A stretch of DNA of 64,000 bases from Halichondria panicea. Lineage: Eukaryota > Porifera > Demospongiae > Suberitida > Halichondriidae. This document shows, one piece after another, positions 1 to 64,000 of the stretch; within the stretch, counting starts at the first letter, position 1; every line of letters begins with the position of its first letter. Position numbers and translations under genes: made by a program. The notes below the pieces were generated by a model. It was not told the DNA's origin and ran no database searches. It saw nothing but the letters and a program-made list of their open reading frames with translations. The stretch lies in contig NC_087383.1 in assembly GCF_963675165.1 (NCBI RefSeq), forward strand, positions 4,804,979 through 4,868,978, in the 5' to 3' direction.

Positions 1-1124
1 TTCCAGTGGAGGTAAACTTGTTAGTCTCATGGTCCGCATGGCTGCACACTTGCAGTACAAATGCAACAACTTGAGCCTCAGGGTCATTCCCGGACACCTC
101 GACTACAATCAGATAAGAGCAAATAATTTGCCTTGTGCAACCAGATTGCAGGCATTGATGTCAAGTAAACTGAGATAGAAAGGTATAGACAGTATAGTCT
201 CGAATACCCGCCTCAACCTAAAAGCTTGAGTCTGGTCAAACTCACATTGTGGTTTGGTTCAAGTGTGTCCAGGAATTTCTTGGACATTTAATTGACCGCA
301 AGTGGGTGTGGAACATGAATAAAATTATAGTCTACATGAATATCATTATAGCTAACCGCCACGGCAGCATGGATTGCTACTAGTAGACAGAATTAGCCCC
401 TGACAGAAGGCGACGTAGGAAAATTCATGGAGAGAGTTGTAAGGATATGATACTAGAACTCTCCAGACTAGCAATAGGACCTTTGGAACACCTTGTCGAA
501 TCTATTAACAGCCTAAATGCTCATTTATGTGAATGTGACCGTCGACCATGGTTTCAAGGCCCTCTAGCTCTGTGCAATGATGGCTTCAAGCTCAGTGTTT
601 TTCTCGTAGGCTTTCAACTCCTAGCCTTAATTGATACACTGTCTGATTGTTCTGTCCCTAACATGCGGTGGCTTGTGGCTTTATCACTATGCTTGTGGGC
701 GTGTAGCCCACTTGACTTTGCTGACTGTGCAGAACAAAGTTCATATGTGAGTTGGACCAGACTCAAGCTTTTAGGTTGAGGCGGGTATTCGAGACTATAG
801 ACAGTAACCCCAAACAAGGCTAAAGAACTCATTTTAATAATTATTATGATTCTAGAGAATTCTAGATCTAGCTAAACATTCGATTCACTCACCATGATAT
901 TTGTGACTTCCAACAGGAGAGCTACGACGTAGTGACACACTAAAAGGGTTATGAACTTTCTTATGACTCTTTCTGAAGGATACCATATCAGCTATTAGAC
1001 TGTCCCTGCACAAAACAATGTCCTCAGCCAGGCAGCTAGAACCAGGAACACTTGCTGTCAATCCTACAAATGCTGGGGACAATGCCAGCAGCAACATCAA
1101 CCACATCATTGTAGCAGCTATCAT
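1..1124 (-). CDS. 5' part of a secreted protein of unknown family, cut by the left window edge
   Basis: Two exons read on the minus strand. Exon 1 (1124 down to 893) starts with ATG and encodes a hydrophobic leader (MIAATMMWLMLLLALSPAFV) typical of a signal peptide, followed by a Cys-containing stretch. It ends in a GTGAGT donor in phase 1. Exon 2 (102 down to 1) follows a pyrimidine-rich AG acceptor, restores the frame by completing a Val codon, and stays open to the window edge (YHVEVSGND, AFVLQVCSH). The alternating hydrophobic pattern after the leader suggests an extracellular beta-sandwich such as a Reeler-like domain, but this is a weak impression and I do not recognise the family. The 790-bp intron is largely filled by an inverted-repeat element (195-797). 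The rest of the gene lies left of the window. Confidence 0.55.
195..797. mobile_element. non-autonomous TIR element, 9-bp TSD class
   Basis: The terminal inverted repeats begin TAGTCTCGAATACCCGCC and run about 75 bp per arm, the first 43 bp perfect. The 9-bp direct repeat TAGACAGTA lies immediately outside both ends (186-194 and 798-806), so this is an insertion. The interior has no credible ORF. The 9-bp target duplication suggests a Mutator-like (MULE) origin by family knowledge. It sits in intron 1 of the secreted-protein gene. Confidence 0.85.
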
Positions 1125-2236
1125 CCAACTAAGCTCTATGCATGCAGACTAACAGACTGTATAGACTAGCTAGTAGATCTACTCAGTATTAGCTATAAAC
1201 AACAGATTATATGGGGGTGGACAATTTCAATATTCATAGCATGCATGTGCACCCACATACCAGTCATTTCCTTAGCTGCAATATATAGTTGTTCTAGCTA
1301 CATTTATGTCAGAAAATGTGCACAAACAATCTAAATAGCTACCTGTGCAAACAGTGTGTGTAAAAACAATTGTTCATGCATAACAAACCATGCAATTTCA
1401 CTTTCTTCTGTGCTTGACATGCTTTGAACTCCCCCCCCCCCCCCCCTCACGACTTGAGTATACCTGCATTATTATAAGGTAAACCTTGACGCACTATTAT
1501 TTCAGCAATCACAAAAATAGAAAGCCATCACGTCACAGTAAATTGTTACCATATGAGAACACACAGTCTGTGTGTAGGGGTGTTGCCATCCCTTAGTTCA
1601 CATCCACTCGTTAGCAGATATTGAAGACAGTGGACCTGAGATCAAACACAACTAAAGCTTTCACACTCTGTCACGTGCAAGTTGCAACCTCACTAGCTAA
1701 CCATCACTATTGTCTTATAGAGTGATTAAGCTCGGAGGCTCCTTGTTGGGGAAATCACTTTTTCCTCCACCGCACAAACTTTATTGAATCATCAGCATTA
1801 TAACCAAGTGAGCACGGTTGTTCAGAATACATGTATGTGAGCTCTAATCTCCAGCTAGTGGATAGATTTGATAGTACAGTGAACCTGGGGGAAGGGAGAC
1901 ATATAGTCTATAGATTCTAACAAAATAATAACATTATTTTATGCATAGGTATAAGCATACACATATCACATATCTTATCATATGTAGTGCTGTAGTGCTA
2001 GAAATTAATTAATAATGTGCGCATGATACTATTTATACGAGCAGCTCTACAATTGATTCAAAGCCTGTACAATTCCCATTGAAACCATGGCGTTTAATCG
2101 ATAAACAAGTTACTTGCATAAATAATTATCGCACAATATTTTCGAAAGGAAAACTGATGTTTTCATAATAATGGAACCAAATACACAGTCAACAAATAAT
2201 TTCTTAGCACTGAATACACAGTCAACAAATAATTTC
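1125..2236. other. intergenic, no gene recognised
   Basis: There is no credible exon on either strand. The stretch holds a poly-C run near 1431-1446 and AT-rich unique sequence. It presumably contains the promoter of the minus-strand gene that starts at 1124. Confidence 0.5.
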
Positions 2237-2245
2237 TTAGCACTG
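2180..2245. repeat. perfect 33-bp tandem duplication
   Basis: Two identical 33-bp units (2180-2212 and 2213-2245) starting AATACACAGTCAACAAATAA. The right unit runs into the last codons of the small minus-strand ORF that ends at 2237. Confidence 0.9.
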
Positions 2246-3033
2246 AAAGGTTACATCAACATCTCTAAGTTTAAAAGAGAGCCATGCACCTTGTGGCCAT
2301 GTACAGGTGCAGGCGTGGACCTACACACAACATCTGATCAGAACGAGTAAGAAGGTGATCCATGCAAATGTGTCTACCCAATCATAATTATAATGCATGT
2401 TATTTATCAGGTACGTACAGGAGGAAGCACTGGCACAACATCTAGTCACATGGGAATATTAATCGAATTAAGGCAGACCATATAAACTTATTAGTTTGAT
2501 CTACTGTTACAGATCAACACATTACATGTGTCACATGAACTTCAATGTGCGTGGCTACCTCAATTGATCTCTTGTGTATATATATGCACCTTGAAAGTTG
2601 AACCAGTCTAACAGGGTGAGTATATGAGTAAGGTATGCGCTTAGTAGCTATCTGTGAGATCAATAAATTTATCAATCTTCACAAGGTCAACTTAACAGTC
2701 GGGTAAATGGATAAAATCAAGCTGTGGACTCACCTTTTCACAGTCTATTCCTTTCTCATTCCTACAAGAAAATGTTCATAATGATATGAAGTTGTTCTAC
2801 TGTACATATAATCCACAGAAATGCTTACCGTGTCTGTGTGAGGACCATGGTGAAAACTGCGTGAAAGCGTAACACTGCGTTCATGTTTGTGGAGGCCACA
2901 GTCCTACAGGGGGGGGGGTAATGAAACTGAATGCTGCATGTAACTCTTAGCTCCAATATTTCCTCTCTCCATCTTACTGGAGAAGCTCTGTGGCCAGGAC
3001 TAAGCATTGCAGCACATACTGTACATGTAGCAT
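2237..3033 (-). CDS. small spliced ORF of unknown function
   Basis: Four exons are phase-consistent on the minus strand: 3033-2978 (56 bp), 2903-2829 (75 bp), 2761-2734 (a 28-bp microexon) and 2320-2237 (84 bp, ending in TAA). Donors are GTAAGA, GTAAGC and GTGAGT. Acceptors are CTGTAG, CTTGTAG and GTGTAG. Read from the ATG at 3033 this gives about 80 residues; exon 1 could instead begin at an acceptor at 3019 and belong to a longer gene. Recognisable stretches are NEKGIDCEK and WPQGAWLSFKLRDVDV. I do not recognise the family. Consistent phases across three introns, including a microexon, are the only support. Confidence 0.35.
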
Positions 3034-3587
3034 ACCATCTGAGCCAAGCGATTAAAGCATAGAGAACAATCACATGCATGCTAGCACTAAAAATTGAAGA
3101 TTAAAATAAAAGTTTGAAAATCCACCATCCACAATACAACTAACATAATGTTACAAATCGAACTGAAGAGCTCTTAATGAGAAATAAAGTTGATGTTGGG
3201 TTCTATAGTCGTTTCCTCTCAAAGACTATGATATCAATTGACATTGCATGCTCGCATAGCATTGGATTTCTCTATTGTCAATTTGATGATAGTAACAACT
3301 ATAGAACAAACATTCATGGTACTGCATGTATGCCAGTTTGGGAACAACACGATCAGCATCTATTAAATTAATAACAAAAGTAAAAATACATGGCTTTAAG
3401 GAACAGTTGTAATCGACCTCACCATACACAACGGAAGAAAATAATTATACAACGGAAGAAGCATGCACAATAAATATGAAGTGTTCACAACATTTGTTCG
3501 TATTTGAGTTAGAAGCTAGAAGCTGGGCTGTTCGATAAAAATGTTATGTTACATTAAACTAAGAGTTGAATGAACTCTTGATTAATA
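3034..3587. other. intergenic, nothing recognised
   Basis: AT-rich sequence with no convincing exon or repeat. The short ORFs on both strands here lack splice context or family resemblance. Confidence 0.4.
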
Positions 3588-4408
3588 GTATGGCTAAGAG
3601 TGCAATATGGGATTACTGAATAGCACGAGTAACAAGCAATGGCAAGGATACTAATTGTATTAACCTTGCCAGTGCTTGTTATGAGTGCTATTAATCCCTT
3701 ATTGCACGAGTAACCATACTAATCGTGATGATGAAGTTCTCTACAGTTTTTATTAACATTTTCGGCCGCGGCTGTTATTCGAAAACATTCTGTTGTCATT
3801 GACAGTGTGCAATTACTTGACAGGTAATTGCACGCTGTCAATGACGACGTGCAACCACTGGACCGGATGTGATACGGGATTAATTGCTGTACACTCTCCA
3901 GTCACTAATAGCACATCATACTATTGATTGTTAATCGTTTGTGATGCAGTTTTAAGCTGCAGTTTCAGTAAAAAATTAGCCGCGGCCGCTATTCAAATGT
4001 GCAATCGTCAAGGCAGTAATTGCACGTCGTTAATGACGACGTGCAATTACTGCCTTGACGACGTGCAATTACTGATACGCGATTAATCACTGCACGAATC
4101 ACAGTGAATAATAGGACAACATGCGATTATATCGTGCAATTACTGCCTTGACGACCGCACGTTCGAATAATGGCCGCGGCTAATTTTTTTTACTGAAACT
4201 GCAGCTAAAAGTGTCCTTAAAACTGCATAACAAAAAACGATTAACAATGAATAGTATGGCTACTCGTGCAATAAGGGATTAATAGCACTCATAACAAGCA
4301 CTGGCAAGGTTAATAGCACTCGGCTGCGCCTCGTGCAATTAGTATCCTTGCCATTGCTTGTTACTCGTGCTATTCATCCCATATTGCACTCTTAGCCATA
4401 CTATTAAT
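3588..4408. mobile_element. cluster of palindromic (fold-back) elements
   Basis: Two related hairpins flank the block: 3588-3721 and about 4249-4408. Each starts AGTATGGCT and is a near-palindrome of 130-160 bp (shared AACAAGCAMTGGCAAGG). Between them, 3770-4200 contains another inverted repeat with arms ending in the AGCCGCGGCC region and multiple copies of GTGCAATTACTGCC in both orientations. There is no ORF. The whole block could fold into one large cruciform. Confidence 0.75.
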
Positions 4409-4565
4409 TATACTAATAGTATTATGTATCATTACTGCATTGTAATTCGTACAGTGAAGCAATGCTACGCAATACATCCGGTCCTGTAATTGCACTGGGC
4501 TTGTTTCCGAATAACAGCCACGGCGGAAAAACTGTAGAAAGCTAGCATCATAACAATGCAATCAA

Positions 4566-4972
4566 TAGTATGCAAAAGGGATTAATAGCACTCACAACAA
4601 GCACTAGCAAGGTAAATAGCACTGACTCGACTTCGCCTCGTGCAATTACGTCTTTCTTCTAATTACAGCGCCACTAAAAATTAATTATGATTTTTCAGTG
4701 GTGCACAAATAGAACAATAGAACGTAGAGTACTAGTAGCTGTTTCCACGAGACTATCATATCAGTTCTGTTGTAGGTAGAGCCTCGATTAAAGGCTTCTA
4801 TTTTCCAGAATTTACTTGATGTTCAATTGGAATAAAATAAAAATAATTTTGTGAACTTGGCGCTTCTATTAGATTGGCGCTGTAACTAGAAGAAAGATGG
4901 TAGAGGCCTTGCCATACATTACTTGTTACTCATGCTATAAACCTCACATTGCACTCTTAAACCATACGATTA
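4566..4972. mobile_element. inverted-repeat element related to the 3588-4408 hairpins
   Basis: The left end (ATAGTATGCAAAAGGGATTA) and right end (inverted, ending near AACCATACG) match the hairpins at 3588 and 4249. A second inner inverted pair, TCTTTCTTCTARTTACAGCG, surrounds a unique centre. It looks like the same palindromic family with an internal insertion. Confidence 0.6.
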
Positions 4973-5031
4973 CAAATCATGACCAATATCATTAAAGAAT
5001 AGTTGGATAATTATAGGGCCAGGGGTTTAAT

Positions 5032-5538
5032 TAGTTGGGCGGAGTCCAACCAACTGCGTGGGGTTGGACACCACTCCAATCTGGGTTTTGTTCCACTGCA
5101 GAAATATTGCAGCCCAATCAGATTGCAGAGTTCAAGTGTGAAGGCGTGGCTCGAGATCGAACGAGTCAGTAACTAGTAATTCAAATCAAAATGCAACAAT
5201 AGTAGACAAGCCAGCTTGATCCAGGAATACGTCAGGTCAGTTAGAGCAGTGGCATGCAAAAGTGACTCCTGCAGTAGCATTCTAACTGAGCTTTGAGGTT
5301 ACCGCCCACTTGGGATTAATCATTCATGCTTAGCCACACCCTAAAGCTAGGTACCAGTGGAACAAAACCCAGATTGAAGTGGTGCCCAACCAGAGGAGGT
5401 ACGACATCCGCGTGTCAAAGGAAACGTTTTAGACACACATTCCTTAGGTCAAAGTTCGGAATGTGTGTTTAAGACACGCGGATGTCGTACCTCCTCTGGT
5501 GCCCAACCCCACGCAGTTGGTTGGACTCCGCCCAACTA
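5032..5538. mobile_element. TIR element, 9-bp TSD class, interrupted by a nested hairpin
   Basis: The termini are TAGTTGGGCGGAGTCCAACC and its inverse. A 9-bp direct repeat GGGTTTAAT flanks it at 5023-5031 and 5539-5547. Arms extend about 75 bp, with a unique centre. The right arm is split by a second palindromic insertion at 5390-5499. It shares its terminal TAGTTGGGCG with the element at 20240-20434. Confidence 0.85.
5390..5499. mobile_element. nested 110-bp palindromic insertion, 7-bp TSD
   Basis: A near-perfect hairpin with arms CCAGAGGAGGTACGACATCC and inverse, inserted into the right arm of the 5032-5538 element. Target duplication TGCCCAA at 5383-5389 and 5500-5506. A diverged relative of one arm lies near 18860 (GGGAGGTACGACATGCG). 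Confidence 0.85.
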
Positions 5539-5584
5539 GGGTTTAATAACCATGGTCAAAAATCCTCTAACATTCCAACGACTA

Positions 5585-5965
5585 CCATAAGACCTCGATT
5601 TAAGGCGACCCTCCAAATATGCGACACCCTGGAGCTTCAGCAATTTTCTGACCTCTAAAAATAGCGACAGCTGCGTTGACAATTATTTTTTAATGGTCGC
5701 GTTCTAAATGTAGCCACTCCCTAGCCTCGATTGCCCACTGGAAAATCAGTGTTTTTAAGCGGCCTGAAATCGAGGCAAGTAGACTCTGTAAAGTTACCTC
5801 CCATTAGATGCGACCCTCTAAATATGCGACACCAGGACTTCAATATAATTTTTCAACCTCCAAAAGAAGCGACCTCTGGCTTTGAATTATTAAAAAGTGT
5901 CACTTTAAATCGAGATCTTACGGTAGATCTATTAAACTTCGACAAAAACATTGTGCTTAAGAACA
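5585..5965. repeat. fragment of a dispersed repeat
   Basis: Contains repeated phrases such as GCGACCCTCCAAATATGCGA and ATTTTTCWRACCTC that recur near 14020-14170 and 21855-22025 in both duplicated CARD-Death introns. There is no coding potential beyond short spurious ORFs. Confidence 0.55.
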
Positions 5966-6421
5966 GAACCTTGTGATCCATGGATCTTGTCTGGTACATA
6001 ACATTCATGTAGATCTCTTCCATCCATTATCCATGGATTGATCTCTTCATTAGACCTACACATGTACTATCATTTTAGATCTAGATCTAGTGATCCTTTA
6101 CCAGACAATCTTCAATCACGTGGAACAGGATGTCGATTTTTAATAACAAACTTGCAAGGGGCTGGCCTACACTGTACTGACACTAGAGACAATATCAAGA
6201 GTGTTGCATTTGCGTTTGCAGCATAATTATACTTACATAACTAGACTACTTTATCAGTGGAGAAGGCTATAAACTGAGGTATGTTCATAATTAATAATAA
6301 TTATAATGGTGTGAATCTGGACTCCTGAACTATACAGCAGCTATATCTAAGTATTGTTATTGTTATCTACACATGGCATATTTAACATGAACATTTCCAC
6401 TACATTGTATCTAGAGTGATC

Positions 6422-9400
6422 ATGTCGGGTGAGCCTGTGGCGATCAACGGTGCTAGTGGAGGTAACCTCCAGTTCTCTAGTGTAGAAAGTCGTGGAGATC
6501 ACCCTCCCAGCTACTCCCTGGAGAGATACCTGGCCTCTGAGTGCGTACAACATACTAGCTCTGTAGACACACATACATAGTATAATTATTGTATACTTGT
6601 GTAGGAGCATGCATGCACTCACTGTGTATTTGAATGAGAGTCCCCCCTCAACCAGAAAAGATTGGTAGTATAATATAGGTAGAATCTGTGCGAGAACCAT
6701 TTATCTCTGAGTGTGTAATGTTGCGTGTAATGTTGTGATCAGGTTTGCAGCCCTTGCATTTCGTAAGTTAGTAGTCGATCATTTTAAATACTAATTAGTT
6801 GGTACTGTGGTTATTTGGAAACTGTGACCATTTCCTGTCCAACCAGTTGACCCAGTATCCTATCTTAATTGCCGACAGCTAAACTCATACTGGTGATTTA
6901 GCTACTCAAGTTTCAGACATCGTTCCATCAAACCTATAGGTTTTGATACACAAGTGCATGTATATATTTTTGGGTACAGCTAGGTAGGTATTGAAAGTGG
7001 TTGGTTCTCTTTTGCATCTTATTTGGTTGTTACCCCCCCCCCACACACAGTGACCAGCCTGATGGACGGTCCAAGGAAGAGAGCCATCGTCGTCTCTCAA
7101 TCAGTTCCGAATCTGATGTCTCCACAATTAACGAGGATTATGATGTGGCCTCCATATCATCGTCCATCGACGATAAACTGACGTGAGTGTGTGTGTGTGT
7201 GTGTTAAGTATATAATTATACAAGAAGTCCATAATAATTATGACCAAGAGTATAAGAAGAGAATTAAGAGTGTAAAACTACTGTACACAAAAACTGTGCA
7301 CAAAGTAACGTGACATCCTGTCAATTGCACGTGAGCTACTAGCTGACAACTGGATATGACGTTTTAGGTGTAGTTTTGCAGGATTGCACTTAAATAAACC
7401 TCGAGGCAGAACTGCAAGTTAGTAATTAGATTTGAGATAGGGACCGCTTGGCTATTTTCTGAAATACAGCTACCTCGCTATTCCGGCCAAGCTGCACTGT
7501 CCCAAGGGTGACCAGATTAACGAGAGTCTGCTATACTATGAATTGATTGATTTAATAGCTATTGCCAAATGTGTATTTTTTCTCGAATGTTGAGTTGTTG
7601 GTTTTGTAATCATGATCTGCCTAGTATTTTATGTGGTAACTAGGCCTAAGAGGTGATTATAGTATCGTCTAGTGTGGGGTACATCCATGCTATTAATTTC
7701 GCCAGGGTTAGTGCTTTACTGTGGTTATAAGGTATTCAGTAGCTATCTACCGTATGTATGGTAACCTTCACCACACCCACACACCCAGGTGGCGAGGTCG
7801 TATGCAGCTGGCCCTGCACAGTCACGTCTTCCACTATACCATTGTGATCCTCGTTGTGTTGGACGCCATCATCGTACTGACTGAGTTCCTTTTGGACATT
7901 GGGGCGTTAGGTATTATCATAAAAATAATGTTCTCTTTTTGTATGTACATGTATACCATTCCCACTGGCAGGGTTGCATCTAGGATTAAAAATTTGGGGG
8001 GGAAGGTTTACGCACGCCGCAAAATGTTTGGTCACTCCCACATTTGTTGACCACGCCCCCTATTACATGGTAGTGCATCACAGTAGATCTAGTTACATAT
8101 TGCACATCATAGACAGCTAGTACTAATGTGACGATGTCATTATTCTATAAACATTTTTGGGGGGAAGGTTCACCCCAGCCCCCCCCCCAACTAGACGAAA
8201 CCCTGACTGGATGTACACCGAGTCATTACCTAACCCCCCCCCACACACATACACAGGCACAATCATATGCAGAGGTGAAAACATAGTTGAAAGACGAGAG
8301 TTTTGTCACTTTGATTCCAACTTTCGCAACATGTGTGGGCCTCCGCCCAACTTTATTCTGGAAGGTCTGGTGCTTCAACCTGAGGGTTCTAACCCGGATC
8401 GTGACCCCTGCACCTGTGCCTTTAGGGGAGGAAAGCGTGTCTGCGTCCCTGACAGCGGTACAGATGTATAGTTTGTGTTGTAGCTTATTGTGCGCCTGCA
8501 TAGTGACTTACACATTTTAGTTCTGGCTGGCTGAGTGAGTGGTTGCCTATTGTTTGTTTCAGGAGATTCTGCACAGAGTTTCTATATTAGGCTGTAGGCG
8601 TGACTTTTTATTAACCTATTATAGAAAGGGAAGTATAGACTATTATAGAAAGGGAAGTATAGAGACCAAATATCTGTAGTTAAGTTGCTACGATTGGCCC
8701 AAACTAAAAAATCGCATGTCAATCCATCACAACTCTATAAGTCATAAGACCAGCATAATTATACACTTTCACTGGGCAAAATTGTTGCAACAAAAGTTTG
8801 TATACCTTCGCTTGTCCATTGCATTCTGTGATGAATGTCATGGAGCCGATAATCAAGAGATAATGTGTGGCAATTCAATGTAAGGGACTGAAATACGGCT
8901 CCCGACTCACTTGTTTAGGTTTTCTTGGCCAATTCAATCCATAAAAATTATTGCAACTTTTGACGTCTATCAATCGATATAATATGTAAGTGAGTTTAAA
9001 TTTGCAGAGGATTCTGTATTGGACCCTGGAGTGAACCCTGGTCTAGTGCTGCACTTCTTCTCTTTGACCATCCTCAGTATCTTCATGTTTGAGGTGAGAT
9101 AATGTAATACACATCTACTGGTTGGTCACATGACTGGGGCTACTAACAAAAACCTGTCGTACTACATATGACGAATGTAGTTTTTTTAACATTGTCTATA
9201 ATTTGATGCACACACAATTTGATGCACTCAGCTGTGAGTATGTTAAATTGTTGTGGCTCTGTTTTAGCAAAAGTATATTATAATAGAGAGAGAGATGTAA
9301 TCTACTTTTTGTCACATGACAGATACAGGAAGTCACGTTATTCTCCGCATACATCTAATGCACAGTATGCCTACTTCTCTCTCTCTCTCTCCATTAATAT

Positions 9401-11826
9401 ACTCTTGGTTTAGCTGTAACGGATGCTAACATGTCGCAGGTTGTACTTAAGATGGTAGCGTTCCGTCTCAAGTACTTCACTCACAAGTTTGAGGTGTTTG
9501 ACGGAATCATTGTCGTCATCTCTTGGACTCTGGACGTTGCTTCAGTGTAAGAGTGCATAATTATTATTTACACGTCTATATTTAAGTATGCCACGATCAT
9601 TATCATAATTAATGCTGCCATACTGTATCCACGGTATAGTATATAGCTCCATTTCCTTGCAACCTAGCTATATAACGTGAATGTTAAGGGTGGTGGTGTT
9701 AGAACATGTAGGTTTTTGTACTACTGCTAATAGATTTACCACAGTTTTAAAATGTGTGTTCACTCTCTTTAGAGTTGAAGAGGAGGCCTTTGAGGTTGCT
9801 GCTCTGTTGATCATCCTCAGACTGTGGCGTATCCTGCGTATTGTCAATGGTGAGTGATCACTCTTGAAGTGGTAGCTACTACTTGGGTTTCACTGATTTG
9901 AACATCCTGTCTGTATGAATAGACATGTTTCCTTGGCTGGGTTTGAAGGTATTCACATCATCCTGGGTCCATTGCAACTACCTGCAAAAAACTACATATA
10001 TACAGTATAGCAGGTATATTTCGAGGTTATTATAAATGTTCACGTTTTCCGCTGATTAATAAGCATGTACCACCAATATTATTTTATACCTTCAGCACCC
10101 TCCTGAGTGAGTCAGTCGTCCTACTGTATTGTGGCTAGGCAAGAGACTCTGCTCTGTAGTCTAGTTGAGCTTGTCATTTAATATATATATATCCAATATC
10201 AGATGCATGTACTGAAAAAAGGCTGCTATTTATTCCGGGAAAATTTTTCTAACTGTCTTTTTGCAAATGTTTATACCCTCGAAATGTACCCACTCAGGAG
10301 TGCATGAATATTCATGCACTCCTGACCCACTATATTGTGCTAAATTTTTAGTCAACTAATTCCCATTCAGACCCCGGCCTAGGTGTTATCATCTGCTCCA
10401 TAAGAGTGCAGCTACATGTAGCTACATTATAGATTGTACCCACTGTCTGGGATAGGTTAACAGAGTGATGCCTCCTATTGCTGTGCCTAGCTTTGTATAT
10501 ACAATGTACTCAGTGGTCTCAACTGAACTGAACATTAGAGTTAAGAAATGTGTTTGATGCAGGCTCCATCTTGGCTGCCAAGGCTAAGTCTGATGAGCAC
10601 CTGAGGGAAGCCAAGAAAGAAGCAAAGCGGATCATACACGCTTTTCATAAAGCCAGAGACAGCAAGGTCTCGTTGGAGGTGAGTGCCTGTCGTCAGTCTG
10701 AGGACGTCTCTGTCTTCTTTAAGCAGTATTATCATGTCAATAGCCGAGGGTTAGCACTCCAGTGCTCTAGTTAAATAATTGTTACCCATGTTTTGTACGT
10801 GTATAGTAATCATGTAATCATGTGTTCTCACAGAAAGAAAACCTTCGCCTTCGGAAGCAGCTAGGAAACTCGGGCTCACAGGACTCTAATTACAACACTG
10901 AAGAGCAACCAGACCTCAATCAGGTGCCTTGTCAAAGCTACATAACATAAAGCTACCGTATAGAGGGACATTTTCGTGTGATGCAAATTTTCGGGTAAAC
11001 TCCCACGCATTGGTAATTTCACATGCAAAGCTATTGGTGGGTGTGGTTTCCTGGCATTGATATTAGAACCCATGAATATTTCTGCTGAGGGCTCTAAAGC
11101 CATATAGCGAACATTTCCCGCTATACGGTACTAGCTATAATTATTGCTAATACACACAGATGTCACAAAGAAACCATACCTTATAATCAGGTACTTGTAC
11201 TACATGTACAAACAAGTACTTTAGTACCGGCAAGAGTGCATAAGAAGAGAAGAGTGTCAAACTACTGATACTTTACACAAACACTGTGCACAAAGTAACA
11301 TGACTCGCACATGATAAAGTATTGTGAACTTACTAGTAATTAATACCTAGTAAATGTTAACTGTGACGTTTCTAGGGGTGGGGTAATCTAATTACAATTC
11401 TAGCTAGTTGTTCGTGTTCAACGTTCATGGAGCTTATGGAGCTGCTCACTGCACACTGATAGGAGACGATCTCTTCACAAAAATCATCTAAATAGAGACA
11501 ATAGTCGAGTTGATCATCTTCACTTGCACTCTTTACTCACTATTAACAACTTTGCGTTGTGTAATTATGCACAAACGTCATCAATTGCGAGTTGCTCACG
11601 TGCAATTGACAGGATGTCACGTTACTTTGTGCACAGTGTTTGTGTAGAAGTATCAGCAGTTCGACACTCTTCTCTTCTTATGCACTCTTGGTACCGGTAT
11701 ATATATACACGCAGCTGTTGCAGGGTCAGGCATAGTGTTGTGCTCGCACCCTGTATAGGATATTTATGTTCACTTCTTTCTTTCATGCAGGTACAGGTAC
11801 CTGTCAGTTCTTCACGTGAAGAGTAG
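6422..11826 (+). CDS. HVCN1: voltage-gated proton channel (Hv1 / HVCN1 homologue)
   Basis: Four-helix voltage-sensor protein; in this family it conducts protons outward across the plasma membrane without a separate pore domain. Nine phase-consistent exons: 6422-6540, 7051-7182, 7789-7910, 9008-9093, 9440-9546, 9773-9849, 10563-10678, 10834-10923, 11791-11826 (294 aa; human Hv1 is about 273). S1 is at about residues 97-117 (VVLDAIIVLTEFLLD, with the selectivity Asp in LDAI), S2 at about 137-153, S3 at about 166-188 (KFEVFDGIIVVISWTLD). S4 at about 200-213 reads RLWRILRIVNG, the Hv1 signature with three Arg and the WR pair. A charged coiled-coil tail follows (about 215-265), the dimerisation region in the family. 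The N-terminus is Ser/acidic-rich. No frame break. Introns carry several small transposons. Confidence 0.93.
7245..7350. mobile_element. one-ended copy of the CAAGAG element family
   Basis: About 105 bp in proton-channel intron 2 match one arm of the element at 11231-11690 (TGTGCACAAAGTAACGTGAC, CAATTGCACGTGAG). No second arm is visible nearby, so this is a truncated copy. Confidence 0.65.
7969..8205. mobile_element. hAT-like MITE
   Basis: Ends are CAGGGTTGCATCTAG and, inverted, CAGGGTTTCGTCTAG, followed by a G-rich stretch (GGGGGGGAAGGTT) in both arms. ACTGG is repeated directly outside both ends (7964-7968, 8206-8210). The CAGGG terminus is typical of hAT ends. It lies in proton-channel intron 3. 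Confidence 0.7.
8616..8663. repeat. short tandem duplication
   Basis: Two adjacent copies of CTATTATAGAAAGGGAAGTA in proton-channel intron 3. Confidence 0.8.
10295..10324. mobile_element. 30-bp perfect palindrome flanked by 7-bp direct repeats
   Basis: A perfect palindrome whose half-site is CAGGAGTGCATGAAT. ACCCACT occurs immediately before (10288-10294) and after (10325-10331). An identical palindrome is at 15458-15487 and a centrally deleted version at 41144-41159. See findings. Confidence 0.8.
10955..11128. mobile_element. CCGTATAG-family MITE, TA target
   Basis: Begins CCGTATAG and ends CGCTATACGG, flanked by TA on both sides. Shares the interior phrase GTGGTTTCCTGGCATTGA with copies ending at 27096 and spanning 29182-29399. 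The TA duplication suggests a Tc1/mariner-type origin. It lies in the last intron of the proton channel. Confidence 0.75.
11231..11690. mobile_element. 460-bp TIR element with 7-bp TSD
   Basis: Ends are CAAGAGTGCATAAGAAGAGA and its inverse, with arms of about 70 bp (also TGTGCACAAAGTAAC). GTACCGG is exactly duplicated at 11224-11230 and 11691-11697. It lies in the last intron of the proton channel. Confidence 0.85.
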
Positions 11827-12468
11827 AGGGCCGGGACTGGATGACTTTTAGCTATCATTATATTTATAATGTATATATACACTGATCAGCACCAATCATC
11901 CTGCATGGCTGAGGGCCGGGGTATGTATATTAATATTTTATGTCAATGAGCAATGTATAGTCATTTGTCATGAATGTCTTGAAAACCAGAGGATCGATAA
12001 TTCTGTATAATGATATGCATGCAAAGTACGCATGCATGTGAATGATACGTACACGATCACCATGCAGCTAGCAATCGCAATTGTTAATAAGATGTATATA
12101 GCTATGTGAATACAAGTAATTTTTTGGTCAGTTGAATTCCGTGCTAAAACTGTAGTCACATCAGTCATGCATGAATACACATGTAATATCATACACTTAA
12201 TTGTCACTTGCAGGACTATTTTTTATACACATCAAAGTTGTGAATGACGTGAGATTGATTGTCATATGCCCCCCCCCGATACTTCTTGCATTCCTTTGGC
12301 TAATCATAGCACTGATTGCAAATGTTTGCGTATATATATTTTCGATGTAGTAGCGTAGAACCAACTGACAATTTTCAGTTTCGTTAGTTCCTCATACGTA
12401 TGCCACACATGTACAATGTAAATGCATATAAAATTCTACGTTGTTATACAGAAAAAAATTATGTACAA

Positions 12469-13000
12469 TCAGCTAGAGGCCTGGCCAACACTGGAAAGAT
12501 GGTTTGCAGCAATTTTTCTAGCTAAGGCACAATTGGATCCACCATATGGATGAGCGACTGCCTTTACCAACACCCTCCAGGTCGGTACTCCATGTTTAGA
12601 AATAGCATGATTGTGTTGCAACCATGTTTCTATTACTGCATATAGCCCTGCCTTCGGTTCATCCTTATGCTTGCTCTGGATAATGTCCATATCAGCTTTT
12701 ACAAGACGAAGAGCTTTACCAAGTTGAATGAACCTGACAGCCAAATCGGATACCTCTTCTACCACATCAAAACAATCTTCGTTATCTGAAATAAAGTAAG
12801 TCAGGTAAATCTTGTTGAATCACATGTTCACCGGTAACTCACCCAGCACAGTCGTGTTATCCACTGACAGAAAGTCGTCACTATCACCACCATCAGCATT
12901 GATTGTAGCACCTGTAATATTGTTGTTGTTTTTACGATTGGATCAAAATATTAAATAAGACTGAACATGCAGTAAATGGGGGGGGGGAAGAAAATGAAAG

Positions 13001-13038
<38 letters not shown>

Positions 13039-16000
13039 TATATGCTTGATCAGAGGCTGTGGCTACTAAATGTTTCATTTTGCTGGCAGAGGAGGCTACA
13101 ATTCGAGAGGGGCCTTTAGTAGCCGCTCTCAAAATAATAATAGTGGCCTATGACTCTAGCATTTCTGCACGTGATAACCATATTTACTTGCAGCTAGCTA
13201 TATGTAGCTATAGGTAGCAGCTTATTGTTAGTGCTTCACAAAGACTTTCATGGCAAAATTTGAGTTTTTGTTTAAACGCCGCTTTTGAACAATGCTGGCA
13301 AAGGAGGCTACTATTTGAGTGCGGCCTCTGATCAAGCAAGAACAATTGTCCTTCATTCAGCAATATTTACCAATGCTTGGTTGTGGACTGTAATCGGCAC
13401 CAGTTTCAGACCCAGGACGCTTGTTTTTCCTTTCTTCAACTTCCTTCTCTGAAAAAGTATATTATAATGACCGTAAAGATGTGGATTACTAATTGCATCA
13501 TGCAGTAGGCTACCGGTAGTTATAATGAAAGCACTATGGGTCTGGTGCTCCGCCTGGTGCTCTGCGTCAGTGGAAGCATTATTTAATTTGCAATGCATGC
13601 AGAGAATGGTTCAGCAAAAAGGTTATAGTTAAAAAGCTGCTTCGTGGGTATTCTAGTCACGTACTTCCTTCGGCACCTGCAATCCATGTGGTGGCAAACT
13701 TTAACAAAATTATGCTAACCTCGAGTCAAACATGGCCATTAATGGGGGCATAATGCGTGGGTGAGTTCCCTGAGATTTGATTAAAAGCCGCCTTAGACGT
13801 TATTCTACTCAAGGATAGTAATAGTTTTGTAAATGCTCAGGCGGTGGCGTAAGTATTTATGACGCCAACATTCTTGTGTGAGCGTGAGATGTTTCACGAA
13901 ATGGGACAACTCTCAACACGGCAAAACTAACTGGCCAGTCAGGAGTAGCATCTCTGTGGACCTATTTTAGGTCATAGGATGTTTACATATATGTCTCGTA
14001 TCTTATTAATTTAATTTTAAGGTGACCCTCCAAATATCCTAGGGAAATTTTTGAAGGTACATGTATGACTTCTAACAGTATAGCAACTGCTGTGTTGAAC
14101 ATTTTGTCATGGAAGGTCAAAATGTAGGCCGCTAGAAACAAAGTACTTTTAAGCGGCCTGGAAATGAGGCTAGTAGAGTATAACCTCGACCTGGTTGTGA
14201 CACAATCACTTCATTGTCAACTGCGCCTCTAGCATCGTAATTATTTATAAATGTGTTGCCTTAAATCGAAAAATAACCGCAGCTCAGAATGGCGACGTAT
14301 TGTTAATACCGTATACAGTATATACAACCTTGGACACCTTGGTTCCAGAGGTAAACCACGCCTTGATCCACCCACTTTATTGATAAACAGCAGTGCCACA
14401 TGGTTGCCTGCGCATGCGCAGAAGATAAGCAGGCCTGTCTCCATAGTAACAGCTGCAACGCGTATGCGCATTTAAGGGACACGCCCATTTTCTGAATTAT
14501 TAAAAAGAAAATTCCCAAGCCGGATAATCGAGGTTCTACTGTAGCACGACATTTTTGAGGCATTTAAATATCATGTCTAAAAGATTTCGTTGAATAATTT
14601 TTGTGGATTGAGTGCTTACTGGAAGCCACGCCTAAAATTTTGGCACGTTATAGAAGATAATTCTAATCAGAGATAAAGGAAAGAGGAAACGAAACTACCC
14701 TCGAATGAACATCCTGTCTAAAAGATTTCGTTGAATAATTTTTGTGGGTTGAGTGCTTACTGGAAGCCACGCCTTTAATTTTCGCACGTTATAGCAGATA
14801 ATTCTAATCAGAGATAAAGGAAAGAGGAAACGAAAGTACCCTCGAATGAACATCCACTCTTTCCCGCAGTATAATCGAGGCTGTCTTTAGCAGCTTATCT
14901 GTAAGGGTGCGAGGTAGCCAAGCTAATGCCTATTTCTATACACTAGCTGTGGAGAATCATAGATACAAGAGAGAGGGATTGGAAACGAGTTCACGTGCGC
15001 CAATACTCCTACAGTAAATTGAGCAGCTGATCCGCGTTATATGCACTAACCCTCAAATTGGTAGACTACTGACGAGGTAAGCCAGGCTCCTTAATGCATG
15101 AATCTATCAGTGCTTAATACTATTGTTGTAGGCACTAGATCTGTGTAAACCAGCTTGTATATAGGCACACTAAACTGGAAGAATGGCAGTAGTTACCCTT
15201 GTGGAGGTGTTTTTGGGGTGTATATCTCCCATTGTAGGTCTTGATAACTGCTTGTTTTCAACTCTATTGCTTCAGCTAGTTTTTATGATGAATAATAATG
15301 CTTATATATATTGGTGAGTAAATAGATTGGAATAGGTGGCTTTTTGTGAGAAGGCTGCAGAGCTTGTACTTTTGGAAGTTCTGAACTAGTGGTTTCAATT
15401 CTAAAAAGCTTATTTTATTGCTTCCATGCTTTTTTTGTCCATACAGATCTGTTGGCGCAGGAGTGCATGAATATTCATGCACTCCTGTTGTTGGCGTTAT
15501 GAGGCAAACTTGTGCATGCAGAGAAAGAATACCAACACTAGCTATATATATATGTATTACTACATGTATGTGCCTTATTAGCACCACAAATTCAATGCTA
15601 GTTGATAGTTATAGCATAGATAGTTATTTTTGTGCATTTTGTGTACACTACAATATAAACCACGCCCACCATACTTCCGTTTAACAAAGATTGGAACATG
15701 AAATCGAGTTCACGTGACTTGTATTTATGGAAAAATAAACCACTAGCAAATGTGCTCATTCTGTGCAGCTCACTTCTATTTAAAGATCTAAACCTATTTT
15801 AGAAGTATAACCAGGACGCTTACACATTATAGCAATCAAAGACCCTAAAATAGCGCTTTGAAGCTTATAGCTTTATTTCCATGTCTCTTTTTACTGCATG
15901 GGTGTGGTCAGTCATTAGCTAGTACTACATGTGGTTCACAGCGTGTTATAAATTGCTGAAGGAGATGATGTCGAGGAAACACATTTCGAGCGAGTTACCC

Positions 16001-16929
16001 ATTGGACGAAAAGTGGATCGTTTTCGAGGCCTCTGTGTAGAACTAATATAAAATTAGTGGTCACGTGCACATGCACCACTTCAGTTTCCAATATCTTCCT
16101 TTATCTATGTTATAATCAAAGGTGGAATTAATGTTCGTGTAGGATTACTAATCCACGAAAATAGCGAAAATTTCGCACTATACGTACTCTCTAAATACAA
16201 AAATTTGGACCAGACGAAATTAACCTGCTATATACGGTACATATACAGTACATAGATTCGTATCTATGGTAATAATTTAGACTGGAAACCACTCCCCTTC
16301 TCTCGGGAGAAAGGGACTGGCAAGCTGCCGTGTTGAGAGTTGTCCCAGTGCGTGAAGAATGTCACGCTGCCACAAGAATGTAAACGTCACAAATACTCAT
16401 GTGCCACCGCCCACACGCTAACTATTACTGCACAAAATATTACCGGCCTCGAGTATAAGTACATTCACTGGCGGTCTGTTATCGAGGCTGAACTAATATC
16501 ACCCGCGCATTACGCATTTTGTGGTTTGTTCTAATTGCATTCCAACAGGACAACTCTCAACACGGCAACTTGCCAGTCCCCAGAGCCCAGAGCGAAGGGA
16601 GTGGTTTCCAGTCTAGTAATAATTATTATATATTTAAACGTACCTAACTTGTCCGTCATGAATTTGTACGATGGCTCTTGTTTGAGTACCCCCAAGAAGG
16701 TCCCAAAACAAGCAGAGTCAACGTCTACTCTGTTCTTTATAGCCTGCATGAAGAACATTGCCTTTTGCTCATTAGTGTAGATCATGTGAATGCACTTGGA
16801 GTGTTCTCCAGAGGACAGCAGATGTTGTGACAGTGCTTTAGTGGACATTGATACAATTTCTCCTTGGATCATTGTCTGAAGCTTGTCATAGTACTTGATA
16901 AGAACCAGGCTCTCAACACTGGCGTTCAT
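12469..16929 (-). CDS. CARD-Death domain adaptor, paralogue 1
   Basis: Four exons on the minus strand, all phase-consistent: 16929-16644, 13448-13371, 12911-12843, 12785-12469 (249 aa). Exon 1 encodes a CARD-like six-helix domain (residues about 8-95; YYDKLQTMIQGEIVSMSTKA, FGTFLGVLKQEPSYKFM). Exons 2-3 are a charged, Gly/Asp-rich linker with a basic KNKRPG patch. Exon 4 encodes a Death domain (about 150-245; FIQLGKALRLVKADMDIIQ, ETWLQHNHAISKHGVPTWRV). Proteins of this type assemble death-fold signalling complexes; the partner here is unknown. The closest relative in the window is 20628-25284. Intron 1 (3.2 kb) carries several transposons. No break is seen. Confidence 0.82.
13001..13036. repeat. 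(AT)n microsatellite
   Basis: An uninterrupted AT dinucleotide run in intron 2 of the CARD-Death paralogue 1 gene. Copy 2 of the duplication lacks it. Confidence 0.95.
14574..14855. repeat. 141-bp tandem duplication inside segmental copy 1
   Basis: Two adjacent units beginning TGTCTAAAAGATTTCGTTGA, about 95 percent identical by eye. Copy 2 of the segmental duplication has a single unit (from about 23276). Confidence 0.85.
15458..15487. mobile_element. second copy of the 30-bp perfect palindrome
   Basis: Identical half-site CAGGAGTGCATGAAT. GTTGGCG lies directly before (15451-15457) and, after two extra T, again at 15490-15496. The paralogous site in copy 2 (24028-24040, GATCTGTTGGCATTATG) lacks the insertion. 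Confidence 0.85.
16278..16615. mobile_element. 338-bp TIR element with 9-bp TSD
   Basis: Termini TAGACTGGAAACCACTCCC and inverse, arms about 80 bp. GTAATAATT flanks both ends (16269-16277, 16616-16624). The paralogous position near 24970 is empty, which proves insertion after the duplication. Fragments of the same family (GACAACTCTCAACACGGCAA) occur near 13905 and 21682. Probably Mutator-like. Confidence 0.9.
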
Positions 16930-17075
16930 CTTTTAATAGCTAGCTAGCTAGATCTTTAATACTATACACACCATAAATATTAACCCATAATTATACATAA
17001 ACTGCGGTTTAAAAACGACCTTACCTCGAATCTAATGCTACGTCATTTGCTAAACCACACCCAAACGTCATATCT

Positions 17076-18838
17076 TTTTTTTTTTATTAATAATACTTAT
17101 TGCAAGTGAGAAGACAAAAGACAAAAGACAAAACAAAAAAACAAACCAAGAAAAAACAACAAAAACATGTGACATAATTTTATAAAGTTCCTGGGTGAAA
17201 ACACATGTTTCAGACCGATAGCACCCGGCCTTCTTGAGTTGCTAGGTCAATAGTGCCAGTGTCTAAGGCCTTCCATGGTGTAGTGGTGGTGAATGACTTC
17301 CTAGAGCCTCTGATGCACATAATCTCTGATCTTATGAGGGAGAAATTTAGCCTACACCTCATCCAATTCAGAGTTGTGCTGTATGTTTTGTCCTGTTTCT
17401 CTGCCAGCATTGAAGCTAGTTTCTTGTAGACAATATCTGCAGCCGGACCCATACCTCCAGCAGCAGAGAAAACCAAAGGCGTAAACGATCCAAATGCACT
17501 CTGTCTATCGTTGCTCCAGAAGCTCTGGGCCACAACATCAAGGCGAGCCCCATCCTCGCGGTTGGTTGTCCAGGGGCGGATCCAGGATTTAAGGAAGGGG
17601 GGTTCTTACAGTACTTCTTGTCCCAAAGCGACGAAATTTTTGTGACCACGCCCCTTTTAAAGTACCACGCCCACTAATTAACCCTCATGTTCTCCCTCAT
17701 GATTTATAAACACAGGAGAGATGGTTGTGACTGGAGGAGAGATAGTAGTGGTCCCCAGTGGAAAGACAGACGGTGGTGGCTGGTGAAGAGGAGACTTGGC
17801 TATAGACTTGTAGAACTTGACCATCAATATATTAATGATTATAGCAATTATACATGTAAGTATGCAGTGTCATTCAATATGCAGTGTCATGCACTCTCCC
17901 TTACCTGAAACTTTCCTCTTCTTACACCAGGAGTCAAGGATTCATGGCTAGATATAATAATATTATCGCTTGACCACGGTGCAAATCAATGTGGCTGCAG
18001 TAGCCAGCCCCACCCTCTTGTTATGTAGAGAGAACCAGCCCCACCCTTTTATTATGCAAAGAGAACCAGCCCCACCCTTTTATTAACGACTTTGTCACGA
18101 CAGTACAGTTAGCTAGCTAGCTAATATATACTAGCTGGAAGGGTAGTTCGTACGAACCCAACGAACTACCTCTGGATCCGCCCCTGGTTGTCCTAAGTTG
18201 GAACTGCTCTTCCGTCACAGGCTGTAAGGTTGGTTCAATATCCACATCTGGACATACTTCGCTCATAAGATTTGCTATGATGTTGCGTATTTCATTATGT
18301 CTTATTGTTGGAAATCCTCCCCTAGAGCAGCTGAGTGCATGCTCTACTGTGAAGTGAAGTCCACAGACACAGTGAGAGGGTAGGTTCTGAGGCTGCCAGC
18401 CGTACCTGAGGCAAAGAGCATCTCTGAAGGCTCCCTTGTGTAGCATGAAACCATGCTCTGCGATAGGCAGCGCTGTTATCCAGCTTGAGGTACCTTTCTC
18501 TGAGCATATTCCAACCATTTTTTTCAAATTGTTTGGTAGTTCTTCATTTAGCTCACTTACTGTCCTGGCTTCCATCTGTCGGCGGAATTTTTTGGCATTG
18601 TTCCTCAGTCTGGCTTGCTCTTGCTTCATTGTAGGTTCGTATATATCGGATTGGTCAAGTATCAGGCTGGCTAGTGGTGCTGAGATTGACATGCTCATCG
18701 TGAACTGACCAGGGCTTGTTTCACACGGGTTTGCTATACCAAGTCCCCCATGGCGGGCTGGGAGTGCCATTATCTGTCTTTCCAGATCACCAAAGGCATT
18801 CTGTCCAGTCAATTTTGGCAAATCCGGCCGTAATTATT
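17076..18838 (-). pseudogene. 3' fragment of a non-LTR retroelement, decayed and interrupted
   Basis: Minus-strand remnant of the C-terminal region of a reverse-transcriptase polyprotein. The coding trace runs from about 18838 (ALPARHGGLGIANP; LHKGAFRDALCLRYGWQPQ; the Cys/His cluster SHCVCGLHFTVEHALSC; GGFPTIRHNEIR) to a stop at 17210. It is interrupted by a transposon at 17572-18185; the frame resumes in DGARLDVVAQSFW and continues to FSAAGGMGPAADIVYKK. Compared with the family as I know it, the region joining RQSAF to GSFTPLVF seems to lack about 40 residues. A 3' poly-A tract (T run at 17076-17087 on the plus strand) follows the stop. The polymerase core is missing, so the fragment is 5'-truncated. 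Confidence 0.75.
17572..18185. mobile_element. hAT-like element inserted in the retroelement
   Basis: Termini AGGGGCGGATCC and inverse. GGTTGTCC repeated exactly outside both ends (17564-17571, 18186-18193), an 8-bp duplication as in hAT. If the leading C is counted as part of the element the duplication is 6 bp. The interior (short GC-rich boxes such as CCAGCCCCACCCTT in three copies) has no transposase. Confidence 0.8.
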
Positions 18839-19044
18839 AGAAAACCCAGAGGTTGGAGGGGAGGTACGACATGCGTAACTTTGTACAGTAGGACACAGTT
18901 AACAGAGATTATGAAACAAAAATTGACGGATAGTATATGATTGTCTCTATGATTGCACACAGCCGCCCATTTTCTGGGTAAAAGTAGATGATTAGGTAGT
19001 ATGGAGTGCCGTTTGTATCAAAATCCTTTTTTTAAGGAACATTG

Positions 19045-19540
19045 TCCACGAGAAGGCGCTATTCCTCGAGCCACGGATATTTACTAAACATTGGTGTTAT
19101 AAAAGCAGTGCAAACAGTAAAAAGCAGTGATATTTTGTAAAAAGCAGTGATGTTTACTAAAAAGCAGTGATATTTAGTAAAAAGCAGTGATGTTTACTAA
19201 AAAGCAGTGATATTTACTAAAAAGCTTAGTAAAAAACAGTAATGTTTAGTAAAAAGCAGTGATATTTAGTAAAAAGCTTAGTAAAAAGCAGTGATGTTTA
19301 GTCCTTCGACCTACTTGTATATTTGACGACCATAACTAAATATCACTGCTTTTTACTAAGCTTTTTAGTAAATATCACTGCTTTTTAGTAAACATCACTG
19401 CTTTTTACTAAGTATCACTGCTTTAGTAAGTATCACTGCTAAATATCACTGCTTTTTACTAAACATCACTGCTTTTTACTAAGTATCACTGCTTTAGTAA
19501 GTAGAATAGCGCCTTTCTCAGCGGCCTGGAATCGAGGCTA
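19045..19540. repeat. large fold-back repeat built from about 20-bp tandem units
   Basis: The left arm (about 19100-19300) is a tandem array of AAAAAGCAGTGATATTTAGT-like units. The right arm (about 19335-19500) is the same unit inverted (TACTAAATATCACTGCTTTT). Outer boundaries GGCGCTATTC and GAATAGCGCC are also inverted. There is no ORF. It could form a long imperfect hairpin. Confidence 0.8.
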
Positions 19541-19655
19541 GTCTACACAGAGGTTGGCCACGCGTCATCAATCATGTGACATTCCTAAGGATGCTCACGT
19601 TGCCATAGATACCGAATAAGTAATAAAAAGGTATGGATACTCTTGCTTTGCCGAC

Positions 19656-19860
19656 TTGCAACACCGGACTAGCTGTGTCTGTTGTCTGGCTGGACAAGAT
19701 TAGCTAGACTATAGGGTAGAGTATAGTTCAGCGGTGCTGTATGCAGCTTGCACTGTACTGGCTGGCAAGAATCTAGTAAACACTGTATGCACTGATAACT
19801 CGCCAGAATAGAGGGGATCGGGTTGGTTAATGAAAGTTTTATATCAAAAGAAGCCAGAGA
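19656..19860. repeat. dispersed repeat, copy 1 of 2
   Basis: About 200 bp shared in the same orientation with 55345-55560 (GTACTGGCTGGCAAGAATCT, TATGCACTGATAACTCG). Identity unknown. Confidence 0.7.
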
Positions 19861-20239
19861 GGCACATAAAGTTTGCCTTCAGTCTCTAATGACTGTGCAA
19901 CATCAGCTAGGTCAATTTTTGTGCCAGCTCAGCAAAAAAGTGGTGCACGTGATCGTGTCCAACCTCCTCTGGTGAAAACCTTGTTGGGACAGCCTAGTAC
20001 ATGTCGTGAATATTAATTGTCACTTGTATTACAACAAACCTGCGAATTAATGGCATGATCGATTGTCATTGCCCCCCTCCCAATACTTTTTAGTGCATTT
20101 CCTGGCCAATCATAGCATTGCAAATGTCTTGCATTTTCGATATAGTGTATGCACACAGGCACTGTGTCTTCCACCTTTTGTTTTCGGTGTTAGAGTTTCA
20201 GGTTTTACCCTGACACAGGTGATCAACCACCATCCAACC

Positions 20240-20434
20240 TAGTTGGGCGTAGCCCGACTGTCCCTGACGGGAGGTCTGGTTGCAAGCTTATCTTAGATTT
20301 ATTCTGCTGCCACGATGGGGTGCCCTACCAGATAGCAGCATTTTTCACGTGGTTGGTTACACTTCCGCAGAACAAATCTCAGATAAGTTTGCAACCCAAC
20401 CTCCCGTCAGGGATGGTCGGGCCACGCCCAACTA
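20240..20434. mobile_element. 195-bp palindromic element with 9-bp TSD
   Basis: Termini TAGTTGGGCGTAGCCCGA and inverse, nearly palindromic throughout (TCCCTGACGGGAGGT in both arms). CATCCAACC is exactly duplicated at 20231-20239 and 20435-20443. Same terminal family as 5032-5538. The two short ORFs here are by-products. Confidence 0.88.
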
Positions 20435-20627
20435 CATCCAACCCAACCAAGAACCAACTGACAATTTTCCGTTAGTTCCTCAATACACCACACATGTACG
20501 ATGTACTGTACATTGTATATATATTATATACAATGCATAATTATAAAATGCTACGATAGTTGGGGAGAGCAACTATATCTACCGGTATATCTACAAAAAC
20601 AAAATGGAATTTTAATACACGTACAAA

Positions 20628-25284
<4,657 letters not shown>

Positions 25285-25576
25285 CTTTAATAGCTAGCTA
25301 GATCTTTAATACACACCCATAATTATTCATAAACTGAAAGTGACCAGAGACCACACCCCATTCATAGTTGAACATGCACTCATATATAGCCTCGATTCCA
25401 GGCCGCACTGTTGTGTGAAAGAGGCTAATAATTTATATATACCGGTAGATACGTTAACTGAATACGTGTAAGTCTACTCACAACACACACAGATCTACGA
25501 TAAAAGAATCACATCTACGTATAATTACATAAAAAACACCTACATGTACAGTGTGTATATAAAACACAAACACATG

Positions 25577-27424
25577 CTAACAGTAGTAGCAAATTTTCTG
25601 CTTCTTTTCATCTGATAAACTTTTAATTTGTGTTGCAATGTTAGCTAGGTCAACAGCAGGCAAAGTCAGCACCTCCAAAAGAGCATCCCAAGTGGCCCCA
25701 TCCCTCCGTACCCAAGTGGAGAGCATCTCAGGATAGCAGTCTTCGGCTTTCCCTCTCTTAGAATTATCAATGCTGTCCAAAGAATTCTTGTCAATGCCAA
25801 GTTCAAGTCCTATATGATTCCATTTGTTGCGGGCATCCCATGTTTCATTTACTAAGAACCTCAAGTGATTGATTTCAAGAGTATTGACTGCAATGTGTTA
25901 GAAAAATGTGTCTAAATTATAGTATACCTGACTAATACATTGTTCCCATATATAATTATGTACATAAAGCACCCTGAAACTATCTTTATTTGCTAGGACT
26001 CTACAGAGACATAAGGGAGCACCCTGAAACTTGCTAAAACTCTACAGAGACATAAGGGAGCACCCTGAAACTACCTTTATTTGGTAGAACTCTACAGAGA
26101 CACAAGGGATCATTATGATATGTTTGTACTAAGTCTTGTGTGTATATTTAACTTACCTCCAATGGGTACTAAAGCAGTAGCACCGGCTCCTTCCCTGATG
26201 GTGTTTTGGAGCTTTCTAATAGACTTTCGTCCACCAAACGATAACTTGAAATCTTTCATTTCACCATCACTGTTTCACCATCACTGAGGTCCATAAAACA
26301 ATCGCCAGATACTTCCTGCTCTAAAAATATCCATGATATGAAAACGAGTAAAACACACTAAGTTACATTGTACAATATCAAACTTGAAAATTGACTTCCT
26401 TACCTCGTAGTATATCTGCGTCGCTTTGGGATATACTCTTACTCCTTAGCCAGACAGTGAGAGCATTTTTATCCATTGATTCTGTGAAACCTGTATTGAC
26501 AATCACATTTTGAGAGGCGAAAGTTAAAAAAATCTTAACAACTTGTTTATAGCTACTGTACTTTTTAAGTCACCACTTGTTTTGCAAAACTATGTACAAT
26601 GAATTTATGGTGTTCAAATGTTGCATATTTAGAGGGTCGTCTTAAATTGAATAAGTACTGTACAGTAGATTCAACTTTTTTTATTTTTACATTATACCTG
26701 ATCCACTTTCATCCTGTTCCCCAGTTTCAGTAACACCAGTTTCAGTAGCACCAGTTTCCTGGACTGGAGCTGTGAGATGTTCTTCCTTTGCTTTCGCATT
26801 GTTGAGTTTGGCCACTGCACAGGAAACAGGAAACAGTAAAAAAACAACCTATTAACCTATTAACTTGCTGGTCATATAATGAGAATTTTTCATGAGGCGC
26901 GTTTTCAAGGGTAGAGCAGTTAACGTGAAAATTAAAACTGGGACACACTCCCATGCACTGGTATTTCACATGCAAAACTCTTTGTGGGTGTAGTTTCCTG
27001 GCATTGAACCGCGAATATTACAACCCATGAACGTTTTTCTGAGGACTTGACCTAAATAGCGAAAATTTTCACCTGCTAACATTTCCCGCTATACGGTATT
27101 ATACTTACACAACTCTTGGGCAAACTTTTGAAATGTTCCTTCTTTGCCAAGAACTTTTTCAATGAACACTTCGAGAGTTGACGGATCACTGCTCACTTTG
27201 TTCGATATGTATCGCATAAATTGATTTGCTTGTTCACCACCGGTTAAAGTCATGTGACTACATTTCTCCTGCTCCTCTTTTGTCAGCAGATTAGCCGAGG
27301 TTGCTTTGACAGATAAGTTAATAATGCTTCCACTGATCAGGTCATGGAGTGTGCCTCGTGACTCACGGAGTAATTTGCTCTCCACACTCTCTGCACTCTG
27401 CGTAGCAGCCATTGTTGTGTTCAT
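25577..27424 (-). CDS. CARD-SAM-Death adaptor, frame broken by a 14-bp duplication
   Basis: Five exons on the minus strand: 27424-27109, 26814-26698, 26490-26404, 26320-26157, 25887-25577. Exon 1 encodes a CARD-like domain (SAESVESKLLRESRGTLHDL, FIEKVLGKEGTFQKFAQEL). Exon 2 is a TETG-repeat linker. Exons 3-4 encode a SAM-like domain (LTVWLRSKSISQSDADIL, GGRKSIRKLQNTI). Exon 5 is a Death domain (NETWDARNKWNHIGLELGI, LSTWVRRDGATWDALLEVL) ending in a stop. All junction phases agree except across exon 4, which is 14 bp too long: a perfect 14-bp tandem repeat at 26259-26286 shifts the frame and brings a TGA eight codons past the frame change, before the end of the SAM domain. Without the second repeat unit the phases would match. 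It could be a null allele, a young pseudogene or a sequence error. An alternative start Met is at 27412. Confidence 0.75.
25969..26109. repeat. three imperfect tandem units in an intron
   Basis: Units share GCACCCTGAAAC and CTCTACAGAGACATAAGGGA, with lengths of about 45-60 bp. They lie in intron 4 of the CARD-SAM-Death gene. Confidence 0.85.
26259..26286. repeat. perfect 14-bp tandem duplication in coding exon
   Basis: TTTCACCATCACTG twice in a row. Its length is not a multiple of three, and exon 4 of the surrounding gene is out of phase by exactly this amount. Confidence 0.95.
26875..27096. mobile_element. CCGTATAG-family MITE, intronic copy
   Basis: The right end TTTCCCGCTATACGG plus TA is intact; the left end is degenerate. 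Shares GTTTCCTGGCATTGAA with the copy at 10955-11128. Intron 1 of the CARD-SAM-Death gene. Confidence 0.65.
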
Positions 27425-27551
27425 GTACGTTTTGGATCCAGAGGACAGGGTCAGAAGGTCACTAATTACGATTCTTTGCAGGCGCTAGGCTGGGCCGACT
27501 CCACCCACGGAATAGCACTAACTTTCAGTTGGATCATCTGTGCTGTTGGGA
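27425..27551. promoter_or_regulatory. short divergent intergenic region
   Basis: Only 127 bp separate the start codons of the minus-strand CARD-SAM-Death gene and the plus-strand PWWP gene, so both 5' UTRs and a shared or bidirectional promoter must lie here, unless upstream non-coding exons exist. It is more GC-rich than the surroundings and has no TATA box that I can see. Confidence 0.5.
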
Positions 27552-30233
27552 ATGTCAGACTCTTCTGGAGATGAAGGTGCCTTGCAGATTGATATTGGGG
27601 GGAGCAGTGAGGGCATAAAGGGTGGAAGTGGTAAGATTGTTGCAGGGAAGGCCAAGAAAGGATGGAAGTCTGGAGACGTTGTCTGGGCGAAGGTCACTGG
27701 CTTCAACTACTGGCCTGCACAGGTACTCCATGGATAATAAGTAATTAAGATACTGTTAACATTGTAACCCAATACGTGTAGCTTTTTTGTAGGGTCATAA
27801 AATTAATGTACCGTATATCTTCTAATTTATCGGACACTTCTAATTACCCCGGACACTCTTTTGGGTAATTTTCGTTGTTCTAATACAACGGACACTTCAG
27901 TGCTTTAATATTGCTAAATATCCGGACAATACCGTTACATTCATAGACAGCAAGTAAGACATAGAGTGCTGCAGTTAGATAGCTTTGAGTAGCTAGTTTT
28001 AGATAGCTAGTGCAACTATTCATTCACACACTGTTCTATTAAACTTAGCTAGCTCGCATGTATGCAGCTGCTTGCTTGTTCTAATTATTCCGGACACTTC
28101 GCATGCTCTATAAAATTTGTTCCAATTATACCCAGACAATTAATTATTTTTTACTGTCTGATATAATTAGAACATAATAATTATAATTATGGTACTGTAC
28201 TTCATTAATTAAAACATTTCCCCCATAATTATTACAAAGTAGTGTCACCAAGATTTAGATGCTATGAGCTTTTCACAACACATTGAGTTGAGCTTGTGGC
28301 GGAAACTCCACTATTCGTAACGATACATACACCCGTAGGTGTTAGATGCTGTTGACGACCCACTGGTGCCGCACTGGCTGAAACAGCCACCTAGGCCAAC
28401 CTTCATGCTTGTGAGATTTTTTGGAACATACGACATGTGAGTTTCGACATGTGAATAGATGGTGCATGCGTAATTGTAGCGGTGTTATATTTTTGTCGTA
28501 GTTACATAATTATTATGATGTCTGTTTCTGCGCAGGCAATGGGTTAGCTCTAACTCAGCGGAGACTTTTGCAAAAGGGTTAAAAAAGAAATTTCATATAA
28601 AGAGCAAGCGGAAAGTATTCGTTGTGAGTTAAATATAAACAATTGTTTTACACGATTGTATTAAAATTCGGTTTTTCATCATGTTTACCTCCCCCAGAAA
28701 GCCATTAAAGAGGCTCGCTCCTTTCTGGACAATGGTAGTCTCTCAGAGGGCATGACTCTAAGACCCCCTGACCCTGTCGAAGACGATCAACCAGTCTCTG
28801 CTGACGTTCAGCTACCCAAATCCGAACAAGTGAGATGCGTACTTTTACAATATTTTATGCTCATATTATCACCCGGGGTGTGTTCTTTGGAAATTTTCCA
28901 TTGCATGTGCTCAACCTCTAACTTTCACTGTATACCGTATTACTAGAATGTTTTGCGAGAATCAAACATTTGCGAATTTTGCGAGGGTTGATCAATTCGC
29001 AACAATAAAATCTGCTTATTACTAGTAAATACACACGATCCTTGCCAGAACGCAATATAGTTACATCGCAAAGGGTCAAATTTTCTGCTGATTTGGCTCA
29101 TTCGCAAAGGTTTTTCACCCGCAAAATATTCTAGTAATACGGTAGTTAGGAATAATCACATAGTTACTTAGTAACTTGTTACCATAGCGGGAAATTTTCG
29201 TGGGGTGCAAAATTTTGCGTTTTTCGAGGGCAGAGCATTTCACGAAATTAAAAGTGGGAAACTCACACCCCAATAGCTTGCATTCACATACAAGCTACTA
29301 GTGGGTGTGGTTTCCTGGTATTGAAAACCCACGAACATTTCTGCTGAAGGTTCTGTAGTTAAGCGAAAATTTGCACCTGTGAAATTTTTTGCTATACGGT
29401 GCTACAGTGGAACCTATAAAACGGACACCATTGGGGAACAGCCTTTGGCCATTATATCCCTTCCTTGGGAGGTTTCGACTGCCAGCTAGGTATGCTCTTT
29501 GAGTCATTTCTTGCTGCAAATGAATCTTAAAGCTTTGCTAACTGCTTCTTTAGCTCATACAAGCTTTGAAAAGGCTGTAGGGACAAGCTACAGCTAGTTT
29601 TCACATTGGTGCAAAATAATGCTATCTAAGCAATAATTTTCTGCTAATTCTGGGTGTGGCTGTCCGTTCTGGGAGTTTATTTGCCATTACTAAAGCTAAT
29701 TGGGGACCAGAAAGCTGCTTGCTATACGGAGTAGAGAAGTGGCTTCTCCTGAGAGGTTGCTTTACATTGAAGTCATTGTAGTTTCAATCTGGACCTTGAG
29801 CTCTTGGCATCACACTGTAGTGTGTGCATGGTCACTTTTTTGAGGTGGTCGTTAATGAAGGTTCCACTGTACAATTTTTTGTTATAGTGATCGATCACTT
29901 CTCTCCAGATTCAATTTTTTCTTGTCGTGTTGAACTTACTTACCGTTTTTCACGCCCACACAGGACCCACCCACTATTACTGTCGACCCACTCTTGTCGA
30001 ACCACACCAGACACACATGTACGATCCCAACCACTTCTCACACCAACCCCCCTCTCTCTGGATCTCGTCGTAGGAAAGGCTCCACCCCTCGTCGGCTCTC
30101 CTCTAGCTCATCAGCACGCAGCAGTGAGGGAAGGGACACTCCCTCAGAGGTGAAAAAGGCCAAACTAGATGACGACGGAGTGCAAGCATTCACTTGTGCA
30201 CCGTTGCCACTCTCAACGGGTGGTCAGCAGTGA
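27552..30233 (+). CDS. PWWP domain nuclear protein
   Basis: Five phase-consistent exons: 27552-27722, 28339-28436, 28536-28623, 28698-28829, 29964-30233 (252 aa). Residues about 38-125 form a PWWP domain: GDVVWAKVTGFNYWPAQV (the PWWP core reads YWPA), then FMLVRFFGTYDMQWV and a basic KKKFHIKSKRKVFVKAIKEA segment. PWWP domains bind DNA and methylated histone H3 (K36). The C-terminus is Ser/Arg-rich and low in complexity (SGSRRRKGSTPRRLSSSSSA) with a KKAK motif, consistent with a nuclear protein. No second domain is seen, so the subfamily is unclear. ATG chosen at 27552; an in-frame GTG at 27540 is not a likely start. Introns 1 and 4 carry MITEs. Confidence 0.85.
27811..28192. mobile_element. 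probable TA-target element in PWWP intron 1
   Basis: Starts CCGTATATCTTCTAATT after TA and ends ATTATGG before TA, weakly inverted. The interior repeats CCGGACACT several times. Structure less certain than the other elements. Confidence 0.4.
28935..29142. mobile_element. CCGTATTACTAG-family MITE, copy 1
   Basis: Termini CCGTATTACTAGAATGTTTT and inverse (ATATTCTAGTAATACGG), flanked by TA. A second copy with the same interior (GATCCTTGCCAGAACGCAAT) lies at 47301-47496. PWWP gene intron 4. Confidence 0.88.
29182..29399. mobile_element. CCGTATAG-family MITE, copy in PWWP intron 4
   Basis: CCATAGCGGGAAATTTTCG at the left, TTTTTTGCTATACGG at the right, interior GTGGTTTCCTGG as in 10955-11128. Lies 40 bp from a MITE of a different TA-target family. 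Confidence 0.75.
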
Positions 30234-30401
30234 GTGTGTGGGAACACGCGAGCCTGCAGGAATCAAAATCATAATTATCACAAGTCAAGTTTTCCAAGAA
30301 CTCAAACCAATGCTACAAGAACGTCATGATTGTATGTAGTAATATAATAATTATTGTGAATACTGATTTATTTAGCTTACCATAATTATAGCTGTTTATT
30401 T

Positions 30402-30599
30402 TCAAGGCACTAAAGTTTTCGAGGAGGATTGACTTCACACCTCGAAAATTTAGTGCCTCGAAAATTGGTTTACTTACGATTGAAAGACCTCTCTACTGTA
30501 GAGGTGTGGTCCTTTGAACCTCTGTCCTCGAAAATAAAATCATTTAGTGTGAGCACAATCTGCATCCGCGAAAATATATAACCCGCTACGGTATTAGCT
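30402..30599. repeat. dispersed repeat shared with laminin intron
   Basis: Shares AAAGATCTCTCTACTGTAG-like and TTTAGTGCCTCGAAAAT phrases with 47150-47300. Begins just after the PWWP gene. Confidence 0.6.
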
Positions 30600-33180
30600 T
30601 GCGTCACTGTACATGATATGCTTACTACGGTGCTGAAGACATGCTTATATGAACTGAATTCTTGTTAAATCCTACACTTTCATACAGACAGACCTCAGTA
30701 GTCAAATACGTGATTTTGTAAATTTGATAGCCTAATCTTAAAACTTTGACTATACTTATAATTATAGTCTGCAAGTCAATTAAATCAATGGCCTTCCATA
30801 CATCCACATGCTGGCATGTCCTCAGGGGGGAGGGGCGATTTAATCTGTCCTTGTTCTTAAAGCCAATTGTGAACAATGAAGTCAATGACGCATTGTACAT
30901 AGGCCCTGGTTTTTGTTCACCCATTATTCTATTCTTGAAAATGTGCCTATTATTCTCATAGAAATCTGATTATTCTCATAAAAATCTGCCAAAAAATGTG
31001 ACATAATTAAGACGTAGACATAAACACAGCACACAACTGACACACGACATAATTAATATAATCATGATTCAGTTTCTCAGTGTTATCTTGCTGACTTGAA
31101 CTGATCCAAAGTATTCACCTTCAGCCATTTTTGCCATGAGAACGTCGTTATGCAAAACTTAATGTAATGATATTTACCAAAAATGAACATTGTAGCCTTA
31201 CAATTATTCTTTAGACACCTTAGTATTAGCATAGATACTCTACTATCTATGGTATTAGGTAGGTAGATGGCAGAAGTAAAGTGTATGCTAAAATTATTCC
31301 GAGCATAATTTATTAGGCCTACATTTGTACATGTACATTAGTATTAGTGCTGTCACATGATATCTAGTAGACCTTGAACCTTTTTTTTTATTATTACAGT
31401 CATACTTTCGCCCATGTACCGATTTACTTTTCTTTTTGCTCAAAATGTCTACCCATTAATTTAGTGTCTTTTTGTACTCATTTGCAAAACTTAATTTGTA
31501 CCCATTTTTCCAGTGTTAAACTCATGTTATGATTGGTTATGATTATACTCTATGATTAAGTATATACACACAGTCGCACGACATGTCACATAAATGGCAT
31601 TTGTGAGCGAAATAATTATATTGACAGACTTCACTAATTTTCCATAATGTACGCATTGCTTCAGAGTGTCTGTTTTCATTATAGATTGATGAAAAGTCAA
31701 GCTCCTGGGGAGAATAAAATATAAAACATTGTGTCCCAAGCGATCTCGTTGAGGATGAGTGTCGACCAGAGCTGGGCTAATTAAAAGGGGATAAGTATAT
31801 ACATGTATATACTTTACCCATAGATTGGGGGGATCTTCAGTTGAACGGGTGAAAATATTTACCTCACATTAAGCACTTAATTGTTTATATCACAAGAGAG
31901 GTAGTCTACATGTAGCAGTTAAGTGACAGTTTCCGAATCGACGAGTCCACTTGTTGTGTTGACACTGAGCACCAGTATATAAGAGTCATTGAGCATTGGG
32001 AACTGTCGTTACGGTAACAGTCACAGGCTCGGCTCCATTAGAATGTTACATCTGAGAACAGGCTCAAGCATAATGATATGGTCGTTTTCAGGATCAATTG
32101 CATATATAATAATTATCATTTCAGCAGGGTTATTGGGTATGCGCTTGGAGAAGGACTGTATGCATGAGAGTTCAAGTTGGAGGGTCAGCTGGACAGTGAT
32201 GCATTTGGACCTGGAGAGAATACATCACATATAAATGTTAATATGCGACGTTGCCATAACATAAAAATAAATCGTTAAATCAAGTATTACTAACAGTTAT
32301 ATAGCTAGCACCATAATTGTATCGTGTAGTAATATAATACTATGCCATTAGTTTGTAGTGTTGCAATCAGTAGTAAATTGCATAATTGCCAAAGAGGTCC
32401 TAGCTTGCACCATGACCAGTTTGTTCCGTAGCTACAAGCTGAAGTTAATAGCCAGCAGCTCTAAATGCAAAACTGATGAAGTGTCCTTGCGAAAATTAAA
32501 CAATTTTAGCCACAAGTCTAATTCCCCGGAGGCTTCTTGGGGGAGAAGGTGACAATTTTCAGTACAGCCCCCCCGCCTCTGATTTTGGCTCCTTTTTTGA
32601 CAGGCGGTGCGTGACAAATAAATTATTTGCTACTAGTGTTTTTTCTAAAGCTTGATCTTGCTGTGTTTACCTTCAAAGGGTACTTAAACAGCGATAGTTC
32701 GGTATCTTCTGGACGAAACTGTTCCAAACGCCTGTCAGTCGAATTCTAGTGGGATCGTCCATCATTTACTTACTTTTGTTGGCTGAAATTTGAGGTAACG
32801 TAAAATGCTTTCCGTGTATTGCCTGTTATCTTTTAGAAGAGCAGCTTTTATGCTAGCTAATCCCCAACAATTCTAATAGAAGCTCGTGGCCATGTCTAAT
32901 AAGAGCACTTCTTTTGTGTTCTATTTAGTGCCTATGACTAGGTAGACATTTTGTGTTAGTTTACGGTTGTAATTTACTAGATTTTTGTGCGATTGAGTTG
33001 CTCCTGCATGCTGTTAATGTTAGCATGCAAGAGCCAATATTTAAATGTTAGGGCAGTCCATGTTATTATGGACTCTTGATGTTAGGGCTTGAGAAAGCAG
33101 CATGTTAATATTAAAGTTTTCAGTATTATTTATGCTTGATTCATGTTCTACTTCCAACCCGCCCCCCTCAATCACAACAG
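30600..33180. other. intergenic, no gene recognised
   Basis: 2.6 kb of AT-rich sequence without a convincing exon. A candidate donor (TTTGAG followed by GTAACG, near 32793) could end a non-coding first exon of the following gene, whose first coding exon opens with an acceptor at 33180. That is speculative. Confidence 0.4.
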
Positions 33181-33185
33181 GTTCG

Positions 33186-35775
33186 ATGACTTACACACCT
33201 AACAGTCGCACAACCATTGACCAAGAGGTCTTCAAATGGGTAAAGCAGCAAAAGCAAAAAGACAAGGTTGTTACAGTCAATCTAATACGTCAAAAAGCTT
33301 TCGAACTAGGTCAAGAACTAGATCCAAACTTTAAAGCATCCTTGAATTGGTACAACAATTGGAAAAAGCGCTATAACTACTGTGAATCTCCTGAAGCTGA
33401 GGCTCTGAAACATAAAAAGAGACACTACACAGCAGCTTTCAAGCTTCATGCTGTCCAAAGAGCTGCTGAGATGGAGTCGGCCAGTCAGGCTGCATTGGAG
33501 CTGGATGTATCGAGGAGGTGTCTTCAGAGGTGGACGGAAGAGGTTGAGCTCATCTCCAGCGTGGCCGAACATTCATCCAACGCTGTATACAGGTGAGAAA
33601 GCGTGTCCTTTGCTGAAAGCAAGACTGTTGTGGTTACCACTTAAAGGTATGCATGTGTGATTGTACAATTCCGTAATGAAAGGTAGTTCTATAGATATAC
33701 TGCTCGTTGCCAAGATAGTATACATGTTCATGTTTAGTTTATTTGATAATCATACGTGTGCTCCCACCAGACGCCCGGGTCAGGGTCGGAAGGTTGTTGA
33801 CGAGAATCTGGATAAGGAATTAGTAGAGTGGCTGAAAGAGGCCTGGAAACAAGGGGCAAACATCACTGTGAACATGATTCGAGAGAAAGCAATTGAAATG
33901 TCTCATGCATCTAGCTTTAAAGCCTCTCTGGGATGGTACATGAAATGGCAGAAAAGACATGGCATTGACTTGAAAGAACGCACATGCAACCCACCAGCTA
34001 GTGAGACAGCGTCACCACTCAAGCTACGTCTATTACAAGATGGAGAGGTGTTTTCTTACAGTCCAAGTGCCCCGGCCAGAAAAAAACGCAAGACAAATAA
34101 ATCAAGATTGAGTTATGACGATGAGGCTCTGTTAGAGAATGATGAAGAGTTTGATCGGCAGCTGCTCACCTGGTTGGTCGAAAGATGGGAGGCGGGAGAT
34201 ATAGTGACGGACAAGATGGTGAAGGATCGAGCAATGGAGCTCACCACTAACCCAGACTTCAAGTCCACTAAACCATGGCTGATGGCCTGGAAGAGAAAGT
34301 ACAACATCTCTCTAGAAAATCAGGTACATGTATTGTGCTGCATTTTGTGTGCTACAGCTTAATTGTGTGCATTTACAGTTACATATTAATTATGTATACA
34401 TTGTAAATTAAGTGTTTGTGTTGTAACATTTGAATGACAGCTTGTACCATATTTTAAGTGACCTACATGTTTGTACGTAACGTGTAGATTGTAGCTGCTG
34501 AGTATTTTTATATGCTTATGCTCCGCCCTTCCCCACTTAGACATACGGCAATGAGGGTGATGATGAAGCTGAAGAGATCATTGAAGCAAGTGAGGTGTAC
34601 GACCAACAAGTGTTGCTGGAAGACCAACAGGGACCCTCCACTTCTGGGGCTACTGAAGACCCTCTCACACCCACTAAAGAAGAGGCTGCCACTGCTCTAG
34701 CATCTCTCTCAGCCGAGGATCACGAAGCTACTGGTATCGAAATTGCCGAAGCTCTTCAAAAACTAGCCAATGCTTTTGGAATTGCAACTCAGGATGGAGC
34801 TAAAGAGGCCATGGCCCAATTAACCGCTGCTTATCAAGGGGAAAACCCCGAGTTCCTTCTTGAGGGTGGTGAGCAAGTTGCTGTTGAGGAGGTTATCTCT
34901 GAGGAAGTGGTCACCGATGAGCCTATGGTTGTCATTGAGGAGAGTGCAATACCCAGCACAGAGTCCTTGGTCAGCGAAATCACCACTACCCCTGTGATTA
35001 GTGTCTCAACGAGCTCTACTTCTGGGGACAGTATTGTGATTGAGACCCACACTGCACCTATAGTGAGCATTAGAACCTCAGAGCAAATCCAGGTATGAAT
35101 AATCTTAGAGTACATGTACATGCAATTGACCATGTATTTGTTGTAAAAAAAAGATTTGTCATTCTAATGGGCATACACCATGGTGAACCAAAGTATTGTT
35201 CCAGGTAACATCAACACAACTCCATACATCTATGTGCTCTGAAGAGGTACAAATTCAGCCTGAACAGTTGCACGTATCCAGTGAAAGTATGGTGGTAGCG
35301 ACTAGCTCCTCTGCTGAGGGGTATATCAGTGAGGAGGTGATCATCAGCGAGCCGGCTGAGGACAATGAAGATGTGGAAGTGTTGGTGGAAGAGGACGGAT
35401 CGGGCATCGTGTTTGTGCCAACCACATCACAGGTGAGTGATATACATAATAGGGAGTAGGAAAAGTTGTTTTACGAAAATGTCAAATGAAGTTTGCAATG
35501 AAAATATAAGTGTATTGTGAAGGAGTTACTAAGACAAATTGTGGTTTGGGTGATGAGTGGCACAATTACTGTATGCTAGCGTGTTGTAGTCTACATGTAT
35601 GTTATTCCACCTGTTTGATTTACATTCTAATTATAGGCTGCCTAACCCTTTGAAATAGGTCAGGTACTCACTGTATGCCACCAATTCCCTGTTCAGTTTC
35701 TTGTTCGTGGCTTTGTTATTACTCTCCGCTAACTTCTACTTTACACACGTACTACATATCCTTTCCACACACACG

Positions 35776-35828
<53 letters not shown>

Positions 35829-36715
35829 CACACACACACACAACACACAAATAATTATGCTTAGGAGCAGCCATCTTCAATGTCAGCTATCACTGTCTCA
35901 AGTGACCCCACTATCATCACTGAGGTCGTCACAACTAGTGAAATAACGTCAACTCCTATCGTTAGTGACTTCCACATCCCTGGAAATCAGGTGCCTTTCT
36001 CATACTAAGGACACTACATGTACCGTGTAACAGGAAAATTGGGCGAGTGTTTATCGAATGAGCCATTTGAACCATTGGTGTCTCAAGCGTGGCTACACTA
36101 CGTAGGGCAATGATGTTGCATCCACCTTTTTAATTTGACGAATTTTGGCCAATTTTCCTGTTATAAGGCTCCGTAAATTTCTACTTTTTCGAAAATAAGC
36201 CGATCCCACCTATAGCTGCTGCATAGCATGTACTTTGTTTGGATGGGCGTGATCTCGGTAGAGCACGCCATCCAAACACCAATCCTACTGATTTCTAGGC
36301 CAACAGACTGCATCGTGTGTTTTGGTCCCCATGGCATACACCCTCATTTCGCCCTGAAACTCCTCTAGTAGATGTACAGTTAATCACATGTACATTACTT
36401 CTACTGTCATGTTTAATCTCCCTATAACAGGAGGTGACAATTGAGAATGTATCTCTAGCTACCCTCTCGTCAGCTTCCCCTCGGGAACTAATCGACATCG
36501 TACAAGAGTCCATCACGGGAGTAAACTCAGAAGAAGTAAAAGACATTGCTGTGAAAGTTTACGATGATGACTTCACGCAAAAGGTAGTCGCTCGTGCTAA
36601 GGAATTGGACTCTGTACCTCAAGCAGCTGCTGAATTTTCTTTGCCGCGGAGAGTTGTGGCCAGCTGGCTTGTTGAAAAGACTAAGGCTTCAAAGACAGCA
36701 GAAGGAAAGCGCTAA
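33186..36715 (+). CDS. DNA-binding protein with three CENP-B/Tc5-type HTH units and psq/Brinker-like HTH units
   Basis: Six coding exons, all in phase: 33186-33592 (the exon itself begins at 33181 with 5 bp of UTR), 33771-34323, 34541-35092, 35205-35432, 35865-35990, 36431-36715 (716 aa). CENP-B/Tc5-like helix-turn-helix units are at about residues 12-62 (FKWVKQQKQKDKVVTVNLI...LNWYNNWKKRY), 145-205 (VEWLKEAWKQGANITVNMI...WYMKWQKRHGI) and 275-325 (LLTWLVERWEAGDIVTDKMV...WLMAWKRKYNI). A psq/Brinker-like unit is at about 80-118 (YTAAFKLHAVQRAAEMESA) and another near the C-terminus (FTQKVVARAKELDSVPQAA). Between them lies a long acidic, Ser/Thr-rich segment. No DDE nuclease is present, so this looks like a domesticated transposase-type DNA-binding array acting in the nucleus; targets are unknown. 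A basic KKRKTNK stretch may be a nuclear signal. Confidence 0.8.
35766..35848. repeat. (CA)n microsatellite
   Basis: A CA run with minor interruptions near its ends, just before an exon of the HTH-array gene (acceptor at 35864). Confidence 0.95.
36026..36168. mobile_element. probable small TIR element
   Basis: Inverted ends GTAACAGGAAAATTGG and CCAATTTTCCTGTTA in the last intron of the HTH-array gene; no clear target duplication. Confidence 0.45.
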
Positions 36716-37132
36716 AAATATTCAAGGACATTATTGATCCGAATAATTATATCACATTTGTTAATTAAGCCGGAATTGTTGCTATTATTTATAAGCATGA
36801 GCTGTTTTTATTATTATTCAGTCATAGTCCATAATTATGTTGCCATTCTTCCAGAGAAAGATATACGCAAACAATTTAGTCCCGCTAGTATATACAGTGC
36901 AAGTATGCATGGGTACAGCACAGCACGTACAGCAACATGTCTCACAAATGTAGAAAAGTGTTGTAAAAGTAAGTAGTAGATTTACATGTATGTAAAATAC
37001 ATACTGTACATGTAATCTACAACCTATATATATAGTTGGCTAACAAAATACCTCGAATTAAAGCCGTGCATAAGCCTTATTCTGCCAGTGATAATCTGCA
37101 GCCGGCCAGTTGACCTATTGCAAAATTAATTA

Positions 37133-40100
37133 ATGGTGCATGGTAGAACTAAAATGATGGCCAAGGTTCTCGTCATATGTCTGCTGTATTTTGTGGATGC
37201 TCTTCATGCCCAAGAGATTGTCCAGATCCCTGTGACCACTGCTGTAGCCCAAGGACCATGCTGTGCAGAGTGCTCTGGTGGATTGAAAAACTGTATTGAG
37301 CTGTTTCTCCAGGGATTTAGTACTGAACCTTGTACAATGATTATATGCAACTTCAGTGCACCAGAGGTGATTGATGGAAACTCTGAAACAGGACTGGACT
37401 TGAATGCAATCATAGCAATCAATGGAGATGTAGTGGGAATGTCATCTATTGATCTGGAGCTCGGATCTTCTGTGAGACATAGACAATTCTACGTCTATTC
37501 ACCACTGTTACTATTAAAGCACTGTTATCATTATTATTATTATGGTTGACCAATTAACCATTCATGCAGCACTATAATATACTTTATAATAGAGACGTTT
37601 GGAATTTAAAACAGTATGGGAAAGAGTGCATGTATGACTGTGATTGTAAATGTTTGCAGTTGTATGTACTGGATGAAGTACGTATTGAGAGGTCTTCAAA
37701 CATTTCCGTGCTCTTGTCTCTCCAAGTGTCTCAAGATGGGTTAACCTTCACTCAAGTTGCTAAGAGCAGCAGAGAAATAGACGGAGGAGAGGTGGGTTAC
37801 TGATAGCACTATCGCCACTTTACAGATGCTACCCTTTTGTAATTTTTAGTCCCATTCCTTGGTAGTACAGTGAGAGCATACTGAGCACATAACCCAGAGG
37901 CCGATAGATCAAAAATACTCACAATCATAATTATAGTAGTAGCTTGCTAACATGACATGTGCATTATTATTGCAGGTTTTCAACCTTTCGTCAATACAAG
38001 GAGAGGTTTGTTGAGCTCTATATGAATGTCTATTCACATCTGACTTAGGTTAACAACGTAATAGGATCTAAGAGGGAGCATATGGCACCACATTTTCATG
38101 TGTAAACAAACTGCTATTAGAGGCTTCATTGAACCCTCACACACTTAACCACATGAAGAGCTGTGAAACACACACAGCTCCTGATGTGTGTAACTTGCCA
38201 TGCTGATCTCTCTTGCACAGGTTTCTTACATTGCTGCTGATGTAAGGCTGAGTCTGAATGATAATTTGACTAACCCAGTAAGTGGCTGAGAACTGTGTTT
38301 GTACCTCTAAAGTGTGTGTACCTCTAAGGACTACCGCATACACTGCCCATGTGCACATGCAGCAGGGATAGCGGCCACATGCGTGTATCATAAATAATGT
38401 ACTCACCTATATTATTGTATACAGCCCACATAATTTATTATGTATGGATCTGATTCCTTAAACTAAACTAACTTTTTTGAACCTCAGCTCCCTGTTGTCA
38501 CGGAGATAACAGTATTTGGAGTGGAGGTGGGGTGTGGGGTGTGTGTGGACCAGTTGTTGGACTCACTGTCTAACCTCACTGCTCTAATAAACACTGGATT
38601 CGATCTTCTTCCCAGCAGTGGGTCGGTGGAGCTTCTCAGACTAGGGATTGAGGATGTTCAGGTACAGTACGCCACATATTTATTAGTTTAATTGTGTGCA
38701 GGTTACCAAGTAGGTGCTCTTGAACCACAATAATTATGTATACTCCTATCATACATGTATAGCTACACACTCAACATCTGATTCTCCCCACCCCACAGTC
38801 CACTGTAAATCATCTTGAGGGGACGTTACTGGTTCTGGAAGTTGTTCTTGGGAGAAGGGAGCCATTAGAAGAAAACGTAACGCTTGTAAGTGAACGATCA
38901 AGTTGTCAATTATTATAGTTTGAGGCAGTTTCATTAAACACTAACAAGTTTGAAGCAGGAAGTCATAATTTATGTAGTTGTTTTGGTTAGTATATGCACA
39001 GCAGGTGAAAGCGTACTGGGCCTATATTCTGGAATTCGATCAATCGAAGCATATATATCCCCTCTACTTTTATAATTGATCAGTAACTACTAGTAGAACA
39101 TCATCTATATAAGTATCTGTATACATGTGTGTGAAAAAACAAGTGCTGCAGTGCAAGTATCAGTAGCAGAGTGGTGTAGTGGAAGTGTGTTGGGCCAGGT
39201 TGATGGATCAAAACCATACCACCCTCTGCTCTTCAGCCTGTTTCTGTTTCTCACACAGGCTCCGACAGTGCTCCGCTATGACCTGCTGCTTACCCCATCC
39301 ATTCAAGAGAAGCTAGACAACGTGCAATCTCTTCTTGATAACATTTCTTCTGTAAGTGCTGCTAAAATTTTCGTTCGTTTTAAGGCCACGTACAGCCATA
39401 TACGTATAGCTACGCACACTCTGTTTTGGCATGGTAGGAATCATGGGGATCGAGTGTTTTCTATCGCAGAGTTTCCACTGAACTTGTTAACACTTCTGTC
39501 TTTTCCAGGTGGAATTGAACACTGTAGATCTTGCCTTGTCGCTTAGGGGTGTTGAAAATGATGTCAGCAGTGAGCTCACCCGGACTAGGGAACTTAATGA
39601 CAGTATCATGGGTGAGAATAACATGCAATTCATTTTTTAGATACGTATATTACATGTACTCTATGCATTACAAAATATAAATTCGCTACAAAATAGCCTT
39701 AGACTGTGATATTACTTGCATGTAAATATGGCTGTCTTCTCTACACCATGCACATGCATGAACAGATTTTGAATCTACTCTGAACGCGACATTCAATCAG
39801 ATCACTGATGAACTAGCTCTCCTACTTGCGGCCCTCAATGAAACCACCCTTATCCATGCAACCATCACAAGCCGAAACTACTCTGCCATATCCACACAAC
39901 TAGACTCCTACCAAAACCTCGTCAACTCAGCACTGTCGCAGTCTCAATTTCTGCTTTTGCAAGTGGAGGCATTAAATGAAAGAGTAACGGATGTAGTAAC
40001 GAGGTTGGGTGAGCTGGAGAATTTGCTAACTGCAGCTAGGAACAGGGCATTGGAGAGTAGTGAGAGAGCACAGCAGGCACTGAATGAAACACAAGTAGCA

Positions 40101-43100
40101 GAGAATCTGGTTACTCGGATCATTGTGAGCTGGAGATCGATGTGCATCCCCAAAAACCATGCTTTGTAATGTGATTGTAGAAGTTTATAATCAAAATTGA
40201 TTGTGAACTTTGTTCATATGCAGCATACGTAGCTCAAGTTTTGTGAAAAAACAATTAGATCAATATTGTTACAGTACATGTTCTGAGTAACCAGTTTTTG
40301 TTTTAGGTGCTGCTGTCTGAAGTAGAAGAGCTGAATTCCACCATTGACCTTTCGTTGGCTGACATTGTGAACATCCTCACACAAGGAAGAGCTCTGGTGA
40401 TTGAGGCCACTAATTTCTCTGAGGTAGGTCAGTAGCCAAAATAGCGCCCCAGTGGAAAACTGGACTGTTTGTACCAGTGGATATTATTCTCTAACCTATC
40501 ATTAGTGTATGTACGTACACACAATTTACCGTTTCCAAATGTGTATATAAGACTAAAAAACCAAGCCGTTATCAAATTGTACAAGTACGTATCCTTCCCT
40601 CTGATTCATATGCCTGTAAAGATTGAGGCCATCAATTTGAAAAAGTGTCCCTTTTACATTCACCAACAATATGCACACACCTTGTACATGTATATGCGCA
40701 GTCATCGGAAGCTCTATTTCCTCCGCTTTTATCCATCCTCTCTACTCTCCAACGGTTGTTGGACGAGTACAACACCTCCCTGTCTGCTTTTCGCCCTCAA
40801 GAATCATGTGATCCAAGCTCCACCCCCTGCACGAGTGGACAGTTGCACTCCATTAACCTGGCAACAAATGCTTCATTTATTGTCAAGTAAGTACCACTTA
40901 ATTATTACTATACATGTACGTACCGTACCGTGCAGACCTCGAATAGCTAAAAGCCTAAAAATAGCCTAATAATGTGCGCTACAAATGTATCCAACATGAT
41001 AGCCCTCGTATATAGCATTAGTTTATGTCATATCCAGCACTATGTACGGCAATAAACACTGTAGGTATTCAGCCCAAACAACAGGATAATAATAACTCCC
41101 AACTTTGCAAGTATACACATGCAGACATGGTTGTACACGGTGCCAGGAGTGCACTCCTGACTGTGCTTGTAGATCTAGTACATGTCCCATGACTGTGATC
41201 ATGCTCTGATCCCTTATGCAGCTCAACTGAGAGTGTTTCCACACTGATGTATGCTCGAGAGTTTTTGGAGAACATTGACTCTAGTGGGCAGCTGTTCAAC
41301 TATACTGCCATCAACCAGACTGCTCTGAGAGCTCAGGACCTTTCTCAAGCTGCAATTAGCCAGGTACATATAAACAATTAGGATTACAGTTTTTCTTTCC
41401 TCGAGGTTTTGGTGTGATGCACACAGCACTCATTTTGTATATATTTATGATTGCAGGTAGCTATAGTAGACACCTCTTCTCTTCTCTCTCGGTCGACAGT
41501 GGCTCTATCAGCAGCTCAGAATCTCTCTATTCAATCACTCTCACTATTGCAACGAGCTCAAGGTACGCACATGTACATGTACATGTAGTTTAACATAGTC
41601 ATTATGTGTACCTAACTATGCATGCACATGGCAAGCATCGTGATTTACTTTTTTGCTGGATCATAATGTTGTCCATTGTACGGTGTATAATTATCGTATA
41701 TCTACCATGTACATCGTCACTGTATACCCTTCCCAAAATCATGGCTACGCCACTGACACTTTAATAGCAGTGAGTAGCTTTCAAACACAAAACTGACTGT
41801 CTTCCCCCGTCTACAGATGTCGATTCAACAGTGGTGATCAACTCGAATCGTGTGCCAATCATACAAGAGCAACTGGATAGCCTGCAGCTTCAGCTCCCCC
41901 CTATAGTCAATAGAACATCACTCCTCCTCTCTCAAACAGGCCTACGAGATGAAGCTCTGAGAATTCTCCACACAGCACAAGAGGCTCGCAATCGAACCAT
42001 AGAGACAGAGCAGAGGGTGTTTAGGATAGAGGAGGGGCTTGTGGGTGTGGCATCCAATCTAGCAGGGACAGCTGAAAATGTCTTGATGGGAGAAGAGGCT
42101 CTGAGCAATGCAGAGAACGATTGTGAGTACACTGCATGTGTTCAAAAAGAACCTCATGGCCATGTAATGGTTTTGTAGGATGTATAGTGATATCAAGCAC
42201 TTAGCGCCACCATCTATCAATTTCAGTTTATAGCATCTCGACGTTCCTGAATGCAACGAGAGTGGCTAGTGAAGCCTTTGTGGTGAACGTGACTCAGTTT
42301 ATCTCTGATAACGATCGGATTATCGCTGACATCGACACCCTCATTGCTGGATTGGCAGACATCCACAGTAGGATTAACAGGGTATGGAAAAATGGACATA
42401 TCATTATAATAGATAAAGGAGTGGTGCATGTACGTATACAGGTGTTGTACTAAAAGAGTATACCTTTGCCATAGTAGTGCTGCACAAATATTGTACTATG
42501 GGCGGTAAGAAAGTAAATTTTGTTCTGTTCCCCCCCCCCCCTCTCCCCGAGCAGATCAACTCCCCCATCCAACTGGAGAGTGATGATGAAGAAGAATCAT
42601 ACCTCTCCCTGCAAGTTCCCCCGGGTCGCGCTATCGATGACACCATCCAGTTTGAGACGCTGGACATGTACATCTGGACTGGACCAGGCTTCAGGTCTCC
42701 TGCTCTGCTCTTCTATGCTGGTCCCACTTACTTTGAGGGGGAGGATGACATCAGCAGCGCAGAAACAGGCACTGAGGTGAGTATTGCCCAATTAAAAGTA
42801 ACACTGTACCAAACATACTTAGTGTGCTTAGTTGTAGCTACTAATGTGCACTTGAATGGGGCAGGTGCACAGTTATGTAACACAACTTTTGAAGGAGGGT
42901 TGTCCAATAATGTTACTACTACATGTATAACGATAGATATGTGCATGATGCGATCAGTAGAAACAAGCTTAACATGTACAGGACTACTTTGTGGTGACTC
43001 TGGAGGACAGTGACGTGGTATTGCGCTGGCAGATGGGAGGGAGTGGGGGCGTGGCCTCTGCTCCTGCCTTCAGACAGGGACACAGTCAGATATTCATTTC

Positions 43101-46100
43101 CAGGTACCTAATTTGACTTGTGTTCATAATTATAATCAATATGCTCTGAGTCTCTAAGTCCACATAACTGTTGCATGTTGTGTGTTGCAGAGTTGGCTCC
43201 CAGTTTCAGCTGAGGGTTGGAGTCAGTCTCAATGGACTCAATGATGTCACTACCATGGGGAATATTGCCAACAATTCTGCCCTATTTAGGACATCCAATC
43301 GAACGTCTTTCTTCCTAGGAGGCTGGCCAGAGGGAGCACAGGTACTATACGGTCACGGTATGGTCTCAACATCACTCAGTACTATGATCGGATCTGTTTA
43401 TACAGATATTGGATAGATAGTTGGTATTCGTTTTACTAGTCTCGTTGGCGTACATAATTATACATGACTGCATGTATTTAAATAGAGAAAATCATTGTGA
43501 GTAAATCGTATTCTTAAATCATAGTACATGTATGTACTGACTGACATTTTTGTTCAGCTGGGTGTGTCTGGCTCGGTGGTCTCCCTCTCTTCTTTGAACC
43601 CCTTCCAAGGTCAGGTGCAGCTGCTGCTGTTCAATGGGGAGCAGTGGGGACTGTGGAATGTGAGGGGATCCTCAGACACTATGTTCATTGGAAGCTTCTT
43701 AAGGTTAGCGGTAGCTGCGAAGATAGCTAGATCTGTCCAATTTCTAGTCAAGCTTGAAGTCAATGTTGTTAATGCTCACTTTCTTGATTGTACAGTACAT
43801 GTATGTGTGTACATGTATTACATGTAAGAGACCGCATGACAGTCACAATTCCTCCTATATATACAATGTTAATCCCTGCATGACTGTGTGCCTCACTCCT
43901 CACATACAGAAATGAGTTGGCCATCCAGAATACATGGCAAGGTCCACGCGACACCCTGAGCTCAGCAGCCGCCATATCATTTGATGGGAGTGGCTTTCTG
44001 TGGGTGGAACAGCTGGGAAATGTGGTCAACTTTAACACTGGCAGACGTACCTTCAACATCATCTCCCGTCCCAACAGTGAGGAGGATGGGCTTGTGCTGT
44101 ACGCCTACGACCCAGAGGTTGGTACTACTACACTGTACATGTAGCATGATTATAAAACTGCATAATTATAATTTATGTATACCTGCTTTCTATGATCGTA
44201 ATGAATGTTTCAGATTCCAGTGGACATAATAAGTATACGTACAGTCATATATGTATGTTTTCCCTGACTTACGTACATGTAGTTTCTAGCATCCAAATTT
44301 GTTTTTATGTCAAACCAGCTATACGGTGGCCTATTAACATAATAAATTGTTTGCCATCCATGCATATCTTTTATTTTAAAGATCTCCCTGAGTATGGAAG
44401 TGGCCTACCAGAGAGGAACTCTGAGACTTATCTTGAGGGACCCTAATAATTTAGACTCTGAACCTCTCGTAGACTACCAGCAACCCTCCACTCCAAGCAT
44501 TGTGTAAGCACTCACGTACCATACTCTAACACTCAGTTACTGGTACCTACATGTACATTGTAACCATGCAGTGCTTGATTAAAAGCACTAGAATTTCCTG
44601 TGATGTGACTTGTAGACTGACTAAAAGTAAGTGTGATTATCTCCGTGTAGGGCCACTTCTGGACGTGATGGCCGTCTGTTGGAGATCCTCTTCGTGGAGA
44701 ACGTTGGGTTCAGAATCAACAATGCTGTGAATTTCCTCTCTGGCTCAGCGAGCAGGTTCTTTACTGACCTAACCAGAGTGAAGGTGTGGTACGGGGGAGT
44801 CAGGCAGGATAGGATCGAGAGGTACGTCTAATTATGTGCTGTTAATAAGCAAGATGATGTGTGGACCAATAAAAAGGAATTGTTTCTATTTGACTGTGGA
44901 ACTGTACTGAACCACAATCCCCAAGGTTGTAAATGTAAATGTTTCAGTTGAGCCCTCTTGGTTGTGGAATACAGTGTTTGTCATTAGATCTTTCTTGAGT
45001 TCAACTGAATACGAATAATTATTAAGCTTTTGATCATTTTTCTGCCCCTTCCTTCGATCCAGGCCGTTTGCCCCCGAGATTACCAACAGCAGTTACTATG
45101 GCTGCATTGACTTGTTTGTACAAGACAACTTTGACCGCAATATTCTGAGAGGTAGTCATTACACGCAGTACTATCTCAACAGCCCTCTGCAACGGGGCTT
45201 CTCTGGCACATGCCTGCAATCAGTGAGGAGATTTACCATTATTAAGTTTCTTTACTCAATTAATAATAATAATTGTCTCAATTTGAGTCATTGTAAAAGT
45301 ATCCTCAACCACCACCAACTAGCTAGACACTCTAATTCTTGGTGTATATTGTTAGTTGTGTACATCTACCTGAAAGGAATGAGGCTCATAATCCATTATA
45401 ACCTCTTATAGGTGTACACACAAGACGTTGGACTGTCTGGTGCAGAAGGGGGCTACCTCTCGTACCCATACCTAGAGCTGGTGGCAGTCACAAACAGCCC
45501 TGCCTCCCTCTCTGAGGGGATATCCCCTGGTGTAGTCACCATCTCTCTCGCATTCTTCCCTGAAGAGCCCAATGGAATCGTGCTGGCTGCTCGCAGTGGG
45601 GTGAGTTGGAGAATTTGATCTATGAAGTCCCTAAAATAATATGGGAAGCAGGTACCACTAATAATATTGCTAATAGTTGATGTGGTAAACTGATGTGTTC
45701 TGTCACCCTCTGTGTCAGTTCTAGTGGTTATTTTAATTGCATGTCCTTATTTAGTAGTGTTCCAGAAATTTCTCCTGTGGTTTCGTTTTTTGTATAATAA
45801 GCCTGTGTGTATTTTGTGCATCAAAGTTCTTAAGAATATTTCCACGACATCACACTTAAGTACTGATTTAACTTGTAAAGTTGACCTGCTTATACATGTA
45901 CATGCACATGTACATGTACCATAATTATAGTGAATTCGAATTCGGGAAACTGTATATCTACGACATACCAACTACATGTACGCTTATTCTTCACTTCATT
46001 CATGTACTTCTACTATATTGAATCATGCATGTACGCGTACGTTGTACTTCATACAGGACCACCGGGTGTATGCAGTATTACGTGATGGTGTGATAGTGGT

Positions 46101-49100
46101 CGGTGTGATTGGTGGTGGTGGTAGTCATGTGATGCAGGCTGGACTAGAGTTGGTAGCCCTCACACAATGGAACTACATCATCATTCAACTAGAGTGAGAT
46201 ACATGAGCCAGTTGCATGGTACCATTACCATTATCGTGTTCCTTATTATTAAACCCTGTAGTACTTTATTTAAGTACCTGTCACAGTGCTTCTGGTTAGC
46301 CACAGACTAGTAATACGTGTGAGGCTCTCTAACATACATGGCCGTCACGACTTTTGTGCTACCCATGGTTACTACTCATTACCTTTATTCAACAATTACT
46401 GCATGAGTCCCACTAAATCCTCTTTCGTACTTTCTTGCAGACCTGGTCAATTCTCTCTGTACATTGATGGTATATCGCAAGGTCCTAGTATGTCAGTTCC
46501 TGGGTTGAACTTTGAACTAAGCACCAGTCCCACAGCTGGCCCAGGGGTTTTGTATTTGGGCGGTGTTGACCAGGGATTTGTGGCTGAGATTGATGACTTA
46601 CCACCATTCACTGGTTGTATGAGTGACTTTGCATACAATTTTGGGTGAGTGTATCTCCTTGTACGTGTACATGTACATGGGCATATTCTAGTCTTTTTAG
46701 TACGTATATATACTGAGTGTAATACTGAGTAGCTTTAAATTTAGTAACACAGGCAGAACCACCCGGATTCAAACATACTTTGATTTGTTCTTGTTGTAGC
46801 ATACGGAACATGTACAATGGTCATGTAGTTATTTACTGTGATTCATCTGACCAATTGTATACTTCCTCTTTCACACACAGTGCAATTAGTTTCCTGAACC
46901 CATCCATGACCTCATCTCAAGCCCGCTACCCCCCAGGGGTCACATATAATGTCTGTCCCTTCCTCAATGTAACCACTGATCCCTTATTGGCCGTCAGACC
47001 AGACCCCACCCAGCCCGTGTTCTGTTTGTCATCTCCCCCCACAGAATTGGTGGATACTCACGGAGGCTTCCACACTCAGACTACTCTGACAACCAGCAAT
47101 GTGATTGGTCTATTCCAAAAGTAAGGTCTCTTTTTCTAAGGTTGATTGGCAGCCTCAAAATTATGGTTTACTTCCGGTTAAAAGATCTCTCTACTGTAGG
47201 GGTCTACTGTAGGGGTGTGGTCATTTGATCAAAATAAAATCCGCAAAATGTTTAGTTTGAGCAATCCGCGAACATTTAGTGCCTCGAAAATAACCTGCTA
47301 CCGTATTACTAGAATGTTTTGCGAGCATCAAACATTTGCGAACTTTGCGATGGTTGATCAATTGCAATATTACTAGTAAATACACACGATCCTTGCCAGA
47401 ACGCAATAGTTAGATCGCAAAGGATCAAATTTTCTGCTGATTTGGCTCATTCGCAAAGGTTTTTCACCTACAAAATATTCTAGTAATACGTACGGTATAC
47501 TGTACTACGTACGTACTTCTTTTACCATTTCAATCCCCCTCTCTCACCACATTAGTTCATGGGAATTATCATTGGTTCTGAAGCAGACATTGGATGGTCA
47601 TGTGCTGACCATACTAACGACACAAGATCATGTTATTTCACTGATCATCAAGAATTCCACACCCACTCTCTCCCTATCTGGCGGCAGCAGTGATGTAGGA
47701 TCGGGAGGATCAGGAGGATCAGGGGGCGGGCCGATAGAGACAAATGGATTCTTTACCATGATGGAGGAAAATGTGTTCATACCAATTGTGAGTTAGGCCT
47801 ATCAATGATGATAATTATGATTCATGAGTTTCACAGTATAATTTTTATGTGCTTCATAATTTGCAGGAAATATTTTTATTCTTTGTCTCTGTTCCCTTAC
47901 AGTCCATTCAGTGTTCAGTGATGTCGAACACGCTGACATGCTCACTGCTGGTGGACACAGTTGTTGTTGATGAACCTCTACAGGCCTTCTACAATGGAAC
48001 CATCTTTTTCCCTGAGCTGCCAATCACACTCGGAAAAACTGAAGACGCACAAGGAAATATGGTATGAAACTGAAGGAGTACATGTTCCCTTTGTACGTGT
48101 GTGTGTATTGTGCACAGTACGTAGAGTTATTATAATTATTTTTGCAGGTTGACAGTTTTGTTGGTTGCATCAGATCTTTGAGGATAAACAATGATCCTTC
48201 TGGTTTTGTGTAAGTGCTCAGCTACTTATAATAATTATGTATTACATACCTATTCTCTATGCATTCCTCTTGCAGTAATGTTCGAACTGATGTTCCTTGC
48301 TTTAACAACACTGAGTCTGGCCTTGGGTTCACTGGAATAAGTCGTTTAGGTGAAGTCCCTGCTCATCATTGTAACACATACTATAGTGAAAATTATAATC
48401 AGAAGTTCATGAGTTTCTATTTATATCCCATTAGGAACGTCCTTGCCTGTATTTACTGAGGATAAGACATCCCTAGAGATTACAGTGACTTTCAAGCCAT
48501 TACTACAGAACGGCTTGTTGCTATTGGTAACTACAGCCGACCTGTCAGCTTCCCTGTTTACTGCAGGCATGTTCAATGGCCAGGTAAGCTTGCATGCATG
48601 TTTGTACATGTATCTGATCATAGAAACTGGGTACTTATTTTAAGCAGATATTTACTTAACTGCGGCTATTTTTTAGCACTTTTCTGAGTGACCAATTATG
48701 CAACGGATGTGTTAGAGTTGATCGAGCTAGCTAGCTTGTGCCGTGCATGGTATAGCTATATAACTAGCTGGTGTATCTGTCTCCTTGGGTATTCTGTGAT
48801 CATGCTGAAGAGAATGTGATGAGGTGCTTTTTTATGCCTCGGTGCGCATGCGCAAGCAGGGTATACGGTAGTGTGTTTGTGTGTCTGTGTGTGTGTGTGT
48901 AGACTGCTACAGCTGCTCAAGGATGAATCAAGTGCAAGTAAGAGTTTCTATAGGCTTCTAGTCATGTTTACTTGGATTTTAATTCGTGGATTTGCAAAAT
49001 AATGCTTCGTTCTCGAGTTATGCTTAGTTTTGCTTACTTGGAATACCATTGCAGCCTTCTCAGAAGAGCACGTAGCCAAACTTGTTTACCGAATGTTGCT

Positions 49101-50220
49101 ACTCTACTTAGTAGTTAGCTCTGCACTAGAACACTAGCTATTGGTAGCTGCAAGAGTGAGAAGAGAGCTGCAAGGCTCTGCAGACGGCAGCCATTAATTT
49201 TAGACTTGAACTTTTGGCATCGATCGTTTTTAACAACAATCATGGTCGATCATTACCAACTCCTTGAGTTTGCATGCATGATTGATTTATGTTATGTAGC
49301 TCTCCATGGCCACCGAGGCATCAGCACCTGCGGTGCTTTTATTTGTTCCAGTTTCCTGAATTTTCATATTCATCACATTAATTTGATACTCGATCTATAA
49401 ACTGTACCTTAATTCTCTCAGAGTACGGAACTATGACCTGTGAATAGCTTGTCTGACTGTCTATATGCATGCGTGCACACACCTATACAGCTACGAGTGT
49501 CCAACTTTAACCTCTCCTCCCCGGAAGACTTCCTCACATTTGCCTCTCCTTCTACCGTCTGCAACGTCACCTCATCCAGCTTCTACACCCTCTCTCTTGT
49601 TTTCACCGAGTCCTCCATTACTGTGACAACTGTAGAGCTAGGGTCAGCGGGCAGGTCTGAAGTGGTGTTGGACACTCCTGCCACTGTCTTGCCGGGCACA
49701 CGGTTGAGCCTCACTGTTGGAAACACTCCATGTAAGTCGTATAATATGGTTGTGCTTCCTGAGTCAATCAACAGGTTAAATATTATATATCGGTTTTCTT
49801 TTCTTTGAAGGTTAGCTATGGCCTAGTTAAGACATGTTGTGATGCTAGCATTGCAGTCTACTGTAGTGCGTACGTGTGATGTTTTTGTTATGGACACATA
49901 CATGTACATGTACAGAGAAAAATGCAATAATTACTCTAACAGTGTTAGTTAATAATTATAGTAGACCGTTTTTTAAGAAGTAGTACACTGTTCAGTAACC
50001 CAGCACGTACCTCCATATAATTATAGCTGGCTACTCAGTACCGGAAGGCACTGGTCAGTTCCTGTTCCTACTCAGTGAGGACGTGTCAGCTGACAGTGTA
50101 CCCCCAGGACTAGTGGGATGTGTGAGGAATGTTGAAGTTGATGGCGTGCGTGTAGGGGTGGATAATGCTGATTCAGCAGAGCTGATCCTAGTTGACTTGT
50201 GTGCAGCCGAGGATGAGTGA
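37133..50220 (+). CDS. laminin-alpha-like chain without EGF-like (LE) rod
   Basis: 34 phase-consistent exons, 1855 aa; first exon 37133-37471, last 50027-50220, stop TGA at 50218. Domain order: signal peptide (MMAKVLVICLLYFVDALHAQ); an N-terminal Cys-rich and jelly-roll-like domain to about residue 200 (SLQVSQDGLTFTQVAK, resembling LN or discoidin folds); then CGVCVDQLLDSLSNL (Cys 202 and 205), matching the CxxC-LLDDL start of the laminin coiled coil. Heptad-rich, Asn-glycosylation-rich coiled coil to about 795. The rest (about 796-1855, exons from 42555) is the right length for five LamG domains (YIWTGPGFRSPALLFYAG, GFSGTCLQS, FTGCMSDFAYNFG, FVGCIRSLRINNDP, GLVGCVRNVEVDGV). Secreted basement-membrane-type protein by family. 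Missing: all laminin EGF-like repeats. A second start at 37154 is better placed for the signal peptide. Confidence 0.88.
39166..39229 (+). ncRNA. tRNA-like sequence with pol III A and B boxes
   Basis: In a laminin-like gene intron. TGGTGTAGTGG (39172-39182) fits the A box and GATCAAAAC (39206-39214) fits the B-box consensus GWTCRANNC. Terminal GCAGAG and CTCTGC can pair, and ATGG-loop-CCAT forms a T-arm-like hairpin. At 64 nt it is shorter than a normal tRNA, so a tRNA-derived SINE head or decayed tRNA is more likely than a functional gene. Confidence 0.35.
41144..41159. mobile_element. 16-bp palindrome, centrally deleted relative of the 30-bp palindromes
   Basis: CAGGAGTGCACTCCTG equals the outer arms of the palindromes at 10295 and 15458. 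The flanks ACGGTGC and ACTGTGC match at six of seven positions, as expected for a slightly decayed 7-bp target duplication. Lies in a laminin-like gene intron. Confidence 0.55.
47150..47300. repeat. dispersed repeat, second copy
   Basis: Counterpart of 30402-30599 (GGTTTACTTCCGGTTAAAAG, TTTAGTGCCTCGAAAAT). Abuts the MITE at 47301. The phrase CTACTGTAGGGGT is duplicated within it. Confidence 0.6.
47301..47496. mobile_element. CCGTATTACTAG-family MITE, copy 2
   Basis: Same ends and interior as 28935-29142, with a 4-bp ACGT-type insertion at the right tip. Laminin-like gene intron. Confidence 0.85.
48836..49345. mobile_element. GT-tract element, short-tract copy
   Basis: Near-identical to 22091-23176 outside the tract (TGCCTCGGTGCGCATGCGCA; CACCGAGGCATCAGCACC) but with only about 40 bp of interrupted GT. 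In the intron between laminin-like exons 32 and 33. Confidence 0.8.
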
Positions 50221-50536
50221 AGTTATAATGTACGATCGAACAACTATGAATATTAGAGTAAAAACTATAAACCGTAACCCTGGTGATAATGTCACATATG
50301 CATAAATTAAACTGTACAATTATTCAAGAATTATTGTTGGCTTGGCACCACCATTCGCTGCATGCATGGATATTGAATCAATTTTGTAATTTGAGACTCT
50401 TCAAACTACATGTACATGTATGCCAATGTACTGTGACGAGTGTCTGGGAACGTGAGGTAATTAGCACTGATAACATTTCTGCATTGATAATTTCTTTCTA
50501 GTCCATGTTCAGTGCAGGTACTAGTATACATATAGT

Positions 50537-50843
50537 CAAGACTAGTGTCAGTGTACTCGTATAGACTCGATATACACTAAGGAGATTAATTATACAGGAC
50601 TGGTTCTATAATTAACACAGAGCTTGGATGCCTTGACTATTATTGTGCGACATGCGTAGTGTTAGGCACTAAAATTATATATTATATATAATTATAGTTA
50701 GGACTAGTGTCAGTGTACTCAGTATAGACTCAATATACACTAAGGACAGGACTGGTTCTAAAATTAACACTGACAGAAATTACTATATAGAGCTTGGATG
50801 CCATGGCTATTATTGTGCGACATGCGTAGTGTAAGACCCAGGG
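50537..50843. repeat. direct repeat pair downstream of the laminin-like gene
   Basis: Units at about 50537-50668 and 50698-50843 share ACTAGTGTCAGTGTACTC, TATACACTAAGGA and TATTGTGCGACATGCGTAGT, with small indels. Function unknown. No gene is seen in 50221-51021. Confidence 0.8.
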
Positions 50844-51021
50844 CCATTACTTGTCTATAGTAGATCTATATAATAATAGAGTTTAGCTTGTTAATAATTG
50901 CAAAATAGGTCTAGTTTGGAAATGTTAATGTAATTACATCATGTAACAGTAACAATAATCCGTTTAGATTATGTAATTTTCATTTAATAACTATAATTTT
51001 ATACTGATGACCATGATTAAC

Positions 51022-52458
51022 CTATTTCCTGAATCGTTCTCGGTTGCAAGAGTAGCAACAACATTCATTGAGCAAGGCGAGCACCAACAGCACCACCTCC
51101 CCCACAGTCAGCAGAGTGAAGCCCAGGAACAGTCCTGTATTGCCTCCAATGTCAGAGATCAGGCTCCAAGGAGTGTACGAATCTGTTGTTTCAAGAACAT
51201 CTGTCACAAGTGTCCGATAGAAAACGTTGATTCCTACTCTGTCATTGTGGTCATTAGTTGCGCTACTTGCAGTAATGGTGCGATCAATACGTTCACATTT
51301 CAGTGGGCAGCTACAGTTCTCTTTAAAAGTCTCGAAACTGTTCACTTCACAGCATATGTCCGCCGCAACACAATTTCTCATATTGATGTAAGGGCTTCTA
51401 ACCGGTGTGTAAAATGTCCTCTCCACACATTGGCATTCACTCGCAATGTGTGTGTAAAAACAGTCATTCAAGCAAAGAGAATGTGAGAAAGATGAGTAGT
51501 TGGAGAATGCTAAATTCTGAGACGTGATGTCAGAATTTTTAACACAGTCTTGACCAGAATAAAATCGTGTTTTGTCGGTTGAAATGATTTGTTGCATTCC
51601 TACATACAGGCTGGACGACAAGCCAACTATAATCCCATCACTCTCGGGCCTTGGTGGTTCATCACGATTGTGCACGATGACGTTATAGCCATGGTTATTG
51701 TTCAAGCTAAATGACTGATCTCCGTTTAAGACTTGAATTCTCAGGCCCTGTCGCACACCGGTCCCTTGAACTGTTCGAGGTGTTTTCGTATTCGGCCCAT
51801 TAAATGTAAAGCAGACACCACTTATTGTATCAATTGTCTCCAAGTCATTGATGCAATTTTCACCTTGAAATGAACACGCAACGATTAACTTGCCAGGATC
51901 ATTTCTTGCAGTATCTGAAACGAGATTTCCAAAGCTGATGTTGCGACCAGTTCTATTAGCAATTTCGTTTGCAACAGACACACACTGCGCTAAAGGAGGC
52001 GTGTTGGGGAGTGATGCAGTTTCAAATAGAGTTGATAGTTGTTTTTGTAAATTGTATTGTGGTACTTGATTGTTATCAGTAAACTCTGTTAAAACAGTCG
52101 TGTTAATAAAACTTAAACTGCAGACAGTCACAGCAGGAAACTCCAACTTCGTCTGCCTCATTTCAGTAATAGAGGTCGAGATTGGTTCCTCAATCAACAA
52201 GATGATACTCTGCGCAGTGATGAAGAAAAATCCTGCAATTGCTAAAAGTATAATTGATCCCCAAAGAAGGCGCTTGCAAATCGACTTGCTCTTGAACTCG
52301 TACACTGCAGCACTGAAGGAAGAGTTGTCTCCGAATTTCTGAAGATGGTGAACCCACTTTCTCTTCTCACTTGGAGTGTCAGTGGCGTCACCATTCTCAT
52401 TATTCCTTTTTTCCATTTCAAACATTGGTCTTATAGGACCTGTTATTTCTACTTCCAT
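51022..52458 (-). CDS. DEG/ENaC/ASIC-family cation channel, intronless
   Basis: A single 478-aa ORF. Family features: cytoplasmic N-terminus; TM1 at about residues 62-84 (LLWGSIILLAIAGFFFITAQ); post-TM1 motif FPAVTVCSLSF; a Cys-rich extracellular loop (CLNDCFYTHIASECQC, ENCSCPLKCERI); pre-TM2 and TM2 at about 430-460 (SDIGGNTGLFLGFTLLTVGE). These channels are trimeric, usually Na+-selective and gated by peptides, protons or force; the stimulus here cannot be read from sequence. In place of the usual G-x-S filter (GAS in ASICs) the sequence reads GFT. Length is typical (about 500 aa). Lack of introns among intron-rich neighbours hints at a retrocopy, but the ORF is intact. Tail-to-tail with the laminin-like gene. 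Confidence 0.92.
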   Translation of the reverse strand: MEVEITGPIRPMFEMEKRNNENGDATDTPSEKRKWVHHLQKFGDNSSFSAAVYEFKSKSICKRLLWGSIILLAIAGFFFITAQSIILLIEEPISTSITEMRQTKLEFPAVTVCSLSFINTTVLTEFTDNNQVPQYNLQKQLSTLFETASLPNTPPLAQCVSVANEIANRTGRNISFGNLVSDTARNDPGKLIVACSFQGENCINDLETIDTISGVCFTFNGPNTKTPRTVQGTGVRQGLRIQVLNGDQSFSLNNNHGYNVIVHNRDEPPRPESDGIIVGLSSSLYVGMQQIISTDKTRFYSGQDCVKNSDITSQNLAFSNYSSFSHSLCLNDCFYTHIASECQCVERTFYTPVRSPYINMRNCVAADICCEVNSFETFKENCSCPLKCERIDRTITASSATNDHNDRVGINVFYRTLVTDVLETTDSYTPWSLISDIGGNTGLFLGFTLLTVGEVVLLVLALLNECCCYSCNRERFRK

Positions 52459-53936
52459 TTCTGAATCAATTTCGCGTACCCCGAGAATAAAGTGAAACTG
52501 TTATTACGCACTCATTTTATAGTCACTGCATGTTGACATTGACTGCAGACTTTAAACTAGCTTGTCGTATAGGTTGATGGTTCCTGTAAGAGATTCATGG
52601 ACTTTCTGTTTCCTCAACCTTTAATAGTGTACATTTATATAGGTAATGGTGTTTCTTTGTTTCTGTAAATGGTTATAGGAGCAAACAAACATTGCCTCTT
52701 AGTAGCATTCTATATACCATGCACAGACCAAACAAAGTTTTCCTCTAACCCAATAACTTGCTTGCATATTAGACAGTACAATGTTACAACTCACTCAGCG
52801 TCTGGCAATACCATTGTGCACTATAGCTTTAGTTTATACGGAGGAATTATCAAAGACATGGTGATTTGCCTCTGGCATATTTATACTCTACCTTATAACC
52901 ACATCCTTCCTATTCTCATGATCATGCTCTATTATAGATGTTAGGTGTTCAACACAGTAAACAACACAGTAAACGCTATATATACGGAAAAAAAACAAAC
53001 TCTTGGTGCGTGTCTTAACAATGCATGCACCACAGCTGTTTTGACTCGTCACAGCTTTCAAGTCTGATTTTTCTCTGCATGTATAATTGTCCTTGTTAGT
53101 CGCTGCTATAGGTTTCCATGATCATAAATACTACTGTGCTATATTATATACTAGGTACATGTAGAATGTAGAAAAAAGGCTCCCAATTATAGGATTGGCC
53201 AGCGGGAGCAGCAAAAAGCGTAAACCCGATAGTCAATCAACCTCGTTCATTTACATTTAGTGTCTACACACATTTGCTCTTCCTTTTAACCTTCGTTTAA
53301 ACAGTGGCACATGCATGTGAGTACCTAACAATTACAAGTAGAAGTGTGCTTGGGAATATAATTTATAGGCCTAATTATCCTGTGCGTGCGTAGCATCAGC
53401 TAGGGGTAGAGTGATTGGTTTGTGTGTGTGTGTGTGGACAGCGAACTAGACACTTTCATGGACTCCTCTAACTGCTAATGAGAATGAGACAGTAGTTGAA
53501 AAATAATAGGCTAGTTAGGCCAATGTTAATCAATGTCTTGTTTCTGGTTACCTCCCTCCTCAAATGTCACTGCCTCATCAAAAAACTCATTATTATGACA
53601 TCACTCCATTATTTTCATTAGCCACACCTACTTGTGGGTGTGTCACATGATAAATAGCAGCATAGATTAGGTAAGATTTTCCTTTTTCATATTTGTGGTT
53701 TTATTGTATATATCCAGTGTGGTTATTTTAATTAACAGGAAATGGGGTTTTACAGGAAGTGATGTCACAATAATGAATAATGATAACCTCCCTCCCTCAC
53801 TAGTGGTAAGGTGATTTCCAAACCAGAACATTGACTAACACTGGCCTTATAGTAGGCGATCTTCGAACACGACAAAAAAAAAAGTTTTCTAATCGTTGAT
53901 TTTATAGGATCATTCCCTGATGTTATAATAATTATG

Positions 53937-54335
53937 CCTCGAGTCGTAGCCGCACGAGGGATATGACTGTGTGTGTGTGTGTCTGTGTGTGTATTCCAGC
54001 AGTAACTGCTCAAAGGTTGCAATGCGACGAAAACTAACAGCTTCTATAGGCTTCTAGCCACGTTCTCTTGGATTTTGATTCGTGGATTAGCAAACTAAAG
54101 CTTCTTTCTCGAGTTATGGCTAGTTTGACTCACATTGAAGGCTGTTCAAGTCTCTTCAGAATCTTTCATAGCATCATCTGTCCGCACAAACTTTCTATTC
54201 AACATATGAGTTAGCCTTGCACTAAAGCGCTAGCTTTTTGTTAGCTACAATACTCAGAAAATATCTGTTAAAACAGCTACATGTAGCTAGCTAGCAGTAG
54301 CCATTAATTTTGTGAAATTGATCTCTTTGGACACA
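53937..54335. mobile_element. diverged GT-tract element copy
   Basis: ATGCCTCGAGTCGTAGCC start, short GT tract, then AGCTTCTATAGGCTTCTAG and CTCGAGTTATGGCTAG phrases shared with 22721-22860 and 48901-49030. The 3' end is diverged. Confidence 0.6.
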
Positions 54336-55344
54336 CCCTTTAATTATTCCTGTGGATGTAATGCGCATGCGCGCTCATTCCCCATGTGTGAGAAATAATA
54401 TCCAAGATCCAGCCAGATCCTCCTGGCAGAATCATCTTTGTCTTGAGCGCCTAGTAAGCCACAAAACACTACCATATAAAAATAATTATAGATAACAATA
54501 TGCATGTACACAGCCACAGGTCTTTTCTTCTTAGATATTTATATACACTGAACTCTTGGAAGAATCAATTTTCTTCTTTCTTGAGGTCCTGGTAAGCCAA
54601 TAAATAACAACAATAGATGCATGTAAATAAGTCTTTTCTTCTCAGTGACTTTATATAGATAAACTAACTTCAATATAAAATTTATTATAGAAACTACTCT
54701 AATACTTTTGAGCGAAAGCAAAAACATGGTGAGAGCTAGAGGCATTAGCACAGCGCCAGCTTGAACACTAGTTATTTAAGGTAATTACGGTAAAAGTTTT
54801 GTATCTGTCATGCCGCTGTGCGCGTGTAACTCTTTCCTTGGCAATCTGTTGTAGAAATTACAACAACGGTAACGAATCGTTATGATGAATTAGTATGTGA
54901 GCTCCTCCCTGACAAACAAACTGTAGTCTAGGTAATGGCCTTATCAGTCAAGTAGGCTAAAAATCTGTGTCCTTTGATGTAAGCTTTGATGTCTCTTTGT
55001 GCATATGTAGTTAAAAAAAAAAAAAAAAAAGAAACCTTTGACTAGCTAGGAAGAGTAGCAGTAGTAGTAGGAAGAGTAGCAGTAGTAGTAGCAGTGCAAG
55101 CAGGACTAGACTAGATTAAAAAGTTGGTGGAACGAATAACTGACCATTTGGACGTCACCTGGCTGCCAGACTTTCATCTCGACTCTTCCCCCTGAGTAGC
55201 TGGCCTTTCTCTAAGCCACAAAACTGAGCAAGAAGCTAGAGACATGTACCTAGCCTTGAGAATTGGGAGGCGTGGCTCAACTAGTTAGCCCAGCCCAGAG
55301 GAATTGTTACCGTGGGTACTGAACAACCGTAGAAGTACAGCTAC

Positions 55345-55560
55345 CCCTGGCTTTACTGAATTAACTAGCTGTGTCTGCTGTCTAGTTGGACCAGATTTAG
55401 CTAGATAATGGGGTAGAGAATAGTTGAGCGGTGCTGTGTGTTGTACTGGCTGGCAAGAATCTAGTAAGCACCCTATGCACTGATAACTCGTCAGAATGGA
55501 GGGTATGTTCTAGGGATCTGGACAGCTGTACATCCAAAGGAGCCAGGGAGTGCCAATCAT
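55345..55560. repeat. dispersed repeat, copy 2 of 2
   Basis: Counterpart of 19656-19860 (TTGTACTGGCTGGCAAGAAT, CTATGCACTGATAACTCG). Confidence 0.7.
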
Positions 55561-56229
55561 CTTCTCCCAATCTCTGACACGCTAAACAAAACGAGCTAGA
55601 ACTGGGAGTCCCAGCTAGAATTGCTAGCCGGATCTAGACTAATAGAATGACATGGAGGCGTGGTGAGGCCGGATCCACACTAATTGATCCACCTAAAGAC
55701 GCTCCTGTTCCAGATTTTCACGAATGGCAAGGAAAGGGGTAATGAAGCTCAACGCACGGCGTGAATGCTCTGTGAGCATCTTGGACCATAATTATCAAAC
55801 TTCATAATGGCCACATGCATGACTGTTGTTGATAGCCACTATTATAGCCATAACATGCATGGCTATAATTATATAGTATTTGTTATTTTTACATGTCACT
55901 GCTCAGCCTAGCTATATCCTCCTTCACACACCCTGCATGCTTTTCTGTTGTCACAATAGTTAAAATACGGGACATATTGGAGGAACAAAGAAAGAAGAGA
56001 CAATTAAGTTTTCTTTGTCGCTACCTTCTTTCTTTCTTTGTTCCTCCAGTTCCTCTTTTGATTGTGACAAACAGAAAAAGGAGGCTAGCTCAACCCAAAA
56101 TATGACTGTATCAATTATATGCTGACATCACCACAATCCATGGTTAAATGTTAAATGTTAACTTATAAAGGATTATGAACACAGGGTATTAAATGCGTAA
56201 ACAGTAATACATTGAAACACCATTGCTAA

Positions 56230-59200
56230 TCATTCTCCTGTTCCTGATGATGAACTAAGCAGTCTCTTGTGTTTAGGAGTTCCTTTACGTCGATTTTTAC
56301 GTGACTCAAATGAATTCATCTTCTCCATAGAAACAGGTGATGTGGGTGTTGCAACAGCCTCGATAACTGTGTTCACTTTGGGAGATTGCTCGTGCACAAC
56401 TGGTCGTATGTGCTCGTCCAGTTTCCTCTTAATCAAGGTCTCACTAAGCTTGTTCAGAGTTTGATCCAATGCTGAACCAGGTTTGAACGATTTACTGGGT
56501 GGTAGGGCACTGGAGGTTTCCTTACGTTTTCTCGAGCCCTTGATGATCTCATCAATTGGCAATAGTTCAGGTGTGTGGTACCGTTGACCTAGGATACTTG
56601 GAATGACGGGATGTTGTGACTCACTCGAGTTGCCGTTAGCAGCAGCAGCAGTCTTGATGACCATATGTTTCTCAAGAACAGACACTTTGGTACTGTTTTT
56701 GATAACATTAGTAGTGATCACGCGATTAGGGTCCTTTTGTTCACTCATCAATGGGGGTGGCTTGTTGCCAAGAGAAAGGAGTGATTTTTTCTCCAGCTCG
56801 ATAACTTCTTTCTTGGACTTCTCACATTCTTCATTGTGCTGGTCCTCTTCTTTCCTGACACTTTCAAGAAGAGTCTTCAATTGAGTAGAGAGTTTTGAGC
56901 GCTGCAGGATTTTTAGATTCTGAAAGTCACATGATTCGCAAAGAAGAAGCTGTTTAGAGTTTCCCTTTCGTATTTGCCATGCAGAGGCAAAGTCACATTT
57001 GCACTGATTGCACACTGGCTTCACTTTCGGGGGTGCTTTTGGGGCGTGTGATCTTGCGCTAGATTGGAAGTGCTCGACCACACCTTCGAGACCAAAGTTT
57101 GGTATGAAGGATGGATCTTGAACAGGTATTATCGGCCAAACCTGTCGAAATGTCTTGGGGTACGGCGCAACAAGGATCTGTCTTTCAAGCTGCTTACTGA
57201 AGGCTCTACGATTGTGTGTTTGTCTCAGCATGAAGTCTCTGTAGCGCTTTGAGGTTTCCACTGCAAGTTTAACGTACTGCTTATCACTATCATTCATCTC
57301 GGCTTTACTAAGAGCAAGAATTGCAAGGTTTTTACTACCTGTGGTTGAGGAAATTGTTGAGACTTGTATGGACCCACTCTTGGCGGCGGAGAGAAGAGGG
57401 GGAGGTTGGAATCGACTAGGGGTGAATATAGTTACCATCTCGTGAGGGGGTTTTGAAGTTGATTTCGTATATTTGGAACCGGTGGCGATTGTGGTGAGAC
57501 TCGGCACAGGGGGATTATAGGATTTTGTTTTGACCAGAGATGACGCAAGTCGAGAAAGATTTCTGTCAGATGGCAAGGCTTGATCTACTGCTACATTGTC
57601 TACAAGTTGTTGTAACCGCGACGATATACCAGTCCCCATTCCACTGCTGGTAACAGTTGTGACTGTGTTTAAGCTCGGTCTGAGGTTGCCAGGGACAACC
57701 ACAATCTTTGATTGGCTGGAACGTTGACTATGTTCAAATGTGGACATTCTTGATTTAGCACTTGACTTATTTAATGCACTACCCTGTATTGGTACAGTGG
57801 CGATGGAGTGGGTATTAGTGAATGCAGTGACTCGACCGTTTGGTGTTGTAGGTGTGTCTTGTTTCTGTATTTTCTTTAGTGCTTTCAGAACGTTTAGTTT
57901 TTTTTCTTCTTCAAGCAGTTTTTCACGAATAAAATTAGTGTCCACTTTCTTTGGTTGGGCTTTTGTAATGGTTGGTTGTTTAATGGTCGGTTGCTTAATG
58001 GAAGCGGTATTTACAGCTAGTTTGCGTTTGGAGTTAGGTCCATCAGTATCTTCTTCGTCAGAGAGAACAATAATATCACTCGACCTGGAATTGAGTGACA
58101 ATTAATCATAATAACCAAACAGTACTAGTACAACTACAGTACATAGCCGTCAAATAATAATTTCCTGTCGTTGTTGTTTATTATAATTATATAACACACT
58201 GTAATTACGCTTCGTTGTGCACAAAAAAATCCCTGAGTCCGCATTATCTGGAGGTTCAAACAAACTTCTTGCAGCTACAATAGCTAGAGCTCTAGTGTAG
58301 AGTCAACTACTTGAGGATTTGTTACACACGAGTTCGAAGAGACTACAATGGGTAAGCAAAACTATCCAAAGAAGAAACAGTTAGTTTGCAAATCCACGAA
58401 AAAAACAACCGGTAAGAGCCCCCTGCATTGCTGTGGAGCAGTTACAGCAATAACAAACACACACACACAACACAACAAACTAGCGTGTGCCTCTGCCGCA
58501 TGCACGCACACACATAACACTTGAGTCGGCCGGTGCATACATTTATGTGGACTGTGGAGTGTAGCATGCATGCACATGATAATGAGAAGAGGTGGATCTG
58601 TAAAGAGGTCAAAGTTCATAATGGCCACTACAGTGTGCTATTTTTTCCCTCTTGCAACTACCAAATAGCTACATGTAGTTAGCGGCGCTAACTAACTACA
58701 AACATACAGTCATGTATTTTGCTACGCACGATTCTAAAGAGGTTGCAACTCCCTTCAAAGTAGACATAATAAATTATTATAACTCGAGAACAGTTGGCAA
58801 ATCCATCAGAAATAACGTAGCTTGAACCCTATACAGAAGCTCTTAATTGCACTCGTATTGCAACCGTTGAGCAGTTACAGCTGGAATAAACACCCATACG
58901 ACGCTTCACTGTATCTTTCTGCAGCTAATGCCCCAAGGCATAAAAATATGCACATAAGACCAGACAAAGTAAATTACTTGGTTCTCAGACTTGCCCGCTT
59001 CATTTTTTTGATACCGCTGCTCCATTTATGCGATGGGTTACAAAGATCGTCGTAAGTATTGGTCTAAATGGGCTTTGACATTTTTAGGCCTGATGACCGC
59101 ACCTTTTTAATAGTCTATAAAAAAAAAAGGGCAATCGAAGCCGCTTCCTCGCATTAAAAAAAAGGCATGAGAACCAAGTAATTGGCCTAAACAACGAGCA

Positions 59201-59537
59201 AAATTAATGGGGCAGTGCTTACTTTGTGTTGGTAGCGTTGTACCCCACCATGGGCAGAGCAGAGATAGAGTCATAGCTGCTCTTCCCCGCATCCTCAGAA
59301 GTGGACTTCTGGAGAGAAAGATTATTCTGTCACATGACATTGATTATTCATAAAGCCAACGTGTCCAGGGTACTCTATACGCTTAACACAAGGAAGACAC
59401 TTTCAACATGTAGTCTTTAACATTCACAGTAGAGAGTAATCCATAACTGATGTTACCTGACCCATCCTGGCAGTCATGTTCAATTGAGAGACCTGTTTCC
59501 ATCCGGCCACCACGTCCTTATCCACACCACTAGACAT
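56230..59537 (-). CDS. GATAD2: p66 / GATAD2 homologue, NuRD complex subunit
   Basis: Three phase-consistent exons: 59537-59457, 59308-59223, 58084-56230 (673 aa). The large ORF opens at a TTG at 58101, but an AG acceptor at 58085-58086 and the phase show it is the third exon; the ATG is at 59537 (MSSGVDKDVVAGWKQ). Landmarks of the family: DIIVLSDEED near residue 60; the CR1 coiled coil near 105-130 (FIREKLLEEEKKLNVLKAL), which in p66 pairs with MBD2/3; FIPNFGLEGVVEHFQ; and a GATA-type zinc finger near 415-440 (CNQC ... CESC) followed by a basic/acidic helix. Family role: bridges MBD2/3 to CHD4 in the NuRD deacetylase-remodelling complex in the nucleus. The CxxC spacing is 20, slightly wider than in the vertebrate proteins as I remember them. 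Confidence 0.88.
58360..58900. repeat. reversed GT-element fragments in p66 intron 2
   Basis: Two pieces in inverse orientation: 58370-58500 (TTTGCAAATCCACGAAAAAA, CA repeats) and about 58720-58890 (AACTCGAGAACAGTTGGCAA). Similar to the GT-tract element at 53937-54335. Confidence 0.5.
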
Positions 59538-61990
59538 TCCTCTTTGTTAGCATAAGGTATCACTCTTCAAGTCAAAACAGCAGTTAGCTACGGGGACAGA
59601 ATATATTTTTAGTCAGTCATCTCAATAAAATAATGTTATACATATATTTGTCATTCTGTGTAGCTGGAGACTCGGCATGAATGATGCTGACTAGGCACAA
59701 ATTTCATAAAGTGTTTCCTTGCAGTTTGCATTTTTTGGGACATTTGTAATCACTACATAAACAACGCACAAAAATGTATACACCCACTCAAACAGAGTAC
59801 CAGTATGGCTTCAACAGAACCATCCACAATCTATATTCCAGTTCCAATTCAGTTTACAGATATTCATTGATAGACATGGATACGTGATCTTGGCAAAGCC
59901 ACGAAACAGGTTAGGCCATTACAACCAGCTTGAAACAAGGATGCCATAGTGATGCCAAGACAACCACCACACTTGGACACTCCACACTTGGAAGAATGGC
60001 ACACAAATACTAGCCAGGATTATTAGTCTTCTATCAACACAATTATAATTATGTTGTGACTGACCAAACAATAATTATAACCCCCAGAAATGAATACCTA
60101 CGTGTATCACTATTTTGAGATATAATTATAGCACAACTATTTCAACTACTATTTCATAATTATACTTATAATTACTCACTTGTCTCTAAAACTGTCTCAC
60201 GTACGCTACACACATGTGCATGCACGTATTGGTCAGAGAAAGAGAATTGTAGGGGCACATATCATCAAATGACTGATCTCCTGCCTTTCCCTTTAATACA
60301 CCACAAACACCCACAGGCAGTCATTAGGCCTCAGGCCAGTCACCATACAAGTTGACAGAACTATTTGAGAAGGCGCAAAAGGTGAATTTTTAATGCACAT
60401 TACATAATGCTCAGAACCTACCCTTCTAACGTACACAAAGGGTAGACATCAACACACATGAAATACTTCTCAAATGTTACACACATCCTTTAATACATAG
60501 CCTGTGTACGTAGCGAAGCACGGCAACATTACATTTGTTTCAGTTTCAATGTTACAATGGTCAGGGAAAATTACCCTAGGAAAGAAAATCAATCATGAGA
60601 TCATGTCAGCTCTTACATCAGTAATTGGTAATTTTACCAGGGGCTAGGGCTCACCAACTTACCATAATCAATACTTCGTAGGCTTGCTGTACTTAATACA
60701 TACTTAGCCTATGAACGATGATCGATGTACAATATCTCCTTTCACTAAGCAGACGTAAGTATAGGTCGGTTTTACTTTAATATAAATCATGTAGAAATGT
60801 AATGGTCTAACATCACAGTACAGATAACAGTACAAACCCAATGCCTGTGAATCTCTACCAAGAAGCACAAGCCACCCCCTCCCCCCCATGCCCATTGAAT
60901 GTTGTATAAATAAAAGTTCAGCGGTTGGTATATTAAACCTACTAGTCTGCTGGCTATACAACAAACTCTATAAACCAACCTCGAACAAGATGTTTTACTG
61001 ATTCTCTTGTGTGTACGTGTACGTGTACGTGTATCTTGAAATTGCAGTCTCAGTAGCTCACTATTAAAGTCTAAGCCTTTGTAGTCACATTCATAGATTC
61101 TTGCATTCCTTTCAACAATGTGATCCTTCATTGCACGCACATACAGTATTGTATAGCAGTGCACTGCAAAACTGGGAAAACAGGTTTTACAGGTTTTACA
61201 GGTGCTCTCACTATGCTGCACATGTCTGTGTGTATTGGGTCATGTGAGCTACATAATTATATCTTTCCAAATAAGGAAACAGGAAGTAGATAGCCTGAAT
61301 AATTGCAAAACCGGTTAGGTACCGATCCATGAAAACGAGAATTTCATGCCACCCAGAAATGAATCCTCTCCTCTCTCTCTCTCTTTAATATGAAACTGAA
61401 TGTGCTCTATTTCTCTTAATTTAACGAACATATGCACACACACACACACAGAGTTGGTCACTATGGACTAATTGTATTCATAGCTCACAACGCATCTCTA
61501 AAGGTTCTAAGCGGAGCAGCAGCGTATAATTATGGTAAGTACATCATTAGTTTTGGCCAACGAAGGAGCTATACCGAGGGTAAAATCAGTTTGTGTCACA
61601 TGGTGTACTCCACCGACTCTGATTGTACACTTCTTCGTAGAAATTGTACTTCCTGCATGGTGTGGCTTTTCACATTCCAATTTACTATAACAGCATTTCT
61701 CATTATCAAAATTTACAATCATGTATAGGTCTATCAAATAATTATGCCCCTGAACAACTTCTACATGTGTTTACATGATTTATTGACATGAACAAAGTTA
61801 TAAAAACATGGCCGAGTACTGTACATGTAACTGCAAAAATGATAAGAAACATGATAAATTATAGCACCATGCATGCAGGCATAGACACATTAATTTTGTA
61901 TTAATAAAAGAGAATCTTGAAAATGATACATGTAAGATAGAGGACAATGTCAGCAACGATATTAAATGAGTGTTTATGATGATTACAAAA
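59538..61990. other. intergenic or untranslated, no gene recognised
   Basis: No exon could be supported. Possible 3' UTR or downstream exons of the Q/H-rich gene fall here: an acceptor-like CTTTCCTAG (minus strand, about 60579) opens a short frame, but without family support. CT run near 61366-61384, CA run near 61436-61450. Confidence 0.4.
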
Positions 61991-63874
61991 TCACCTACCA
62001 GATTGGTGTGGATTGAATGGGAACCGCTGTGAATTCGGAGTCATATACATTCCGCCTTGTGCTGTACCACCAATGTTAGTTCCATTCATTAGCTGCAACT
62101 GCTGAGCATTCTGAGGTCTGTAGGTATGCAGTGCCGGCATTCGAAGTGCTTCGGTGTTTCCAAGTGATGATTGATTTGCTTCTTGTCCTATTCGCTGTAG
62201 CACGTTCATATGTGAGAGTTGCCTATTTACAGGCGGATGTTGGCTGAGCATCTGTTGATGGTAAAGGGCACCCTGCAAACTCTGCTGTGAGAGAGCTGGT
62301 GTGTGTGGAGTGTTACCAATAGGATTATGTTGCCGCAAATTGAGCAAGTGTTGCTGTGAAGCTTGAGCCTGAAGCATCTGTTGTTGTTGTTGAAGCACTC
62401 GTTGCTGAAAAACAGCTTGCTGTTGTGAGGATGAGAGTGACTGCTGGATTGTGGGATGCTGATAAAAACTGTTTATCTGTGACAGAGCTGGTACAGTCCC
62501 CATTTGTTGCTGTTGAATCAACGAAGACCCTGTAGGGAGTGAGACGTTGCTATATTCCTGAGAGGCTTGTCGCACATGGCGCGCCAAGGAACGTGATCCA
62601 TCCTGGACAAGGTGTGTTGTATGGTTACCACCCACATTAGACTGGTGGTGAGGAGACAACATAAGTTGATGTTGAGAGTCCTGTGTATTCTCAGGAGAAT
62701 GATGCAGCGCAAGTCTAGGGCTCTTGTGCGGGGAGAGAGAACTGACATTCAATTGAGGTGACGGCTGTTTAGTTGGATAAATTGGTGGTCCAGTGTGAGG
62801 TGATGGTTGTTTAGTTGGATAGGGTGGTGGTCCAGCGTGAGGTGATGGTTGTTTAGTTGGATAGTTTGGCGGTCCAGCGTGGCTAAGCTGTTGTGGGTGG
62901 GACAGGTGATTCGACATATTGTGAGCAGGATGTGGGACGTGGTGGGACATCGAGTGGGGGGAGGGGGAATGAGTGTGGTGGAACCCAGGTGCTGTTAAAT
63001 TAGAATGAGGTGATGAAGTGTTTCTTTGATGTGGAGTCAGCTGTGCTGTTAAGTTCCGTGGAGATATGTGCTGTTGTGAAATTTGTTGTAAGTCGTTAGA
63101 CGGACCATACCCTGGGGTGAACTGCTGCTGACTGGATCCATATTGCAGTGACTGAGACGGACTATTCCAGTGTTGTCCTGATGTGTGCTCATGAGGCATT
63201 CTTGCTGGTGTGTTCGTGTTATCACCTGTTAATGAAGAAGCGTGCATGCTAGTTTCTTTTTGCGGCGGATTTTGCTTAGGTCTAATCTGTTCCCTTAAAT
63301 GTTCATTACCCGTTCTAGATGGTGTTATGTCGAGCTTTTCAGGATTAGTTCTCATCAAAGAATCTTCTAGAGGGAAATTTCTGTTAGATATGGAAATGTC
63401 AGTGGGAGTAACAACTTTTGCTAAGCGAATCTCAGGCGTTTTAGTTAGAGCTAATGGGCTAGACTTAATACTGGTTGCACTGGACTGGTTGTCATTGCGT
63501 TTTAAAGCGACTCGAGGTGAGTTGACCACATTGTGCAGTTTCAGCTCCATATTCCTAATGCTCTGCGGTGTAAGCTGTTCGGGTTGTGAATACCTCTCAG
63601 CCCTACTTTTTTGTGAACTTCTTTGTGAACTCTCAATCTCCATCTTCTCAACAGTAGCATCTTCTTTCGTTTGCATACTATGGTTGACCCTGCCCGGGAA
63701 ATGCTTAGTATCGATTTCAGCACAGTTAACAATCGGTTGGTGTCTGGTAACGGTTTGACTGTTGGTTCTACTTATTGTTGGTGTCGGATGAGGAGTGTGC
63801 ACATGTCTATGAAAGGCGGGGGCAGGATAAGACAGTTTGGGCATCTTGCTCACAGGCCAGTCTCCAACAGTCCA
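61991..63874 (-). CDS. Gln/His/Pro-rich low-complexity protein, 5' end outside the window
   Basis: One large minus-strand exon. It opens after a polypyrimidine AG acceptor (63875-63876) and is in frame from the first codon (WTVGDWPVSK); an internal ATG at 63844 (MPKLSYPAPAF) is the first Met, so this may be an internal exon of a longer gene. 628 codons, mostly Q, H, P, S and N. Three near-identical 14-residue repeats (PPxYPTKQPSPHAG-like) lie midway, then poly-Q/QA segments (QQRVLQQQQQMLQAQASQQ). No folded domain is seen. Composition resembles disordered transcriptional coactivators; a specific identity would be a guess. The frame reaches TGA directly after AGG; a GGTAG/GTGATT donor just before the stop could instead splice onward. 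Confidence 0.65.
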   Translation of the reverse strand, partial: WTVGDWPVSKMPKLSYPAPAFHRHVHTPHPTPTISRTNSQTVTRHQPIVNCAEIDTKHFPGRVNHSMQTKEDATVEKMEIESSQRSSQKSRAERYSQPEQLTPQSIRNMELKLHNVVNSPRVALKRNDNQSSATSIKSSPLALTKTPEIRLAKVVTPTDISISNRNFPLEDSLMRTNPEKLDITPSRTGNEHLREQIRPKQNPPQKETSMHASSLTGDNTNTPARMPHEHTSGQHWNSPSQSLQYGSSQQQFTPGYGPSNDLQQISQQHISPRNLTAQLTPHQRNTSSPHSNLTAPGFHHTHSPSPHSMSHHVPHPAHNMSNHLSHPQQLSHAGPPNYPTKQPSPHAGPPPYPTKQPSPHTGPPIYPTKQPSPQLNVSSLSPHKSPRLALHHSPENTQDSQHQLMLSPHHQSNVGGNHTTHLVQDGSRSLARHVRQASQEYSNVSLPTGSSLIQQQQMGTVPALSQINSFYQHPTIQQSLSSSQQQAVFQQRVLQQQQQMLQAQASQQHLLNLRQHNPIGNTPHTPALSQQSLQGALYHQQMLSQHPPVNRQLSHMNVLQRIGQEANQSSLGNTEALRMPALHTYRPQNAQQLQLMNGTNIGGTAQGGMYMTPNSQRFPFNPHQSGR

Positions 63875-64000
63875 CTAAGGAAGGAGGTAGTATGGTATAG
63901 CAAAGGTGAGTACTAAGTAGTGCATGTAGAGTACAGTGTTGCAAGGTACAGGTGATGTACGATGTGTATGCACATTGTACAAATTGTAGTTAATGTTTGC
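63875..64000. other. window end, probably intronic
   Basis: Follows (on the minus strand, precedes) the acceptor of the Q/H-rich exon. No further exon is seen before the edge. Confidence 0.4.

Follow-up and report, generated by a model that had tools for sequence, protein, structure and literature searches.

The short perfect palindromes in the window (the whole stretch of 64,000 nucleotides of Halichondria panicea DNA analysed here) are very probably excision footprints of a DNA transposon of the P superfamily (P-element/THAP9-like) with CAGGAGTGCATGAATAT ends. This reading is built on arms, 7-bp target duplications, a spectrum of junctions, and equivalent scars from a MITE family and from P-element ends, all directly observed in this genome; the lost parent would belong to the P superfamily by analogy, since the searches described below found no intact copy. 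The observation itself is real and beyond chance. The 30-mer CAGGAGTGCATGAATATTCATGCACTCCTG is identical to its own reverse complement and has two copies in the window (Table 1), the number of palindromes of at least 30 bp expected in 64 kb from base composition is 9e-5, and the remaining window palindromes of that length all lie within one (AT)n run. The first-pass annotation had reported the two identical palindromes, the 7-mers that flank them (with TT before the right-hand repeat of the second copy), a 16-bp version between 7-mers that agree at 6/7 positions, and an uninterrupted paralogous counterpart of the second site, and each of these was verified in the sequence. An alternative parse of the flanks of the second copy (the 15458 scar) places TGTTGGCG on each side and leaves a single T over. 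Together with the extra TT and the second duplication, this scar adds 39 bp, a multiple of three. It lies inside a single-frame open stretch, 15385-15684 (+), directly after a splice-acceptor-like CATACAG, and the stretch may be coding. The empty site in the paralogue is adjoined by a 214-bp MITE (24100-24313), at the point where the paralogues start to differ.

Table 1. Scars, target duplications and related elements in the window, numbered from its first nucleotide.
Feature	Position	Strand	Basis
Candidate 34-bp scar of another family, arms CACACATTCC, duplication TTTTAGA/TTTAAGA (6/7)	5434..5467	.	window scan
Left target site duplication ACCCACT	10288..10294	+	window sequence, flank reading
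30-bp palindrome, probable excision scar, tail-to-tail join at ATAT/AATATT	10295..10324	.	sequence, genome copies, junction analysis
Right target site duplication ACCCACT	10325..10331	+	window sequence, flank reading
Intact 460-bp MITE, related ends CAAGAGTGCATAAGAAGAG, 7-bp duplication GTACCGG	11231..11690	.	sequence, genome copies
Left target site duplication GTTGGCG	15451..15457	+	window sequence, flank reading
30-bp probable scar, second copy, followed by two extra T at 15488-15489	15458..15487	.	sequence
Right target site duplication GTTGGCG	15490..15496	+	window sequence, flank reading
Empty (pre-insertion) paralogous site GTTGGCATTATG of the 15458 scar	24041..24052	+	uninterrupted sequence
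214-bp MITE, ends CAAGGGCGTATAAAAGAAGA, 7/7 duplication CTATAAT	24100..24313	.	window scan
22-bp probable scar CATAGATACTCTACTATCTATG, P-element-type ends CATAGATA..TATCTATG, 7/7 duplication GTATTAG	31230..31251	.	window scan
Left target duplication ACGGTGC, 6/7 against the right one	41137..41143	+	sequence
16-bp probable scar CAGGAGTGCACTCCTG, join at TGCA	41144..41159	.	sequence, junction analysis
Right target duplication ACTGTGC	41160..41166	+	sequence

The genome-wide search and flank table proposed with the first description were carried out on the 131-Mb assembly (39 contigs). The exact 30-mer has 12 copies against 0 for the reversed control, with flanks that are unrelated between copies but match within them: six pairs agree at 7/7, two at 6/7 (one of these being low-complexity ATATATA), one at 6/6 and one at 8/8, while the 15458 copy has the displaced repeat and one further copy (L014) has no flanking repeat. 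Three of the twelve (L007, L010, L011) sit in copies of a single host repeat. The pattern CAGGAGTGCA-(0-30)-TGCACTCCTG, with arms of at least 10 nt, matched 65 places (50 listed), and CAGGAGTG-(0-10)-CACTCCTG, with arms of at least 8 nt, matched 125 (50 listed); neither reversed control gave a match. The 125 matches have the outer arms CAGGAGTG...CACTCCTG in common and differ in their middles. The two sets overlap, both contain duplicated host DNA, and one locus was matched twice in the set of 65. Eighty-seven sites were read and greedily merged on shared flanks to 67, a step that also merged some unrelated sites. At these 67 merged sites, 26 duplications agree at 7/7 and 17 at 6/7, where shuffled flanks predict 0.05 and 0.52. 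Thus 43/67 sites carry the duplication on both sides at 6/7 or better, as footprints should, against 0.6 expected by shuffling, and the other 24 fall below 6/7 at offset 0. Exact repeats of other lengths are rare (5 bp at one site, 6 bp at three, 8 and 9 bp at none).

The middles of the scars look like end-joined 3' tails of ~17 nt. If the 17-nt end CAGGAGTGCATGAATAT is used on both sides, 52 of the 67 joins need no added base, and inserts, fillers or altered bases are found in the other 15. More than half of the insert-free joins (29/52) fall at 4-nt self-complementary words, compared with 11/100 when every pair of breakpoints from 8 to 17 nt is enumerated; TGCA accounts for 10 of them, CATG for 9 and ATAT for 10, and the commonest scar forms, of 16, 20 and 30 bp, are the joins at these three words of the tail. 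The remaining 23 insert-free joins overlap by 2 nt (9), by 1 nt (1) or not at all (13). The scars thus combine central microhomology joins with fillers, as expected of footprints. Their arms also end near 17 nt. In L119 two full tails are joined (17+17), with ATGATGT on both sides and the last arm base changed, and in the one-armed scar L127 a 17-nt tail plus one base is fused to the duplication; in other one-armed scars the single tail so fused measures 15 nt (L130), 18 nt plus one base (L029) or 22 nt (L107). Among half-site loci (61 in total, L131 being left out of the counts for a pattern mismatch), the left duplication is found again, at 6/7 or better, within 55 nt in 34/60, a count that includes duplicated loci and some matches overlapping the arm, against 9.5 expected when duplications are swapped between loci. 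With duplicates merged, and with the copy required to start past arm base 15, the figure is 18/45 against 5.5. No common continuation past base 17-18 was seen in the half-sites read, except the palindrome's own TTCATG. The limit is blurred by a few bases in L154, L134 and L135, of which L154 is a scar of P-element ends whose arms agree with the termini of coding family L083 over 16 and 19 nt. In L134 and L135, both MITE-type scars, the common sequence AAGAAGAGATAAT runs a few bases past the 17-nt limit, and these extra bases could reflect either a variant end or partial re-synthesis.

These joins bear on an idea raised in the first-pass annotation, that the palindromes are nano-transposons. 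Extended to the 16-, 20- and 24-mers, the idea is that the short units are themselves mobilised, by a transposase whose target duplications are 7 bp long. Several forms are indeed found repeatedly, at sites unrelated to one another and between clean 7-bp duplications, but the three most recurrent are those that tail microhomology predicts, while many others are unique or asymmetric, the centre varying as end joining varies. A two-ended mobile unit would not yield one-armed sites of 15-22 nt (L029, L107, L127, L130), and the P-element ends of this genome leave equivalent scars, one of them with unequal left and right arms. Moreover, P transposase binds internal 10-bp sites within the terminal repeats, for which a 30-mer has no room (PMC7776569). 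Movement of the palindromes themselves is therefore very unlikely. What stands of the earlier proposal is that transposon ends appear to have been joined with no interior, between the 7-bp duplications of a transposase; the variable centres and the one-armed sites speak against mobilisation of the 30-mer itself. Its second suggestion, that the palindromes are repair products of a hairpin end, was close in spirit, although open 3' tails of ~17 nt fit better than hairpins.

The P superfamily is characterised by GTP-dependent cleavage with a 17-nt stagger. Under the excision-footprint reading, an element with CAGGAGTGCATGAATAT ends would insert and make a 7-bp target duplication; on leaving, its transposase would make staggered cuts, on one strand at the boundary of the element and on the other ~17 nt inside it, so that a 17-nt 3' tail would remain on each side of the empty site, within the duplication. 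The tails would then be fused by cellular end joining that is microhomology-mediated and probably depends on polymerase theta. Since TGCA, CATG and ATAT in the tail are self-complementary, the usual products would be perfect palindromes of 16, 20 and 30 bp; the others would comprise near-blunt joins, fillers, the 17+17 join and one-armed products in which a tail is fused to the target repeat. The enzyme, the strand chemistry and the repair polymerase are what we infer from the scars and from the Drosophila precedent, in which 3' tails of 17 nt remain after P transposase has cut, and the products of their repair fall into the same classes (PMC2895639, PMC7776569).

A sister family retains both stages. 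The intact 460-bp MITE of the window lies ~900 bp from the first palindrome and has at least 40 near-complete copies in the genome (40 of 237 candidates scored). In all nine intact copies read (the window copy and the eight next best matches) the duplication is 7/7. The outer 8 nt of its ends, CAAGAGTG, stand head to head at 16 places, other end types included (L140); 13 of the 16 were read, 6 of them with a 7/7 duplication. Three of these head-to-head scars are 16-mers, and in L134 the ends are joined as 17 nt + 8 + 17 nt between GTAAAGC repeats. A search for a variant of the MITE end gave 2 matches. As the 460-bp family has both intact copies and scars, elements and their scars coexist in this genome.

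Scars with other ends are also found. A window scan found nine places where CA..TG arms of 8 nt or longer lie between 7-bp duplications that agree at 6/7 or 7/7, compared with a mean of 0.5 in 40 dinucleotide shuffles; four of the matches span 60 bp or less, as against none in the shuffles. The scan misses the 15458 scar because of its extra TT. In 198,672 bases of other fetched loci, once CAGGAGTG ends are set aside, a scan at 7/7 returned three P elements and one 29-bp scar, whereas duplications of 6, 8 and 9 bp returned 0, 1 and 0; scars of other end types are thus sparse outside the window, with one more at 7/7 in these bases. The 29-bp scar (L026:1121-1149) is a near-palindrome, CAGGAGCACATTACAGTAATGTGCTCCTG, of another end type, with the 7/7 duplication ATAGCTG. 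Elsewhere in the window, 22051-22743 holds ~600 bp of (TG)n microsatellite, across which several frames are open by chance, 33102-34362 contains a pair of open frames that match the DNA-binding domain of Tc5-type transposases (PF03221), and 51022-52458 has one open frame of 478 aa that matches the amiloride-sensitive sodium channel family (PF00858).

The same genome contains P elements. The P-element RNase H domain (PF21787) has 46 matches; in the 4,656-bp element at L083 one open frame matches this domain and the next matches the GTP-binding insertion domain (PF21788). Ten P-transposase loci were fetched, and ends were placed at three (L082, L083, L090) by a finder that accepts only duplications of 6/7 or better, and the count of three is therefore not unbiased. 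At the other seven, including L084 and L087 despite their long inverted arms, no CA..TG ends with a 7-bp duplication were found. Four more copies were tried by their two ends: three have 7/7 duplications, and the left end of the fourth (L208/L209) lies outside the fetched stretch. All six P copies with placeable ends and a duplication (L082, L083, L090, L204/205, L206/207, L210/211) therefore agree at 7/7. P-type ends, CATAGATNAA, are joined head to head at 26 places, of which 20 were read. Nine of the 20 share one flank and represent one event amplified with host DNA; among 12 independent scars, nine have an exact duplication of at least 7 bp, two agree at 6/7 and one has none. In L154 the unequal left-type (16 nt) and right-type (19 nt) ends of the coding family L083 are joined, with one base shared between the arms and GTCAAAC on both sides.

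The target motif RTnnnAY is common to the 30-mer family, the MITE-type ends and the P elements, as judged from 36, 15 and 14 exact duplications, respectively, each counted in both orientations; the second base of the duplication is T and the sixth is A, each in 76-83% of cases across the three groups. Within the P superfamily, Drosophila 1360 makes 7-bp duplications with the motif GTTNAAC, and the Drosophila P element makes 8-bp duplications with the motif GTCCGGAC (PMC3276498). The 30-mer family likewise combines a duplication in the 7-8-bp range with a GT..AC-like target motif and CA..TG ends, as is expected of P-superfamily members. Given a MITE known from both intact copies and scars, P elements that leave scars, and a common RTnnnAY motif, the palindromes are best read as P-type footprints. 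The scars might instead come from another or undescribed superfamily of DNA transposons that likewise produces 7-bp duplications and long 3' tails. In keeping with such an origin, the parent was not found in the half-site, P-locus or host-repeat searches, and its 17-nt end does not resemble the CATAGAT termini of those P families for which ends could be placed. However, duplication length, CA...TG ends, target motif and approximate tail length are all as in the P elements of this genome, and the 17-nt stagger is, according to PMC7776569, an unusual feature in a cut-and-paste transposon, which leaves another superfamily an improbable source.

Two named superfamilies were considered and rejected. 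The hAT transposons make 8-bp duplications; exact 8-bp repeats occur at 0/67 merged sites, the lone 8/8 case (L011) lying in the merged host repeat. Dada was considered because its duplications, of 6-7 bp, resemble those of the palindromes. However, it is set apart by description, being portrayed as inserting into small RNA genes and its U6/U1 families as lacking terminal inverted repeats (PMC3706591).

Some scars have been carried along by their host DNA. Eight copies of one host repeat (L007, L010, L011, L112, L113, L115, L116, L117) have scars at the same target site. The 30-mer is present in L007, L010 and L011, the duplication lengths across these three being 6, 7 and 8 bp (L011 is the 8/8 case); L112 has a shortened right arm and L113 has lost it, L115 has a 40-bp scar with a repeated stretch, L116 has 3 nt added, and from L117 the right duplication is gone. 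No scar is present in the ninth copy, L114. The variants could have arisen when the element left duplicated copies independently, or a single scar could have decayed afterwards. On contig C6 (5325000-5514182; L030-L037), eight copies of a host unit over 190 kb each contain a nearly identical altered scar. Spread of one old scar or palindromic repeat by duplication of host DNA, with diversification through palindrome instability, does account for part of the material, namely the nine of 20 P scars that share a flank, the eight copies of the C6 array and the eight of the host repeat. As an account of the whole it is scarcely credible, since 67 of the 87 sites are left after merging, with different surroundings and different duplications.

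The parent of the excision footprints was sought in several ways. Searches of the genome with an exact 18-mer half-site and with a 17-mer half-site gave no intact CAGGAGTGCATGAATAT-family element among the matches listed, and neither did half-sites with one mismatch (100 of 164 matches listed), although half-site searches could miss an intact parent with mutated ends. P transposase domains are present elsewhere in the genome, and the ten P-transposase loci fetched contained no intact parent of this family. None of the nine host-repeat copies found (from 40 of 372 candidates scored) still holds the element. Among 81 of the 91 listed half-sites, a test that left out six copies of the C6 array and four arms of two-armed scars, only one inward-facing pair lies within 25 kb, at a spacing of 21 kb. 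The GGGATTGG stretch of the coding P ends cannot be compared in the 30-mer family, because it lies beyond what a scar keeps. A bolder and rather doubtful extension of the footprint reading is that the palindromes record a 'ghost' transposon, a family known from scars alone whose intact copies have all gone from the assembly and whose self-pairing 17-nt tails were possibly selected, since quick, tidy repair of the donor site would spare the host, and so the element.

Several known systems resemble the palindromes in part. As in the Drosophila P-element footprints described, the duplication is mostly kept on both sides of two joined tails of up to 17 nt, and short microhomology joins, near-blunt joins, short fillers and tail-to-duplication joins all occur (PMC2895639, PMC7776569). 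The excision scars of PMC2895639 come from one engineered locus, whereas those reported here occur naturally in the genome, at 125 places matched by one pattern, with 67 left of the 87 read once redundant sites are merged. The duplication is also 7-bp rather than 8-bp, the parent family was not found in the searches run, and, unlike those of Drosophila P, the tails hold three self-complementary 4-mers, which makes perfect palindromes the most frequent outcome. Drosophila 1360 resembles the palindromes in its 7-bp duplications and its palindromic GT..AC target motif (PMC3276498). MITEs, of which the window holds two ordinary examples, similarly have terminal inverted repeats between target duplications, but the palindromes have no interior and their joins vary, and they look like end products rather than mobile units. 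In the literature searched, no published natural palindromic footprints were recognised as the same, which does not prove their absence from print.

A natural genome thus holds a large collection of scars with readable ends, from which the rules for joining long 3' tails, and the past activity of transposons, can be read directly. Short palindromes with perfect target duplications need not be mobile elements, and transposon families can be recognised from their scars even where no intact element is found.
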